Positions 1 through 64,000 of a DNA stretch of 64,000 bases are shown in pieces. Each line of letters begins with the position of its first letter. Positions within the stretch are counted from its first letter, which is position 1. The stretch comes from Cystobacter fuscus (lineage in GTDB: Bacteria > Myxococcota > Myxococcia > Myxococcales > Myxococcaceae), in assembly GCF_002305875.1 (NCBI RefSeq), contig NZ_CP022098.1, forward strand, positions 7,440,001 through 7,504,000. Direction: 5' to 3'. The notes under the pieces are model-generated. The model was not told the origin of the DNA and did not search any database. It worked only from the letters and a program-made list of their open reading frames with translations. Both the position numbers and the translations under genes were made by a program.

Positions 1-64
1 CGGTCACATAACCCTCTCCGCCAGATATGGACGAACCATCCATCGACAGAATTCGATACGGCAT
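1..64 (-). CDS. Partial gene at left edge, last visible gene of the PKS/NRPS operon (possibly patatin-like)
   Basis: Only the first 21 codons are visible on the minus strand, beginning MPYRILSMDG. The ATG shares one base with the TGA of the NRPS gene (TGATG), and a strong ribosome site (GGGAGGTGG) lies inside the end of that gene, so translation is coupled and the gene belongs to the operon. The opening RILSMDG recalls the first strand of patatin-like phospholipases (RILSLDGGG), but the glycine-rich loop that should follow is not obvious, so the family call is weak. It may instead be a tailoring enzyme of the pathway, for example the oxazoline oxidase that the visible modules lack. Confidence 0.6.
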   Translation of the reverse strand, partial: MPYRILSMDGSSISGGEGYVT

Positions 65-3000
65 CACACCACCTCCCTTGAGTGCTGCTCGTTCAGACCC
101 TTCGCCGACATCCCTGCCCGAGGGGCTTCATGACTCGAGGCCGCGGCCAGAACCTTATCCAGACATTCCTGCAACCGGAGTGCAAGCTTAATGACATTTC
201 TCTCATCCATGATGAGCGTCATGTGGTTGCCGGGTACCGCAATCACTTCCACACCCGCCCGGGCGAACCTGCGCACGCTCTCGACGAGCGTGTCCACCCC
301 AATCGCCGGAGGGCCCGCGCGGAAGAGCGTGGCGGGACCTGCGTACGAGGAGAACGTGTAGAGACGCTCGGCCTGCATGGTCACGAGGAAGTTCCGGGCG
401 GTCCGCGCCGCGTCCCGCAGGAACCGCCAGAGGTAGGTGCGCTGGCCGTCGGTGTCCCTGCGGAACAGCTCCCCGAAAGACTCGGGCAGGCTGATGCCCA
501 TCCACCCCCCCACGAGCCTCACGTTCTCATAGTCACGCGGCAGCGGGGCCTCCGTCAGCACCCTCACCATCTGTGAGCTGGCGAATAGCCCCTCCCCGTT
601 CTCCCCATTGTCCCGAGCGGCCTGCCGGTCGAGCGCCGCGCCATCGATCAGCCCCAGCAGCGCGACCTGCTCTCCCATCGCCTCGAGCTGCCGCGCCATC
701 TCACACACGATGATGCCGCCGAACGACCACCCCGCGAGCCGGTACGGTCCGTGCGGCTGGAGCTGCCGCATGGCGTCCACGTAGAGCGCGGCCGTCTCCT
801 CGATCGTCTCCGGGGGCCGCAGGTCGTCCATGACGCCCGGCATCTGGAAGCCGAAGACGGGCTGCTCCGGACTCAAGTAGCGCGCCAGGGAGACGTAGAC
901 GGCCGGGCTGCCGGCGGAGGGCGGAGCGAAGAACAGCGGTGGCTTGTTTCCCAGGGGCTTCAACGCCACCACGCAGTCGGGTAGCCGCAGGGCCAGCGCG
1001 GACTGGGCTCCCGAGTGCGCGTCCACCCAGCGGGCCAGCTCCTCGACCGTGGGACGCTCGAAGACCTCGTTGAGAGGAACCTCGACGCCCAGACGGGACC
1101 GGATGCGCGCGATGAGGGTGACGGCGAGCAGCGAGTGTCCTCCCAGCTCGAAGAAGCTCGCGTTGGGCGCCACGGTGCCGAGCCCCAGCAGCTCGCCGAA
1201 GAGGGCCTGGAGCTGACGCTCCGTCTCGCTGCTGCCCACCCGCCGCACCAGGGCACTGGCCTCATGCTCTCGTTCGGGCGGCGGTGGCAGGGCCTTGCGG
1301 TCGATCTTCCCGCTGGGCGTGAGCGGCAGTGCCTCGAGGATCACGAAGACCGCCGGGATCATGTACTCGGGGATCACCCCGTGGAGGGACTTCCGAAGCT
1401 CCTCCTTCAGCGCCCCCTCCGCCTGGGCGCCCCACGTGCGCGGCTCGACGTAGGCCACCAGGCGCGGCTCACGGCCCGGCGCGCGCTGCAACACCACGGC
1501 GGCCTGGACCACCTGGGGGTGCCGCCCGAGCGCCGACTCGATCTCCCCCGGTTCCACCCGATGGCCGCGGATCTTGAGCTGATCGTCCAACCGACCCAGG
1601 TACTCGATCCGGCCGTCCGGGAGATGACGGGCGAGATCCCCCGTGCGGTAGAGCCGGGCGCTCCCGGTGCCGGGGGTCTCCAGCTCGAAGGGGTTGGGGA
1701 TGAACCGCTCGGCCGTCAGCTCCGGACGGCCCAGATAGCCCCGGGCCAGTCCGACCCCACCGATGTGGAGCTCGCCGGGCACACCGATGGGCACCGGCTG
1801 TCGATTCCGGTCCAGGATGTAGAGCTGCGTGTTGGCGATCGGCCGGCCGATGGGAATCCGCTCCGGGAGCGGCCCGTCACCCGGGAGCAGCTCCTCGATG
1901 CAACAAGCCACGGCGGCCTCGGTCGGACCGTATTCGTTGATGATGCGGGTGGCGATGCGCTGCCGCCGCCAGGTGGCCAGGTCCACTCCGTGAAGGCCCT
2001 CTCCACCGAGCACGGCCGCGTGCGCCCGCTCGAGCACCCTCTGGGCACGGCCGAGACCGTCGAAAGCCCTGAGGTGGGAGGGCGTCATCTTGATGAAGCT
2101 GAATCCCCCCTCGGGATAGTCCTCCGAGGTCAACAGCTCGAGCTCCTTGCCGCGCGGAAGCAGGAACAGGGCGCGTCCCGCGAGCAGCGGGGCGAAGAGG
2201 CTCGTCAGGGTGCCATCGAAGCTGACGGAGCCGAGCACCGGACTTCCCGTGCCCTCCTGGAGCTTGTAGGCGTCGACGCACCACTTCAGGTAGTTGACGA
2301 TGCTCCGGTGGGTGATCTCCGTGCCCTTCGGCTGCCCCGTCGAGCCCGAGGTGTAGAGGATGTACGCGAGATGATCGGGGCCCACCTCGCGGCGCAGATG
2401 CTTGCCAGTGACCTCCGGGAGCTCCTCGTCCACCGGGATGACCGTGAAGCTCCCCAGCGCCGAGAGCCGCCCCGCGAGCTCGCCCGAGGAGAGCACCACC
2501 CGAGGTCTCGCATCGCCGAGGATGCGCCGGAGCCGATCGGAGGGCTCGCCAGGATCGAGCGCGAGGAACGCGCCGCCGGCCTTGAGCACCGCCAGGAAGC
2601 TCACGATCAACTCCGGTGAGCGCTCCAGGTAGATGCCGACGACCCCCTCGGGCCCGATCCCCTGCGCCTGCAGGTACACCGCGAGCCGATCACTGTGTTG
2701 ATCGAGCTCGCCATAGGTGAGCTCCCAGTCATCCACGACGACGGCGCAGGCGTCGGGTGATCGCAGGGCCCGGGCCTCGATCAACTCGTGCAGGCACTGG
2801 CTGCCAGGGTAGTCCTTCCGGGTGTCGTTCCACTGCCGCAGCACGCGCTCGCGGCTGGCCGCGGAGAGCAGCGGAAGCCCGGCGATCGGCCGCTCGGGCT
2901 CGCTCAGGAGCCCCTCGAGGAGCGTCTGGAAGCACTCCACGTAGTGTTCGATGGTTCCCCGATCGAAGAGATCGCGGTTGAACACGAACCGTCCCGTGAG

Positions 3001-4386
3001 CCGATCCCCGTGATCCTCCACGAAGAGGTTGAGATCGAAGCGGGAGGTGGTGGTCTCGAACTCCAGCGGCTGGAGCTTCACCCCACCCTGCTCCGGATAT
3101 CCGCCCGGCACCCGGACCCAGGAGAACACGGTCTGGAACAACGGGTTGTAGCCGGGGTTTCTCGGTGGCTTCAGCTCCTCGACGAGGAGATCGAAGGGCA
3201 GATCCTGGTGCTCGAAGGCCTCGAGCACCACCTCGCGGACGCGCTCCACCAGCGTCGAGAAGCCGAGGCCGCCTCCGCAGTCCACCCGCATCACCAGGTT
3301 GTCCACGAAGAAGCCCACCAGGGGCTCGAGCTCATTGCGGCTCCGGTTGATGGAGTTGGCCCCCAGGGCCACGTCATCCCGTCCCGTGAGCCGGTGCAGG
3401 AGCGCGAAGAACGCGGCCAGCATGCCCATGAAGGGCGTGGCGTTGGCGGCATGGCTCGAGGTCTTCAAGAGCTCCGTGAGCCGAGGCGCGAGCTCGAAGG
3501 GGACCTCTCCCCCCGCGTAGGTCTGCACCCGGGGGCGCGCGCGATCCGCGGGGAGCTCGAGCAGCGGAGGCAACCCGGCGAGCTTCTTCCGCCAGTAGTC
3601 CACGAGCTTCCGACGACCCTCGCCCTTCAGGAAGTCCCGCTGCCAGATGGCGAAGTCGGAGTACTGGATCCCCAGGGGCGGCAGAGGGGACGGCTGCCCA
3701 CCGCCAAAGGCGGCGTAGAGCGTCATGAGCTCCCGGACGAGGATCCCTCGCGCCCACTCGTCCGCCGCGATGTGGTGCATGCAGACCTGGATGAACTGAC
3801 CCTCGGGCCCCCGATCGATCACCAGGAGTCGAACCACCGGGCCCCTGGAGAGATCGAAAGGCCGCTCGCCCTCCCGCTGGAGGAAGGCCTCCGTCCCTCG
3901 CGGCTCGACGGCGAGCACCTCTCTCTCGTCGAGCACGCGGAACTCGATCCGCGGCTCGGGATCGACGATCTGAACGGGCACCCCCTCCTGCTCGGCGTAA
4001 CGCGTACGGAGGATCTCGTGGCGACGGATGATCTCGATGAAGCAGCGCTCCAAGAGCCTCGCATCGAGATGGCCGTCGACTCGCAGCGGCATCACCAGGT
4101 TGTAGGCGGAGCTTCCGGGCTCCAGGCGGTCGAGGAACCACAGCCGCTGCTGCCCATAGGAGAGAGGCGCGGACCCACCACGAGAGACCGGGGTGATGGC
4201 GACCGTCGACTTCTCCCGATTGCGCGCGTGCAGCAGCTCGAGCAGCCCGCTCTTGTGCTCGGACAGTGTCCTCCGCAGCGCCTCATCGGCGGCCCCCTTC
4301 GGGGCCCGAAGCCGCAGCGACTCGCCTTCCGCCCAGACCTCGATGCCCCGTCGATTCAGCTCGGCGAGCAACTCCCCCAGACTCAT
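64..4386 (-). CDS. Terminal NRPS module, C-A(Asn-like)-PCP-TE
   Basis: This 1440-residue protein is the last visible module and should add an amino acid to the finished polyene and release it. Residues 1-55 form a TubC-type N-terminal docking domain. A condensation domain follows (about 70-510) with an intact HHxxxD motif at 204-209. The adenylation domain (about 530-1035) has the phosphate loop TSGSTGQPKG and a ten-residue code I read as DGTKVGEVAK, close to the Asn code DLTKLGEVGK. The carrier protein has its serine at 1085 (LGGHSL), and a type I thioesterase has GWSFGG with Ser1221 and a late His in PGNH. The start overlaps the end of the upstream PKS gene by ATGA. Asparagine is the terminal amino acid of DKxanthenes, which agrees with this reading. 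The code is from manual alignment, so Asp is not excluded. Confidence 0.9.
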   Translation of the reverse strand: MSLGELLAELNRRGIEVWAEGESLRLRAPKGAADEALRRTLSEHKSGLLELLHARNREKSTVAITPVSRGGSAPLSYGQQRLWFLDRLEPGSSAYNLVMPLRVDGHLDARLLERCFIEIIRRHEILRTRYAEQEGVPVQIVDPEPRIEFRVLDEREVLAVEPRGTEAFLQREGERPFDLSRGPVVRLLVIDRGPEGQFIQVCMHHIAADEWARGILVRELMTLYAAFGGGQPSPLPPLGIQYSDFAIWQRDFLKGEGRRKLVDYWRKKLAGLPPLLELPADRARPRVQTYAGGEVPFELAPRLTELLKTSSHAANATPFMGMLAAFFALLHRLTGRDDVALGANSINRSRNELEPLVGFFVDNLVMRVDCGGGLGFSTLVERVREVVLEAFEHQDLPFDLLVEELKPPRNPGYNPLFQTVFSWVRVPGGYPEQGGVKLQPLEFETTTSRFDLNLFVEDHGDRLTGRFVFNRDLFDRGTIEHYVECFQTLLEGLLSEPERPIAGLPLLSAASRERVLRQWNDTRKDYPGSQCLHELIEARALRSPDACAVVVDDWELTYGELDQHSDRLAVYLQAQGIGPEGVVGIYLERSPELIVSFLAVLKAGGAFLALDPGEPSDRLRRILGDARPRVVLSSGELAGRLSALGSFTVIPVDEELPEVTGKHLRREVGPDHLAYILYTSGSTGQPKGTEITHRSIVNYLKWCVDAYKLQEGTGSPVLGSVSFDGTLTSLFAPLLAGRALFLLPRGKELELLTSEDYPEGGFSFIKMTPSHLRAFDGLGRAQRVLERAHAAVLGGEGLHGVDLATWRRQRIATRIINEYGPTEAAVACCIEELLPGDGPLPERIPIGRPIANTQLYILDRNRQPVPIGVPGELHIGGVGLARGYLGRPELTAERFIPNPFELETPGTGSARLYRTGDLARHLPDGRIEYLGRLDDQLKIRGHRVEPGEIESALGRHPQVVQAAVVLQRAPGREPRLVAYVEPRTWGAQAEGALKEELRKSLHGVIPEYMIPAVFVILEALPLTPSGKIDRKALPPPPEREHEASALVRRVGSSETERQLQALFGELLGLGTVAPNASFFELGGHSLLAVTLIARIRSRLGVEVPLNEVFERPTVEELARWVDAHSGAQSALALRLPDCVVALKPLGNKPPLFFAPPSAGSPAVYVSLARYLSPEQPVFGFQMPGVMDDLRPPETIEETAALYVDAMRQLQPHGPYRLAGWSFGGIIVCEMARQLEAMGEQVALLGLIDGAALDRQAARDNGENGEGLFASSQMVRVLTEAPLPRDYENVRLVGGWMGISLPESFGELFRRDTDGQRTYLWRFLRDAARTARNFLVTMQAERLYTFSSYAGPATLFRAGPPAIGVDTLVESVRRFARAGVEVIAVPGNHMTLIMDERNVIKLALRLQECLDKVLAAASSHEAPRAGMSAKGLNEQHSREVV

Positions 4387-7300
4387 AGCGTCAGTTCCTC
4401 GAGCTCGTCGGACGCGGCAGGGGCACGAGCGAGCAGCTCGCTGAGCTCGAGCTGCGTGTGCAGCGCCTCCACGATTCCGTCGAGGGCGGTTCCATCGATG
4501 AAGCGGGCCATGGGCAGATCCACGCCCAGCTCGCGCCCGATGCGGTTCTTCAGCTCGACCGCGCGCAGCGAGTCGAGCCCCATCTCGTTGAGTGAGATCT
4601 TCTTCTGGAGCACTTCATGATCCGGAGCGAACCCCAGCAGGGACGCCAGCCGGCCCTGGACATAGCGCGCCAGCAGCTCACGCCGACGCGTGCTGTCCGT
4701 CCGCTTGAGTTCATCCAGCAGCTCATGCATTCGCGAGGCGGCAACGGAGCGGGACTGCTCGGGCATGAGGCCGGAGAACAAGGGGCCGTGGCCCGGCGAG
4801 AAGGTCGCACCCGCCGCGGAGACATTGAAGGGCACCACGCCCATCTGGGTGACCTCTCGCGCCAGGAGCTCCTCGAGGATCTGCAGCGCCTGCTGAGGTG
4901 GGAGGCTGGAGGCGTCCGAAGCCGAACCGCCCCCCTTGGATGACGTCTTCGACGCCATTCCCGCACCGGACCACCGCCCCCAGTTGATGCTGAGCGCCGG
5001 CAACCCTCGCCTGCTCCGGTGATGCGCCAGCGCATCGAGGAAGCCGTTGGCCGCCACGTAGTTGGCCTGCCCCGCCACGCCAATGAGTGACGCCGCGGAT
5101 GAGTACATCACGAAGAGATCGAGCGGGAGCTGGGCCGTGGCGAGGTGCAGGTTCCACGCGCCCTGCGCCTTCGGCGCGAACACACGCGAGAAGCGCTCCC
5201 GATCCTGGAGCAACATCACCCCGTCATCCAGCACACCCGCCGAGTGGAAGATTCCCCGCAACCGGGACCCTCGAGCGGAGATCTCGTCCACGAGGCGCTG
5301 GACGTCCTCCAGGCGCGAGACGTCGGCCCGGGCCACGGTGACCTGACAGCCACTCGCCGTCAGCGCCGAGATCGTGGCCTTCGCCTCCGCTCCCGGCTCG
5401 CCGCGGCCGGTCAGGACCAGATGACGGGCCCCAGACCGAACCAGCCACTCCGCGGTGGCCAACCCGAGGGCTCCCAGGCCGCCCGTGATGAGATACGTCC
5501 CGTCCGCCAGGATCCGCACCGGCGTGGTCCGGCTCGAGGCCTTGCCAGGCCGCGCGAGCCGGGCACCCAGGAGCTGACCCCCGCGCAGGGCCATCATGTT
5601 CTCCTCGGGAGGCTGGACGATGAGCTGGAACAGCCTCGCGGGCGCATCCTCGCTGGTGTCCAGATCCACCAGCCGGCAGCCGAGCTCCGGATGCTCGATC
5701 GCGGCGGCGCGGCCGAGTCCCCAGATCGGCACCTGGGTGAGACCCTCCACGGCATCCGCCGGAGCGGCCGCGACGGCCCCACGCGTTGCCAGCCACAGCA
5801 CGGGCCGCTGAGCCCAGGGGGCGCGAGCCAAGGCCTGGGTGAGGTGGAGCACTCCCGCCGTACTGCGCGCGGTGGCGTCCGCCAGTCCCTCGGCGGAGAG
5901 CCCCGTCGCCCCGCGCTCGTCGAGTCCCCACAAGCAGGCAACGACCGTCGGCGCCGCGCCTCCCTCGGAGACCTCCCGCAGCAGCCTGTCGAAGCTCGCC
6001 GCATCGGTCGGATCGAGCCGGTAGTGATCCGGGTCGACGCGCTCGTAGCCCGCGCCCTGGGTCACCGTCACGCATGTCCCGGAGTGTTGCAGCACCCGCT
6101 CCTTCAACTGCGTCCCGACGCCACCCGAGTCCGCCAGCAGCAGCCAGCGACCGGGCCGGGTCGGGACCTGCTCGCGCGCCCCGGGAGCGCGCTGCTCACG
6201 CCACACCAGCTCGAAGAGGAACTCCCGCCAGGAGTCCGAGAACGAGGCCATGACCGCGCTCCGGTCGAACTGCTTGAGCAGCAGGCCCTCCACCTCGGCG
6301 ATGGGCTCTCCGTCCTCGTCGAAGATCCGCAGGTCGGTGCTCAGCACCTCGGAGGAAGCCATGGAACGCTCGTCGCCTCGGACGTGCACCCAGACGCTGC
6401 TACCGGGCTTCTTGAACCAGCGCAGCCGCTCGATCCCGACCGGAATCCGTTGCCGGCTCTCCCCCGAGGCCGGAACCTCCTCCATGAACACGGCCGCGAC
6501 CGCCTGGAAGCAAGCATCGAGGAGCAGGGGATGCAGCCAGTAATTCCCCACTCCCAGGATGTGGCTGTCGGGCAGCCGGACATGCGCGAGGCAGCCGTTC
6601 TTCTCGAACCTCAGCTCGTCGATGCCCTGGAACGACGGGCCGTACTCGAGCCCACCGCGCTCCATCATCTCGTAGAACGACGTGGTCGGGCGCGGCTGCG
6701 AGAACCGCGGGAACAGCTCCTTCGCGAGATCGACACGCGCCCCTCGCTCGAGGCCCTCCGCGACTCGACCGTGGGCGAGGCGGACCCAGCTCCGATCCGC
6801 GCCGCTTCCCTGGCTGTAGATCTCGAAGCGGGTGCTCCCCTCTTCCGGTGTCAGCACCGTCTGGACGTCATTCCTCACGGCCTCCTTGAACACCAGCGGC
6901 CGCTCCAGCTCGATCGCCTTCAGCTCGATCGGCCGCTCTCGCGGATCCGCATGGTGCGCGGCGCCGAGCGCCATCTCGACGTAGCAGGCGGCCGGGAGCA
7001 ACGTCGTCCCGAGGACGCGGTGCTCCCCGATGAAGGCGGGCTCGCGAGCGCTCAGGCGGGCCGCGAACCGTGCCTCCTTCGCTCCGGCGAGCGCCAGGGG
7101 GGCGCCCAACAACGGATGCACGTCGCCACGCGACAGCTCACGCTCCGGCGCGTACTGCCGGGAGCCCCCCTCCCCGGTCTCGATCCAGTAGCGCTCACGC
7201 TGGAAGGGGTACGTCGGCAGGGAGAGCTGCCGACGCTCGAATGGCACATCGAAAGCGGCCCAGTCGATCTCGCAGCCGCGCACATACAGCTCTCCCAGGC

Positions 7301-9887
7301 TGGAGAGAATCTGCGCCGTCTCTCCCTCCGCGGGGCGCAGGCTCGGGAGCCAGCACAGCTCGTCCGCCTCCGGGAAGACCCGGCGCCCGATTCCCGCCAG
7401 GATTGGAGCCGGACCCACCTCGAGGAACATCCGGTGTCCCTGCTCGCGCAGGAGCGACAGCCCCTTGGCGAAGAGGACGGGCTGCCGGAGGTGACGGCAC
7501 CAGTATTCGGGCCGGGTGATCTCGTCGACCACGAACCGGCCCTCCAGGGTGGAGGCCAGCGGGATGCGCGGCGCCGAGAACTTCACCCCGCGGAACGCCT
7601 CGGCCAGCTTGCCGAGCACCGGCTCCATGTGCGGAGAATGGTAACCCTGGGAGATCCGCAGGAGCTTGCGGTGGATCCCCCGCCGCTCGAACTCCTCCGC
7701 CACCTTCAGGACGGCGGACTTGTCTCCAGAGATGACCATGTCCTCCGGGCCGTTGATCGCCGCGAAGGAGACGATCCCCGCATAGGGCGCGATGGCCTGG
7801 GTCACGGTCTCCAGATTGGCGGCGATCGCCAGCATCGCGCCCTCCCCCGGAGCCTGACTCGCGAGCCGCGCGCGCTCCACGACCAACCGCAGCGCCTCCT
7901 CGATGCTGAAGACGCCCGCGACGACGGCCGCCGTGTACTCACCCAGGCTGTGCCCGATCAGCACTTCCGGAACGACGCCCCACGAGGCCCACAGCTCCGA
8001 AAGCGAGTACTCGAGCGCCACGAGCGCGGGCTGGGCATGACACGAGTCTTCCAGGAGGGTGGCGGACGCCTCACCGAAGAGAATGGTCTCGAGCCGGTGT
8101 TCGAGCAGCCCCTCGAGGGCCTTCGAGCACCGCTGCAGCGCCGTGCGGAACGCTGGCTGGGTCTCGTACAGCTCCCGGCCCACGCCCGGATGGAGCGAGC
8201 CCTGCCCCGTGAACAGGAAGACCGGCCTCGGGCTCTCCGTCCCCCGCCGTGCCTCGCGCTTGGGGCGGATCTTCTCGGCACGCAGCCGCGCCAGGCCCGC
8301 CCGCAGCCCGGCGGCGGTGGCTCCCGACACGGCCGCGCGGTGCTCGAAATGGGAGCGGCCCACATTGGCCGTGTAGCACCAGTCCCCCAGCGCCACGTCG
8401 TCCGGTAGGGCACGCTCGTGCTCTTCCACCAGCGCGTCGAGCGCGGCCTCCGTCTTGGCCGACATCGTCAGCACATGGACGGGACGATCCTTCTCCACCG
8501 GCGTCCGGGTCAGGAGAGGGGCCTCCTCCAGCACGATGTGGACGTTGGTGCCGCTGAACCCGAAGCTGCTGAGCCCCGCGATCCGGCGCCGCGCCCCCCG
8601 AGGCCACGGCTGCGTGGCCGTCGGGATGGTCACCGGCAGATCGTCCCAACGGATGTTCGGGTTGGGCCGCGCGAAGTGGAGGTGCGCCGGGATGGCCTCG
8701 TTCTGCATCGACAGGATCACCTTGATCAGCCCCGCGATCCCGGCGGCGGCCTCGAGGTGCCCGATGTTGGTCTTCACCGAACCGACGAAGAGCGGCTCTT
8801 CTCGCGAGGACTTGCGCCCGAAGACCGCGCGCAGTGCCTCCATCTCGATCGGATCCCCCAGCGAGGTCCCCGTCCCGTGCGCCTCGACGTAATCCACCTG
8901 GCCGGGCTCCACGCCACAGCCCTCCATCGCCATCCGGATGACGCGCTCCTGCGAGCGCCCGTTCGGCACCATCAGCCCGCTGCTCCGACCATCGTGGGTG
9001 ATCGCCGAGCCCCGGATGAGGCCCAGGATCGAATCCCCCTTGGCCAGCGCGTCCGACAGGCGCTTGAGCACGATGACGCCACAGCCCTCGCCGCGCGCGA
9101 AGCCATCCGCGGAGGCATCGAAGGTCTTGCAGCGCCCATCGACCGCCAGCATGCGGTTCTGGCACTCGGACATCATGGTGACGGGCGAGAGGCTCAGGTT
9201 GACGCCGCACGCGAGCGCCAGCTCACTCTCGTCGTTCCGGAGGCTCTGGCAGGCGAGATGGATGGCGACCGCGGAGGAGGAGCAGGCGGTATCCACCGTG
9301 AGCGCGGGGCCCTGGAAGCCCATCGTGTGAGCGAGCCGCCCCGCGGCCATGGAGGGGTAGTTCAGGGATGCCGACTGCATATCCCCGCCCACGGTGAGGC
9401 CGAGCAGGTTGTAGTCGTTGTGCATCATCCCCACGAAGATGCCGGTCCGGCTCCCGACGAGCCCGGCGGGAGGGATGCCCGCCCGCTCCAGGGCCTGCCA
9501 GCACCCCTCGAGCAGCAGGCGCTGCTGCGGATCCATGTCCTTCGCGTCACGCGGCGGGATCCCGAAGAAGCCAGGCTCGAACTGGTCGACGTTTTCGATG
9601 AAGGCGCCGCGGCGCGTGTACATCTTGCCCGGGACGCCCGGGGTGGGATCGTAGAACTCGTCGATGTTCCAGCGATCCGGAGGGATCTCTCGGGTCGCAT
9701 CCTTCCCCTCCTCGAGCAACTCCCAGAAGGTCTCGGGCAGCACCCCTCCTCCCGGAAACCGGCACGACATCCCGACCACCGCGATCGGCTCCGCGGCCAG
9801 GAGTTCCTTCTTGGAGCGAAGCTGGCTCGCCAGATAGGCGAGCTTCACGGGGGGGAGCTCTGCAATGCGTGTGGATAGTTTCGCCAT
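4383..9887 (-). CDS. Type I PKS module, KS-AT-DH-KR-ACP
   Basis: A single 1834-residue reducing module that adds one (E)-double bond per cycle. An N-terminal docking segment (1-33) precedes a complete KS: Cys202 in DTACSSS, His337 in EAHGTGT and His377 in NIGHLEA. The AT has GHSLGE (Ser647), but its specificity motif reads QGYHS (747-751), neither the malonyl HAFH nor the methylmalonyl YASH form. The DH has HxxxGxxxxP (HRVLGTTLLP) and the downstream Asp in LLLDAC. The KR has GGLGALG, an LDD motif (B-type) and the catalytic Tyr in QANYVAAN. No ER or methyltransferase is present. The C-terminal tail (DELEELTL) is the probable partner of the TubC docking domain of the next protein. It starts 7 bases after the previous gene. 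In a DKxanthene-type line this module could be used repeatedly. Confidence 0.93.
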   Translation of the reverse strand: MAKLSTRIAELPPVKLAYLASQLRSKKELLAAEPIAVVGMSCRFPGGGVLPETFWELLEEGKDATREIPPDRWNIDEFYDPTPGVPGKMYTRRGAFIENVDQFEPGFFGIPPRDAKDMDPQQRLLLEGCWQALERAGIPPAGLVGSRTGIFVGMMHNDYNLLGLTVGGDMQSASLNYPSMAAGRLAHTMGFQGPALTVDTACSSSAVAIHLACQSLRNDESELALACGVNLSLSPVTMMSECQNRMLAVDGRCKTFDASADGFARGEGCGVIVLKRLSDALAKGDSILGLIRGSAITHDGRSSGLMVPNGRSQERVIRMAMEGCGVEPGQVDYVEAHGTGTSLGDPIEMEALRAVFGRKSSREEPLFVGSVKTNIGHLEAAAGIAGLIKVILSMQNEAIPAHLHFARPNPNIRWDDLPVTIPTATQPWPRGARRRIAGLSSFGFSGTNVHIVLEEAPLLTRTPVEKDRPVHVLTMSAKTEAALDALVEEHERALPDDVALGDWCYTANVGRSHFEHRAAVSGATAAGLRAGLARLRAEKIRPKREARRGTESPRPVFLFTGQGSLHPGVGRELYETQPAFRTALQRCSKALEGLLEHRLETILFGEASATLLEDSCHAQPALVALEYSLSELWASWGVVPEVLIGHSLGEYTAAVVAGVFSIEEALRLVVERARLASQAPGEGAMLAIAANLETVTQAIAPYAGIVSFAAINGPEDMVISGDKSAVLKVAEEFERRGIHRKLLRISQGYHSPHMEPVLGKLAEAFRGVKFSAPRIPLASTLEGRFVVDEITRPEYWCRHLRQPVLFAKGLSLLREQGHRMFLEVGPAPILAGIGRRVFPEADELCWLPSLRPAEGETAQILSSLGELYVRGCEIDWAAFDVPFERRQLSLPTYPFQRERYWIETGEGGSRQYAPERELSRGDVHPLLGAPLALAGAKEARFAARLSAREPAFIGEHRVLGTTLLPAACYVEMALGAAHHADPRERPIELKAIELERPLVFKEAVRNDVQTVLTPEEGSTRFEIYSQGSGADRSWVRLAHGRVAEGLERGARVDLAKELFPRFSQPRPTTSFYEMMERGGLEYGPSFQGIDELRFEKNGCLAHVRLPDSHILGVGNYWLHPLLLDACFQAVAAVFMEEVPASGESRQRIPVGIERLRWFKKPGSSVWVHVRGDERSMASSEVLSTDLRIFDEDGEPIAEVEGLLLKQFDRSAVMASFSDSWREFLFELVWREQRAPGAREQVPTRPGRWLLLADSGGVGTQLKERVLQHSGTCVTVTQGAGYERVDPDHYRLDPTDAASFDRLLREVSEGGAAPTVVACLWGLDERGATGLSAEGLADATARSTAGVLHLTQALARAPWAQRPVLWLATRGAVAAAPADAVEGLTQVPIWGLGRAAAIEHPELGCRLVDLDTSEDAPARLFQLIVQPPEENMMALRGGQLLGARLARPGKASSRTTPVRILADGTYLITGGLGALGLATAEWLVRSGARHLVLTGRGEPGAEAKATISALTASGCQVTVARADVSRLEDVQRLVDEISARGSRLRGIFHSAGVLDDGVMLLQDRERFSRVFAPKAQGAWNLHLATAQLPLDLFVMYSSAASLIGVAGQANYVAANGFLDALAHHRSRRGLPALSINWGRWSGAGMASKTSSKGGGSASDASSLPPQQALQILEELLAREVTQMGVVPFNVSAAGATFSPGHGPLFSGLMPEQSRSVAASRMHELLDELKRTDSTRRRELLARYVQGRLASLLGFAPDHEVLQKKISLNEMGLDSLRAVELKNRIGRELGVDLPMARFIDGTALDGIVEALHTQLELSELLARAPAASDELEELTL

Positions 9888-9894
9888 CAGGTCC

Positions 9895-12800
9895 TCAGCT
9901 GGAGAGCACGCTCTCCAGCTCCTGGTCGATGAGTGAGGTCAATTCCTGTTCCGACAAACCCTGGATCTCCGCGGCGAGCGTCTCCTGCTCCTGCCGCGGG
10001 GCCTCCTCGGGCTTCTGGGCATCCACGCCCATTCCCAGCTCTCCGGCGAGGTGCGCGACGAGCCCGTCCACCGTGGGAAAGTCGAAGACGAGGGTCGAAC
10101 GGAGGCTCCTGCCGAGGTTGCTCATGAGCCGGTTCCTGATCTCGACCGCCAGCAGCGAGTCGACACCCAGCTCGAACAGACGCTCACCTCCCGCGATCTT
10201 CTCCGACTCCGCCAGGCCCAGGGTCGCGGCGACCAGCCGCTCCACGTGATGGCGCAGCAACTCCATCCGCCGGTTCGGCAGGGCCGCGTCCAACTGCTGG
10301 CGGAAGGCCGAAGGCTGCTCCCGGAGGGGTACCCCACCGACGAAGGCCTGGATGAGCGCCTGGCCCGCCAATCCCGGCAACTGCTGCGTCAGGAGTGTCC
10401 AGTCCACGGGGAAGACGCCGAGCTGGGGGCTCGCCCCGCCCAGAAGCCGTTCGAGGATGCTCAGCCCTTGCGCCACCGGGATGAGTCCAAAGCCCAGGGC
10501 ACCCGGGCGCCCCGTGTCCGCCTGGACGAGCCGCGCGGCCATTCCGGCCTCGGCCCAGGAGCCCCAGTTGATCGTCGTCGCGGGCCTGCCCTGGGCATGC
10601 CGCAGGTGGGCCAGCGCGTCGAGGAAGGCATTCGCGGCGACGTAGTTGGACTGGCCTGGCGTGCCAATGAGCGAGGCGACCGAGGAGAAGCAGACGAAGA
10701 AGTCCAGCTCCAGCCCGGCGCTCAGCTCGTGCAGGTTCCATGCGCCCTGGACCTTGGAGGCCATGACCTCGCGGAAGCGCTCGGCCGTCTGGTTGCCAAT
10801 GGTGCCGTCGCGGAGCACCCCCGCGGAGTGGAAGATGCCGCGCAGGGGCGGCGCGCCTCGCATCTCGTTCAGGACCTCCGCCACTTCCTCGCGCGAGGAG
10901 AGATCCACGAGAGCGACCTGGACGCGCACGCCTCGCGCCTCCAGCGCCTCGAGCTGCCCCTGGACCTCTGGTGAAGGACCCCGCCGCCCCAGCAGGACGA
11001 GGTGACGGGCACCCCGGTCCGCCAGCCACACGGCGAGGCGGAGCCCGAGCCCACCCAGACCACCCGCGATGAGATAGGAAGCCTCCGCGGAGATGGCCGG
11101 CTTCTTCTCCGGGCTCGCGCGAAGCCGGGCGCGCCCGAGCCGCGCGGTGTACAGGGCCCCGCCACGCACGGCCACCTGGGTCTCCCGCTCCGGGAGCAAG
11201 AGCGCGCGCACGAACGCTCCGAGTTCCTCGCGACGCCGCTCCCCCGCCAGATCGACGCGAAGGCAGCGCAGCTCCGGCAGCTCGGTGGCCACGGCCTGAC
11301 CGAAGCCCCACAGCGGGGCCTGGGCGATGCGCGGAGCCTGTGCGTCGGAGGGCAGGCGCTGGGTCCCCCGTGTGACGATGACGAGCCGGGGCATCTTGGC
11401 CCACGAGGTCCGCCCCAGGGCCTGCGTCAGGTGCAGCGCGCCCAGGCAACCTGGGATCTGCGCGGCCTCGAGCCCGGCCAGCGAGAACCCGGTATCCAGG
11501 TCCTCATCGAGCCCCCACAGGTAGAGCAGTCCGGTGGGGGGCTCGCCCTCCCAGGCCGACAGCAACTGACCGAAGTGGGCAGCGGAGCCTGGATCGAGAC
11601 GAATTCCGTCCGGGCCGCTGCTGAACTCGTTCCCCCTGCGCACCAGGGTGCAGCGATCCCCACGCTGCGTGAGCACCTCCATGAGCTCGGCGCCGAAGCC
11701 CCCCTCGTCGGCGAAGAGCACCCAGCTCTGGCTGACGGGGCGGGACTCCTCCTTGGCCACGTGCGGAGTCCAGGTGAGCTGGTACAGCCAATCCATGAAG
11801 TCGCTGTCGAGGCCGCGCAGCAACGCGTCCCTCTCGGCCTTGCGCACGGAGAGCCCCGTGAGCGCGGCGACCACCGTGCCATCCTCGGCACACAGGGTCA
11901 TGTCGGTGACGGGGTGTCCCACCGACCCCTCCGCGACACGCTGCCGGGCATGGGTCCAGATCCGCTCCGGCAGCGGCCGGTAGAGCTCGAGCCGCTGGAT
12001 GCCGACCGGCAGGTGCAGCGCATCACCTGGCGACAGCGGCGTGATCGCGGCCCCTGTCCGCAGACACGTGTCGAACAAGGCCGGATGGACGCGGTAGCTC
12101 CCGCTCCGATCCTCCGCCTGGCTGAACGAGAGCGCGGCGCCTGGTCCCCGGTGGAGCGACGACAGCAATTGCAGCGAGGGCCCGTAGTCCAGCCCCCGCT
12201 GGGCGATCGCCGCGGTGAGCTCCTCGATGGAGACGGGTGTGGGGCAGCTCTGGCGCCACGCCTCCCGCTCGGCCGAGGGTGGGAGCGCGCTCAGCGCCGA
12301 GACACGGCAGGTCACGTGGGTGATCCAAGGGGCGCGCGCGCCCGCTCCCTCCTCCGAGCGCTCGTCCCCCTTGCTCACCACCTTGCACGTGAAGCCCGCC
12401 TCCCCGTGGCTCTCCAGGAGGGTCTGGACGACCCGCGCCTGTGCGTCGGGCAGGACCAGGGGCTGGTGGAGCGAGAGATCCTCCAACGTCAGGGCCTCCG
12501 TGCCGAGCTGTTGCACCGCCGCCGAGGCCACCATCTCCACGAGCGCCGCGGCGGGAACCACCGCCTTGCCGTAGACGCGGTGATCCGTCAGGAAGGGCAA
12601 GGCTCCCGCGGTGAGCTCGCTGGAGAAGACCGTGGTCCCCTCCCGCAGCGCCGCGGAGTCCCACCGGGCACCCAGCAAGGGGTGGAGCGTGGAGCGTCTG
12701 CCCTGGCGGGACCAGGGCGCGGGAGCATCCAGCCAGTACCGCTGGCGCTCGAACGGGTAGGTCGGCAGGGCGACCCGCGCGCGTCCGTAGCCGGCATCGA

Positions 12801-15456
12801 AGCGCGCCCAGTCCACCCCCGCGCCGCGCACATGGAGCTCGGAGAGGGAGCGGAGCAGGCCCGTCCAGTCCGAGCGGCGCGCGTGCAGCGTCTCCAGCCA
12901 CAGCGCCTCCTCCGAGGCCACGACATCCCGCGCGAGGTTCAACAAGGACGGCTTCGGGCCGATCTCGAGGAAGACGCGCACGCCTCGGCGGACGAGCGCC
13001 TGGATCCCGTCGGCGAAGCGAACGGGCTGGAGGACGTGACGGGCCCAGTAGCCGGGCTGGGTGAGGGCCTCTCCCCCTTCCGCGCCATCGAGGTTGGAGA
13101 TCAACGCGACCCGAGGCGTCTGGAACCGCACGCGGCTGGCCACGCGCTCGAACTCCGCCACCATCGGCTGCATCAGCGGCGAGTGGAACGCGTGCGAGAC
13201 ATTCAGGCGCCGGCTCTCGATTCCCTCGGCGGCCAGCTCCTGGGAGATGGCCTCGACCGAGCTCTCCTCTCCGGAGATCACGACGTTGCGCGGCCCGTTG
13301 ATGGCCGCCAGGCTCACCCGGGGATGGCCGGCGATCGCCCGAACCACGCGCGCCTCCTCGGCGAACACGGCCCGCATCGCACCCCGCTCGGGCAGCCCCT
13401 GCATCAGCCGGGCGCGCTCGGCGACCAACGGGAGGCCCGCCTCGGGCTCCAAGACTCCGGCGAAGATGGCCGCCGCGTACTCGCCAACGCTGTGGCCCAG
13501 GACCGCATCGGCCCGCAGCCCCCATGAGCGCAGCAGTCCCGCCAGGGCAAGCTCCAGGGCCACGAGCGCCGGCTGGGTGTACCGGGTCTCGTCCAGGGCA
13601 GCGCTGCCCTCCTGGAAGAGCACCTCGGTCAGCGGCCGCTCGAGGTGAGGCCTCAGGATCTCCTCATAGCGGAGAAGGTCGCGACGGAAGCCCGGGTGCG
13701 TCTCGAACAGCTCCCGGCCCATTCCCACGTACTGGGCTCCCTGGCCGGTGAAGAGGAACGCGATGCGCGGCGCCCCGGCTTCCTTCCGTCCTTCCACGCG
13801 AGTCTCGGGGGTGCCGGGCTCGCCGCGGCCGAACGCGCGCAGCGCGGCCACCATCTCCTCGGAGCCCGGCGCCACGAAGGCCACGCGCTCCTCCATCGCG
13901 CTCCGTCCGATGTTCGCCGTGTGGCAGACGTCCGCGAGCGCTCCCTTGCGCGCCCCGGAGAGGTCCTCCGCGATCGAGTCCGCCAGCCGGCGCAGGCTCC
14001 CGCTCGAACGGGCCGAGAGCGCCAACAGGTGCAGCGGGCGCTCCACGCCCTGGGGGAACTCCCGCGGGCGCGGCGCCGACTCGAGGATGATGTGCGCATT
14101 CGTCCCCGAGAAACCGAACGAGCTCACGGCGGCGAAGCGCGGCTCCGTCCCCTGCCAGCTCCGCCGCGCGGTGGGGATCTCGACGAACAGCCGGCTCCAG
14201 TCGACGTGGGGCGTGGGGTTGCGCAGGTGGAGGTGGGGCGGGATCTCCTCGTTCGCCAGACACAGGGCCGACTTGATCAAGCCCGAGATTCCCGCCGCAC
14301 CCTCGAGGTGGCCCAGGTTCGTCTTCACCGAGCCGACCACCAGCGGCTGCTTCCGGCTGGCCTTGTCACCGTAGACGGAGGCGAGCGCCTCCAACTCGAT
14401 GGGGTCGCCGAGCGCCGTCCCGGTGCCGTGCGCCTCGACATAGCCCACCTGCCGTGCTTCGACCTGGGCGTCCCGGAGCGCATCCTGGATCACGTGCTGC
14501 TGGGCGAGCCCGTTCGGAACGGTGATCCCGCTGGTCCGGCCATCCTGGTTGACGGCCGAGCCTCGGAGCACCGCGATGATGGGATCGCCGTCCGCCAGGG
14601 CATCCGAGAGGCGACGCAGGAAGACCAGCCCGCAGCCCTCGCCCCTTCCAATCCCGTTGGCCGCGGCGTCGAAGGTCTTGCAGCGCCCGTCAGGCGAGAG
14701 CATGTGGGTCCGCGACTCGATCAGCGTCGCGATCGGGGAGAGCACCAGGTTCACGCCGCCCGCGAGCGCGAAGTCGGTCTCACGCTGTCTCAGACTCCGG
14801 ATCGCGAGGTGGACCGCGACGAGCGACGAGGAGCACGCCGTGTCGAGCGTGAGGCTGGGGCCCTGGAAGCCAAAGGTGTAGGAGAGCCGGCCCGAGGCGA
14901 TGCTCGGGCTGTTCCCAGAGCCCGTGTGGGCGTCGATCAGCTCGGGGGACTGGGTGGCGATCTGGGTGTAGTCCTGCCCCATCAGGCCGATGAACACACC
15001 CGTCCGCGTCCCGCTCAGCGAGGAGGGACTGCGCCCGGAGCGCTCCATCGCCTCCCACGCGACCTCCAGCAAGAGCCGGTGCTGGGGATCCATCCGCGCC
15101 GCCTCGCGCGGGGAGATCCCGAAGAACCTCGGCTCGAACTGGTCGATCTCCCGCAGGAAGCTGCCGTACCGGCAATAGATCCGCCCCGGTTGATCCGGAT
15201 CGGGGTGGTAGAAGCCTTCCGCGTTCCAGCGCTCGGGTGGGACCTCGGTGATGGTGTCCGTGCCCTCGGAGAGCAGGCGCCAGTAGCCCGCCGGGTCCGA
15301 GACTCCACCCGGGAACCGGCACCCCACGCCGACGATGGCGATGCCCTCGTGCCGCTCCCGCTCGTAGGACTCGATCTTCGATTGCGCCTCCTGCAACTTC
15401 AGGAGCGCTCGCTTCATCAAGTCGCCGTAGCTCGTATCGTTTGCTTGCCCTGACAT
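9895..15456 (-). CDS. Type I PKS module, KS-AT-DH-KR-ACP (malonyl)
   Basis: This 1853-residue protein is one full polyene-forming module. Residues 1-37 are a charged helical docking region. The KS is complete (Cys208, EAHGTGT, TNLGHLEG). The AT has GHSVGE with Ser656 and the malonyl motif HAFHS at 755-759. The DH has His959 (HRVYGKAVVP) and Asp1129 (HPALFDTC). The KR has GGLGGLG and the Tyr in QSNYVAAN; its LRD variant of the LDD motif keeps the Asp typical of B-type ketoreductases. The ACP core reads LGVDSL. The C-terminal tail is acidic and helical and probably docks to the next PKS. An AGGA ribosome site precedes the ATG, and the gap to the previous gene is 9 bases. It is the only module here with a textbook malonyl-CoA acyltransferase signature. 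Confidence 0.94.
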   Translation of the reverse strand: MSGQANDTSYGDLMKRALLKLQEAQSKIESYERERHEGIAIVGVGCRFPGGVSDPAGYWRLLSEGTDTITEVPPERWNAEGFYHPDPDQPGRIYCRYGSFLREIDQFEPRFFGISPREAARMDPQHRLLLEVAWEAMERSGRSPSSLSGTRTGVFIGLMGQDYTQIATQSPELIDAHTGSGNSPSIASGRLSYTFGFQGPSLTLDTACSSSLVAVHLAIRSLRQRETDFALAGGVNLVLSPIATLIESRTHMLSPDGRCKTFDAAANGIGRGEGCGLVFLRRLSDALADGDPIIAVLRGSAVNQDGRTSGITVPNGLAQQHVIQDALRDAQVEARQVGYVEAHGTGTALGDPIELEALASVYGDKASRKQPLVVGSVKTNLGHLEGAAGISGLIKSALCLANEEIPPHLHLRNPTPHVDWSRLFVEIPTARRSWQGTEPRFAAVSSFGFSGTNAHIILESAPRPREFPQGVERPLHLLALSARSSGSLRRLADSIAEDLSGARKGALADVCHTANIGRSAMEERVAFVAPGSEEMVAALRAFGRGEPGTPETRVEGRKEAGAPRIAFLFTGQGAQYVGMGRELFETHPGFRRDLLRYEEILRPHLERPLTEVLFQEGSAALDETRYTQPALVALELALAGLLRSWGLRADAVLGHSVGEYAAAIFAGVLEPEAGLPLVAERARLMQGLPERGAMRAVFAEEARVVRAIAGHPRVSLAAINGPRNVVISGEESSVEAISQELAAEGIESRRLNVSHAFHSPLMQPMVAEFERVASRVRFQTPRVALISNLDGAEGGEALTQPGYWARHVLQPVRFADGIQALVRRGVRVFLEIGPKPSLLNLARDVVASEEALWLETLHARRSDWTGLLRSLSELHVRGAGVDWARFDAGYGRARVALPTYPFERQRYWLDAPAPWSRQGRRSTLHPLLGARWDSAALREGTTVFSSELTAGALPFLTDHRVYGKAVVPAAALVEMVASAAVQQLGTEALTLEDLSLHQPLVLPDAQARVVQTLLESHGEAGFTCKVVSKGDERSEEGAGARAPWITHVTCRVSALSALPPSAEREAWRQSCPTPVSIEELTAAIAQRGLDYGPSLQLLSSLHRGPGAALSFSQAEDRSGSYRVHPALFDTCLRTGAAITPLSPGDALHLPVGIQRLELYRPLPERIWTHARQRVAEGSVGHPVTDMTLCAEDGTVVAALTGLSVRKAERDALLRGLDSDFMDWLYQLTWTPHVAKEESRPVSQSWVLFADEGGFGAELMEVLTQRGDRCTLVRRGNEFSSGPDGIRLDPGSAAHFGQLLSAWEGEPPTGLLYLWGLDEDLDTGFSLAGLEAAQIPGCLGALHLTQALGRTSWAKMPRLVIVTRGTQRLPSDAQAPRIAQAPLWGFGQAVATELPELRCLRVDLAGERRREELGAFVRALLLPERETQVAVRGGALYTARLGRARLRASPEKKPAISAEASYLIAGGLGGLGLRLAVWLADRGARHLVLLGRRGPSPEVQGQLEALEARGVRVQVALVDLSSREEVAEVLNEMRGAPPLRGIFHSAGVLRDGTIGNQTAERFREVMASKVQGAWNLHELSAGLELDFFVCFSSVASLIGTPGQSNYVAANAFLDALAHLRHAQGRPATTINWGSWAEAGMAARLVQADTGRPGALGFGLIPVAQGLSILERLLGGASPQLGVFPVDWTLLTQQLPGLAGQALIQAFVGGVPLREQPSAFRQQLDAALPNRRMELLRHHVERLVAATLGLAESEKIAGGERLFELGVDSLLAVEIRNRLMSNLGRSLRSTLVFDFPTVDGLVAHLAGELGMGVDAQKPEEAPRQEQETLAAEIQGLSEQELTSLIDQELESVLSS

Positions 15457-15465
15457 GGCGTCGTC

Positions 15466-18400
15466 CTAGTTCATCTTCGAAAGCTGCTCGGCGAGCATGT
15501 GGGCGAGGTTGGCTTCGCTCAAACCCTGGAGGGCTTGTTCGGCCGGGACATCCTCCATCGGTCCGGGGGCTTCTTCCCGTGCGAACTCCAGGGGGATGAA
15601 CGTGTTCACGAGCTGCTCCGCGAGCTTCTCGGTCGTGGGGTAGTTGAAGACGAGCGTGGCGGGCAGCGAGAGGCCGAGCCCGGTCTGTAGCCGGTTCTTG
15701 AGCTGCAGCGCCGCCAGGGAATCGATCCCCATCTCGTGGAAGCCCTGCTCCGGGTCGATCGTCTCGCTGGAGTTCAGGCCCCGCATCCAGGCCACCTGCT
15801 CGCGCAGGTAGTCCAGCAGCAGCTTCCGGCGCTGCGCGACCGGCGCCTCCGCGAGCTTCTCCAGGAACGTCGCGCGGGTCACCGTCCGCCCGCCGGCCTT
15901 CTGCCGCAGCTCCGCGTCGTACGGCGCGGGCCGGCCACCGCCGAACACCGCCCAGTCAATCGCGGCGACCCCGGCCTGCGCGACCCGGGCCGAGAGCAGG
16001 ACCTCGAGCGCGCGAAGCCCCTGCTGCTTCGGGATGAGCCCGAACCCCGGGGTGCGGGCCTGCTCGCTGACATCGACCCGGGCCCCCGCGTCTCCCGCCC
16101 ACACGCCCCAGTTGATGCTCAAGCCGGGCAGCCCCAGGGCCCGGCGATGGTGCGCCAGTGCATCCTCGAAGGCCGTCGCCGCGCAGTGGTTCGCCTGGCC
16201 CGCGGAGCCGACCAGCGAGGCCACCGACGAGAACAGCACGAAGTGCTCGATGGCGAGCCCCGCCGTCAGCAGGTGCAGGTTCCAGGCACCCCTCATCTTG
16301 GGCCGCAGCACCTTCTCGAACCGCTCCCAGCTCTGCTGCCGCAGCACGCCGTCGTCGAGAACGCCGGCCGAGTGGAACACGCCTCCCAGCGGCGCGATCT
16401 CCCGCTCGATCTCCTGGAAGAGCGCCGAGAGCTGGCCGTAATCCGCGATGTCCGTCTGTCGGTACTCGACGCGGACGCCCAGCTCGCGCAAGCGCGCCAG
16501 CCGCTCGGCCGCGTCCGAGCCCACGGGGCCACGTCCGGTCAGGACGAGGTTCCGCGCACCCCGGTCCGCCAGGAGCTCCGCCGTCAGCAGTCCCAGCCGT
16601 CCGAGCCCTCCGGCCACGAGGTAGCTCCGCTCAGGACGGAAGAGCTCCTTCCGCACCACGGGCGAGGCCACCAGCGTGCGCGCCTCGGCCTTGCGCAGCC
16701 GGGCGACGTAGCGTCCGTCACGCCAGGCCACCTGGTTGTCGGCCACCTTGGAGCGGCGGCGAATCTCCTGCACGAGCGCGTCGACCTGGGTCTTCGTCTC
16801 TCCCCGCGGATCGAGATCGACACAGCGGCAGTCCAGCTCGGAGGCCTCGATGGCGAGGGGCCGCGTCATCCCCCAGAGCAGCGACTGGGCAAGCCCCGGG
16901 AGCGGCTGCCCCGTCGTCACGGGCTGCGCGCCGCGGGTGACCAGCCACACCGCATTCGAGTAACCGCGCCCGAGCAGGTACTGCAGGAGCCCCAGTCCGC
17001 CGCCACATCCCAGCAGCGCGGCCTGGCCCAGACTCTCCTCCTCCAAGCGCTCCGCATCGGGGCCGTCGAGCCCCCACAGCAGAACGGCATCCGAGAACGA
17101 GCCCGGAAGGTCCAACGCACGCAGCGCCTCGGCGAGCGCCATGGGCTCCCCCGGCACCTCGAAGCTCGTCTCGTCGATCCGGCGAGCCACCGGGCCCCGG
17201 AACACGAGGACACAGGTCCGTCCGTCCCGCTCGAGCTCCCGCGCGAGCTGGCGCCCGAGCCCCGCGCGATCCGCGAGGATCAGACAAGGCCCACTGTCGA
17301 CGGCCGGCGAGGTGGGGGCGGTGCCCTCCAGGGCGAGCGGCTCCCACCGGCGCTCATAGAGCCAGTCATCCAGCGAAGCCGCGACCGCCGCGCTCAACGC
17401 TTCCCGGCTCGTCCGCTGGAGCTCGAGCCCCCGCACCCGCGCCCGCGGCCGCCCATCGCCACCGAAGATGCGAACGTCGGCGCGCAGGCGCTTCCGGGCC
17501 TCGTCGAGCGGCCGCACCACCGCGTGGCTCCACACACCGTCCTCGAGCCCCCCCGAGAGCACGAGGCTCTCGATGTTCATGGGCACGTAGAGCTCGGAGC
17601 CGTCGGTGTCCGGGTAGGCACCGCCCACCACCTGGAGACAGGCATCCAGCAGGGCGGGATGCGCGAACCAGGCGCCGCTGCTCCCCAGCTCCGCGGGCTT
17701 CTCGATGCGACCCAGGACCTGCTCTCCGGCCTGGCGCAGCTCCGTGATGCCCCGGAACTCCGGACCAAAGTCGACGCCGAAGTCCTGGGCTCTCTGGTAG
17801 TAGTTCTCGACCAGGGGCGCGGCCCGCAGCTCCGCGAACACTCCCTCGAACGACTGCTCGGCGGCGGGCTTCTCGTCATCGCGCGACGCCGACAGGTTCC
17901 CCGTGGCGTGCAGGCTCCAACCCTCTTCCGTGCCATCCACGGCACGGCTGAAGATCCGGACCTCGGCCCCGCCGTCCTCCATGCGCTTCACCGCGCACTG
18001 GACCCTCCGCTCGGAGTCACGCGGAAAGGTCATCGCACCGAGGATGGACAAGCCCGTCAAACCCAGCTCTCGCGTCCCGAGCAGACTCGCTCCCGCGGCC
18101 AGTGCCATCTCGACGTAGGCGGTGGCCGGAAGGGTGGGAGTGCCAAAGACGCGATGCTGCCCGAGGAAGCCCGGCGCCGAGGGCCCGAGCGTCGTCTCGA
18201 ACAACAGCTCTCCGGCTTCGAGGACCGCGAGCGGCACCCTGTTTCCGAGCAGCGGGTGCTCCTCCTGGGACACGATCCGGCCGTTGGGGCGCTGCAACCC
18301 GGCCCCCTCCTCCCAGAACCGCTGGCGTTGGAAGGGATAGGTCGGAATCGCCACCTTGCGCCGAGAGTAGCTGGCATCGAAGGCCGCCCAGTCGACCCGG

Positions 18401-21400
18401 GCGCCTCGGACGAACAGCCCCGAGAGGCTCTCGAGCATCTGCTGCCAGCCCCCATCATCCTGCCGCAGGCTGGGCAGCCATGTGCCCTCTCCCTCCGGCA
18501 GGCACCGCGCCGCCATTCCGAGCAGGGTCGCCTTCGGGCCGATCTCGACGAACACCCGGATTCCATCCCGGTGCAGAGAGGCCACCCCATCCGCGAAGCG
18601 CACGGGATTCCGGATCTGGCTGCACCAGTACTCCGGATCGGTGATGCCCTCCGTGATGGACTCGCCGGTCATGCCCGAGATCATCGGAATGGAGGGGCGC
18701 GAGTAGCGGATCGTGGAGGCGACAGCCCTGAACTCCGGCAGGATCGCCTCCGCCATGGCCGAGTGGGCAGCGCGCGGGATGTTCAGGCGCTTCACCTTGA
18801 AGCCCTGCCCCTCCAGCTCGCGGGCCAGGGCGTCGATCTCGCCCGGAACACCGGAGATGACCACGCTGTCGGGGCTGTTGAGGGCCGCGATGGAACTCGT
18901 CCAGCCGCCACGGGACAGGATCTCGCGCATCTGCGCCTCGCCCGCGGAGACCGCGATGTTGCCGCCCGCGGGGAGCTTGTTGATGAGCCGGCCGCGATGG
19001 ACCGCCAGCTTCAGCCCGTCCTCGACGCTGAACACCCCCGCGATGCAGGCCGCCGCCAGCTCACCGGTGCTGTGGCCGAGCAGGACATCCGGCTGGATGC
19101 CCCAGGACATCCACAGCTCGGCCAGCGCGTACTCGAGGACGAAGATCACCGGCTGGGCGTAGTCGAGCTGATCGATGGGCGAGGCCTGCCCCGGCTCCGC
19201 ATAGAGCACGGAGATCAGGGAGCGATCCCAGTACGCCCGGAGCAGCTCGTCGAACGCATCGATGCGCCGGCGGAAGCCGGGATGCGTCTGGTAGAGCTCG
19301 CGCGCGGCCCCGACGTACTGCGAGCCCTGCCCCGAGAACAGGAACGCGACCTTCGCCGACTGCTTCGGATCGATCGTCCCCTGCACCAGCCCCGGGTTCG
19401 CTTCCTTGCGCTCCGCCGCGCCCAGGAGTTCGGCCACGCGGCGGCGATCCGACCCCACCACGGAGAGTCGATGCTCGAAGGCGGTGCGGCCGGTGTTCGC
19501 CGAGAAGCACACGTCCGCGAGCGACACCTCGGAGCCCTCGAGCAGCGCCCGGTAGTGCCCCGCGAGCTGCAACAGCGCCGCCTCACTCCGCGCCGAGAGC
19601 GCCAGGACATGCCGGGAGCGGTCCTCCCGTGGCTCTCCGACCTCCACCAACGATGGGGGCGCCTCCTCCAGCACGATGTGGGCGTTGGTGCCGCCAATCC
19701 CGAAGGAGCTGATCCCCGCGCGGCGAGGGCCGTTCTCCACCACCCAGGGCGTGGCCTCGCTGACCACGTAGAAGGGGCCCCGCTGAAAGTCGATCCGCGG
19801 GTTCGGCTGCTCGAAGTGGAGCGAGGGCGGCAGCGTGCGGTGCTGGAGCGCCAGCACGACCTTGATGAGCCCCGCGATCCCCGCGGCGCTGTCGAGGTGG
19901 CCAATGTTGCTCTTCACCGAACCGAGCCCGCACGACCGGGGCGTCGCCTGCTCTCCGAACACCTGGGTCAGCGCGGCGACTTCGATGGGATCGCCGAGCG
20001 CGGTCCCCGTTCCGTGCGCCTCGATGTACGAGACCGTCCGTGGGTCGACTCCCGCCCGCTGGAGCGCTCCTCGCACCACGTCCACCTGGCCCCGGAGGCC
20101 CGGCGCCATGAACCCGACCTTGCGATGCCCGTCGTTGTTGACCGCGCTCCCCTTGATGACCGCGAGGATCCGATCACCATCCGCACGCGCCTGACTCAAG
20201 CGCTTGAGGACCACGACTCCCGCCCCGCTCCCGGGAACCGTGCCGCTGGTCCTGGAGTCGAAGGGCCGGCAGTGGCCGTCTCCGGAGAAGACGCTGCCCT
20301 CCTCGAAGAGATACCCCACTCGATGCGGAACCTTGAGCGCCACTCCGCCCGCGAGCGCCATGTCGCAGCTCCCATTGAGCAGCGCATCGCAGGCGGCCGA
20401 GATGGAGACGAGCGACGTCGAGCAGGCCGTCTGGAGATTGACGCTCGGCCCACGCAGATCCAGCTTGTAGGAGACCTGAGTGGCCAGGAAGTCCTTGTCC
20501 TGGGAGACGAGGTCCTGGAAGAAGCTGATCGGCCGCGTCAGATCCGGGTAGGGATAGCGGTAGTGGCTCACGCTCTTGCCCGCGTAGACGCCGACCACGG
20601 CTTCGCAGCCATTGGGCGGATAGCCCGCGTGCTCGAGCGCCTCCCAGGCGCACTCCAGGAACACGCGCTGCTGGGGATCCAGCGAGCGCGCCTCGCGATG
20701 CGAGAACGAGAAGAAGTCGGCGTCGAACTGGTCGAAGCCGTCCACCACCGCCGACGCGCGAACGTAGCGGGGATCCTGGAACGCGGTCGCGCTCACGCCA
20801 GCGGCCAGCAGTTCGTCATCGGTGAAGGTGCTGATCGACTCGACCCCCTCCACCAGGTTCCGCCAGAACTGCTCGAGGTTCGCGGCCCCGGGGAAGCGGC
20901 CGGCCATACCGATGATGGCGATGTCCTGGCCCTCCTGCTTCGGCGGCGCCTCCACCTCGGGCTCGCGGATCGCCTCGGACTTCAGCTCCGCTCCGGTGGC
21001 GCCGAGATACTCCATGAGCGCCCGAACGGTCGGGTGCCCGAACAGATCCACGACGGGGACCAGGACGCCCAGCTCCTCCTTGAGTCGGAGGTGAAGCTTG
21101 ACCAGGTGGACGGAGTTGGCGCCGAGCTCGAAGAAGTTCCGCTCCGGGGGGACCTCCGGGACGCCGAACACCTCTCCCACCACCTTCGCCAGGGAATGCT
21201 GGAGTGCTCGCGCCTCGCCGCCGCCACCAGCGATCGCCGGGCTGCTCTCCACGCTCTTCTTCGCCTGGGGGACCTGATCCGGATGCGGCAACATCCGGCG
21301 ATCCACCTTGGCGTTGCGGGTCAGCGGCAGGGCCTCCAGCACGACATAGGTCGCCGGCACCATGTGCTCCGGCAGCTTGCGCGCCAGGAACGCGCGGATC

Positions 21401-24378
21401 CGCTGGGTGTCGATCCCCCGCTTCACATCCACGGGGACGACATAGGCGACGAGCCGCTTCTCGTGGTGCTCGCCGACGGCCCCCACCACGGCCGCCTGGA
21501 TGCTCGGCTCCTGCAACAGGGCGGCCTCGATCTCGCCTGGCTCGATGCGCTGGCCCCGGATGGAGAGCTGAAAGTCGACGCGGCCCAGGAACTCGATGGT
21601 CCCGTCGGGCAGATAGCGCCCGAGATCGCCCGTGCGATAGATGCGCTCCCCGGTGCGCGGGTGGACGGTGAACTTCTTCGAGCCCGCCCCCGCGCCGACG
21701 TAGCCCTTCGACACGCCGATGCCCGCGCAGCACAGCTCGCCCGGCACCCAGATGGGCCGCTCGTCCAGATGCTCGTCCAGCACGTAGTACTTCGTATTGG
21801 GGATCGGCTTTCCGTACGGGATGCTGCGGCGGCGCTCGTCCGCCTCCACCACGGGGTGGGTGATGTTCCACAGCGAGGTTTCGGTCGGGCCTCCGACGCT
21901 CACCACCTTCACATCACCGAATCGGGCTCGCAGCCGCGAGGGCATGGTGACGGCGATCCAGTCTCCGCCGAGCATCACGTGCCTCAGCGGACAGGAGAGC
22001 CGGACGTTGCCTCCCTCGAGGTACGTCAGCAGCATCTCCATCATCGCCGGCACGGTGCTCCAGATCGTGACGCCGTGCCGGGCCATGAGCTCGGCCCAGT
22101 GCGAGGGATCGCGGCGCGTGGAGGCGCCCGGCATCACCATCGCGCCGCCCGCGCTCAGGATCCCGAAGATGTCATAGACGGAGAAGTCATGGTGGAGCGC
22201 GCTCAGGGCGATGAGCCGGTCATCCGGCCCCACGCCGAACTTCCGGTTCGTCCACTCGATCGCGTTGACCATCCCCGCGTGGGTGAGCATCGCCCCGTTG
22301 GGCTGGCCCGTGGAGCCCGAGGTGTAGAGGATGTGCGCGAGGTCCTCGGGGCGCTGCACGGGCGACAGCGGCGCATCGCTGTACTCGCTGAAGGCCTCGG
22401 GAGTGATGACCAGGACCTGGGTACCTTCCGGCCACGGCTCCTGGGCGAACTTCGGCTGGGTCACCACCCACGTGGCGCCACCGTTCTCCATCATGTAGGA
22501 GCGGCGCTCGAGCGGCAGCCCGGCGTCGATGGGCAGGTAGGCCGCGCCGGAGCTCAGGATTCCCAGCACGGCCACGACCTGCTCCCACCCCTTCTCCATC
22601 ACCACCGCGACGATGCGGTTGGGCGCGGCCCCTCGCTCACGCAACGCGTGCCCGAGCCGGCTGGAGCGCCGGGCCAGCTCGCCGTAGCTCAGCGAGACGG
22701 TCGACGAGACCAGCGCGAGCGCTTCCGGCCGCGCGGCGGCATTCCGGAAGAAGCCGGTATGGAGCAGCGCTCCGCTCAGCGGGCGGACCGTGCCGTTGAC
22801 GCGGGAGAACAGCTCGCGTTGCCGGGCGGGCAAGGTGTCCAGGCCCCCCTGCTCCCAGGCCGCGTCATCCTCCGACAGGCGGCGGAGCAGCGTGCAGAAG
22901 CTGGCGAACATGTCCTCGATCATGCCGGGCGGGAACAGTTCCTCCGCCACGTCCCAGTTCAGGAAGACGCCGCCCTGCTGGTAGACGATCTGCAGATCGA
23001 TCCACACCTGGGGTGTCTGGGTGAGCGCCTCGATGAGCTCGCCGAACTCGTTCGCCAGGAAGTCGACCCAGTGGGAGTCCCGGCTCTTGGAGTGGGAGGC
23101 GAAGCTCGTCATGACCACCGGCATGATCGCGCCGGAGATCTTGCCCTGGAGCCGGAACAGCTCTCGCAGCAGATCGACGCCACTCACCTCGCGGTGCTCG
23201 AGCGCGAGGAGGAGCTGCTCACGGATCGCCAGCGCCCGCTCGGTGAAGCTCCGCTCCGGTCGGTGATCCACCTCGATCAAGGTGAAGCTGGCGAAGGTCC
23301 CGATGATCTCATTGACCTGCGGATGGATCGGCAGGCGGTTGAAGTGCGGGACGTTGAGCGTGAAGCGGGGGCTCCGGCTCCAGCGGGCGATGATCTCGGC
23401 ATAGGCCGCCAGCAACAGCTCCGGCTCCGTCAGGCGGCGCGCGCGAGCACGCTGCTTGAGGCGCTGCCACACCTCGGGCTCCAGGCGCTCGAACCAGCGG
23501 CGGAAGCGAGGACGCCGCAGCGTGCTGGGATCCCGCTCGAGCGGGAGATCCGGCGCCGGTGGGAGGTTGGGCAGGCGAGACCGCCAGTACTCCAGGGACC
23601 GCGCATAGCGCGATCCGCGCGCCTGATGCACGGCCAGCGCGTAGTCCCGGAACGACAGCTCGAGCCGCGCGGGAGTGGGAGGCACCCCGGGGTGCTTGTA
23701 GAAGTGCACCAGCTCCCGATAGAGGATCTGGAAGCTGTAGCCGTCGATGAAGGTTCCATCGACGCTCATGAAGAGGCGCGCCCGGCCGTTGTCGAGCAGG
23801 CACACGCGCAGCTCGAACAAGGGCCACTGATCGAGCGACAGCACCTGCTGGGACAGCCGCTCGCGGATGGCCACGAACCGCGCCTCCGCCTCCTCCTGGC
23901 TCCATCCGCGCAGATCCTCCACTGGAATCTGGTAGCGCGGGACGGTGGGCAGGATGCGCTGCTGGAACTCGGGGAGCGCCACCGCGCGCAGCATCTCGTG
24001 GCGGGCGATGACCTGGTTCCAGGCCTCCTCGAAACGCGCCAGATCGAGCTCGCGACAGTCGATCTCGTTGTACGCGTGCATCGCCGCGTTCATCTCGAGC
24101 CCGGCCTGCCGACCCACGCTGTAGGCCTGCTGGATCTCGGTCATGGGGAACGGCTCGAACCGTTCCTCGGGCCGGGGCACGGCTTGCGGCGGGGAGTCCA
24201 CCAGGGGCGCGTGCTGCTCGGCCAGGAGGGCCAGCAGCGCCGCCTTGTTCGCCACGAGCTTCTCGCGCAGCCCTGCTGGGATTTCACCGGAGGGGGCGTC
24301 GACCGCCAGGTTCTCGCCTTCCACCGACAGCTTGATGCCGTGGTGGGCCAACTCCTGAAGGAGCTCTCTCAGGTTCAT
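15466..24378 (-). CDS. Hybrid NRPS-PKS, Cy-A(Thr-like)-PCP-KS-AT-DH-KR-ACP
   Basis: This 2970-residue protein makes the azole ring and the first polyene unit. Residues 1-55 are a TubC docking domain. The condensation-like domain has DxxxxDxxS at 207-215 in place of HHxxxD, so it is a heterocyclization domain. The A domain (about 535-1035) gives the code DFYSMGVLWK by manual alignment; it shares D, F, G and K with the Thr code DFWNIGMVHK, and Cys is the main alternative. PCP serine is 1089. The PKS part has a KS of the NRPS-following type (Cys1319, His1455, His1494), an AT with Ser1770 but the odd motif RAAHS (1869-1873), a DH with His2075 and Asp2245, a KR, and an ACP with Ser2887. The KR has His2731 and Thr where Tyr and Asn are usual. 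No oxidase domain is inserted, so an oxazole needs a separate oxidase. It overlaps its upstream neighbour by ATGA. Confidence 0.93.
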   Translation of the reverse strand: MNLRELLQELAHHGIKLSVEGENLAVDAPSGEIPAGLREKLVANKAALLALLAEQHAPLVDSPPQAVPRPEERFEPFPMTEIQQAYSVGRQAGLEMNAAMHAYNEIDCRELDLARFEEAWNQVIARHEMLRAVALPEFQQRILPTVPRYQIPVEDLRGWSQEEAEARFVAIRERLSQQVLSLDQWPLFELRVCLLDNGRARLFMSVDGTFIDGYSFQILYRELVHFYKHPGVPPTPARLELSFRDYALAVHQARGSRYARSLEYWRSRLPNLPPAPDLPLERDPSTLRRPRFRRWFERLEPEVWQRLKQRARARRLTEPELLLAAYAEIIARWSRSPRFTLNVPHFNRLPIHPQVNEIIGTFASFTLIEVDHRPERSFTERALAIREQLLLALEHREVSGVDLLRELFRLQGKISGAIMPVVMTSFASHSKSRDSHWVDFLANEFGELIEALTQTPQVWIDLQIVYQQGGVFLNWDVAEELFPPGMIEDMFASFCTLLRRLSEDDAAWEQGGLDTLPARQRELFSRVNGTVRPLSGALLHTGFFRNAAARPEALALVSSTVSLSYGELARRSSRLGHALRERGAAPNRIVAVVMEKGWEQVVAVLGILSSGAAYLPIDAGLPLERRSYMMENGGATWVVTQPKFAQEPWPEGTQVLVITPEAFSEYSDAPLSPVQRPEDLAHILYTSGSTGQPNGAMLTHAGMVNAIEWTNRKFGVGPDDRLIALSALHHDFSVYDIFGILSAGGAMVMPGASTRRDPSHWAELMARHGVTIWSTVPAMMEMLLTYLEGGNVRLSCPLRHVMLGGDWIAVTMPSRLRARFGDVKVVSVGGPTETSLWNITHPVVEADERRRSIPYGKPIPNTKYYVLDEHLDERPIWVPGELCCAGIGVSKGYVGAGAGSKKFTVHPRTGERIYRTGDLGRYLPDGTIEFLGRVDFQLSIRGQRIEPGEIEAALLQEPSIQAAVVGAVGEHHEKRLVAYVVPVDVKRGIDTQRIRAFLARKLPEHMVPATYVVLEALPLTRNAKVDRRMLPHPDQVPQAKKSVESSPAIAGGGGEARALQHSLAKVVGEVFGVPEVPPERNFFELGANSVHLVKLHLRLKEELGVLVPVVDLFGHPTVRALMEYLGATGAELKSEAIREPEVEAPPKQEGQDIAIIGMAGRFPGAANLEQFWRNLVEGVESISTFTDDELLAAGVSATAFQDPRYVRASAVVDGFDQFDADFFSFSHREARSLDPQQRVFLECAWEALEHAGYPPNGCEAVVGVYAGKSVSHYRYPYPDLTRPISFFQDLVSQDKDFLATQVSYKLDLRGPSVNLQTACSTSLVSISAACDALLNGSCDMALAGGVALKVPHRVGYLFEEGSVFSGDGHCRPFDSRTSGTVPGSGAGVVVLKRLSQARADGDRILAVIKGSAVNNDGHRKVGFMAPGLRGQVDVVRGALQRAGVDPRTVSYIEAHGTGTALGDPIEVAALTQVFGEQATPRSCGLGSVKSNIGHLDSAAGIAGLIKVVLALQHRTLPPSLHFEQPNPRIDFQRGPFYVVSEATPWVVENGPRRAGISSFGIGGTNAHIVLEEAPPSLVEVGEPREDRSRHVLALSARSEAALLQLAGHYRALLEGSEVSLADVCFSANTGRTAFEHRLSVVGSDRRRVAELLGAAERKEANPGLVQGTIDPKQSAKVAFLFSGQGSQYVGAARELYQTHPGFRRRIDAFDELLRAYWDRSLISVLYAEPGQASPIDQLDYAQPVIFVLEYALAELWMSWGIQPDVLLGHSTGELAAACIAGVFSVEDGLKLAVHRGRLINKLPAGGNIAVSAGEAQMREILSRGGWTSSIAALNSPDSVVISGVPGEIDALARELEGQGFKVKRLNIPRAAHSAMAEAILPEFRAVASTIRYSRPSIPMISGMTGESITEGITDPEYWCSQIRNPVRFADGVASLHRDGIRVFVEIGPKATLLGMAARCLPEGEGTWLPSLRQDDGGWQQMLESLSGLFVRGARVDWAAFDASYSRRKVAIPTYPFQRQRFWEEGAGLQRPNGRIVSQEEHPLLGNRVPLAVLEAGELLFETTLGPSAPGFLGQHRVFGTPTLPATAYVEMALAAGASLLGTRELGLTGLSILGAMTFPRDSERRVQCAVKRMEDGGAEVRIFSRAVDGTEEGWSLHATGNLSASRDDEKPAAEQSFEGVFAELRAAPLVENYYQRAQDFGVDFGPEFRGITELRQAGEQVLGRIEKPAELGSSGAWFAHPALLDACLQVVGGAYPDTDGSELYVPMNIESLVLSGGLEDGVWSHAVVRPLDEARKRLRADVRIFGGDGRPRARVRGLELQRTSREALSAAVAASLDDWLYERRWEPLALEGTAPTSPAVDSGPCLILADRAGLGRQLARELERDGRTCVLVFRGPVARRIDETSFEVPGEPMALAEALRALDLPGSFSDAVLLWGLDGPDAERLEEESLGQAALLGCGGGLGLLQYLLGRGYSNAVWLVTRGAQPVTTGQPLPGLAQSLLWGMTRPLAIEASELDCRCVDLDPRGETKTQVDALVQEIRRRSKVADNQVAWRDGRYVARLRKAEARTLVASPVVRKELFRPERSYLVAGGLGRLGLLTAELLADRGARNLVLTGRGPVGSDAAERLARLRELGVRVEYRQTDIADYGQLSALFQEIEREIAPLGGVFHSAGVLDDGVLRQQSWERFEKVLRPKMRGAWNLHLLTAGLAIEHFVLFSSVASLVGSAGQANHCAATAFEDALAHHRRALGLPGLSINWGVWAGDAGARVDVSEQARTPGFGLIPKQQGLRALEVLLSARVAQAGVAAIDWAVFGGGRPAPYDAELRQKAGGRTVTRATFLEKLAEAPVAQRRKLLLDYLREQVAWMRGLNSSETIDPEQGFHEMGIDSLAALQLKNRLQTGLGLSLPATLVFNYPTTEKLAEQLVNTFIPLEFAREEAPGPMEDVPAEQALQGLSEANLAHMLAEQLSKMN

Positions 24379-27300
24379 AGCAGGACCCGCTTCGATTCAG
24401 GACGCTCCGAGGAGGCCGCGCCGAGCACGCTCGCGACGGCGAGCTTCTCCAACAACTCCACCGTCACCTGCTCGATGGAGCGCTCATCGACAAAACTCTT
24501 GAGTGGCAAGCTCACCTCGAGTTCCCCCATCACCATGTCCCTCAGCTCGAGCACCATGATGGAGTCGAACCCCAGGGAGTCGAACGTATCCTTGGAGGAG
24601 AAGCGCTCCGGAGGGTTGCGGCTCACCTCCCCCACCATCTCCTTGAGGCGGGCCACCAACACGCCGTGCCGTTCGGAGCTATCGAGTGAGAGCAGCGCAT
24701 CGCGCAGCTTGCGCGGCGCCTTGTCCACGACGCGCTCCTCTTCCTGGGCGACCCGGCCGCGGAACAGGGAGGATGCCGCCACGGACGGATGGCTCTTCCC
24801 CCACCGCTCCGCATCGAAGCGGGCGATGCCCCGGGTGACGGGGCCGTCGGCGAGAGTGAGGGCCATCGCCGCCAGGGCCTCCTCGACGGACATGGGAGCC
24901 ATGCCGCGCTCCGCGAGCCGCTCCCCGCGTCGCTCGTCCGTGGTGGCCATGCCTACCTCTCCCCAGCTCCCGTAGTTGAGGCTGAGCGCCGGCAGGCCAC
25001 GCGAGCGCCGCAGGTGGGCCAGCGCATCGAGGAAGGCGTTCCCCGCGGCGTAGTTGGCCTGTCCGGGAGAGCCGATCAGCGATGCGGTCGAGGAGAAGAG
25101 GACGAACTGCTCGATCGATGCATCCGTGGCGAGCATGTGGAGGTTCCAGGCTCCATCCACCTTCGGACCCATGACGGTCTCGAAGCTCCGAGGCTCGAGC
25201 TGCAGCAGCGAGCCGTCGGCCAGGACGCCGGCGCAGTGGAAGATGCCTCCCAGGGGAGGCCCCGCGCGCCGGAGGTCCTCGAGCATGGCCGCGAGCGCTT
25301 CCGGTCGGCTCACATCGACCTGGAAGGTCTCCACCCGCGCCCCCGCAGCCCGCAACGGCGCCAGGGCCTGACGGGTCTCCGCCGTCTCGCCCTTCCGTCC
25401 ACACACCGCGAGGTACCGCGCGCCACGGCTCACCAGCCAGGAGGCCAGGCGAAGCCCGATGCCTCCGAGCCCTCCCGTGATCAGGTACGTGCGGTCCTTC
25501 CTGGGGCGGAACGCGCCCGCGCTTCCCGGCGTCCGCCGTCCCTGGGTGAGCGAAGGAACCAGGCGTCGGTCTCCGCGCAGGACGACCTCATCATCGTCCA
25601 GGGCAGGAGCCAGCCGGCGTCCGAGCTCGGCGACGAGCTCGCGGAGCGACTCCGGACCGGAGGCGGGATCGGCATCGATCCGCTTGCACGCGAGCTCCGG
25701 ATGCTCGTACGCGATGACGCGCCCAAGCCCCCAGAGTGGCGCTCCCGCGATCGACCCGGGCCCCGCCTCACTCCCCGTGATCTGGGCGCCCCGGGTGACG
25801 AGATACAGACGCGGAGGCTTCGGCGCGGCCACGTGCGCCAGCGCCTGCACGAGCGACGTCACGGCAATGGCCTCGCGCCGGACCACCGCGCGCGGTCCTT
25901 CGAGTGTCTCCGGGTGGCTGGAGCCCGCTCGGAAGATGATCCCCCGAAGCTCCTGGCCGTCCGCGGCCAGCTCCGCCAGGAGGCGGGAGAAGGACTCCCG
26001 GCCGGTCAGCTCGAGGCGGTAGTCCCGGGCAGACACCTTTTCATAAGAGGGACCCGCGCTGGCCACGACCACCGAGCCACCCGCCGCGACCAACCCATCC
26101 CGGAGTTCCGCGGCGACCTCGGACTCCTCGGCGATGACGAGCCACGTCCCGTCCGCCCGGACCTGCTCGGAGCCCGCCCCTCGGACATTCCATGAGAGTT
26201 CACAGAACAGCCCCTGCAGGGCCTCCGCGTTCTCCACCCCGCCCTCCACCACGACGGGCTCCACCTTCACGGACTCCCGCTCCCCATCCCACCAGAAGCG
26301 CTCGCGCTGCCAGGGGTACGTCGGAAGGACCGCCTTCCTCGCTCCGGGGTAGAGGCTCTCGAACCGGATCGAGAATCCCTCACAGTAGAGCCGCGCGGCG
26401 CTGCTCAGGACTCCGTACCGGACATCACCCTCCGCGGGGCTCGCGGGCAGCGCGAGCACCTTCCTGCTCCGGCGCTGCGCCGCGGCCTCCAGCTCCTCGC
26501 CCAGCGAGGGATCGCACGCGAACTCCAGGAAGGCGGACGCGCTGCGCTCCAGGAGGTGCTCGGCGAGCAGATCCAGCTCCAGCCTGCCCTTGGACGCCTG
26601 CCGTTTCGTCCAGAAATCGGCCGGCACCGTACCGCCCGTCCCGATCCACTCCTCTTCGGAAAGGGAGAGGAACGGGCACTTCGCCGGCTGGGAACGAATC
26701 GTCGGGGCCGCCGGTCCCTGGAGCACGAGCCGGACCGCCTCCTCCACGCCGAGCACCCCCGCGACGACGCCCGCGGCGACCTCCCCCTTGCCGTAGCCCG
26801 CGACGGCGGCGGGCTCGACGCCGTACGACCGCCACAGCTCCGCCAGACAGAGCTGGAAGGCGAGGAGGGCCACGGGGCTGGCGGCGTCCCGCTCCACGTG
26901 CTCGATGAGCGACCACCCCGCCACCTGGCGGATCACCCCATCCAGCTTCTCGACATGGCCACGGATGCTGGCCTCCCGCAGCAGCTCGCGCAGGGCCCCG
27001 GCCTTCCCAGCTCCGGTATCTCCAAAGACGAAGACCGCCTCACGCCCTCCCGCGGCCTTGACCTGTCCGCGGAAGATCCCCTCGCCGCCACGCCCATCCG
27101 CGGCGGTCCGCAGCAGCTCACACAGCGCCTCGGGCGTCCGGGCGGCGAGCGCCAGGCGCTGCTCGTGATGCGACCGCCCCGCCCCCGCCGTGAAGCAGCA
27201 ATCCCGGAGGCTCTGCGTGGAGCCGGCCGTGAGCTGACGGAGCCAGGCGCCGGCGAGCTCACGCAGGGCCGGCTCGCCGCGCGCCGAGAGTGGCAGCAGG

Positions 27301-28724
27301 TACGGCCCGGAATCCGCAAGCTCCGAGGCCTTCTCACGGTACGCCTCGACGAGCGCATGGGCGTTCACGCCGCTCATCCCGAACGAACTCACGGCGACCA
27401 GGTGCGGGGTGGCCTTGCCCGCCAGCGGCGTGCGCTCCCGAGGAACCGCGAGCCCCGAGCCTTCCCAGGCGAACTCGGGGTTCGGGTGCTCGAAATGAAT
27501 GGAGGGCGGCAGCTCTCCAGCCTGGAGCACCAGCACCGCCTTGATCAGCCCCGCGATCCCCGCGGCCGCCTCGGTGTGACCGATGTTCGGCTTCACCGAG
27601 CCAACCCACAGCGGCCGCTCCGGAGTCCGCGAGCCACCGTAGACCCGCGACACGCCCTCGAGCTCGATGGGATCCCCGAGCCGGGTTCCCGTCCCATGCG
27701 CCTCCAGGTAGTCCACCTGCCCGGGCTCGACACCGGCACGCTGGAGCGCGATCCGGTACAGCGACTCCTGCGCCCGGACGTTCGGCACCGTGAGCCCGCC
27801 GCTGGCGCCATCGTGGTTCATCGCCGTTCCGCGAATCGTCGCGAGGATCCGATCCCCATCGCGAACCGCATCCCGGTAGCGCTTCAGGATGACCACGCCA
27901 CAGCCCTCGCCCTGCACCATGCCGTCGGCCGCGCGATCGAACGCGCGGCAGCGGTTGCTCGGGGAGAGCGCCCCGGCCTTGGACAGGAACACGCTGAGCT
28001 GCGGGGAGAGGATGAGCTTCACGCCCCCCGCGATGGCCAGCGTTGACTCTTCCGTGCGCAGGCTCTGACACGCCAGATGCACCGCGGCCAGCGAGGAGGA
28101 GCAGGCGGTGTCCACGGCCATGCTGGGACCCTCGAGCCCAAGCAGATAGGAGAGCCGCCCGGCGACATAGCTGGCGTCCACCCCCGTGGAGTAGTGGGCA
28201 CCGACCTTCTCCAGTCCTCCCTCCATGGCGAACGCATAGTCCTTGGCATGGACTCCGGCGAACACGCCGGTCCGCGTCCCCACGAGCTGGTGCGGCGGGA
28301 TTCCCGCGTTCTCGAGGGCCTCCCAGCTCACCTCCAGGAAGAAGCGCTGCTGCGGATCCATCCCCTCGGCTTCCCGCCGCGAGATCCGGAAGAACTCCGC
28401 GTCGAACCTGTCAACGCCGTCGACGAAGGCCGCCCGGCGCAAGTACATCTTCCCGGGCTTGGAGGGATCGGGATCATAGAGTCCCTGGAGCGCCCGCCGG
28501 TCGGCCGGGAGCTCCGTCACCGCCTCGCCGCCTCCCCACAACAGCTCCTGGAAACGCGCGGGACTCACCGCGCCACCTGGGAACCGGCAGCCCATGCCGA
28601 TGATCGCGATCGCGCCATCCTCCGCTCGAGTGCCAGCCGCGAGCTTCTTCTGCAGCTTCTCGATCGTGAGCAGGGCTTGCTGCAGGGGCGTCAGCTCCAT
28701 CGGCGAACCGTCCTTTCGACTCAT
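24375..28724 (-). CDS. Type I PKS module with decayed AT, KS-AT0-KR-ACP
   Basis: This 1449-residue protein should extend the pyrrolyl starter once and reduce the ketone. An N-terminal coiled-coil docking helix (10-32) is followed by a complete KS (Cys208, His343, His383). The AT region is broken. The usual FLFTGQG reads VFVFGDTGAGK, the nucleophile motif GHSxGE reads GYGKGE (643-648) with Gly645 in place of serine, and the following small subdomain with the HAFH/YASH motif is deleted. Only the end of the AT and the post-AT linker YPWQRERFW remain. The KR is intact (GGLGGIG, Tyr1225), there is no DH, and the ACP has Ser1388 in LGFDSI. The extender unit must therefore come from another acyltransferase. 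The product would be a beta-hydroxy acyl chain. The start shares one base with the stop of the previous gene (TGATG). Confidence 0.92.
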   Translation of the reverse strand: MSRKDGSPMELTPLQQALLTIEKLQKKLAAGTRAEDGAIAIIGMGCRFPGGAVSPARFQELLWGGGEAVTELPADRRALQGLYDPDPSKPGKMYLRRAAFVDGVDRFDAEFFRISRREAEGMDPQQRFFLEVSWEALENAGIPPHQLVGTRTGVFAGVHAKDYAFAMEGGLEKVGAHYSTGVDASYVAGRLSYLLGLEGPSMAVDTACSSSLAAVHLACQSLRTEESTLAIAGGVKLILSPQLSVFLSKAGALSPSNRCRAFDRAADGMVQGEGCGVVILKRYRDAVRDGDRILATIRGTAMNHDGASGGLTVPNVRAQESLYRIALQRAGVEPGQVDYLEAHGTGTRLGDPIELEGVSRVYGGSRTPERPLWVGSVKPNIGHTEAAAGIAGLIKAVLVLQAGELPPSIHFEHPNPEFAWEGSGLAVPRERTPLAGKATPHLVAVSSFGMSGVNAHALVEAYREKASELADSGPYLLPLSARGEPALRELAGAWLRQLTAGSTQSLRDCCFTAGAGRSHHEQRLALAARTPEALCELLRTAADGRGGEGIFRGQVKAAGGREAVFVFGDTGAGKAGALRELLREASIRGHVEKLDGVIRQVAGWSLIEHVERDAASPVALLAFQLCLAELWRSYGVEPAAVAGYGKGEVAAGVVAGVLGVEEAVRLVLQGPAAPTIRSQPAKCPFLSLSEEEWIGTGGTVPADFWTKRQASKGRLELDLLAEHLLERSASAFLEFACDPSLGEELEAAAQRRSRKVLALPASPAEGDVRYGVLSSAARLYCEGFSIRFESLYPGARKAVLPTYPWQRERFWWDGERESVKVEPVVVEGGVENAEALQGLFCELSWNVRGAGSEQVRADGTWLVIAEESEVAAELRDGLVAAGGSVVVASAGPSYEKVSARDYRLELTGRESFSRLLAELAADGQELRGIIFRAGSSHPETLEGPRAVVRREAIAVTSLVQALAHVAAPKPPRLYLVTRGAQITGSEAGPGSIAGAPLWGLGRVIAYEHPELACKRIDADPASGPESLRELVAELGRRLAPALDDDEVVLRGDRRLVPSLTQGRRTPGSAGAFRPRKDRTYLITGGLGGIGLRLASWLVSRGARYLAVCGRKGETAETRQALAPLRAAGARVETFQVDVSRPEALAAMLEDLRRAGPPLGGIFHCAGVLADGSLLQLEPRSFETVMGPKVDGAWNLHMLATDASIEQFVLFSSTASLIGSPGQANYAAGNAFLDALAHLRRSRGLPALSLNYGSWGEVGMATTDERRGERLAERGMAPMSVEEALAAMALTLADGPVTRGIARFDAERWGKSHPSVAASSLFRGRVAQEEERVVDKAPRKLRDALLSLDSSERHGVLVARLKEMVGEVSRNPPERFSSKDTFDSLGFDSIMVLELRDMVMGELEVSLPLKSFVDERSIEQVTVELLEKLAVASVLGAASSERPESKRVLL

Positions 28725-30943
28725 CAGTCGACCTCGATGCTGACTTCGGCCAGCTTCCGGGCAATCAGCTCTTGGGCCTGCTCCTCGGACAACCCGGCGA
28801 TGCGCTCCATCAACCCCTGCTCATCCTGGGCAGGCGCGCTCGCGCGGCTCCCGGCCTCCGAGCCGACCGCGGTCCGGGACTCCACGAGGGCCAGCAGCCG
28901 CTTCGCCAGCAGCTCCAGCCGTGGGTGCTCGAAGAAGATCGTCGTGAACAACGTGACGCCGAGCTCTCTCGAGATGCGATCCTTCAACGCCGTGGCGCCG
29001 ATGGAGTTCAGCCCCAGCTCGAAGAAGGTCCTTCCTCGCGTGTCGAGCTCGGCCGGGTCCACCTCCAGCACGTCCGCGACCTGGGCGCGGAGGAACTCCA
29101 TCAGCCGCGCCTCGCGCTCGCCCGCGGGAGCCTCCTGGACTCGACGGGAGACAACCACCTCGGAAGGCGGTGAGACGGACGGAGCTGGCCGCGAGTCCGT
29201 GGGCGCGCGGCACACCTCCTGGGGAGACAGCCACTCTGGCCACAGGCGCTGCCGCTGGAAGGGGTAGAGCGGAAGGCTCACACAGCGCCCGCCGACTCCA
29301 GGGAACGCCTCCCGTGAGAGAACGCCACCGTCGACATAGGTGCGCCCGGCCTCGACGAGCCCGGGAAGCAGCCCTTCCTCCACCAGGAGCGCCTGCCCGG
29401 AGGCGCGAGCGAGCTCACCGAGGAGCCCCATCAGTCCGTCCCGTCCCCGGGCGATCACCGCGGCGCGGTGGCGGTGGTGCTGCCGCTTGAACGCGGCCGT
29501 GAAGCAGACGTCTTCCAGCGTGCAGTCACTGGCGGGCGTCTCCGCGAGGAAGTCCCGGAGCCGCATCGCCTGCTGGCGGAGCGCCTCCGGGGTGAGCGCG
29601 GAGAGAACCAGGAGATGGCCGGGAGCATCCACGCCGGACGGTTCCGCCGCACGGACCTCCGGAGCGGCTTCCAGGACCAGGAAGGCGTTGGAACCACCGA
29701 GCGAAGTGGACACGACACCGGCCCGCCTCGGCTCTCCCGTCCCCCGCTCGGGCCAGTGCTCCAGCTTCGACTGGATCGTCAGCCCGAGCGCCTCGAATGC
29801 GATCTGGGGATTGGGCGCGTCCACGTGGATCGTCGGCGGCAAGGTGCGGTGGTACAGGGACAGACACACCTTGATGAACTGCGCGATCCCCGCCGCCGCG
29901 CCCATGTAGCCCAGGTTGTTGCTGACCGCGCCGAGCCGGCAAGGGAAGGAGCGCCGCTCCCCGAGCGCCTCGCTGATGGCGATGGCCTCGGCGGCGTCCC
30001 CCTTGAGGAAGGAGGAGCCATGGAGCTCGACATAGTCCAGGCTGGCGGCCTCCACGCCCCCCCACTCACAGGCCCGGCGGATCACCTCCGCCTGCGCCGG
30101 GGCGCTGGGAGCCATGATCCACTCGTTGCGCCCGTTGTGGTTGACGGCGCTGCCGCGAATCACCGCGTACACGCGATCACTGGCGTCCACCTTGGACAGG
30201 GGCTTGAGCACCACCACTCCAGCGCCTTCACCGCGGACGTAGCCGTCGGCCTCCGCATCCAACGTCCGGCACTGTCCTCTCGCCGAGAACACGCCCGCCT
30301 GGGACAGCATGATGCTGCTCTCGGGCGAGAGCATGAGTTCCACGCCGCCGACGAGTGCCAGATCCACCTCGCCCAGCGTCAGGCTTCGGCAGGCTTCGTG
30401 GAGGGCCGTCGTCGAGGAGGCACACCCCACACTCGAGCAGGTGCTGGGGCCCCGGAGATCAAATGCATAGGAAATCCGGTTCGCCGCGAACGAGGCCGTC
30501 GTGCCGAGCAGGGCATACCCATCGAGCGCCGCCCAGTCACGCGCGAGCATCCGCTGATAATCATTGAAGTTGATGCCCACGAAGACACCCGTGCGGCTCC
30601 CGCGCAGGGCATCGAAAGGAATTCCAGCGTCCTCCAGCGCGTGCCATGCGCTTTCGAATAGCACACGGTGCTGGGGATCCATGTTCCGCAGCTCTCGCTT
30701 GGACAGACGGAAGGCGTTGGGATCCGCCGTCTCCACGCCCTCGATCAATCCAGCGTGGCGGTTGCGGATCTTCCCCGGGCGGTCAGGAGCCGGATCGTGG
30801 AGCGACCCCAGCTCCCAGCGTTCAGAGGGAATCTCCCGGGTCGCGTCAATTCCATCGCATAGCAGCTTCCATAACGAACGCGAACACTCCGCCCCAGGCA
30901 TTCGGAGCCCAAATCCAACAATGGCTATCGCATCATGCTGCAT
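28724..30943 (-). CDS. KS-ACP didomain without acyltransferase, probable loading module
   Basis: This 739-residue protein is the first gene of the minus-strand operon. The ketosynthase keeps the nucleophile (Cys174 in SVGCASS) and the first histidine (His308, in ELHGSS), but the second catalytic His is Tyr346 (SNNLGYMG replaces KTNIGHLE) and the neighbouring Lys is Ser341. It therefore probably cannot decarboxylate and condense and may only transfer an acyl group. The KS-AT linker and the post-AT linker (YPFQRQRLW, about 560-568) are both present with the whole AT core missing between them, which looks like a clean deletion. The ACP has Ser647 in ELGLNSI. An acidic helical tail suits docking to the next protein. 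With no free-standing carrier in view, this ACP may carry the prolyl/pyrrolyl starter. The ribosome site before the ATG is weak. Confidence 0.88.
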   Translation of the reverse strand: MQHDAIAIVGFGLRMPGAECSRSLWKLLCDGIDATREIPSERWELGSLHDPAPDRPGKIRNRHAGLIEGVETADPNAFRLSKRELRNMDPQHRVLFESAWHALEDAGIPFDALRGSRTGVFVGINFNDYQRMLARDWAALDGYALLGTTASFAANRISYAFDLRGPSTCSSVGCASSTTALHEACRSLTLGEVDLALVGGVELMLSPESSIMLSQAGVFSARGQCRTLDAEADGYVRGEGAGVVVLKPLSKVDASDRVYAVIRGSAVNHNGRNEWIMAPSAPAQAEVIRRACEWGGVEAASLDYVELHGSSFLKGDAAEAIAISEALGERRSFPCRLGAVSNNLGYMGAAAGIAQFIKVCLSLYHRTLPPTIHVDAPNPQIAFEALGLTIQSKLEHWPERGTGEPRRAGVVSTSLGGSNAFLVLEAAPEVRAAEPSGVDAPGHLLVLSALTPEALRQQAMRLRDFLAETPASDCTLEDVCFTAAFKRQHHRHRAAVIARGRDGLMGLLGELARASGQALLVEEGLLPGLVEAGRTYVDGGVLSREAFPGVGGRCVSLPLYPFQRQRLWPEWLSPQEVCRAPTDSRPAPSVSPPSEVVVSRRVQEAPAGEREARLMEFLRAQVADVLEVDPAELDTRGRTFFELGLNSIGATALKDRISRELGVTLFTTIFFEHPRLELLAKRLLALVESRTAVGSEAGSRASAPAQDEQGLMERIAGLSEEQAQELIARKLAEVSIEVD

Positions 30944-31000
30944 AAAATCCGCGCTTCTCTGGCCCCACCCAATCCGCTCAGAACTCGACAGTCGCGTGCC

Positions 31001-31030
31001 ACCCTAGGGTACGCTGACTTGGAGCGTCAA
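31001..31030 (-). promoter_or_regulatory. Candidate promoter of the PKS/NRPS operon
   Basis: The 361-base gap 30944-31304 separates the divergent biosynthetic operons and contains no gene. On the minus strand, TTGACG (31030-31025) and TAGGGT (31006-31001) are 18 bases apart, about 60 bases upstream of the KS-ACP start. The -10 box overlaps a perfect palindrome, ACCCTAGGGT (31001-31010), which could be a regulator site. The -35 match is good and the -10 match is modest. I see no convincing promoter for the plus-strand genes in the gap. Confidence 0.35.
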
Positions 31031-31304
31031 GGACTTTGCCCGTCTTTTTTACAGACCCAAATCAACCAACCAGAAGCACTCACATTCCGGCACCTCCAGC
31101 TTCTCGATCTGGAAGATTGCCCACCGCGACGCTCGCCCCGCGTCCACCATGTGTCTTGACGGTTCGCGCCAGAGAGGGAGAGAGTCCGGGGTCATCCAGA
31201 AAGGTCTCGGCACGCAGCCTCGAGGCCCAGACGGCACACAGGCACCAGACTTCCGGAGCGCGCAGTCCTTCGTCCCGGCGGTCTACCAGCGCGTCAAGGA
31301 ACAC

Positions 31305-32441
31305 ATGGACTTCAGTTGGACGAGCGAACAGACAGAGTTATACGAGCGAGCACTGGCCTTTTCCCGGGCGAAGCTGGCCGAGGACAGGCACACCGGGCAT
31401 GGTCTCCCTCGTGAGCTGTGGCAACGGTGTGGTGAATTCGGCTTCCTGGGCCTGCCCGTGCCCGAGCGTCACGGAGGACTCGGGCTGGACACGCTGACGA
31501 CCGCGCGAGTGATGGAGGCGCTGGGGCGTGGCTGCGCCGACACGGGCCTGGTCTTCTCCGTGGGAGCCCACCTCTTCGCGTGCGTGCTTCCCATCCTGGA
31601 GAGTGGGGACGACGAGCAGAAGGCCCGCTACCTCCCACGTCTGTGTTCGGGGGAGTGGGTGGGCGCCAACGCCATCTCCGAACCAGAGGCCGGCTCCGAT
31701 GTCTTCGCCCTCAAGACGCGCGCGGTGCGCGAGGGCGACAGCTACGTGCTCGATGGGGGGAAGAGCTACGTCACCAACGGTCCGTCCGCCGACGTGTTCC
31801 TGGTCTACGCCGTCACCAACCCCGCGCACGGCTACATGGGCTTGAGCGCCTTCCTCCTCGAGAAAGACACGCCGGGCCTCTCGGTGGGAAGGCCCTTCGA
31901 GAAGATGGGGCTGTCCACCTCGCCCACCTCCCCCATCTATCTGGAGGGCTGCCGGGTGCCCGCCTCCGCCCGGCTCGGTGCCGAGGGTCACGGCGCACCC
32001 CTCTTCAAGCGCTCCATGCAGTGGGAGCGCGCGTGCCTGTTCGCCGGCTACGTGGGCGTGATGGAGCGGGTGATCGAGCAGACGGTGGACTTCGCCCGAC
32101 AGCGCAAGCAATTCAAGCGGCCGATCGGAAAGAACCAGGCCATCTCCCACCGGCTGGCGGACATGAAGCAGCGGCTCGAGGCCTCGCGGCTGCTGCTGTA
32201 CCAGGCCTGCTGGCGGATGGATCGAGGCGAGGAGGCGGTGATGGAAGTGTCGCTCGCGAAGCTGGCGATCAGCGAGGCCGCGGTCCAGTGCGGCCTGGAC
32301 GCCATCCAGATCCACGGCGGAATGGGGTACATGACCGAGACGGGAATCGAGCGGGTGCTGCGCGACGCCATTCCCAGCACGATCTTCTCCGGCACCTCCG
32401 AGATTCAACGCGACATCATCGCCAGCCACCTGGGCCTATGA
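31305..32441 (+). CDS. Acyl-CoA dehydrogenase-like L-prolyl-carrier protein dehydrogenase (PltE/RedW type)
   Basis: This 378-residue flavoenzyme should oxidise prolyl-S-carrier protein to pyrrolyl-2-carboxyl-S-carrier protein. Its sequence runs parallel to PltE as I remember it: an MDF start, TDMGLVF-like GCADTGLVFS, the FAD/substrate segment ANAISEPEAGSD, QWERACLFAGYVGVMER, RRQF-like RKQFKRPIGKNQAISHR, and a C-terminal TIFSGTSEIQRDIIA. The ATG at 31305 was chosen over the open frame from 31149 because family similarity begins there and AAGGA lies 6 bases upstream. The stop overlaps the start of the ligase gene by ATGA, so the two enzymes are made together. Together they predict a pyrrole starter unit. 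Confidence 0.88.
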   Translation: MDFSWTSEQTELYERALAFSRAKLAEDRHTGHGLPRELWQRCGEFGFLGLPVPERHGGLGLDTLTTARVMEALGRGCADTGLVFSVGAHLFACVLPILESGDDEQKARYLPRLCSGEWVGANAISEPEAGSDVFALKTRAVREGDSYVLDGGKSYVTNGPSADVFLVYAVTNPAHGYMGLSAFLLEKDTPGLSVGRPFEKMGLSTSPTSPIYLEGCRVPASARLGAEGHGAPLFKRSMQWERACLFAGYVGVMERVIEQTVDFARQRKQFKRPIGKNQAISHRLADMKQRLEASRLLLYQACWRMDRGEEAVMEVSLAKLAISEAAVQCGLDAIQIHGGMGYMTETGIERVLRDAIPSTIFSGTSEIQRDIIASHLGL

Positions 32442-33967
32442 CACTCGATCAGATCGTGAGCCGCACCGCGGCGCGGACCCCCGAGGCCATCGCCGTCAAG
32501 GGCCCGGATGAGACGTTCACCTACGGCCAACTGGACGCGCTCGCCAACCGGATCGCCCGCGCCCTGCGGGAGATGGGGGTGAAGAAGGGGGATCGGGTGG
32601 GCCTGTGGACGGAGAAGTCCGCGCGCGCGGTGGCCGCGATGCAGGGCATCGCCCGGCTCGGTGCCGCCTACGTCCCGCTGGATCCGCTGAACCCGGCGGG
32701 GCGGACGCGGCTCATCCTCGAGGACTGCCGGATGGACGTGCTCGTGACCACCGCCACACGCGCGGCCGGGCTGCGCGACGGTGGCATGGACCGGCTCCGC
32801 TTCCTGCTGGTGGACGACGAGGGCCCGGAGCTCGCGTGGGCCCGGCTGTCCGGTTTCTCCTCCGAGCCGCTGCCCTGGCATGGCTCGGGTGACCACGAGC
32901 TGGCCTACATCCTCTATACGTCCGGTTCCACGGGAACGCCCAAGGGCGTGTGCATCAGCCAGCGGAACGCGCTGGCCTTCATCCAGTGGTGTCACGAGCT
33001 GCTGGGCACCACCCCCGCCGATCGCTTCAGCAACCACGCTCCGTTCTTCTTCGATCTCTCGGTCCTGGATCTCTATGCGGCATTCCTCGGCGGCGCCTCC
33101 GTCACCCTGATCCCGGAGACGCTGGCCTTCGCGCCCGAGAAGCTGGTGGAGCTGGTGCTGCGCGAGCGGTTCACCGTCTGGTACTCGGTGCCCTCGGCGC
33201 TCATCCTGATGATGCAGGACGGTGGGCTGTTGAAGCACCCGGAGCTGCCCTTCCGGGCCATGCTGTTCGCGGGAGAGCCCTTCCCCATCAAGCACCTGAG
33301 ACCCCTGCGCGAGCACCTGCGAGGCGCACGGTTCTTCAACCTCTACGGCCCCACCGAGACGAACGTCTGCACCTTCCACGAGGTGACGGACATTGCCCCC
33401 GAGCGCACCGAGCCGGTTCCGATCGGCCGCGCGAGCTGCGGAGATCGGGTCTGGCTGGCCCGGCCGCCAGCGGATTCCGAGGAAGCACGGCAGGGGGGCG
33501 ACGCCGAGGTGGGTGAGTTGATGGTGGAGGGGCCCACGGTGATGCTGGGCTACTGGGGCCAGCCGCCTCAAGAGGACCGGCCGTACGCGACCGGAGACCT
33601 CTGCCGCCAGCTCCCGGACGGAAGCTTCGAGTACCTCGGGCGCCGCGACAACATGCTGAAGGTGCGGGGACGGAGGATCGAGCCCGGAGATATCGAGGCG
33701 GCGCTGCTCACCCACCCGGACATCCGCGAAGTGGGCGTGGTCGCCGCGGGCTCCGGCATCGAGGCGAGGCTGGTGGCCTTCCTGGTGAGCGCCTCCGAGA
33801 CAGCGCCCTCGCTGATCAAGGTGAAGCGGCACTGCGCCGATCGGCTCCCGCGGTACATGATCATCGACGAGCTCCGCGTGCTGCCGGAGCTGCCGCGGAC
33901 GCAGAATGGCAAGCTCGATCGGCGGGCGCTGCGTGAGCTGGCGCAGCGGCGCCCGTCGAGCGAATGA
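32438..33967 (+). CDS. Proline:carrier-protein AMP ligase for pyrrole starter (PltF/RedM type)
   Basis: A free-standing adenylation enzyme of 509 residues. The N-terminal half resembles PltF (VGLWTEKS, LGAAYVPLDPLNP). The core motifs are present: YTSGSTGTPKG, YGPTET, TGDL, and the C-terminal NGKLDRR lysine. By manual alignment the binding-pocket code reads DLLYLALVCK, which is the code I know for proline-activating enzymes of the pyrrole pathways (pyoluteorin, prodiginine and aminocoumarin types). It should load L-proline onto a carrier protein for the overlapping dehydrogenase. No carrier domain is fused to it and none is encoded beside it. The frame closes at TGA 33965-33967, followed by a 168-base gap without a gene. 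Confidence 0.9.
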   Translation: MTLDQIVSRTAARTPEAIAVKGPDETFTYGQLDALANRIARALREMGVKKGDRVGLWTEKSARAVAAMQGIARLGAAYVPLDPLNPAGRTRLILEDCRMDVLVTTATRAAGLRDGGMDRLRFLLVDDEGPELAWARLSGFSSEPLPWHGSGDHELAYILYTSGSTGTPKGVCISQRNALAFIQWCHELLGTTPADRFSNHAPFFFDLSVLDLYAAFLGGASVTLIPETLAFAPEKLVELVLRERFTVWYSVPSALILMMQDGGLLKHPELPFRAMLFAGEPFPIKHLRPLREHLRGARFFNLYGPTETNVCTFHEVTDIAPERTEPVPIGRASCGDRVWLARPPADSEEARQGGDAEVGELMVEGPTVMLGYWGQPPQEDRPYATGDLCRQLPDGSFEYLGRRDNMLKVRGRRIEPGDIEAALLTHPDIREVGVVAAGSGIEARLVAFLVSASETAPSLIKVKRHCADRLPRYMIIDELRVLPELPRTQNGKLDRRALRELAQRRPSSE

Positions 33968-34135
33968 GCGGGTCGGCCCCACTCCAGAAATCCCGCCGGG
34001 AATAAACAGGAAAAGGCGCGTAGGAGAGTCGAGGGGGAGGCCGCGCGCGAGGCCCTCCTCCGGACAGCTCCGGCTCCCGCCGTGCCCCGACGTCGGGCGC
34101 GAGCGGAGCCGTCTCTTCCTCGAACGGAGTCCCGC

Positions 34136-36745
34136 ATGTCTTCCCCCATCCGCCGACTCGCGGCAGGCATCGCCGCGAGCGGAATCCTCATGTCCCCGCT
34201 CTCCCAGGCCGAGGCCGCGGAGTGCGGCCGGTATCTCCCCACCCTGGCGGACTGCCAGAACCCCGTGACGGAGTGCGCCCTCCAGGCCCGTGAGAAGGCG
34301 AGAACGGACCCCAACGCCACCTGCAACACCCTCATCCAGCAGGCGGCCAACTCCCTCCCGGCCCGCGCGCCCCAGCGCACCGTGGTGGTGCCTCCCACCC
34401 GCGACGTGAACAACACGAGCCTCACGCCGGATGCCGCCACCAAGCTCGCCTACATCCAGAACGAGGACCCCAACACGCGCACCATGAGTGGCCTGTCTGG
34501 CTTCTACCTGGGAGGCGTGCACAGGGCCCAGACCTATCTGCCTTCCTCCGGATTGTACGCCAGCCTCCTGGAGAGTCAGCGCCAGCAACAGCGCGCCGCG
34601 TGGAACGCCAACGGCAACGTCATCGACTCGTGCAACGAGTATGTCTACGAGAAGTACTACGACTACAGCGTCTTCGAGGATGCCTTCGTCAAGCTGGGCA
34701 ACAACTACCGCGCCATCTTCAACACCGCGTACGCGCCCGCGGTCAATGGCGTCACCCCGGCCTCGGCCATCGGGACGCGGGGCATCGTCAACCCCGTGCT
34801 GCGCGGCAAGGACGGTACGCCCTTCACTCCCAACATCCCCTTCCAGGCGGGTCTGCCCAAGAATCAATTCTTCACGGTACCGCTGCCCGCCGGCGACAAG
34901 GTCTCGATCGCCACGGGTGACAAGGATCAGGTCACCATCCTGCCGGGCCTGGTGACCGTCACGCTGAAGAACCTGCACCGCAATGGATTGTCACTCACCG
35001 GTGTCGTCTTCAATGACAGCACGCTCAAGCCCACCATCGACCAGGGCGCCAGCTACTACAACGAGAGCTGGAGCTGGCACAAGGCGATGAGCGAGACCAA
35101 CGCGGGGCTGCTGGACGAGCAGATGTATGAGATGGACCGGCTGCAGGAGGACTTCGCCGCGCTGCTCGCCCAGCGCGAGTCCCTGGCGGCGACCCTCGCC
35201 GCCAAGCTCCAGCCCAAGCCGCTGCCCGTGTACACCACCGGAGGAACGGGTCCGGGCCGCTTCTCGGAACAGTATTGGAGGGATCCCGTCTGGAACCCGG
35301 ATCCCACGAGCGTGATCCAGGCGGCCCGGTGGGATCTGGACGTGCTGTCGCCGATGACCCTGCCTGGCCTCGCCCCGGCCTCCCTGTCCGTGGCGTCCAC
35401 CCCGTCGGCCCTTCCGCCGACCCTTCCGCCCATCACCCCCACCATCCCCAACGTCCCCATCTTCGACATCCCGGTGGTGTCGCTGGCCTGCTCGGGCAAT
35501 CAGATCATCTGCCTGCTCTACCGGCTGGAGGCCCTGGATGACGCCATCGAGGCGGCCCTGCTCAACGCCAAGGCACGCGGCTGCCTCTCCTTCCAGCGCG
35601 GCGGAGGCGCCGCCGCGTGTGACTGGTCTCCCAAGCGCTTCGCGCAGCGGGTGACCTCGCTGTACCAGGGGAAGCGCGAGCAGCAACACGCCAGGTGCAT
35701 GGACTACACCGACGACAACTTCGCCGCCCTCAAGAGCAAGGCCATGTCGGCGGGCACGGTCTACTACCCGCCCACGAACTACACCCTCAGCCCCACCATG
35801 CTGGAGACGTACTTCACCCGCCGGGACCTCTACCTCAAGGCCCTGTCCACCGTGGCCGGAGGGCTGCTGGATCCCGTCACGGACAAGCCGCGCCTGAAGT
35901 GGGAGTCGGGAGACAGCTACAGCATGGGCAATGACACCTTTGGCGCCTCCGCCGAATACAACGTGTCCCTGTCGGTCGACAACCTGAGCAAGACCGACGC
36001 GTGTGTCATGTCCCCCCGGGTCCATGGCTTCTTCAAGGCCTCTGGCAGCGCGTTCGGCCACGGCGTCTCCCTGGTGCAGGCGGAGGCCACGGTGTCCGAT
36101 GTCCGGGCCGACATCGACCTGGATGTCCTCGACAACACCATCCATCTGGTGGACGAGCACAAGGACTTGATCGCCGGCACGTACAACCTGGTGTCCGGCG
36201 CGAAGTCGGCCAGCAAGACGTTCGTGGACGTGCAGACCCACTTCGTCATCGTGGTGGTGCCCGTCACGCTCGGCGCCAAGGTGGCCGGCACGGTGGGCCT
36301 CAACTACGCCCTCGACGCCTCGCACAAGCTGACCCGGCCGACGCCGACGAGCTGCGTCGTGTCCTCCATCGGGGTGAACGGCCGGGTGGAGCCCTATGCC
36401 TCGGTGGATGCCGAGCTGTACGCGGGCGTGGACCTCTTCATCGTCGAGGCGGGAGTCAAGGGCAAGCTCCAGCTGGTGCACGCGGGAATCCCTCTCAACA
36501 CCGTCGCGGAGCTGTCCTACGGCGCCAACAACAGCCAACAACTCGGGCTCCAGCTGGCCGGCCGCGCGGATCTCAAGTTCACCTTCCTGTCCGGAAGCAT
36601 CGCCGGCTACGCGGAGGTGGGCGTCTGGCCTTTCGAGAAGAACTTCGAGCAGACCCTCATCAGCTGGGACGGCCTGCACTACGACCTGAAGCTCTTCGAC
36701 CGGGACTTCTCGGTGCCGGTCGCGGACCTCCAGGAGTTGCTGTAA
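34136..36745 (+). CDS. Large exported beta-rich protein of unknown function
   Basis: I do not recognise this 869-residue protein. It begins with a Sec-type signal peptide (about residues 1-27, with a hydrophobic core ending near SQAEA) and should be exported. Near the N-terminus there are several Cys residues. A long middle part of mixed character ends in a Pro-rich stretch (around 410-440). The C-terminal third has alternating polar and hydrophobic residues, as in amphipathic beta-strands (for example SVDAELYAGVDLFIVEAGV). There are no membrane segments besides the signal. The ATG at 34136 has GGAG 7 bases upstream. The next gene encodes a vitellogenin-N-like protein, with a strong hairpin between them. 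The pair may act together as a lipid-binding system, but this is inference from layout and texture. Confidence 0.8.
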   Translation: MSSPIRRLAAGIAASGILMSPLSQAEAAECGRYLPTLADCQNPVTECALQAREKARTDPNATCNTLIQQAANSLPARAPQRTVVVPPTRDVNNTSLTPDAATKLAYIQNEDPNTRTMSGLSGFYLGGVHRAQTYLPSSGLYASLLESQRQQQRAAWNANGNVIDSCNEYVYEKYYDYSVFEDAFVKLGNNYRAIFNTAYAPAVNGVTPASAIGTRGIVNPVLRGKDGTPFTPNIPFQAGLPKNQFFTVPLPAGDKVSIATGDKDQVTILPGLVTVTLKNLHRNGLSLTGVVFNDSTLKPTIDQGASYYNESWSWHKAMSETNAGLLDEQMYEMDRLQEDFAALLAQRESLAATLAAKLQPKPLPVYTTGGTGPGRFSEQYWRDPVWNPDPTSVIQAARWDLDVLSPMTLPGLAPASLSVASTPSALPPTLPPITPTIPNVPIFDIPVVSLACSGNQIICLLYRLEALDDAIEAALLNAKARGCLSFQRGGGAAACDWSPKRFAQRVTSLYQGKREQQHARCMDYTDDNFAALKSKAMSAGTVYYPPTNYTLSPTMLETYFTRRDLYLKALSTVAGGLLDPVTDKPRLKWESGDSYSMGNDTFGASAEYNVSLSVDNLSKTDACVMSPRVHGFFKASGSAFGHGVSLVQAEATVSDVRADIDLDVLDNTIHLVDEHKDLIAGTYNLVSGAKSASKTFVDVQTHFVIVVVPVTLGAKVAGTVGLNYALDASHKLTRPTPTSCVVSSIGVNGRVEPYASVDAELYAGVDLFIVEAGVKGKLQLVHAGIPLNTVAELSYGANNSQQLGLQLAGRADLKFTFLSGSIAGYAEVGVWPFEKNFEQTLISWDGLHYDLKLFDRDFSVPVADLQELL

Positions 36746-36755
36746 CCGCGCTGCT

Positions 36756-36782
36756 CGGGGCTCCGGTCCCACCGGAGCCCCG
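36756..36782 (+). terminator. Strong 12-bp hairpin between the two secreted-protein genes
   Basis: CGGGGCTCCGGT (36756-36767) and its exact complement ACCGGAGCCCCG (36771-36782) flank a CCC loop. The hairpin starts 11 bases after the stop of the upstream gene. No T-run follows, so it could be a terminator of a high-G+C type, a partial attenuator, or a stabiliser of the upstream mRNA that makes the two genes unequally expressed. Confidence 0.6.
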
Positions 36783-36812
36783 CCCTTCCCCTCCCCCACC
36801 CGGAACCTCCTC

Positions 36813-38669
36813 ATGAACCCGCGCAAGGCGCTCGTCGCCGGCATCCCGCTCGCGCTGCTCTCCCTCCTCGCCCTCTGGAATGCCCTGGGCTCGCCCACTC
36901 CCTCCCAGGACGCCTCCTCTTCCCCCGCGCCCTTCCGCCTCCACGTTCCCACCGGACAGCGCTGGACCTACCGACTGGACTACGAGGCCCGGACCCAGGT
37001 CCAGCTCGCTGGCCCCCAGAAGGACCAGGCGCTGGCTGGAGGACTCCACCTCGCGGGGGACCTGGTCCTCCGGGGTCAGGGGAAACGTGGCGGCTCGTGG
37101 CTCGTGGCGCTGAGACTGGAGAACCTCCAGCGGCACTCGCTGCGGGTCTTCGGCCAGGAGGTCCTCCCGGACACGGCCACCGTGGAGGCGGTGTTCGGCG
37201 GACGCGAGGCGGTGCTGGAGCTCAGCGAGGAGGGCCTCGTCCAGGCCGTCTCCTTCCGGGAGGAAGACCCCTCGCTCTTCAAGAACACCGTGCAGACCCT
37301 GGTGGGGGAGCTCCAGGTGGTGGTGAAGGACGGCGCCTCGTGGACGGTGGAGGAAGGCACCTCGCGGGGTCGCGCCCTGACGGAGTACGAGCGGCTGGGA
37401 GAGGACGCGTCGGGGGTGAGGCTGCTCAAGCGGCGCACGCGGTACACGGAGCTCCGGGGCCTGGGGCAAGACGGACGCGTGCGGCTCGCCTCGCGCTTCG
37501 AGGCGTCCCTGGCCCACGAGGGCCTCTGGGAGCGGCTCGTGGGCGAGGAGACCGTGGAGCGCCTGGGTGCGAACGGTGAGCCCACGGCCTCCACCCAGGT
37601 CCGGGTGAGCCTGGTGCGCGGGACCCACGGCCGTGTCGAGCGGGAGGACCCCGCGCGCACGGCCGCGACCCAGCGGCTGGCGCCAGGAGTCCTGGTGGTG
37701 GATCCCAAGGTACGGGCGCAGATGCTGACCCAGCAGGTGGATGGCATGACGGCCGAGCGGCTCTTCTCCCTGCTCGAGCTCCACGCCAACGGGGGCGTCC
37801 TGCCGGATCACAACCACTTCCTGCTCCAGGCCACGGGGCTGCTGGAGCAGCACCCCGAGCTGTGCGCGAAGATGGTGGAGCTGTTCCAGCGGCCCTCGCT
37901 GGACACCCGGGGCCGCGCGCTGGTGTTGGATCTGCTCGCCGGCACGGGCACGCCCGAAGCCCAGGCCGCGCTCGTCCAGGCTCTCTCCACGAAGGAGGCA
38001 CGGGGCGACACGCGCTATCACATGCTGCTCAGCCGCCTGTCCCTGGTGAGCGAGCCCACCGTGGACACGGTGCGCTTCGCGGAGCGGACCTACGGGGCCA
38101 CCCAGGGAGACCTCCATGTGTCGAGCGCCTACGTGCTGGGCGCGACCGCCGGAGCGCTCTACCGTCAGGAGCAGTCCGTCGAGGCCCTCGCCGCGGTACG
38201 GCGTCTGGCCTCGGATCTGGGCGAGGCCCGGACGCCCTCGGAGCAGAGCCACCTGCTGCTCGGACTGGGCAACGCGGGAGTCGCCGAGCAGACCTCGCTC
38301 ATCGCCCGCCATGCCGGCTCGTCCAGCGCCGAGGTGCGACGAGCCACGGCCAAGGCGCTGCGGAAGATCCAGACACCCGAAGCGGCCAGCACCCTGCTGT
38401 CCCTGGTGGTGGACGCGGAGGCTCCCGTCCAGGCCGCGGCGATGGACTCGCTGGGCCGGCGGCCCCTGGACTCGGACACGCTCGTGCGGCTGCGTGATGT
38501 GGCCCTCTCCGGCGGAATGAAGACCGAGAATTATCATCCGCTCGTGTCATTGGTGGCGCCCTACCTGCAAACCGAGCCGGCCGTGAGAGATCTGCTGGAG
38601 TTCCTGCTGACCCAGGACGTGCCGGATCGGCAGATCCGCTCGCGTATTCGCGGCCTGCTGGAGACATGA
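36813..38669 (+). CDS. Exported vitellogenin-N/large-lipid-transfer-protein-like protein with HEAT-like repeats
   Basis: This 618-residue protein has an N-terminal signal or anchor (residues 1-30). Residues 40-290 look like the beta-barrel part of the vitellogenin/MTP/apoB N-terminal domain: an opening VPTGQRWTYRLDYEA, then a body of strands and a segment EDPSLFKNTVQTLVG that recalls the region before the barrel Cys/Tyr strand in those proteins. Residues 300-618 are helical repeats of HEAT type (LLDLLAGTGTPEAQAALVQAL; AEVRRATAKALRKIQ), as in the alpha-helical domain of lipid transfer proteins. The other domains of animal proteins are absent. The upstream exported protein could supply the beta-sheet part. 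The assignment rests on pattern and order, not on a search; a plain HEAT-repeat protein is the alternative. Confidence 0.55.
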   Translation: MNPRKALVAGIPLALLSLLALWNALGSPTPSQDASSSPAPFRLHVPTGQRWTYRLDYEARTQVQLAGPQKDQALAGGLHLAGDLVLRGQGKRGGSWLVALRLENLQRHSLRVFGQEVLPDTATVEAVFGGREAVLELSEEGLVQAVSFREEDPSLFKNTVQTLVGELQVVVKDGASWTVEEGTSRGRALTEYERLGEDASGVRLLKRRTRYTELRGLGQDGRVRLASRFEASLAHEGLWERLVGEETVERLGANGEPTASTQVRVSLVRGTHGRVEREDPARTAATQRLAPGVLVVDPKVRAQMLTQQVDGMTAERLFSLLELHANGGVLPDHNHFLLQATGLLEQHPELCAKMVELFQRPSLDTRGRALVLDLLAGTGTPEAQAALVQALSTKEARGDTRYHMLLSRLSLVSEPTVDTVRFAERTYGATQGDLHVSSAYVLGATAGALYRQEQSVEALAAVRRLASDLGEARTPSEQSHLLLGLGNAGVAEQTSLIARHAGSSSAEVRRATAKALRKIQTPEAASTLLSLVVDAEAPVQAAAMDSLGRRPLDSDTLVRLRDVALSGGMKTENYHPLVSLVAPYLQTEPAVRDLLEFLLTQDVPDRQIRSRIRGLLET

Positions 38670-38860
38670 CGCACGAACTCGTTAGAAGGAAATGATTGAC
38701 CGACGCGTCAAGGCCGCTGGGCCTCCTCGGCCCCTGCGCTCCAGCCCGCCCCCCCTGGGCCGCAGTGTGGAGGCAGGCGAAAGGTGCTGGCGGATGTGAC
38801 GGCCCCCGCTGGGGTGCGCTCGATTTCGGGGAGTCCCTTGAAACCAATTCGGGTCCTTTG

Positions 38861-38888
38861 ACACCTGTTCGGGGACACCTGTTCGGGG
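38861..38888. repeat. Tandem duplicate of a 14-base unit in an intergenic gap
   Basis: The unit acacctgttcgggg occurs twice in direct succession (38861-38874 and 38875-38888). A related half, ccaattcggg, lies just before it. The surrounding gap 38670-38951 (282 bases) holds no gene that I can support. The repeat may be a scar of a mobile element, but no transposase or terminal inverted repeat is visible. Confidence 0.6.
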
Positions 38889-38951
38889 CCCACCCGACAC
38901 CGTATCACCCTCCCCTCGTCTTCCACCTCTCCATCCCCTCCGGAGCGACCC

Positions 38952-39818
38952 CTGAAAGCCATCCGCCTGTTGTCCGCCTGTTTCGCGCTCACCGCCTGCG
39001 CCAGCCCTCACACCGCATTCGCACCCGGCGTCGCCGCACCGCCCGCCGTGAAACTCTACGCGCTCGACTGCGGCCACGTGGACTACTCCGACGTCGGCTC
39101 GCTGGTCGACGATGGCTCGATGAAAGGCGTCGCCCGCGCGTTCGTCGTTCCCTGCTACCTCATCCGCCATCCGAAGGGCGACCTGCTCTGGGATTCCGGC
39201 GTCCCCGAGAGCATCGCGGACATGCCGGGCGGCCTGCGTCCCCAGGGCGCACCGTTGCATATCGAGGTCCCGAGGAAGCTCACCGCCCAGCTCCGCGAGC
39301 TCGGGCTGGCACCGGCCGACATCGACTTCCTGTCGTTCTCGCACATGCATTTCGACCATGCGGGCAACGCCAATCTGTTCGCCAGCGCGACGTGGATCGT
39401 GGATGCGGACGAGCGCGCCGCGGCGTTCTCCGACGCGGCCCGCGAGCGCGGCGAACTCGCCGCCTACAGTGCCCTGGAGCACGCGAACACCGTGCGACTC
39501 GAGGGCGACGGTGCACACGACGTGTTCGGCGACGGCATCGTGACGATCCACCCGGCCCCCGGCCACACGCCCGGACATACCGTGCTGCTCGTGAAGACGG
39601 CGAAGGCCGGCGCCGTCCTGCTGACCGGCGACCTGTGGCATCTGCGCGAGTCGCGCGAGCGGCGTCTGGTGCCGTCGTTCAACACCAGCCGCGAACAGAC
39701 GCTCGAGTCGATGCGCCGCGTGGAAGCACTGGCGAAGGCCTCCGGCGCCCGCGTGATCCGCCAGCACGTGCCCGAGGATTTCACCGCGCTGCCGGCGTTT
39801 CCGGCCCCGCTGGAGTAG
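38952..39818 (+). CDS. Metallo-beta-lactamase-fold lipoprotein, AHL-lactonase-like
   Basis: A zinc hydrolase of about 288 residues. The signature HxHxDH is present (SHMHFDHAGN), followed by the later ligands in PGHTPGHT, TGDLWH and a C-terminal RQH. The order and spacing resemble N-acyl homoserine lactonases of the AiiA/AttM type. The frame has no ATG near its beginning. A CTG at 38952 with GGAG upstream would give a complete lipoprotein signal (KAIRLL..., lipobox LTAC), while the TTG at 38970 would lose the basic residues, so I favour the earlier start. The protein should be anchored in the cell envelope, facing outward. A perfect palindrome (AGCCCCGGGGCT, 39817-39828) overlaps the stop codon and may act as a terminator. 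The substrate is unproven. Confidence 0.82.
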   Translation: MKAIRLLSACFALTACASPHTAFAPGVAAPPAVKLYALDCGHVDYSDVGSLVDDGSMKGVARAFVVPCYLIRHPKGDLLWDSGVPESIADMPGGLRPQGAPLHIEVPRKLTAQLRELGLAPADIDFLSFSHMHFDHAGNANLFASATWIVDADERAAAFSDAARERGELAAYSALEHANTVRLEGDGAHDVFGDGIVTIHPAPGHTPGHTVLLVKTAKAGAVLLTGDLWHLRESRERRLVPSFNTSREQTLESMRRVEALAKASGARVIRQHVPEDFTALPAFPAPLE

Positions 39819-39955
39819 CCCCGGGGCTGACGCGTCACTTCGGTCAATTCGCTCGCCCCGCGCTTGAGGGCGCCCCTGTCCCTCCTATGCGTTTGTATGC
39901 GTTTGACAGCTTGCCAGCCCCCAGCCGATGATTTTCGCCAAGGAGGCGCCTCACG

Positions 39956-40615
39956 ATGACCATCACCATTACCGCCTTTGAGCGGTCACCCGATGGCGGC
40001 AAGGGACTGGCGCGTGATACGCGCGTTCGCTGGGCGCTTGAAGAAGTGGGCCAACCCTACGAGGTTCGCCTTGTTTCGTTTCGCGCGATGAAGGAACCCG
40101 CGCATCTGGCACTTCATCCTTTCGGCCAGATTCCCACCTATGAGGAAGGCGATCTCGCCCTGTTCGAGACAGGCGCGATCGTCTTCCATATCGCCGAGCA
40201 CCATGCGGGACTGCTGCCGGAGGATGCCAATGCCCGAGCGCGCGCGATCACATGGATGTTTGCCGCGCTCAACACGGTGGAGCCGCCGATCCTCGAGCTC
40301 GCAAACGCCAGGCTTCTGGAGGACGACAAGCCCTGGAGCAAGGAGCGCCTGCCGCTGGTCGAGGGTCGTGTCCGCGCCCGGTTGGAACAACTTTCCGCTC
40401 GCCTGGGCGATGCCGACTGGCTCGATGGTGCGTTCAGCGCGGGCGACCTGTTGATGGTGTCGGTGCTGCTCAGGCTGAAATCGTCGGGTATTCTGGACGA
40501 ATACCCGAACCTGGCTGCCTATGTCGCCCGCGGCGAAACGCGGCCCGCCTACAAGCGGGCTTTCGCCGCGCAATTGGCGACCAACACCGCCCAGCCACCG
40601 AACGACTCTGATTGA
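39956..40615 (+). CDS. Glutathione S-transferase family protein
   Basis: A 219-residue protein with the thioredoxin-like N-terminal domain (residues 1-80: a beta start, LEEVGQPYEVRLV, HPFGQIPTYEEGDLALFETGAI with the cis-Pro and the glutathione-binding E-T pair) and an all-helical C-terminal domain carrying the N-capping region FSAGDLLMVSVLL. It should conjugate or reduce small electrophiles with glutathione in the cytosol. AAGGAGG lies upstream of the ATG. It converges on the carotenoid oxygenase gene with only 11 bases between the stops. No specific substrate can be named. Confidence 0.88.
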   Translation: MTITITAFERSPDGGKGLARDTRVRWALEEVGQPYEVRLVSFRAMKEPAHLALHPFGQIPTYEEGDLALFETGAIVFHIAEHHAGLLPEDANARARAITWMFAALNTVEPPILELANARLLEDDKPWSKERLPLVEGRVRARLEQLSARLGDADWLDGAFSAGDLLMVSVLLRLKSSGILDEYPNLAAYVARGETRPAYKRAFAAQLATNTAQPPNDSD

Positions 40616-40626
40616 GCCGGGGTGCC

Positions 40627-42003
40627 TCAGCTCGCGGCGGCGAAGCCCCCGTGGAACGTCACGGGGATGGGGTGGTCGAAGTGCACGGTCGCCACGGGAC
40701 CGTCCTCGAGGTGCTGTCCGTCCAGGACGGCGACATAGGAGTGGTCGCTCGTCGCGTCGTAGACGAGGTCGAGCACGAAGGCGTCATCCTCCCCCTCGCC
40801 ACGCGGCACGAGCACGGGCTCGCTCGGCACATGCCCGGCCGGCACGGCCCACTCCGCGCCGCTCCCGCCGTCGAGCGCGATGCGCGTAATCCCCGGGTAC
40901 TTCCGGTCCGCGCCCTGGCGCCTGGTCTGCGCGAAGAGGGCGCCGTAGCGCGCCCCGTGCACCCGCGGGTGCAGCTGCGGGAACTCACAGGGGGCGTCGA
41001 AGAGCTTCGTCTCACGCACCTTCCCGGCCTTCAGGTCCAGGTGCAGGCGCGTCAGCACCGGGGGCGGCCCCTTCCCCTCGACCTCGCCGATGCCGTCGAG
41101 CGAGAACTCCGGGTAGCGGCACAGGTCGATGCTCGGACCGCCTTCCTCCTCGAAGGCATTCGCGAAGTGCCAGGTCCAGAAGGCATCGAGTTCGAAGGTG
41201 CGTGGCCTCTGGATGTCGTCCAGTGGAACGACGATGAGCCGCGCTCCGAGCTCCGGCTTCCACTGGAAGAGCTTCGTGAAGTCGGCCAGGCCCATCATCG
41301 CGCGCAGGAGATTGAGCTTCACCGGCCCCAGGAAGAGGATGAGGTGCCGCTCGGTCGCGATGAAATCGTGCAGCATGGCGTGCCAGGGCGCCTCGACCGT
41401 GCCGAGCTTCGAGGGGGTTCCCTCATCCGGCAGCGCGTAGAGGTCGATGAGCATCTTCGAGCCATAGCGGACGCCGAAGTTGAAGGTCGTCCGCAGCGAG
41501 GCGACGCGGTGCGGGTGCGCGGAGAAGGCGCCTGTCACCACGCCCAGGTCCGTGGCCTCGAGCGTGTCCAGCGTGCCCGGGTCCATCTCCTGCAACAGGC
41601 CACCTTCCATCAGCGCGAAGAGCCGGTCCTGCCACCAGAAGGTCGAGGTGTTCCCCGTCGTCTTCCCCGTGGCGGCGCGCGCGGCGCGCATGCGGTCCAG
41701 CCACGAGGCCGCCGAGTTGAAGAGAAACCGCCCCGCCTTCTCCTCCGCGCGGTAGCCGGCACTCTCGACGATGCGGCAGGCACCCCGCGCGCCACCGCCC
41801 TCGAAACGCACCGCCGTGATCGCTCCATCCGCCTCGAACGCATGCGAGAGGCTCGCACCGAAGCGCTCGAAGAGGCCCGGTCCCGCTCGGAAGAGCGTGC
41901 CCCGGAGCGGCTCGGGAAGCCGCCCCTCGACCCGCAACGGCTCGAAGCCGTGGGGCCGGGAGAGCGACCGCAGGAGAGGACTCACGGCGTTCTGGCTGGT
42001 CAT
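40627..42003 (-). CDS. Carotenoid cleavage oxygenase family protein
   Basis: A 458-residue enzyme of the seven-bladed beta-propeller family that cleaves carotenoids or related alkenes with a non-haem iron. Candidate iron-binding histidines occur in the expected order: TGAFSAHPHR, WHAMLHDF, FWTWHFANAFE and the final TFHGGF. The N-terminus has the family entry GTLFRAGPGLFE. A GTG at 42009 is in frame, but the ATG at 42003 is better placed (GAGGAG 8 bases upstream). It is divergent from a TetR regulator, and the operator between the two genes suggests repression by it. Myxobacteria make carotenoids in response to light, but the substrate of this enzyme is unknown. Confidence 0.87.
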   Translation of the reverse strand: MTSQNAVSPLLRSLSRPHGFEPLRVEGRLPEPLRGTLFRAGPGLFERFGASLSHAFEADGAITAVRFEGGGARGACRIVESAGYRAEEKAGRFLFNSAASWLDRMRAARAATGKTTGNTSTFWWQDRLFALMEGGLLQEMDPGTLDTLEATDLGVVTGAFSAHPHRVASLRTTFNFGVRYGSKMLIDLYALPDEGTPSKLGTVEAPWHAMLHDFIATERHLILFLGPVKLNLLRAMMGLADFTKLFQWKPELGARLIVVPLDDIQRPRTFELDAFWTWHFANAFEEEGGPSIDLCRYPEFSLDGIGEVEGKGPPPVLTRLHLDLKAGKVRETKLFDAPCEFPQLHPRVHGARYGALFAQTRRQGADRKYPGITRIALDGGSGAEWAVPAGHVPSEPVLVPRGEGEDDAFVLDLVYDATSDHSYVAVLDGQHLEDGPVATVHFDHPIPVTFHGGFAAAS

Positions 42004-42043
42004 CGACACTGCTCCTCGGAAGGGTGGACCCGCAACGGGATTG

Positions 42044-42068
42044 AAAGTAAGTGAGTCTTACTTACTTT
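42044..42068. promoter_or_regulatory. Palindromic operator for the adjacent TetR regulator
   Basis: AAAGTAAGT and ACTTACTTT form perfect 9-base arms around a 7-base centre, in the 103-base gap between the divergent carotenoid oxygenase and TetR genes. Its A+T-rich content stands out from the surrounding sequence. Size and symmetry fit a TetR dimer site that would control both genes. Confidence 0.75.
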
Positions 42069-42106
42069 GCAATGGACTTCGTTTCCGGTCCAATCCGGTA
42101 CCACAC

Positions 42107-42760
42107 ATGACTCGAAAGAAGCCCGCGCGCCCCTACCACCATGGGGATCTCAAGCGCGCCCTGCTGGAAGCGAGCATCGAGCTCATCCGCGAGGAAGGCG
42201 TGGACGCGCTCACCGTGGCCGAGGTCGGCCGCCGTGTCGGCGTGTCCTCCGCGGCGCCCTACAAGCACTTCGCGGACCGCCAGGCGCTGTTGAGTGCGCT
42301 CGCCCAGGAGGGCAACCGGCGGCTCGGCGAGGCGCTCGTCGCGGCGACCCAGGGGAGCACCGACCCGCGCGAGGCCTTCCGGCTCTCGGGCGTGGCCTAC
42401 ATCCGCTGGGCGGCGGAGAACCCGGCCCTCTATCGCATCGCGACGGATCCCGCGCATGTCGACTACACGGCGACGTCTCACGAGGTCGATGCCCCGGAAG
42501 CCCTCAAGGGCTCCCTGGAGGCGTTCTGGCCGGAGCTGGCGGCCCTGGTGCGCTCGGGCGCCTCCCTGCCCGCTTCCCATGCGCTGGTGCAGCAACTGCG
42601 AGGCCGCGCCCTGGCTCAAGGCCTGGCCAGCCTCTTCGTCAGTGGCGTCTTCGCCTCGCTCGGCATCACCACCGCGGACGCGGAGCGGATTGCCCGGGCG
42701 GTGACGGGAGAGGACGTCCCCGCCACGCCGCGCCGGAGCCAGCCCTCACGCTCCCGCTGA
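42107..42760 (+). CDS. TetR/AcrR family transcriptional regulator
   Basis: A 217-residue repressor. The N-terminal helix-turn-helix (about residues 10-60) reads YHHGDLKRALLEAS...LTVAEVGRRVGVSSAAPYKHFADRQALL, typical of TetR proteins. The C-terminal ligand domain has the AFRLSGVAYIRWAAENPALYRI pattern of the WHG/TetR_C subgroup. The ATG at 42107 gives this standard beginning; the upstream open frame is not family-like. It is divergent from the carotenoid oxygenase, and the palindrome at 42044-42068 is its probable site. The ligand is unknown; an apocarotenoid would be logical but is speculation. Confidence 0.92.
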   Translation: MTRKKPARPYHHGDLKRALLEASIELIREEGVDALTVAEVGRRVGVSSAAPYKHFADRQALLSALAQEGNRRLGEALVAATQGSTDPREAFRLSGVAYIRWAAENPALYRIATDPAHVDYTATSHEVDAPEALKGSLEAFWPELAALVRSGASLPASHALVQQLRGRALAQGLASLFVSGVFASLGITTADAERIARAVTGEDVPATPRRSQPSRSR

Positions 42761-42880
42761 GCCCGAGAGGGACTGTTGCCTGTTGGGCTTTTCACTGCCC
42801 CAGGCTAGGCTGCCTCCCCCCCACTCGTGCCGCCCACCCCCCCTCGTGCGGCGCCTTCGGCCCGTATGAAGGAGATGTCC

Positions 42881-43714
42881 ATGATGCTGAAGCGTTTGAT
42901 GTTGCTGATGGCAGGTGCCCTCACGCTGGCTCCGTTGTCGCCAGCTCACGCCGACCAGTTGCAGGACATCAAGAAGAAGGGCGAGCTGGCTTGTGGCGTA
43001 CTCGGTACCGACGAGCCTTTCAGCTTCATCCAGGATCCCGCCAGCCGCGCGCTCGTCGGCTACGACGTGGACCTGTGCAACGCGGTGGCGAAGAGCCTGG
43101 GCGTGAAGCTCACCCTCAAGCAGCTGGCGGTGTCCGCACGCATCCCCGAGCTGCAGCAGGGCCGCGTCGATCTGCTGGCCGCCTCGCTCACCCACAACAA
43201 GGAGCGCGAGGCGCTGATCGACTTCTCGCTGTCCACCTTCATCACCGGTCAGAAGGTCCTGGTGAAGAAGCAGAGCGGCATCACCCGCCTGGACCAGCTC
43301 GCTGGCAAGAAGGTGCTGACGGTCAAGGGCTCCACCATGGAGCAGAACACCAAGAAGGCGGTGCCGACGGCCGTCATCGTCTCCTTCGACAACAGCCCGC
43401 AGGCCTTCCTCGCGCTACAGCAGGGCAAGGGCGTGGCCTACGTCAACGACGAGACGTCGCTGATCGACGACTTCTCCAAGCTGGGCCCCGTGGCCAAGGA
43501 CTACGAAATCCTTCCCCACAACCTGTCCACCGAGCATCTCGCGATGGGTCTGAAGAAGGGCGAGCCCGCGTTCCGGGAGCAGGTGAACAAGGTGCTGCGT
43601 GACCTGGAAGCCTCGGGTGAGGCCGAGAAGCTGTTCACCAGGTGGTTCGGCCCGACCACCAAGATGAAGTTCCCGAGCCGCCCGTTCAAGATCGAGACCG
43701 ACAAGGTCGACTGA
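42881..43714 (+). CDS. Polar amino acid ABC transporter, periplasmic binding protein
   Basis: A 277-residue solute-binding protein of family 3 (glutamate/aspartate/glutamine type). A signal peptide (MMLKRLMLLMAGAL...AHA) is followed by the mature DQLQDIKKKGELACGV, then GYDVDLCNAVAKSLGV and RIPELQQGRVDLLAASLTHNKER, both family hallmarks. Several ATG codons are in frame; 42881 is chosen because AAGGAG lies 6 bases upstream and the signal peptide begins there. It is the first gene of a four-gene operon with two permeases and an ATPase. The order resembles gltIJKL, so an acidic amino acid is the likeliest cargo. Confidence 0.92.
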   Translation: MMLKRLMLLMAGALTLAPLSPAHADQLQDIKKKGELACGVLGTDEPFSFIQDPASRALVGYDVDLCNAVAKSLGVKLTLKQLAVSARIPELQQGRVDLLAASLTHNKEREALIDFSLSTFITGQKVLVKKQSGITRLDQLAGKKVLTVKGSTMEQNTKKAVPTAVIVSFDNSPQAFLALQQGKGVAYVNDETSLIDDFSKLGPVAKDYEILPHNLSTEHLAMGLKKGEPAFREQVNKVLRDLEASGEAEKLFTRWFGPTTKMKFPSRPFKIETDKVD

Positions 43715-43725
43715 GCCCGGCGGAT

Positions 43726-43749
43726 GGCCCGCTCCCGCCGGAGCGGGCC
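43726..43749 (+). terminator. Hairpin after the binding-protein gene
   Basis: GGCCCGCTCC (43726-43735) and GGAGCGGGCC (43740-43749) form a perfect 10-base stem with a CGCC loop, 11 bases after the stop of the binding protein and just before the first permease. Such hairpins are common in ABC importer operons, where they protect the abundant binding-protein transcript or stop part of transcription. No T-run follows. Confidence 0.6.
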
Positions 43750-43766
43750 GTCGTCCCGAGCGGCCC

Positions 43767-44462
43767 ATGAACTCATTCGATGTCTCGCTGCTGCTGTCCG
43801 GCCAGTACCACGACTGGCTCGTGAGCGGCTTCGCCCTCTCCATCAAGCTCGCGTTGATCACGCTGGTGTTCGCACTGCCCCTCGCGCTGCTCGTGGCGGT
43901 GCTGAGACTCGCGCCGCTCGCGATGCTGCGCGCGGTGGGCGTGGTGTTCGTCGAGGCGATCCGCAACGTGCCGCTCCTGGCACACATGCTGTTCTGGTAC
44001 TTCGGCGCGCCGGAGGTGTTGCCAGAGGCGCTCAAGCTCTGGCTGTACGAGCGCAACTTCGAGGCCGCCAGCGCCGTGATCGCGCTGGTGCTGTACACCG
44101 CCGCCTATATGTCGGAGGACATCCGGAGCGGCATCCGCTCGATTCCCAAGGAACAGATGGAGGCCAGTCGCGCGCTCGGCTTCAGCTTCCTCGGCGCCAT
44201 GCGGCTGGTGATCCTCCCGCAGGCGCTGCGCCTGACGGTGCCACCGTTGATCAGCCAGACGCTCAGCCTGTGGAAGAACACCAGCATCGCCATGGTGATC
44301 GGCGTCGCCGAGCTGATGTACCAGGCCCAGCAGGTGGAGAGCGCCAGCTTCCGCGGCTTCGAGTCCTTTGCCTTCGCCACCGGGGCCTACCTGATGATCT
44401 CGCTCGCCATCACCGGGGCCTCCGCCTGGTACCACCATCACCATCCGGTGCGGAGCGCCTGA
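43767..44462 (+). CDS. Amino acid ABC transporter permease 1
   Basis: A 231-residue inner-membrane protein of the HisMQ/GltJ type, with hydrophobic segments near residues 20-45, 55-80, 95-120 and 185-215. The EAA loop that contacts the ATPase reads [27 protein letters not shown]. It has the family motif [15 protein letters not shown]. It overlaps the second permease by TGATG, so the two partners of the heterodimeric channel are coupled in translation. Confidence 0.93.
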
Positions 44463-45160
44463 TGTGGGAGATCCTCCAGACCTACTGGCTGTACTACTTG
44501 ATCGGACAGTATCCGGACGGTCCGCTCGGGGGCCTCTCGCTGACGCTGGTCCTGGCCGCGCTCGCCCTGGTGCTCGCCTTCCCGGTCGGCATCGTGCTCG
44601 CATTGTGCCGCCTCTCGCCCTACCGCCTCCTGCGCTGGCCGGTGACCGCCGTGGTGTTCGTGGTGCGCGGCACGCCACTGCTGATGGTCGTGTTCTGGGC
44701 CTACTTCCTGCTGCCCACACTCACCGGGCACGTGACCGACCAGTTCAACACCATGCTGGCGGCGCTGGTGCTCTTCGACGGCGCCTACCTCGCGGAGATC
44801 ATCCGCGCCGGCATCCAGGCCATCCCCAAGGGCCAGATGGAGAGCGCCCGCTCGCTCGGGTTCGACTACCCGCGGGCCATGCGGCTGGTGATCCTCCCGC
44901 AGGCGCTCCGCAACATGCTGCCCTCGCTGGTCAATCAGTTCGTGTCGACCATCAAGGAGACCTCGCTCGGCTACATCATCAGCCTCGGCGAGGTGTCCTT
45001 CGTCGCGACCCAGATCAACACCCAGCTGCTGACCCGGCCGGCCGAGGTCTATCTGCTGCTGGCGCTCACCTACTTCGTGCTGTGCTTCAGCCTGTCGCGC
45101 TTCGCCTTCTGGCTGGAGCGGCGGCTGGCCGCGGGCACCTCGCACCCGGGAACGCGATGA
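44462..45160 (+). CDS. Amino acid ABC transporter permease 2
   Basis: A 232-residue partner of the preceding permease. It has [20 protein letters not shown] and the EAA loop [27 protein letters not shown], with several membrane helices. The start overlaps the preceding stop, and the stop overlaps the ATPase start by ATGA, so all membrane parts are made together. With the first permease it forms the translocation channel in the inner membrane. Confidence 0.93.
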
Positions 45161-45912
45161 TCAAGCTCGAGAACGTCAACAAGTGGTACGGCGACTACCA
45201 TGCCCTGGTCGACATCACCGAGGAGGTCTCCCAGGGCGAGGTGGTGGTCGTGTGCGGCCCCAGCGGCTCCGGCAAGTCCACGCTGATCCGCACGATCAAC
45301 CGGCTGGAGCCGATCCAGAAGGGCCGCATCCTGCTGGACGGCCAGGACATCTACGGCCAGGGCGTCGACGTCAACGCGCTGCGCAGCCGCATCGGTTTCG
45401 TCTTCCAGCAGTTCAACCTGTTTCCCCACCTCACCGCGCTGGAGAACTGCACGCTGGCGCCCACCCACCTCCGCAAGCTCCCGCCGCGAGAAGCGAACGA
45501 GCTGGCGATGTCGCTCTTGAACCGCGTCGGGCTCGCGCACAAGGCGTCCGCCTACCCCGCGCAGCTCTCCGGGGGACAGCAACAGCGGGTGGCGATCGCC
45601 CGGGCGCTCGCGATGAACCCGCCGGTGATGCTGTTCGACGAACCCACCAGTGCGCTCGACCCCGAGATGGTCGGCGAGGTGTTGCAGGCGATGAAGGGGC
45701 TGGCGCGCGATGGCATGACCATGGTGGTCGTCACGCACGAGATGGGCTTCGCCCGGGACGTGTGCAACCGCGTGCTGTTCATGGACCAGGGCCGCGTCCT
45801 GGAGCGCACCACGCCGGAGCGTTTCTTCAGCCGGCCGGAACACCCGCGCGCACAGAAGTTCCTGGCCGACGTGCTGTCTCCCTGGCAGGGCACGCCCGAC
45901 GCGAGCCACTGA
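45157..45912 (+). CDS. Amino acid ABC transporter ATP-binding protein
   Basis: A 251-residue ATPase of the GlnQ/GltL type. Motifs: Walker [11 protein letters not shown]-loop [17 protein letters not shown], signature [15 protein letters not shown], Walker [12 protein letters not shown] and the switch His in VTHEMGFA. It drives import through the two permeases encoded just upstream. It is the last gene of the operon; an 80-base gap follows. Confidence 0.96.
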
Positions 45913-45991
45913 GGGAACTCCCCAGGAGGATAGGGCTCCGGGCCAGGAATTGAACGGGGGAGACGGCATCGCTACACTCGGGGCCATCCCC

Positions 45992-48451
45992 ATGCACACT
46001 GACTCCCCTTCGGACTGCTTCGTACGGTCTGACGCGTCCGCGCGTCCGCCTCGCTGGCCCACCCTCCTGCTGTCCCTGGCCCTGGTGGCCTCCACGGGCT
46101 GTCCGGAGCCGGAGCCGAAGCCCCCCGAGCCCGAGCCCCGCTACCGGGCCACCATCCGCCGCACCGCCCACGGCATTCCCCACATCAGCGCCTCCAACCT
46201 CGGCGGCGTGGGCTTCGGTCAGGGATATGCCTTCGCCCAGGATCATGCCTGCACCCTGGCGGATCAGATCATCAAGGTTCGCGGCGAGCGCGCCCGCTTC
46301 TTCGGGGCGGGCGCCGGGGATGCCCACCTCTCCAGCGACTTCGCCTACCACGCCCTGGATCTGCTCGAGCGCGGCCGGGCCGGCCTCGAGACCCAGCCCG
46401 AGGACTCCCGTCAATTCCTCGAAGGCTTCACCACCGGCTACAACCACTTCCTGGAGAGCCCCGGAGCCACGCGGTTGTCCTGCGCCGGGCAGCCCTGGCT
46501 GCGCCCCATTGGCGCGGACGAGATGGTGGCCTATCTGATCAACATCGCGCTGACGGCCAGCGGCTACCGCTTCGTTGACGCCATCGCCGCGGCGCAGCCC
46601 CCCAGCCCCAAGGGCGTGCAGTCCGTACCGCCCGCGCTGCCACCGCGCGAGGAGGCGGGCCTCGCCAGCAACGGCTGGGCCCTGGGCGCCGAGCGCACGG
46701 CCAACGGGCGCGGCATGGTGCTGGCCAACCCGCACTTCCCCTGGGAGGGCGAGCTGCGGCTGTGGGAGAGCCACCTCACCGTGCCCGGCCAGCTCGACGT
46801 CTATGGCGTCTCCCTGCTCGGCGCGCCCGGTGTCGTCATCGGCTTCAACAAGGACGTGGCCTGGACGCATACCTTCTCGTCCGGCTCGCGCTTCACGGCC
46901 TATCTGTTGAAGCTCGTCCCCGGCAAGCCCACCACGTATCTGTATGAGGGTCAGGAGCGGCAGATGACGGCCCGGACCTTCACCCTCCAGGTGCTGCAGC
47001 CCGATGGCTCGCTGAAGGACGTCTCCCGCACCCTCTACAGCAGCCACCATGGACCCCTGCTGGCCCTGCCCGGCCTGGGCTGGACCGGCTCCGTCGCCGT
47101 CAGCTACCGGGACGCCAACCTCGACAACACCACCTTCTTCACCCAGTTCCTGGGCATGGGACGGGCCACCAGCCTCCAGCAGTACCAGGAGGTCTTCGCC
47201 ACCGCGCAGGGCAGCCCCTGGGTGAACACCATGGCCACGGATCGCGAGGGGAACACCTGGTACACGGATGCCTCGGCCACGCCCAACCTCAGCGCCGAGG
47301 CGCTGACGAAGTGGCAACAGGCGGTCGCCACGCCCGGCTCGCCGCAGGCCACGCTGCTGGCCCAGGGCATCGTGCTGCTCGACGGGAGCACCGCCATCAA
47401 CGAGTGGGTGGTGGAGCCCGGAGCGCGCAGCCCGGGGCTCGTTCCCTTCGCCCGGGTGCCGCAGCGGTCCCGCCGCGACTTCGTCTTCAACGCCAATGAC
47501 AGCTATTGGCTGGCCAACCCCGCGCAGCCCCTGGAGGGCTTCTCTCCCCTGCACGGCTTCGAGCGCGTGCCCCAGACGCCCCGCACCCGGATGAACCTCG
47601 TCGCGCTCACCGAGGTGCGCGAGGGAGGCGCCTCCGGCGCCGATGGCCGGTTCACCCTCGAGGAGCTGCAGGCCACCGTCCTCGACAACCGCGGCATGAC
47701 GGCCGAGTTGCTGCGCGCGCAGGTGGTCCAGCGCTGTCAGGCCAACCCCACGGGTAACGCTCGGGGCCAGGCCGTGGACCTCACCCAGGCGTGTGCCGTG
47801 CTGGCGGCGTGGGATGGCCACTACGACCTGAGCAGCGTGGGCGCTCCCCTCTGGCGCGAGCTGATGGGCATCTACGGCACCGCGGCCCTGCAGAACGCGG
47901 GCACCCTCTTCGCCACGGCCTTCTCGCCCGCTCAACCCATGGAGACACCGAACACGCTCGTACCGGCGCCCGCGACGGGGGCGGATCCGCTCCTGGACAA
48001 GCTGGCCGAGGCCGTGCTGCGACTGGGGGATGCGAGCATCGCGGTGGATACGCCGCTGGGCCAGGTGCAGTTCACCCCACGAGGTGGCACGCGTACGGCC
48101 CTCCACGGTGGCGTCGCGGTGGATGGCACGATGAATGTCGTCAGCTACCGCATCCTGCAGTCCACCCTGGCCGGGCCGACACCGCGCGGCACGGTCATCA
48201 ATTCCGCGTCGGGCCTCACCACCGACGGCTACGTCATCAACTATGGGACGAGCTTCCTCATGGCCATGAACTACACCGACAGCGGCCTGGAGGCCCGGGC
48301 CCTGCTCACCTACGGCGAGTCCGAGGACCCGTCCCACCTCAACGACCAGCTCCAGCTCTTCTCCCAGAAGCAGTGGCGGCCCATCCTCTTCTCCGAGCAG
48401 GAGATTGCCAGCTCTCCGGTCCTCGAGACGACGACCGTCACCCGGGAGTAA
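45992..48451 (+). CDS. Penicillin acylase/AHL acylase family lipoprotein (Ntn hydrolase)
   Basis: A proenzyme of 819 residues. A lipoprotein-like signal ends near VASTGC and is followed by a Pro/Glu-rich tether, so the enzyme should sit on the cell surface or in the periplasm. The small-subunit part begins with ATIRRTAHGIPHI, as in penicillin acylases and acyl-homoserine-lactone acylases. Self-cleavage should expose the N-terminal Ser of SNGWALGAERT, which is the catalytic residue. The large subunit has NPHFPW and later VVIGFNKDVAWTHT, both family hallmarks. The ATG at 45992 is preferred to the in-frame TTG at 45950 because the signal peptide follows it. Possible substrates are beta-lactams, acyl homoserine lactones or lipopeptides; the sequence does not decide. 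Confidence 0.88.
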   Translation: MHTDSPSDCFVRSDASARPPRWPTLLLSLALVASTGCPEPEPKPPEPEPRYRATIRRTAHGIPHISASNLGGVGFGQGYAFAQDHACTLADQIIKVRGERARFFGAGAGDAHLSSDFAYHALDLLERGRAGLETQPEDSRQFLEGFTTGYNHFLESPGATRLSCAGQPWLRPIGADEMVAYLINIALTASGYRFVDAIAAAQPPSPKGVQSVPPALPPREEAGLASNGWALGAERTANGRGMVLANPHFPWEGELRLWESHLTVPGQLDVYGVSLLGAPGVVIGFNKDVAWTHTFSSGSRFTAYLLKLVPGKPTTYLYEGQERQMTARTFTLQVLQPDGSLKDVSRTLYSSHHGPLLALPGLGWTGSVAVSYRDANLDNTTFFTQFLGMGRATSLQQYQEVFATAQGSPWVNTMATDREGNTWYTDASATPNLSAEALTKWQQAVATPGSPQATLLAQGIVLLDGSTAINEWVVEPGARSPGLVPFARVPQRSRRDFVFNANDSYWLANPAQPLEGFSPLHGFERVPQTPRTRMNLVALTEVREGGASGADGRFTLEELQATVLDNRGMTAELLRAQVVQRCQANPTGNARGQAVDLTQACAVLAAWDGHYDLSSVGAPLWRELMGIYGTAALQNAGTLFATAFSPAQPMETPNTLVPAPATGADPLLDKLAEAVLRLGDASIAVDTPLGQVQFTPRGGTRTALHGGVAVDGTMNVVSYRILQSTLAGPTPRGTVINSASGLTTDGYVINYGTSFLMAMNYTDSGLEARALLTYGESEDPSHLNDQLQLFSQKQWRPILFSEQEIASSPVLETTTVTRE

Positions 48452-48526
48452 CCAGGTACGTCGCGGTGGCGCTGGAGGCGCTGCGAGGGGACAATCCGTT
48501 CCGAGAACACTCGGGGGCCGAAAACC

Positions 48527-48733
48527 ATGGCGATGGTGAAGCCCGGGCAGCGCATCCGCATGACCTGGCAGCCAAAGGGCTGGAAGAAACCCGCGACCCT
48601 ACAGCTCACCCTGGTGCCGAAGGCACGAGGCGCCTCCCTCCACGTGCACATGGAGAAGCTGCCGGACGCGAAGGCCCGCGAGGCGATGCGCGAGCACTGG
48701 TCCCGGGTGCTCGAAGGACTCTTTCGCGAGTAG
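48527..48733 (+). pseudogene. C-terminal remnant of an SRPBCC (AHSA1-like) protein
   Basis: A 68-residue frame that matches the end of SRPBCC/START-like proteins in pattern: MTWQPKGWKKPATLQLTL, then RGASLHVHMEKLPDAKAREAMREHW. The first two thirds of such a protein (about 90 residues with the beta-hairpins that make the cavity) are absent upstream in all frames. There is no good ribosome site. It is best seen as a decayed gene; a short functional protein cannot be excluded. Confidence 0.6.
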
Positions 48734-48768
48734 TGTGGGGCGGGTTCAACCCCCAAGGAGTGGAGCCC

Positions 48769-49308
48769 GTGCCCGCCATCGACATTCCCGCCATCGACAC
48801 CGAGCGCCTCACGCTCCGCGGCCCGCGACGCGAGGACTTCGAGGAAGCGTTCGAGATGTGGGGAGACCCACGGGTGACCCGGTACATCAGCGGCAGGCCA
48901 TCCACGCGCGAGGACATGTGGTCCCGGCTGCTGCGCTACGTGGGCCACTGGGCGGTGATGGGGTACGGATTCTGGGTGGTGCGCGAGAAGAGCACGGGCC
49001 GGTTCGTCGGCGAGGTGGGACTCGCGGACTTCCGGCGGGAGCTCGAACCCTCGTTCGAGGGGGCGAAGGAGGCGGGCTGGGTGCTGTCTCCGTCGGCGCA
49101 CGGAAAGGGGTTCGCCACGGAGGCGGTGAGCGCGGCGCTGAGGTGGGCGGACGGCAGGTTCGGTCCAGAGCGCGTGGTGTGCATCATCAACCCGGGGAAT
49201 GAGGCTTCCCTCAAGGTCGCGCACAAGTGCGGGTTCCGTGAATTCACACGCGGCTCGTACAAGGGCGAGCCGACGCTGATGCTCGAGCGGGTTCCCGGCA
49301 CCAGGTGA
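48769..49308 (+). CDS. GNAT family N-acetyltransferase (RimJ/RimL type)
   Basis: A 179-residue acetyltransferase. It starts with TERLTLRGPRREDFEEAFEMW, typical of the RimJ/RimL subgroup that includes enzymes acting on ribosomal proteins or small amines. The acetyl-CoA loop is SAHGKGFATEAVSAAL, followed by NPGNEASLKVAHKCGFRE. The GTG at 48769 is chosen because AAGGAG is 8 bases upstream; the frame is open far upstream but without family similarity. It stands alone between the SRPBCC remnant and the convergent orphan gene. Confidence 0.9.
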   Translation: MPAIDIPAIDTERLTLRGPRREDFEEAFEMWGDPRVTRYISGRPSTREDMWSRLLRYVGHWAVMGYGFWVVREKSTGRFVGEVGLADFRRELEPSFEGAKEAGWVLSPSAHGKGFATEAVSAALRWADGRFGPERVVCIINPGNEASLKVAHKCGFREFTRGSYKGEPTLMLERVPGTR

Positions 49309-49333
49309 GCGGGCGGGAGCCACCCTCCAGCGT

Positions 49334-50668
49334 CTACCACTTGTCGTGGTGCTTGATTTGAAGCTCGAAGCCCCGCTGGATGCGATCCCACGCGTCGAGA
49401 ACCGCCTCCTTGAGCCACTGCATGGGCACGGCGTCGGGCTTGACGCACAGCTCGGCGAGGAGGAACGCGGCCCGCGCGCCCTGCTTCCCCCACCGCTTCA
49501 CGATCTCCTGGGGAACGGGGACGCCGGAGTGGATCAGCCCATCCGTGAGCTGGTACAGCAGGTTGTCGAGCCGCGGAGCGGAGAAATGCTTCTGCTTGTT
49601 GCCCATGTAGTACACGTGGTCCGCGAGCGCGATCTGGTTGAGCACCTCGTGGTGGAGCGCGGCATAGCCATACTCACCCTGGAGCAGCCGGACGGTGGCG
49701 TCGAGGATCTCCTTGGCACTCTGGCTGCGCGTGAAGAGGGGGTAGAGATCCGCGAGGATGGAGTGGAAGGGGGGCAGCTCGCGAAACCCACGGGTCGAGT
49801 CGTTGTTGTAGCCGAGCGCGCCCTGGTACTTCACGTTGTTGGGCTGGGACAGGTCCAGGCCCAGGTAGGGGTGGGTCATGAAGACATCCCGCCCCTCGCG
49901 CCCGCGCAGGAGCAGCACGGAGTCGATGGCCAGCCGGTTCGCGCCTGGGAAGCGCTCCGGCTGAGTGACCTTCTTCATCTCCTCGACGCTCGAGTTCACC
50001 GAGGCGATCATCCGCATCCACGCACGCTCGATGGGCTTGAGCTCCTCGAGCGCCAGCCACGCCACGGGAATGATGGGCGAGAAGGCCATGTGGGAAACGA
50101 AGAGGTGCTCCTTGGATTCGTCCCAGAGCGCGACGAAGGAGCAGGAGGTCACGCTGAACGTGATGAGCTCCTCGATCCAGATGCGATCTTTCGAATTGAG
50201 CGGGGGAAGCGTGTACTTGCGCCAGACACAGTCGGCGTTCTTGTGTCCTCCGCAGTGGTGCTTGTCCTTGGGGAGCGACAAGGTCGACTGCGCATCGCAC
50301 AGGGGTTCACTCCGTCCCGGGGCAACGAGCCGGTGGGCCTGGGTCTCGGGCAGGGCGCCACTGTAGGAGTGGGAGTACACCGCCCGGAGGAAGTAGCGGC
50401 CCGAGAAGGCGTCCCGTTGCAGGTAGGCGGCATGGTCCCAGCCCAGCATGAGGACCTGTCCGCTCCGGCCCTTGGGCTTGAGCAAGCCCGAGTACTTGAG
50501 GGCCAGGGCCTCCCCCGTCTGCGACAGCACCCCTCCCTTGAAGAGGGTGATGAGCTGGATCACCTCCTTCGCGAAGGGCGCGCTCTGGGTGATCTGGACT
50601 CCCGATCCCTCATTCGAGGCGAGCGACTCATACTCGAACTTGCGAGGCTGCCGATAATCTCTGCCCAT
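49334..50668 (-). CDS. Conserved-looking protein of unknown function (444 residues)
   Basis: I do not recognise this protein. It has no signal peptide or membrane helix, so it is probably cytosolic. A Cys/His-rich segment in the first half (HHCGGHKNADC) could bind a metal. The rest is a mixed alpha/beta sequence with several aromatic pairs (HPYLGLDL; LADHVYYMG). Codon use is normal for the region and the frame is intact over its full length, so it is a real gene. The start MGRDYRQPRKFEYESL follows a plausible ribosome site (GGAGC). It points toward the GNAT gene. Context gives no clue to its role. Confidence 0.75.
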   Translation of the reverse strand: MGRDYRQPRKFEYESLASNEGSGVQITQSAPFAKEVIQLITLFKGGVLSQTGEALALKYSGLLKPKGRSGQVLMLGWDHAAYLQRDAFSGRYFLRAVYSHSYSGALPETQAHRLVAPGRSEPLCDAQSTLSLPKDKHHCGGHKNADCVWRKYTLPPLNSKDRIWIEELITFSVTSCSFVALWDESKEHLFVSHMAFSPIIPVAWLALEELKPIERAWMRMIASVNSSVEEMKKVTQPERFPGANRLAIDSVLLLRGREGRDVFMTHPYLGLDLSQPNNVKYQGALGYNNDSTRGFRELPPFHSILADLYPLFTRSQSAKEILDATVRLLQGEYGYAALHHEVLNQIALADHVYYMGNKQKHFSAPRLDNLLYQLTDGLIHSGVPVPQEIVKRWGKQGARAAFLLAELCVKPDAVPMQWLKEAVLDAWDRIQRGFELQIKHHDKW

Positions 50669-50760
50669 GGGGTGCTCCTTGGCGGCGGGAGACCCGCATC
50701 ATGCCAGAAGCGCATTCCCTGGTGAGACAGGCTTCGAATCCGTCTCCCCTGCCCTCCTCC

Positions 50761-51210
50761 TCATCCGTTGTGGCAGATGACGCGCGCGACGCACTTCGCC
50801 TTCTCACCGGTGGAGGTGAGGACCTCGGCGAACGTCTTGAGGCGGATGGGCTGGCCCGTCCGCGCACGCTGCTCGTGGCCCGCGAGGCTCGCGCACTGCT
50901 CGTACCCCTCCAGCGTGAAGTAACTGGTCCCGCCGATGCTCACGCCTGGCTCGACGTCGATGCTCACGTGGGTCGGGACCGCGGAGCGGGGCCAGTCATG
51001 AATGGAGGTGACCGTGAGCGTCCGCGTCTCGCTGTCGTTGAAGATGTACGTGTCGACGGCGATGTGCGCCGGGTAGCTGTGCACCTCCGCCACGACGCCA
51101 CCGTCGATGAAGCGCTCACAGCGCAGCTCGGACTCCTCCTCGGTCGCCGCCGCCGTTGTTGCGTTGAACACCACGAAGCCGATGGCTGCTGCCGCCCAAC
51201 CGTTGCGCAT
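50761..51210 (-). CDS. Small exported protein of unknown function
   Basis: A 149-residue protein with a signal peptide (MRNGWAAAAIGFVVFNATTAAA) and a mature part of alternating strands (HIAVDTYIFND, TLTVTSIHDW). Four Cys residues in the mature part could form two disulfides. GGGAGGA lies 7 bases upstream of the ATG at 51210, which decides the start over the longer frame. It is probably periplasmic or secreted. The 287-base gap to the next gene (51211-51497) shows no gene or clear signal. Confidence 0.72.
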   Translation of the reverse strand: MRNGWAAAAIGFVVFNATTAAATEEESELRCERFIDGGVVAEVHSYPAHIAVDTYIFNDSETRTLTVTSIHDWPRSAVPTHVSIDVEPGVSIGGTSYFTLEGYEQCASLAGHEQRARTGQPIRLKTFAEVLTSTGEKAKCVARVICHNG

Positions 51211-51497
51211 GTGTGTCGTCCTCCCAGCAAGACGCGACGAGGCTGAGATCGGAGCGCTGCGGTCACAAGGCAGGCGCCATGCGGCGTGTTCCTGGGAAGT
51301 TGGGGGCTCGACAGCGCCGCGGGCGCCGCGTGCGATACCCAACGCTCGACTTCACCTGGTGGTTTCGAGCACTCGGGTGGCCGGGCGCACACAGCTCTGC
51401 GGCACCCGGCCGCCGAGCGCATGGCCCGGCGAGCAGACCCAGACCCGGGAGCGCGGCTGGGTAGCCCGGCGGGCGCGGCAGCCGGGGGTGGTGCCGC

Positions 51498-52229
51498 TCA
51501 GGCGCGGCGGCGGCGGCGGAGAAGCCCGAGCGCCAGCATGATCAGGCCGGCGGCCGGCGCGGCCGCGGTGCCGGAAACGCCGCCGAGCTGACAACCTCCG
51601 CCACCCTTGCCCGGCGCGTCGTCCGGCGGGACACCCTCGCCACCCGTACCGCCGCCGTCGCTGGACGCGGCGACCGTGACGGTGGCGCAGTGGTGGTAGT
51701 AGCAGCCACCGGGGTTGTTGATCGCATGGTTCGACATGAACTGGGTGATCTGCAGCGTGCACTTGTCGCAGGTGAAGTCCTGAGGCAGCTGGACCTGGAG
51801 CGTCTGCGGACCAGAGAGCGGCGAGGAGTGCACGAGCAGACCGTCGGCGAGCAGCGGCAGCGTCGGGTTCTCGTTGATGGGGGTGCTACCGCACGGCGTG
51901 CTGCCGGCGGTGACCGGCGGATCGGGGGGCAGCGAGTTCATGTCCTGGGCGATCGAGACGCGGTAGTGGCCGGGGTGGAAGATCGTCTCGGTGAGGGCGA
52001 TGGTGATCATCTGCCCCGGGCGGTAGGTGGTGACCGCGCCGGTGGGCTGGGCCGGCTGCCCGGGGTCGGCCTGGCCGCAGGGCTCGCTCTTCTGCGGGTT
52101 GCCGAGACGGTCCTGCTCCGCCCAGCTCGCCGGCTGCTGGATGCTGAAGTGGGCGCGCGCCGGCGCGGCGGAAAGGAGGAGCGCCGTCGACGCGGCGATG
52201 AGGGAAGGGGTCGGGGAGGGTCGCATCAT
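51498..52229 (-). CDS. Lytic polysaccharide monooxygenase-like protein with MYXO-CTERM-type tail
   Basis: A 243-residue exported protein. Cleavage after PARA would place a histidine (HFSIQQPASW) at the mature N-terminus, as required for the copper histidine brace of LPMOs. A second candidate copper ligand lies in FHPGHYRVSIA. Conserved Cys pairs (for example CDKC) suggest disulfides. It fits the group known as SCE4755-family polysaccharide monooxygenase-like proteins in myxobacteria. The C-terminus has a Gly/Pro-rich linker, a Cys, a hydrophobic helix and RRRRRA, the layout of a MYXO-CTERM surface-anchoring signal. It may attack chitin-like or other polysaccharides of prey. True oxidase activity is not shown by sequence alone. 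Confidence 0.78.
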   Translation of the reverse strand: MMRPSPTPSLIAASTALLLSAAPARAHFSIQQPASWAEQDRLGNPQKSEPCGQADPGQPAQPTGAVTTYRPGQMITIALTETIFHPGHYRVSIAQDMNSLPPDPPVTAGSTPCGSTPINENPTLPLLADGLLVHSSPLSGPQTLQVQLPQDFTCDKCTLQITQFMSNHAINNPGGCYYHHCATVTVAASSDGGGTGGEGVPPDDAPGKGGGGCQLGGVSGTAAAPAAGLIMLALGLLRRRRRA

Positions 52230-52451
52230 GGGGTTTTCTCCAGGCTGACAGCTGGCGGTAGCCTAATGCGCAACGGAGACAGGCCCTAAAACCTTGTGTC
52301 GATGCCGACCCACCATTCCACTGAGTACTGCAGACAGGCACGAAGAAGCCCATGGCCGGAAACGTCCCCTCATGGTCCGCTGCGGCCCTGATGTCGGGGC
52401 CGTGGCGGGGCTATTCACCCTCGCGAACCCGCTGTCCCTCTGGAGTCCGAG

Positions 52452-54038
52452 ATGCTGAAGCCCGAAGACGTGCCCCTGGCCCAATCCGCCCTGTTGGTCA
52501 TCGACGTGCAGGACTCCTTCAAGGTGAGCCCACGCTGGGAGCGGCGCAGCACGCCGGACTTCGAGCGCAACGTCGCGTCGCTGGTGGACGCATACCGGGC
52601 CGCGGGGCTGCCGGTCCTCTACTTCCTGCACACGGACGGCGACCCCGGCTTCGAGCCGGGCAGCCCGCACCTGAAGCTGATGGACTTCCTCGCCCCGCGC
52701 ACGGACGAGCCCGTGCTGACGAAGCAGACACGCAACTGCTTCACCTCCACGCCCCTCTCGCCGATCCTGCTCGCCCGCGGCGTGCGGCGCCTGGCCGTGA
52801 CGGGCATCCAGATGGAGCAGTGCTGCGAGACGACGACGCGCGTGGCCGCGGACCTGGGCTACGCGGTGGACTTCGTGCTGGACGCCACGATGACGTTCCC
52901 CATCCCCAACTGGGACGTGCCGGGAGAGGAGCTCGGTGTCGACGCCATCACCGAGCGCACGGCGTACGCGCTGCGCCACCGCTTCGCGCGCATCACCCAC
53001 GCCCGGCAGCTGGTGGCCGAGCTCGCCGCCCTCCCCCCGCCCGGACCGCCGCGTGAGCCGGCGCGGCCCGCCCCTCCCCCGCCGCCGCGCCCCGCCCCGC
53101 GCGTCCTCTTCGCGCTCGCACCGGGCGTGGAGGTGATGGACCTGGCCGGGCCGATGCAGGCCTTCCACGAGGCCGCGGGCTTCGGGCACCCGTACGCCGT
53201 CACGTCCGTGTCCCCGACGCCCACCGTGCGCACGGCGCAGGGCCTGGAGCTCGCGGGCCTCGCGCCACTGCCGAAGGACGTGGGCCCCGGCGACCGCGTC
53301 GTCGTGCCGGGCTACCCGCTGGCGACGACGCGGGTGCCGCCCGCGCTGCTGTCCTGGTTGCGCGCGGCGGCGAACGCGGGCGCGCAGGTGTGCGCGGTGT
53401 GCACGGGGGCGTTCGCACTGGGCGAGGCGGGCCTGTTGGACGGCCGCCGCTGCACCACGCACTGGCGGCGCACACAGGAGTTGCAGGCGCGCTTCCCGCG
53501 TGCGCGAGTGCTGGGCGAGCGGCTCTTCGTGGAGGACGCGGGCGTCGTCACCAGCGCGGGCATCAGCGCGGGGGTGGACATGGCGCTCGCGCTGCTGGAG
53601 CGCGATGGCGGGCCACTGCTCGCCTCGAGCGTCGCGCGCGAGATGGTGGTGTACCTGCGCCGCGACGGGGCGCAGTCTCAGGACAGCGTCTACCTGGACT
53701 TCCAGACGCACCTGAACCCGGGCGTGCACCGCGTGCAGCAGTACCTGGTCGCACACCCCGAGGCGAAGGCGACGCTGGCCGAACTGGGCCGCGTGGCCTC
53801 CATGAGCGAGCGCAACCTCACACGCGCCTTCCGCCGCGCCACCGGCATCAGCGTGCACGCCTACCGCGAGCGCTTGCGGCTGGAGCGCGCCAAGGGCCTG
53901 CTGCGCAACCCCGAGCTCACGGTGGAGGCGGTGGCCGAGGCCTGCGGCTACGCCGACGTGCGCCAGCTGCGCCGCGTCTGGACCGCGGCGCACGGCGGGC
54001 CCCCGCGCCGCCCTCCCGCGCGCGGCGGGAAGACGTGA
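52452..54038 (+). CDS. Fusion of isochorismatase-like hydrolase with DJ-1/PfpI-AraC (GlxA-type) regulator
   Basis: A 528-residue three-domain protein. Residues 10-195 are an isochorismatase-like cysteine hydrolase: the Asp in LLVIDVQDSF, a Lys in VLTKQTRNCF and a Cys in GIQMEQCCETT, which should form the catalytic triad. A Pro-rich linker (about 197-217) leads to a DJ-1/PfpI domain (220-400) with the nucleophile elbow AVCTGAFALGEAGLLDGRRCTTHW. Residues 420-520 are an AraC helix-turn-helix pair (LAELGRVASMSERNLTRAFRRATG; VEAVAEACGYADVRQLRRVW). Normally these are two separate, often adjacent genes. GGAG 7 bases before the ATG supports the start. It could be a regulator that destroys its own inducer, but this is inference. 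Confidence 0.88.
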   Translation: MLKPEDVPLAQSALLVIDVQDSFKVSPRWERRSTPDFERNVASLVDAYRAAGLPVLYFLHTDGDPGFEPGSPHLKLMDFLAPRTDEPVLTKQTRNCFTSTPLSPILLARGVRRLAVTGIQMEQCCETTTRVAADLGYAVDFVLDATMTFPIPNWDVPGEELGVDAITERTAYALRHRFARITHARQLVAELAALPPPGPPREPARPAPPPPPRPAPRVLFALAPGVEVMDLAGPMQAFHEAAGFGHPYAVTSVSPTPTVRTAQGLELAGLAPLPKDVGPGDRVVVPGYPLATTRVPPALLSWLRAAANAGAQVCAVCTGAFALGEAGLLDGRRCTTHWRRTQELQARFPRARVLGERLFVEDAGVVTSAGISAGVDMALALLERDGGPLLASSVAREMVVYLRRDGAQSQDSVYLDFQTHLNPGVHRVQQYLVAHPEAKATLAELGRVASMSERNLTRAFRRATGISVHAYRERLRLERAKGLLRNPELTVEAVAEACGYADVRQLRRVWTAAHGGPPRRPPARGGKT

Positions 54039-54086
54039 CGGAGGGCCCGCGCCTCAGGATCGCGCACACCTTGAAAGCGGAGCGTC

Positions 54087-54695
54087 TCAGTAGGCCACGA
54101 CGGTGGGCTCCGTGGTGCTGGTGAAGAAGTCCGGGTAGGTGGCGAGGTAGTTGGAGCCGCTCCCGATCTCGAGCGGGATGATGCCGTCCTTGGTCCCCTG
54201 AACCCGGAGGGTGGTGCCATCGGCCAGGAAGGACAGCTCCTCGCAGAAGACGTTCGAGAAGCGGAATTCGTACTGCGCCACGAGCAACGTGGAGCGCACC
54301 ACCGATAGCGTGTCCGGCGTCAGGTGCAGCAGCTTCAGGTATGCGCCATTGGAGCCGCTCGGCGAGTAATCGTACGTGTAGCTGACGGCGACCCCAAGGT
54401 CGTTCGCGGCAATCGACAGGGCGGGTACCGAGTACGAGCCCTCGAGCACCACACTCGCGCTCGGCCATGGGCACGTGGAAGAGGCCTGCCGGGTGATGAC
54501 GGGCTCGAACAGGGGCGGATGCGAGTTCGAGCTTGTCCGCTGATAGGTAATGGAGAAGGTGCACCCCTGTGAGAAGGCAGAGGTCAGCGTGGCGGAGTCC
54601 GTAGCGGTTTCGGGCGACTCGTCGGTGGCGGACCCGCCACAGGCGGAGAGCAGGAGGGCGACAGCGAGGAGGGGGGCGGATTTCACGAGATGCAT
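54087..54695 (-). CDS. Hypothetical lipoprotein
   Basis: A 202-residue protein with a clear lipoprotein signal (MHLVKSAPLLAVALLLSACGG) and a Ser/Thr-rich tether after the Cys. The rest is beta-rich with three further Cys residues and no motif that I recognise. The ATG at 54695 is chosen because the signal peptide begins there; AAGGA lies 13 bases upstream. It converges on the hydrolase-regulator fusion gene with a 48-base gap. It is probably attached to the outer membrane. Confidence 0.75.
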   Translation of the reverse strand: MHLVKSAPLLAVALLLSACGGSATDESPETATDSATLTSAFSQGCTFSITYQRTSSNSHPPLFEPVITRQASSTCPWPSASVVLEGSYSVPALSIAANDLGVAVSYTYDYSPSGSNGAYLKLLHLTPDTLSVVRSTLLVAQYEFRFSNVFCEELSFLADGTTLRVQGTKDGIIPLEIGSGSNYLATYPDFFTSTTEPTVVAY

Positions 54696-54774
54696 GGGGT
54701 TTTGTTTCCTTTGCGTCGATGATTCAACCTGATGGACCGAGTCTCCCCAGGCGTGCTGCTCCATATGTTTCGTC

Positions 54775-55380
54775 TCAATCGGCTGGATGCTTCGCGGACC
54801 AGAGCTTCACCGGCGCTCGCTTCTCGTAGGCCTTCCCTTGTGGATAACCAACCAACTCCATCTCGAGCCCCCATGGAGTGAGGAAGTGGACCCATGTTTC
54901 GCCTGCCGTATCGCCTGAAGTCGTCGTCATCGGCTCACCTATCACGGTGATGCCCTTTGACTTCAAGTAGGCAACACCCGCTTCGACGTCGTCCGTATAG
55001 AAAGCAATGTGGTGGCCACCCAGGTCTTCATGATCCGGTGGGGTTGTTTTCCCTTTTGAGCCTTCATACTCAAAGAGCTCGATATTGGAGCCGTGGCCGC
55101 AGCGAAGCATCTTGAGCGTCATGCTTTTCGCTCTGGCTGGGACCTGCGTCTTCCGGTCGTTCGACAAACTGGTGGTCATCGGATGGGGACCGATTTTCGT
55201 CACAGCGACACAGCCGAATATTTCAGAAAAGAACTTCTCGGCCTCGCGCATGTTGGGAACCGTGATTCCGACATGATCGATTCCGGCTGATTTGATTCCA
55301 GGCACCTGCGCCTGGGCAGTCGACGTCAGTGCGAATGCCGCGGCGACCGAGAAGACGATATTTACAAATGTCGGGTTCAT
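54775..55380 (-). CDS. Exported VOC-fold (glyoxalase/dioxygenase-like) protein
   Basis: A 201-residue protein of the vicinal oxygen chelate family with an N-terminal signal peptide ending near AQAQ, which is unusual because most VOC proteins are cytosolic. The two beta-alpha-beta-beta-beta modules are visible: DHVGITVPNMREAEKFFSEIFGC, then GGHHIAFYTDDVEAGVAYLKSKG. Candidate metal ligands are the His in DHVG, Glu in IELFEY, His in GGHHIAF and Glu in LEMELVGYP. It is divergent from a LysR regulator, its likely controller. Base composition is more A+T-rich than that of its neighbours, which suggests recent transfer together with the regulator. The substrate is unknown. Confidence 0.85.
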   Translation of the reverse strand: MNPTFVNIVFSVAAAFALTSTAQAQVPGIKSAGIDHVGITVPNMREAEKFFSEIFGCVAVTKIGPHPMTTSLSNDRKTQVPARAKSMTLKMLRCGHGSNIELFEYEGSKGKTTPPDHEDLGGHHIAFYTDDVEAGVAYLKSKGITVIGEPMTTTSGDTAGETWVHFLTPWGLEMELVGYPQGKAYEKRAPVKLWSAKHPAD

Positions 55381-55450
55381 TTGCTTGCTCCCTCCGCCGT
55401 GCGCTCGGCTGGGGGTTGTGTTCCGCTGACATCCACGACCCTATCGGAGC

Positions 55451-55477
55451 TTGTGGGGTTCGATAAGACGCTATAAT
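55451..55477 (+). promoter_or_regulatory. Promoter of the LysR gene
   Basis: A perfect -10 box TATAAT (55472-55477) with TTGTGG (55451-55456) 15 bases before it, in the gap between the divergent VOC and LysR genes. Downstream, TTCTCGAGGCGAA (55491-55503) is a partly palindromic T-N11-A site of the sort that LysR proteins bind. A consensus -10 box is rare in this G+C-rich window. Confidence 0.6.
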
Positions 55478-55524
55478 GTGAACGCTTTGTTTCTCGAGGC
55501 GAACAGTGTCCCAGGAGGAGCCAG

Positions 55525-56415
55525 GTGGATCTGAACGCGGTGATGATGTTCAATCGGGTCGTGAAGGTCGGCAGTTTTTCGAAAGCCGCGGTGGAGCTTG
55601 GCGTCACGAAATCGACCATCTCGAAGAAGATCGCCGAACTCGAGTCTCACCTGGGAACAACTCTTCTCAGACGAACGACCAGAAGCATCCAGCTGACGGA
55701 CATGGGAAAACAGTTTCACGAGCAGTCGTCAAAAGGGTTATCAGAAATCAAGAAGGCGACCGAGCAGGCACAGGCAACGAGCATTGAACCCCGAGGACGC
55801 CTACGCATCACGGCTCCTTCCGATTTCGCGACGAGCATCCTCGCACCGATCCTCGCGGAATTTTTAGAGACGTATCCGAAAATCTCGCTCGAGATGATGC
55901 TGACCGACAAGATTCTGGATCTGGTGAATGACGACATCGATGTCGCGATCCGGCTTGGCCCGATGATGGACTCATCCCTGAGCGCGAAGAAGATCGGCCG
56001 AGATGTCTTTCAGTTGGTGGCGAGTCCCGCGTACATCAAACGTTCGCCCCCTCTTCAGGAGCCAGGCGATCTGAAAAAACACGACTGCCTGGTCTTCGCA
56101 CCCAAACCCGACATGCGAACCTGGCGGTTGAAATCCAGAACCTCGAGAACGACTCTCGAGCCGGAGATCAAGTTTCTTTCAAACAACGTGACCACCGTGA
56201 AAGCCCTGGTGGTGCAAGGAGCCGGCGTCGCCCTCCTGCCTGTTTCCAATTGTCGGGAGGAGATCGAAGCAAAGTGTATAAAAGTCGTCATGCCGGAGTG
56301 GTCGATGGAGGACGCACCCATTCATTTCTTGTTTCAAAAACACCACTTCACGCCACCGAAGGTCCTGGTTTTCATCTCTTATATGGAACAAAGGATGAAG
56401 CCGCTCTTCATCTGA
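55525..56415 (+). CDS. LysR family transcriptional regulator
   Basis: A 296-residue regulator. The N-terminal winged helix (MDLNAVMMFNRVVKVGSFSKAAVELGVTKSTISKKIAELESHLG) and the periplasmic-binding-like effector domain (about 90-290) are complete. It starts at a GTG preceded by AGGAGG. It is of the CrgA-like subgroup by its LLRRTTRSIQLTDMG segment. It lies divergent from the VOC gene, and the pair shares a lower G+C content than the flanks. It most likely activates or represses that gene in response to a small aromatic or aldehyde ligand, which cannot be named. Confidence 0.93.
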   Translation: MDLNAVMMFNRVVKVGSFSKAAVELGVTKSTISKKIAELESHLGTTLLRRTTRSIQLTDMGKQFHEQSSKGLSEIKKATEQAQATSIEPRGRLRITAPSDFATSILAPILAEFLETYPKISLEMMLTDKILDLVNDDIDVAIRLGPMMDSSLSAKKIGRDVFQLVASPAYIKRSPPLQEPGDLKKHDCLVFAPKPDMRTWRLKSRTSRTTLEPEIKFLSNNVTTVKALVVQGAGVALLPVSNCREEIEAKCIKVVMPEWSMEDAPIHFLFQKHHFTPPKVLVFISYMEQRMKPLFI

Positions 56416-56499
56416 TTGGGTGGAGAACGACGATGCGTTGCAGGTGCGCATTGGAAGGCACTCGTGCTATTGCAGGAAGACTGTCCGGAGAAGGAAGAC

Positions 56500-58743
56500 A
56501 TGTACGGTTCCATCAAGATTCGTGGGGCACGCGAGAACAACCTCAAGAACGTCTCGCTCGATATTCCCAAGCGGAAGATCACCGTCTTCACCGGTGTCTC
56601 GGGCTCGGGCAAGTCGTCCCTGGTCTTCGGCACCATCGCGGCCGAGAGCCAGCGGCTCATCAACGAGACCTATCCGGCCTTCGTGCAGCAGTTCATGCCG
56701 CACTATGGCCAGCCGGACGCGGAGAGCCTGGAGAACCTCTCCGCGGCCATCATCGTCGACCAGCAGCGGCTGGGGGGAAACTCGCGCTCGACGGTCGCCA
56801 CCGTCACGGATGCGGCGCAGATGCTCCGCGTGGTGTTCTCGCGTCTGGCCGAGCCCCACCTGGGCAGCCCGGGGTTCTACTCCTACAACGACCCGCGCGG
56901 CCTCTGCCCGGGGTGCGAGGGCATTGGCCAGGTCGCGTCCATGGACATGGACGCCGTCATCGACACGTCCAAGTCCCTCAACGAGGGCGCCATCCTGCCC
57001 AGGGACTACGCGGTCGATAGCTGGTACTGGCTCATCTTCGCGAGGTCCGGCTACTTCGACCTCGACAAGAAGCTGTCCGAGTACTCGAAGGAGGAGATGG
57101 ACAAGCTCCTCCATCTGGACGACGGCCGGAAGATCAAGGTCGACAAGATGAACCTCACCTACGAGGGCCTCGTCCCCAAGTTGCGCAGGACGCTGGGCGC
57201 CAAGGACCCGGAGACCGTCCAGCCGCATGTCCGCGCCGAATACGAGCGCATCTTCACCCGCGCCACCTGTCCTTCCTGCCAGGGCGGGCGACTCAACCAG
57301 GCCGCGCTCGGCAGCCGCATCCAGGGCAAGAACATCGCCGAGTGCTCCGCGATGCAGGTCTCGGATCTCGCCGCGTTCGTCCGCGAGATCGCCGCTCCGT
57401 CCGTGGGACCGATGCTGGAGGCCCTGGCCCACCGGCTCGACAACCTGGTGACGATCGGGCTGGGCTACCTCAGCCTCGACCGCGAGAGCTCGACCCTGTC
57501 GGGCGGAGAGAGCCAGCGCGTCAAGATGGTGCGGCACCTGGGCTCCAGCCTCACCGACGTGACGTATATCTTCGACGAGCCCAGCGTGGGACTCCACCCG
57601 CACGATGTCGGCCGGCTCGCGGGCCTGATGCAGCAGTTGCGCGACAAGGGCAACACCGTGCTCATCGTCGAGCACAAGCCGGACATGATCGCCATCGCCG
57701 ACCACGTGGTCGACATGGGGCCGAAGGCCGGCAGCCAGGGCGGACGGATCGTCTACGAGGGCACGTACGAGGGTTTGCTGGGCTCGGGCACGCTCACGGG
57801 CAAACACATGAAGAAGTACCAGCCCATCAAGACCACGCCACGCAAGCCCACGGGGCAGCTCCAGCTCGAGGGCGCCCGCCTCAACAACCTCCAGAACCTC
57901 TCCGTCTCGATTCCTCGTGGGGTGCTGACGGTCGTGACGGGCGTCGCGGGCTCGGGGAAGTCGTCGCTGATTCAGGGCTGCCTGCCCAAGGCCTACCCGG
58001 AGACCATCATCATCGACCAGAACCTGGCTCGTGGCTCGCGCCGCTCCAACACCGCCACGTACACCGGCATCCTCGACAATGTCCGCAAGGCCTTCGCCAA
58101 GGCGAACAAGGTGGACGCCGCGCTGTTCTCCGCCAACTCGAAGGGAGCCTGCCCGGACTGCAACGGGCTCGGCGTCATCTACACGGATCTGGCGCACCTG
58201 GACCCGATGGTAACCGTCTGCGAGACGTGCGAGGGCAAGCGGTTCACCGACGAGGTGCTGGCCCATCGGCTGCGCGGCAAGTCCATCAGCGACGTCTACG
58301 AGATGTCCGTCACCGACGCCGTCACCTTCTTCACCGAACCGGCCATCGCCAAGATTCTCCAGGGGCTGGATGACGTCGGGCTCGGCTACCTCACGCTGGG
58401 GCAGCCGCTGTCGACGCTCTCGGGCGGCGAACGCCAGCGTCTGAAGCTCGCCGCCGAGCTGGGGCGCTCGGGCAACATCTACGTGCTCGACGAGCCCACC
58501 ACGGGCCTGCACATGAACGACGTGGACACGCTGATAGGGTTGTTCGATCGGCTGGTCGATGCTGGGTCGACCGTCATCGTCATCGAGCACAACCTCGACG
58601 TCGTCTCCCGGGCGGACTGGGTCATCGACCTGGGACCCGGCGCCGGGCATGAGGGCGGCCGCGTGGTCTTCGAAGGGCTTCCCGGGCAGCTCGCCTCACA
58701 CAAGGGCTCGCTGACCGGCAAGCACATGGCCGCCCGGTCGTAA
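56500..58743 (+). CDS. Short UvrA-like ABC ATPase (DrrC type)
   Basis: A 747-residue protein with two ABC ATPase domains: Walker [10 protein letters not shown] near residue 35 and GVAGSGKSS near residue 485, signatures [11 protein letters not shown] and [11 protein letters not shown], and Walker B IFDEPS and VLDEPT. The zinc modules are reduced to CPGC, CPSC and CPDC/CETC pairs. It is about 200 residues shorter than housekeeping UvrA (about 940) and lacks most of the UvrB-binding region. This shape is that of DrrC-like proteins, which protect daunorubicin producers and related bacteria from DNA-binding drugs. It starts at ATG 56500 with AAGGA upstream. A short palindrome (GGAGCGCTCC, 58753-58762) lies in the gap to the convergent regulator gene. 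The target drug is not known. Confidence 0.88.
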
Positions 58744-58772
58744 CCGGGAGGCGGAGCGCTCCCCTCCTCCAG

Positions 58773-59762
58773 TTACGTGCCTCGATGACCGGTGACGCTG
58801 AAGCGACGCCGGTAGTCACCAGGGGACAAGCCCACCCGTTTGAAGAAGATCTTGCGGAAGGCGCCAGGGTCCTCGTACCCCACCCGCCACGCCACCTGCT
58901 CGATGGACAGGTTCGAGAACTCCAGCAGCTCCCTTGCCTTGCCCACACGCAGGTATTGGACATAGGTGGTCGGGGTCAACCCCGTCGCCTTCTGGAAGCG
59001 GCGCAAGAAGGTGCGCTCGCCCAGCATGGCTTGCGCCGCCATCATCGGCAATGTCACCTTTTCCGAGCCGCGGGCCTGGAGCCAGTGCTGCACCTTCAGG
59101 ATGACCTCGTCGCCATGGTGCAGCTTGGGCGAGAAGTGGCTGTAGAAGCGTTGCTCGCGCCCGGCGGGATCCACCAGGAAGAAACGAGCGGTCGCCAGCA
59201 TGAGACCCGGACTGATCAGCCGATCCACCAGCCGCAGCCCGAGATCGACCCAGGCCATCACGCCACCCGCCGTGATGATGTCCCCATCCTCGATGAGCAG
59301 CTTGTCCGCCTCCAGCCGGATGGCGGGAAATCGCTCGGACAGCCGCTCCGCCAGGCTCCAATGGGTCGTGGCCGGCCGGCCATCCAACAGCCCTGTTTCC
59401 GCCAACAGGAAGGCGCCGGCGCAGATGGAGCAGAGCGTGGTGCCGGCGGCATGCCGGGCGGCGATCCAACGGGCCAGCGTCTTCCTCCGCTCCACCCGCG
59501 GCTCTTCCTCCAGGCTCGGCGGAAGGATCAACGCGACCAGGGACTCCCCGGCCTGGGCGTGGGTGTCGAATACCCGCTCCACCTCCCCGCCCTCGCCGGG
59601 CCGCCAATGGCTGACTCGCAGGGCGGGCACGCCCGACAAGCCCTGCTGGGCCGCGAGCCGGTTGGCGATGCGGAACATGTCCGTCAACCCGTGTACCGCC
59701 GACAACTGGGCACCGGGATAGATCAGCAGTCCGATATGGGCCAGAACGTGCCCCGTGGTCAT
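58773..59762 (-). CDS. GlxA family transcriptional regulator (DJ-1/PfpI + AraC)
   Basis: A 329-residue regulator. Residues 10-200 are a DJ-1/PfpI domain with the elbow SICAGAFLLAETGLLDGRPATTHW. Residues 215-325 hold the two AraC helix-turn-helix motifs (MMAAQAMLGERTFLRRFQKATG; IEQVAWRVGYEDPGAFRKIF). It is divergent from an isochorismatase-family hydrolase, and a pair of 9-base direct repeats with 21-base periodicity begins one base upstream of its start codon. This suggests self-control and control of the hydrolase. No ribosome site is evident, because the repeats occupy that position. Confidence 0.93.
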   Translation of the reverse strand: MTTGHVLAHIGLLIYPGAQLSAVHGLTDMFRIANRLAAQQGLSGVPALRVSHWRPGEGGEVERVFDTHAQAGESLVALILPPSLEEEPRVERRKTLARWIAARHAAGTTLCSICAGAFLLAETGLLDGRPATTHWSLAERLSERFPAIRLEADKLLIEDGDIITAGGVMAWVDLGLRLVDRLISPGLMLATARFFLVDPAGREQRFYSHFSPKLHHGDEVILKVQHWLQARGSEKVTLPMMAAQAMLGERTFLRRFQKATGLTPTTYVQYLRVGKARELLEFSNLSIEQVAWRVGYEDPGAFRKIFFKRVGLSPGDYRRRFSVTGHRGT

Positions 59763-59763
59763 T

Positions 59764-59793
59764 TGTCAGTTCTAACCCTGATCCTGTCAGTTC
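59764..59793. promoter_or_regulatory. Direct-repeat operator TGTCAGTTC x2, 21-base period
   Basis: TGTCAGTTC occurs at 59764-59772 and again at 59785-59793. The period of 21 bases is two helical turns, the layout of the AraC I1-I2 half-sites. It lies between the divergent GlxA-type regulator and the isochorismatase-family gene, so it is the probable binding site of that regulator. Confidence 0.7.
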
Positions 59794-59879
59794 CGCCAAT
59801 CCCGGTGGGGCGGAGAACCGCTCTATCTTCCGACCATCAACCGCGACACCCCAACGGCCAGGATCGGAAGGAAGGCACC

Positions 59880-60434
59880 ATGAGCAAGCGCGCCCTCATC
59901 GTCATCGACATCCAGAATGATTATTTCCCGGGTGGGAAATGGACCCTCGTCGGCATCGACGCCGCCGCGGACAACACCGCGCGGTTGATCGCCGCCGCGC
60001 GGGCCCGGGGTGAGCTGGTCGTCCATGTCCGCCATGAGTTCAAGACCGCCGACGCCCCCTTCTTCTCTCCAGGCTCGAGCGGGGCCGCGATCCATGAGAA
60101 GGTGACCCCGGCGGCGGCGGAGCCGGTGGTGCTGAAGCACTTCATCAACTCCTTCCGCGAAACCGAACTGAAGGCAATCCTCGAGCGCCACGGGATCGAG
60201 GAGCTTGTCATCTGCGGCGCCATGAGCCACATGTGCATCGATGGCGGAGTGCGGGCGGCGGTCGATCTGGGCTACCGCTGCACCCTGATCCACGATGCCT
60301 GCGCCAGCCGCGATCTGGAATTCGGAGGCGTGCGCGTGCCCGCCGCCCAGGTCCATGCCGCCTTCATGGCGGCGCTCAGCTTCGCCTACGCCCAGACCCA
60401 GTCCACCGACGAGTTCCTGGCGCGAGCCACCTGA
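59880..60434 (+). CDS. Isochorismatase-family cysteine hydrolase
   Basis: A 184-residue enzyme. The catalytic triad residues are visible: Asp in LIVIDIQNDYF, Lys in VVLKHFINSF and Cys in GAMSHMCIDGGVRAA. Family members hydrolyse isochorismate, nicotinamide, N-carbamoyl amides or similar compounds; the sequence does not tell which. The ATG at 59880 follows GGAAGGAAGG. It is divergent from a GlxA regulator, and the direct repeats at 59764-59793 are probably its control site. The same two activities are joined in one polypeptide at 52452-54038. Confidence 0.92.
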   Translation: MSKRALIVIDIQNDYFPGGKWTLVGIDAAADNTARLIAAARARGELVVHVRHEFKTADAPFFSPGSSGAAIHEKVTPAAAEPVVLKHFINSFRETELKAILERHGIEELVICGAMSHMCIDGGVRAAVDLGYRCTLIHDACASRDLEFGGVRVPAAQVHAAFMAALSFAYAQTQSTDEFLARAT

Positions 60435-60610
60435 GCAAGGCGGAGAGCAGCTCCGTGTCTCGCCAGGAAGAAGCCCCTGGACGATGGGTGGCATTTTCTG
60501 ATTACAGCATATTCCGGTTAAGCTATTATTACTGGATTCAATCAGGAATACCAGGGATGATGGCAGCCCGCGCACCAGCGCAGCCTCGCCCGGGAGAAAC
60601 CCTGGCGGGT

Positions 60611-61804
60611 ATGGGAAAGAAGAAGAGAACCACGATGAATCCACCGCGCACGGGCCTTGTCACCCTCTTCGTCATGAACCTGCTTTGCGCCTGCGGGGGT
60701 GAGGAAGGCGAAGCCAGCGGTCCGTACAGCACCAGCACGGCCGCGAGCAGCGCGCCCACCCTGGACCAGACCAACAACCCGGTGTACGCCGAACTGAGCA
60801 CCTACAAGAGCTGGCTCAGCACCAGCACGAATGCGGCCACCGCACTCGCGGCCGACACCACCAAGGCCAACAACATCGTCTCCTGGCAGATGCCGCACGG
60901 CGGCTTCTACAAGATTCCCTCCTGGTACGACTCCGCCTGGAACGGCAAGGCGGCCCGCTCGGAGTGGCTCGGCGCGAACGGCGTGGAACTGGGCACCATC
61001 GACAACGACGCCACGGTCTCCGAAATCCTCTTCCTCGCCGACGTCTACAAGCGCGGTGGCAAGACCAGCCACCGCGACGCCGCTCGCCGGGCGCTCGACT
61101 TCCTGCTGATCATGCAGTCCTCCTCGGGCGGCTGGCCGCAGGTCTATCCGGCGCGTAGCGGCACGAGCTACTCCAATGACATCACCTTCAACGACGATGC
61201 GATGGTGCGAGTGCTGGTGCTGCTCGATCATGCCTCGCGGCAGAAGGCGCCGCTCGATGGCGACATCTTCACCTCCGAGCAGCGCGCGAAACTCGCCACC
61301 GCGATCGACAAGGGCGTGAACTACATCCTCAAGGCGCAGATCGTTCAGGGCGGCGTGAAGACCGTGTGGTGTGCCCAGCATGATCCGGTCAGTTACGCTC
61401 CGAAGGGAGCCCGGGCCTATGAGCTGCCCTCCAGGAGCGGAAAGGAATCGGTGGGGATCGTCACCTTCCTGATGACCCGTCCGCAGACCGCCGAGGTCAA
61501 GGCCGCCGTCCAGGCCGCGATTGCCTGGTACAAGAGAAGCACGGTCAAGGTCGCCAACACCGCCTATGTGAAGCGCCCCTCGGGCAACACCGACGACACC
61601 TACAACCCGATCCAGACCAAGGCCGGCAGCACCCTGTGGTACCGATTCTATGATTTGAACCAGGACAAGGGCTTCTTCAGCGACCGCACCGGCGGCAAGT
61701 TCTACGACATCATGGACATCGAAGCCGAGCGCCGCTACGGCTACGAGTGGGGCGGCAGCTACGGCACCAAGCTGATCACCTACAGCGACTCGGTGGGCTA
61801 CTGA
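60611..61804 (+). CDS. Pectate lyase, PL10-like, lipoprotein
   Basis: A secreted enzyme of about 397 residues that should cleave polygalacturonate by beta-elimination. The signal peptide ends in a lipobox-like LLCAC, followed by a Ser/Thr/Gly tether, so it is probably surface-attached. PL10 hallmarks are present: IDNDATVSEILFLADVY, QSSSGGWPQVYP, DITFNDDAMVRVL, VWCAQHDPVSYAPKGARAYELPSRSG (with the likely catalytic Arg) and WYRFYDL. Two starts are possible: ATG 60611 gives a Lys-rich n-region (MGKKKRTTM) and ATG 60635 is also acceptable. I see no partner pectinase genes nearby. Confidence 0.87.
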   Translation: MGKKKRTTMNPPRTGLVTLFVMNLLCACGGEEGEASGPYSTSTAASSAPTLDQTNNPVYAELSTYKSWLSTSTNAATALAADTTKANNIVSWQMPHGGFYKIPSWYDSAWNGKAARSEWLGANGVELGTIDNDATVSEILFLADVYKRGGKTSHRDAARRALDFLLIMQSSSGGWPQVYPARSGTSYSNDITFNDDAMVRVLVLLDHASRQKAPLDGDIFTSEQRAKLATAIDKGVNYILKAQIVQGGVKTVWCAQHDPVSYAPKGARAYELPSRSGKESVGIVTFLMTRPQTAEVKAAVQAAIAWYKRSTVKVANTAYVKRPSGNTDDTYNPIQTKAGSTLWYRFYDLNQDKGFFSDRTGGKFYDIMDIEAERRYGYEWGGSYGTKLITYSDSVGY

Positions 61805-61949
61805 AGTCGCCTCCCTCCCAGCAAGCCTGGACCCTCGCCGGGCGGTTGCGCGGGAGCTTCGCGCTGGCGTTCCCATGCGCTCAATGAACGTCATGTCCAC
61901 CCTCTCGGAAGGACGCTGCTCGCGCCGTCGCGCTTCGAGGAGGTGGGCC

Positions 61950-64000
<2,051 letters not shown>

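Follow-up and report, generated by a model that had tools for sequence, protein, structure and literature searches.

P0002, a probable bacterial homologue of the animal large lipid transfer protein core, and its dedicated partner P0001 in Myxococcota

The P0002 protein of Cystobacter fuscus, judged by profile comparison and by its predicted fold, is very probably homologous to the barrel and helical domain at the N-terminus of the animal large lipid transfer proteins (LLTPs), of which it would be a divergent bacterial form. The protein encoded just upstream, P0001, is its dedicated partner, as linkage and co-inheritance of the two genes show. Because the lipid sheets of the LLTPs are absent from its chain, P0002 was classed with clear homologues of the LLTP core rather than with complete LLTPs, and it is plausible that the two proteins together represent a split LLTP.

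Results

The gene pair

The genome of C. fuscus consists of a single 12.35-Mb contig, on which the window, that is, the whole stretch of 64,000 nucleotides analysed, lies at 7.44-7.50 Mb. P0001 (869 residues) and P0002 (618 residues) are encoded in tandem in this order on the plus strand, separated by 67 nt (Table 1). Comparison with the same-genus sister species G003 gave a dN/dS of 0.39 over 866 codons for P0001 and 0.24 over 618 codons for P0002, and both genes are under purifying selection. Within the 67-nt gap, whose folding energy is -27.3 kcal/mol, lies a strong hairpin rich in G+C, which is found in the window and in G003, is absent from five other relatives, and may set an unequal expression of P0001 and P0002. 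A scan for promoters and terminators and a search of plasmids yielded nothing informative.

Table 1. Features of the gene pair (window positions; ORF coordinates are as first given)
Feature	Position	Strand	Basis
P0001, partner with AxA-type signal sequence (about residues 1-28)	34136..36745	+	ORF, translation, relatives
P0001 C-terminal domain, residues 576-869, candidate lipid-binding sheets	35861..36742	+	periodicity, alignment
G+C-rich hairpin of 12 bp between P0001 and P0002	36756..36782	+	present in window and G003
P0002, probable bacterial LLTP-core protein	36813..38669	+	PF01347, PDB profile and fold matches
P0002 probable membrane anchor, a basic and hydrophobic stretch at the N-terminus (about residues 1-27)	36813..36893	+	
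P0002 predicted beta-barrel domain, about residues 40-300	36930..37712	+	AF2 model, apoB barrel match
P0002 predicted helical domain, residues 296-618, LGN motif at 485-487	37698..38666	+	

Sequence homology of P0002

P0002 matched the Pfam family Vitellogenin_N (PF01347) with 29.7 bits for the whole protein, above the cut-off of 24, and with 23.2 bits, just below it, when one stretch was scored in the genome search. Nearly all of the PF01347 matches listed begin at profile position 300 or later, in the helical part, with one beginning at 232. The family profile was built from 29 rows picked by hand from a wider set of relatives, leaving out rows cut by locus ends, duplicates and several near-identical or intact rows (e.g. 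L007, L019, L024, L028, L078, L092). PF01347 was found at E <= 0.01 in 23 of the 29 rows, with a best value of 2.6e-18. The last residue is missing in 27 of these rows, in 21 of the 23 rows of the P0001 family and in the relatives of the alignments drawn from them, for which at most a slight effect on scores is expected. Against the PDB, the profile matched lipovitellin (1lsh) at E 5.7e-16 in a single stretch, from profile positions 82-530 to chain residues 26-507, and MTP at E 2.4e-4. The ALGNAG motif of P0002 is also printed in the lipovitellin row of the profile alignment.

HEAT repeats are a possible source of such matches. HEAT_2 of Pfam was also found on P0002 (36 bits for the whole protein, residues 475-547), and designed HEAT proteins scored best in the PDB search with the full profile, as might be seen if P0002 were an ordinary HEAT-repeat protein joined to an unrelated beta domain and its likeness to vitellogenin were cross-talk between HEAT repeats. 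Since HEAT repeats cross-match, the vitellogenin match was put to three tests. With a profile freed of the HEAT part (P0002 residues 40-470), 1lsh ranked first of 177,635 PDB sequences at E 2.8e-8, and the alignment was collinear from 37-410 to 26-424, crossing both the barrel and the helices. The profile of the barrel alone also placed 1lsh at rank 1, yet at E 0.12, a value that does not establish the barrel from sequence by itself.

Predicted structure of P0002

The template-free AF2 model of P0002, made from eight sequences (mean pLDDT 79, pTM 0.51), places 12 strands and, among them, two helices (121-128 and 154-167) within residues 50-289, followed directly by 20 helices from 298 to 617. 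Helix 154-167 may lie inside the barrel, as a helix does in lipovitellin. The lack of a vitellogenin-like barrel and helical horseshoe, which the earlier note had named as counting against its proposal, was not observed in the model. The ten best Foldseek matches of the model were all MTP, apoB, lipovitellin or vitellogenin, bee vitellogenin among them (E 4.0e-17, for MTP, to 3.6e-9), with alignments spanning 395-735 columns. VIA-align gave Z 19.4 over 535 residues against 1lsh (rmsd 16.0) and, between the barrel and the apoB barrel of 9bd8, Z 18.0 with 245 residues aligned at 4.6 A. Identity to the LLTPs in the structural alignments was about 12%, and the whole-chain superpositions, with rmsd of about 16-20 A, say nothing on the orientation of the domains.

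The helical part taken by itself also reached Z 14.6-18.5 against chains of alphaRep, importin and karyopherin, which again would suit an ordinary HEAT-repeat protein. Because these chains match too, the helical part is unspecific, and it is the barrel and the domain order that make the match specific. The top ranking of lipovitellin after removal of the HEAT part, collinear through the barrel, together with the match to the apoB barrel and the LLTPs filling the ten best fold matches, speaks against HEAT cross-talk as the whole of the resemblance; that explanation was rejected as very improbable. The order of a barrel followed by helical repeats, as in vitellogenin, MTP and apoB, had been proposed in the earlier note from the DNA letters and their translations and is borne out by PF01347, by the HEAT-free profile and by the predicted fold.

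The structural matches of P0002 stop at residues 613-623 of MTP and lipovitellin and at 632 of apoB (9bd1), and later, at 773-776, in bee vitellogenin. In human MTP, the C-sheet comprises residues 604-717 and the A-sheet residues 722-886 (PMC10907164). P0002 ends with helices, at residue 618, and the C- and A-sheets of the LLTPs are not in its chain. The P0002 chain stops about where the lipid-binding sheets of MTP begin.

A conserved asparagine of the helical domain bears on these sheets. N487 of P0002 is asparagine in 27 of the 29 family rows and corresponds to N479 of MTP, a placing taken from the end coordinates of the match to 8eoj (profile 73-196 to 356-484) and not from a printed MTP alignment. 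According to PMC7444587, N479 in helix 10 of MTP forms a hydrogen bond with the C-sheet, and the defect of a zebrafish mutant is caused by proline replacing the leucine that neighbours it (L477 in man). Since N487 is conserved at the position of MTP N479, the surface for docking of the sheets may have been kept in a chain that has none. The HEAT repeats shown in the same alignment often contain ALG too, and N487 is an argument and no proof.

Signals at the N-termini

Every row of the P0002 family (29/29) begins with a hydrophobic stretch, with tryptophan near its end in many rows, and 17 of the 29 rows have no AxA-like site. Judged by these features, the stretch is probably an anchor in the inner membrane, with the chain facing the periplasm. 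In the P0001 family, an AxA-like site was found by a loose pattern in 20 of the 23 rows and a clear hydrophobic stretch in 16, the starts being uncertain in three rows (L037-L039). Because P0002 starts like an anchored protein and P0001 with an AxA-type signal, an anchored core and a released partner are suggested. The export proposed in the earlier note suits P0001, with its AxA-type signal, and is doubtful for P0002 as a free protein. One relative of P0002 (L094, 4114-7947) has a lipoprotein-like signal (LLAC) instead of a plain hydrophobic anchor.

The partner protein P0001

The last third of P0001 (residues 576-869) showed the amphipathic periodicity of beta strands with z 4.79, which was reached by none of 500 shuffles, and the other two thirds, with z 0.13 and -0.59, had no excess over shuffles. 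The same C-terminal periodicity was found with z > 3 in 22 of the 23 family rows, P0001 included, the exception being L037 (z 1.29). These rows were picked by hand, and others (e.g. L002, L032, L041, L043, L046 and L056) were left unused. The amphipathic strands that the earlier note had seen in the last third of P0001 are confirmed by this periodicity. Outer-membrane beta barrels end, as a rule with exceptions, in an aromatic residue. P0001 ends in L, and an aromatic last residue was found in 2 of the 23 rows (L051 and L035, both Y), which argues mildly against an outer-membrane barrel.

No credible match to P0001 or its family was found in Pfam, NCBIfam, PHROGs or the PDB, where matches were at chance level, nor did profiles match the sequences of the LLTP lipid sheets. 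The AF2 model of residues 455-869, made from six sequences, had a pLDDT of 34.6, too low to assign a fold. The C-terminal domain was proposed to be the missing sheets because P0002 ends about where the sheets start and the lengths are similar, 294 residues in P0001 against about 283 in the C- and A-sheets of MTP. Since sequence gave no match and the model failed, the case for a lipid-sheet role of P0001 is made by periodicity, length and linkage.

The partners fall into long proteins of about 730-910 residues and short ones of about 380-460 residues counted from the first start codon, which have only the C-terminal domain (576-869 of P0001) in common and vary greatly in their N-terminal half and in length. 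Such variation might be expected of clients, and P0002 could be an MTP-like anchored loader or chaperone of the periplasm that assists P0001 in folding and lipid uptake, with P0001 alone as the secreted lipid carrier. The anchor-like start of P0002 and the cleavable-type signal of P0001 would agree with this division of labour, and MTP is described as loading apoB in PMC10907164. The same source places the lipid pocket of MTP in its own chain, whereas P0002 ends before it, and the partners have a single domain of fixed size in common, as is more to be expected of a part that docks than of varied clients. We regard P0002 as a loader as somewhat unlikely. The reading in which the C-terminal domain of P0001 provides the sheets is taken up in the Discussion.

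Distribution and linkage

The searches covered Myxococcota, 14 control genomes and, in one wider contig scan that found close relatives only, further contigs. PF01347 was found at E <= 0.001 in 59 of 195 Myxococcota genomes, 53 of them above the cut-off, and in none of the 14 controls. Because some of these matches could be to HEAT repeats only, the HEAT-free barrel profile was also run, and it was found in 55 of the 59 positive genomes (E <= 0.001). At E <= 1e-5 it was found in at least 78 of the 195 genomes and at least 24 of 90 genera, the counts of the genome searches being lower bounds from a limited number of candidates scored per genome (13 in most). The relatives of P0002 differ down to 20% identity, and the distribution is patchy within the genus of the window itself, with two barrel matches in G003, one in G001 and none in G002. 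A further pair lies at 0.83 Mb of the C. fuscus chromosome contig (G000:C1:827545-830678), with a short partner of 388 residues and a PF01347 score of 42.7 bits, against the 23.2 bits of P0002 in the same search.

Linkage was counted in the 59 Myxococcota genomes chosen for their PF01347 match, with distances taken between profile matches and not between gene ends. A P0001-family match lay within 4 kb of 104 of the 139 barrel matches. It was upstream on the same strand in 71 (within 551 nt in 66), downstream on the same strand in 25 and divergent in eight. Conversely, a barrel match was found beside at least 100 of the 106 P0001-family matches. The remaining 35 barrel matches had no partner within 4 kb, some of them at the ends of contigs or records, and some of these genes may be truly single, for example the second copy behind dnaA in L061 (9548-11446; PF01347 36 bits). 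When P0001 and P0002 were each searched for independently in one set of 59 relatives, they were found in 15 and 14 genomes, respectively, with 13 in common (Fisher p 3.5e-10). The gene pair, whose conserved linkage the earlier note had made decisive for its proposal, is kept across Myxococcota. The protein distances of P0001 and P0002 over 19 pairs were correlated with r 0.957, a value reached in none of 2000 permutations; 19 of the 23 P0001-family rows were used, since L034, L040, L024 and L048 have no mate in the P0002 alignment. This correlation is explained by the shared descent of linked genes as well as by contact between the proteins.

Linkage and co-inheritance would also suit an LLTP core reused as a lipid-free chaperone of the periplasm or as a scaffold for surface display that serves the amphipathic beta domains of exported proteins. 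The distant relative in L100, which follows a large, cysteine-rich and secreted-looking protein within a single open frame, would fit such a scaffold. In animals, this fold and the position of N487 serve the lipid pocket, and a lipid-free scaffold is in our judgement unlikely.

Long frames were seen at three loci. In L100 (G171:C28:12000-31500), a stop-free frame of 4916 codons encodes a large cysteine-rich EGF-like protein followed by the P0002 relative; a sorting-tag-like end, which we take to be MYXO-CTERM-like, precedes the relative, and the relative has a lipoprotein-like start. This frame may represent one protein. A fusion of P0001 and P0002 was rejected in L094, where the P0002 relative probably starts within the long frame, and in L093, where the long frame was taken as a probable artefact because of the 1.8-kb overlap between the frames of the two genes.

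Genomic setting

Upstream of the pair lie genes for an acyl-CoA dehydrogenase and an AMP-binding enzyme (31302-33964) and for ketosynthase proteins, and downstream those for a metallo-beta-lactamase fold protein, a GST and an RPE65-type oxygenase. The last of these, a protein of the RPE65 family of carotenoid-oxygenase type (343 bits), is encoded near the pair at 40630-42009 on the minus strand. The sister species G003 keeps both the upstream and the downstream neighbours as far as its loci L030 and L005 extend. At five other related loci, which reach roughly 3.5 kb upstream and 6 kb downstream of the pair, the best tblastx matches to the flanks of the window were of about 35-57 residues at E 4.5e-7 or weaker. 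Loci L005-L008, compared as well, extend too little upstream to count. A lasting tie of the pair to the PKS or pigment cluster, beside which the earlier note had placed it, was rejected: because five relatives have the pair without these neighbours, it is no regular part of a pigment pathway. Within this genus, the pair may still have a use there.

Of the three Myxococcus loci, L061 and L062 have dnaA after the pair, and L060 of M. qinghaiensis does not. In L061 (M. xanthus AM003, 6001-11446) and also in L062, the pair stands immediately before dnaA and a second P0002-type gene immediately after it, and thus two genes of the LLTP-core type flank the gene of the replication initiator.

Discussion

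P0002 resembles the LLTPs (lipovitellin/vitellogenin, the large subunit of MTP, and apoB; the "LLT module" of PF01347) in the order of barrel and helical domain, in the collinear match to lipovitellin and in the ALGNAG motif. It differs from them in being bacterial and of low identity, in ending before the lipid sheets, in its probable anchor and in having one cysteine. Domains of the VWD, DUF1081 and DUF1943 types were absent by Pfam from P0001, P0002 and the 29 and 23 rows of their families, which sets the pair further apart from the animal proteins. HEAT-repeat proteins of the HEAT_2, PBS-lyase and alphaRep types share the repeats of residues 475-547 with P0002, but they match no P0002 barrel in the profile and fold searches made.

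The mechanism that we propose is a two-chain LLTP, with the core from P0002 and the sheets from P0001 supplied in trans, and we regard it as evenly balanced between right and wrong. P0002 would be anchored in the inner membrane through the hydrophobic stretch at its start and would face the periplasm, and P0001 would be taken by its signal sequence to the periplasm or beyond. There, the C-terminal beta domain of P0001 would dock on the helical domain of P0002 and would supply the lipid-binding sheets in trans. The pair would then extract membrane lipid and carry it or transfer it onward, as MTP or lipovitellin might if made of two chains.

PDI is a thioredoxin-fold protein, and its heterodimer with MTP is likewise a complex of two proteins around an LLTP core, if the pair is as proposed here; P0001, by contrast, has no thioredoxin-fold match in Pfam and would give the lipid sheets. 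Mla, Lpt, Lol and the bridge-like bacterial lipid carriers have folds different from that of the LLTPs, and none of them was among the Pfam and NCBIfam matches of the pair. The pair would resemble them in serving the movement of lipid across the periplasm.

A Pfam domain match on these genomes is open to any scan and is not new as such. Among the full-text literature matches listed, with subscription journals mostly outside the coverage, no paper on bacterial LLTPs was found, and within that scope three things are new: the split arrangement, the family of conserved partners and the position assigned to N487. A phylogenetic study treats the LLTPs as an animal superfamily (PMC1783640), and Myxococcota are noted for sterol synthesis (PMC12004948). 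That the two-chain LLTP of Myxococcota is old, and that the single-chain MTP, vitellogenin and apoB of animals were derived from it by gene fusion, seems to us decidedly unlikely.

LLTPs move much of the lipid of animals, and the wide and diverse bacterial family of the core offers an outgroup for the superfamily. The bacterial core is also a small model of an LLTP core working without lipid sheets in its chain, and the pair allows a direct test of whether a lipid pocket can form in trans. If the proposal is true, the pair would represent a new lipid route in the myxobacterial envelope.
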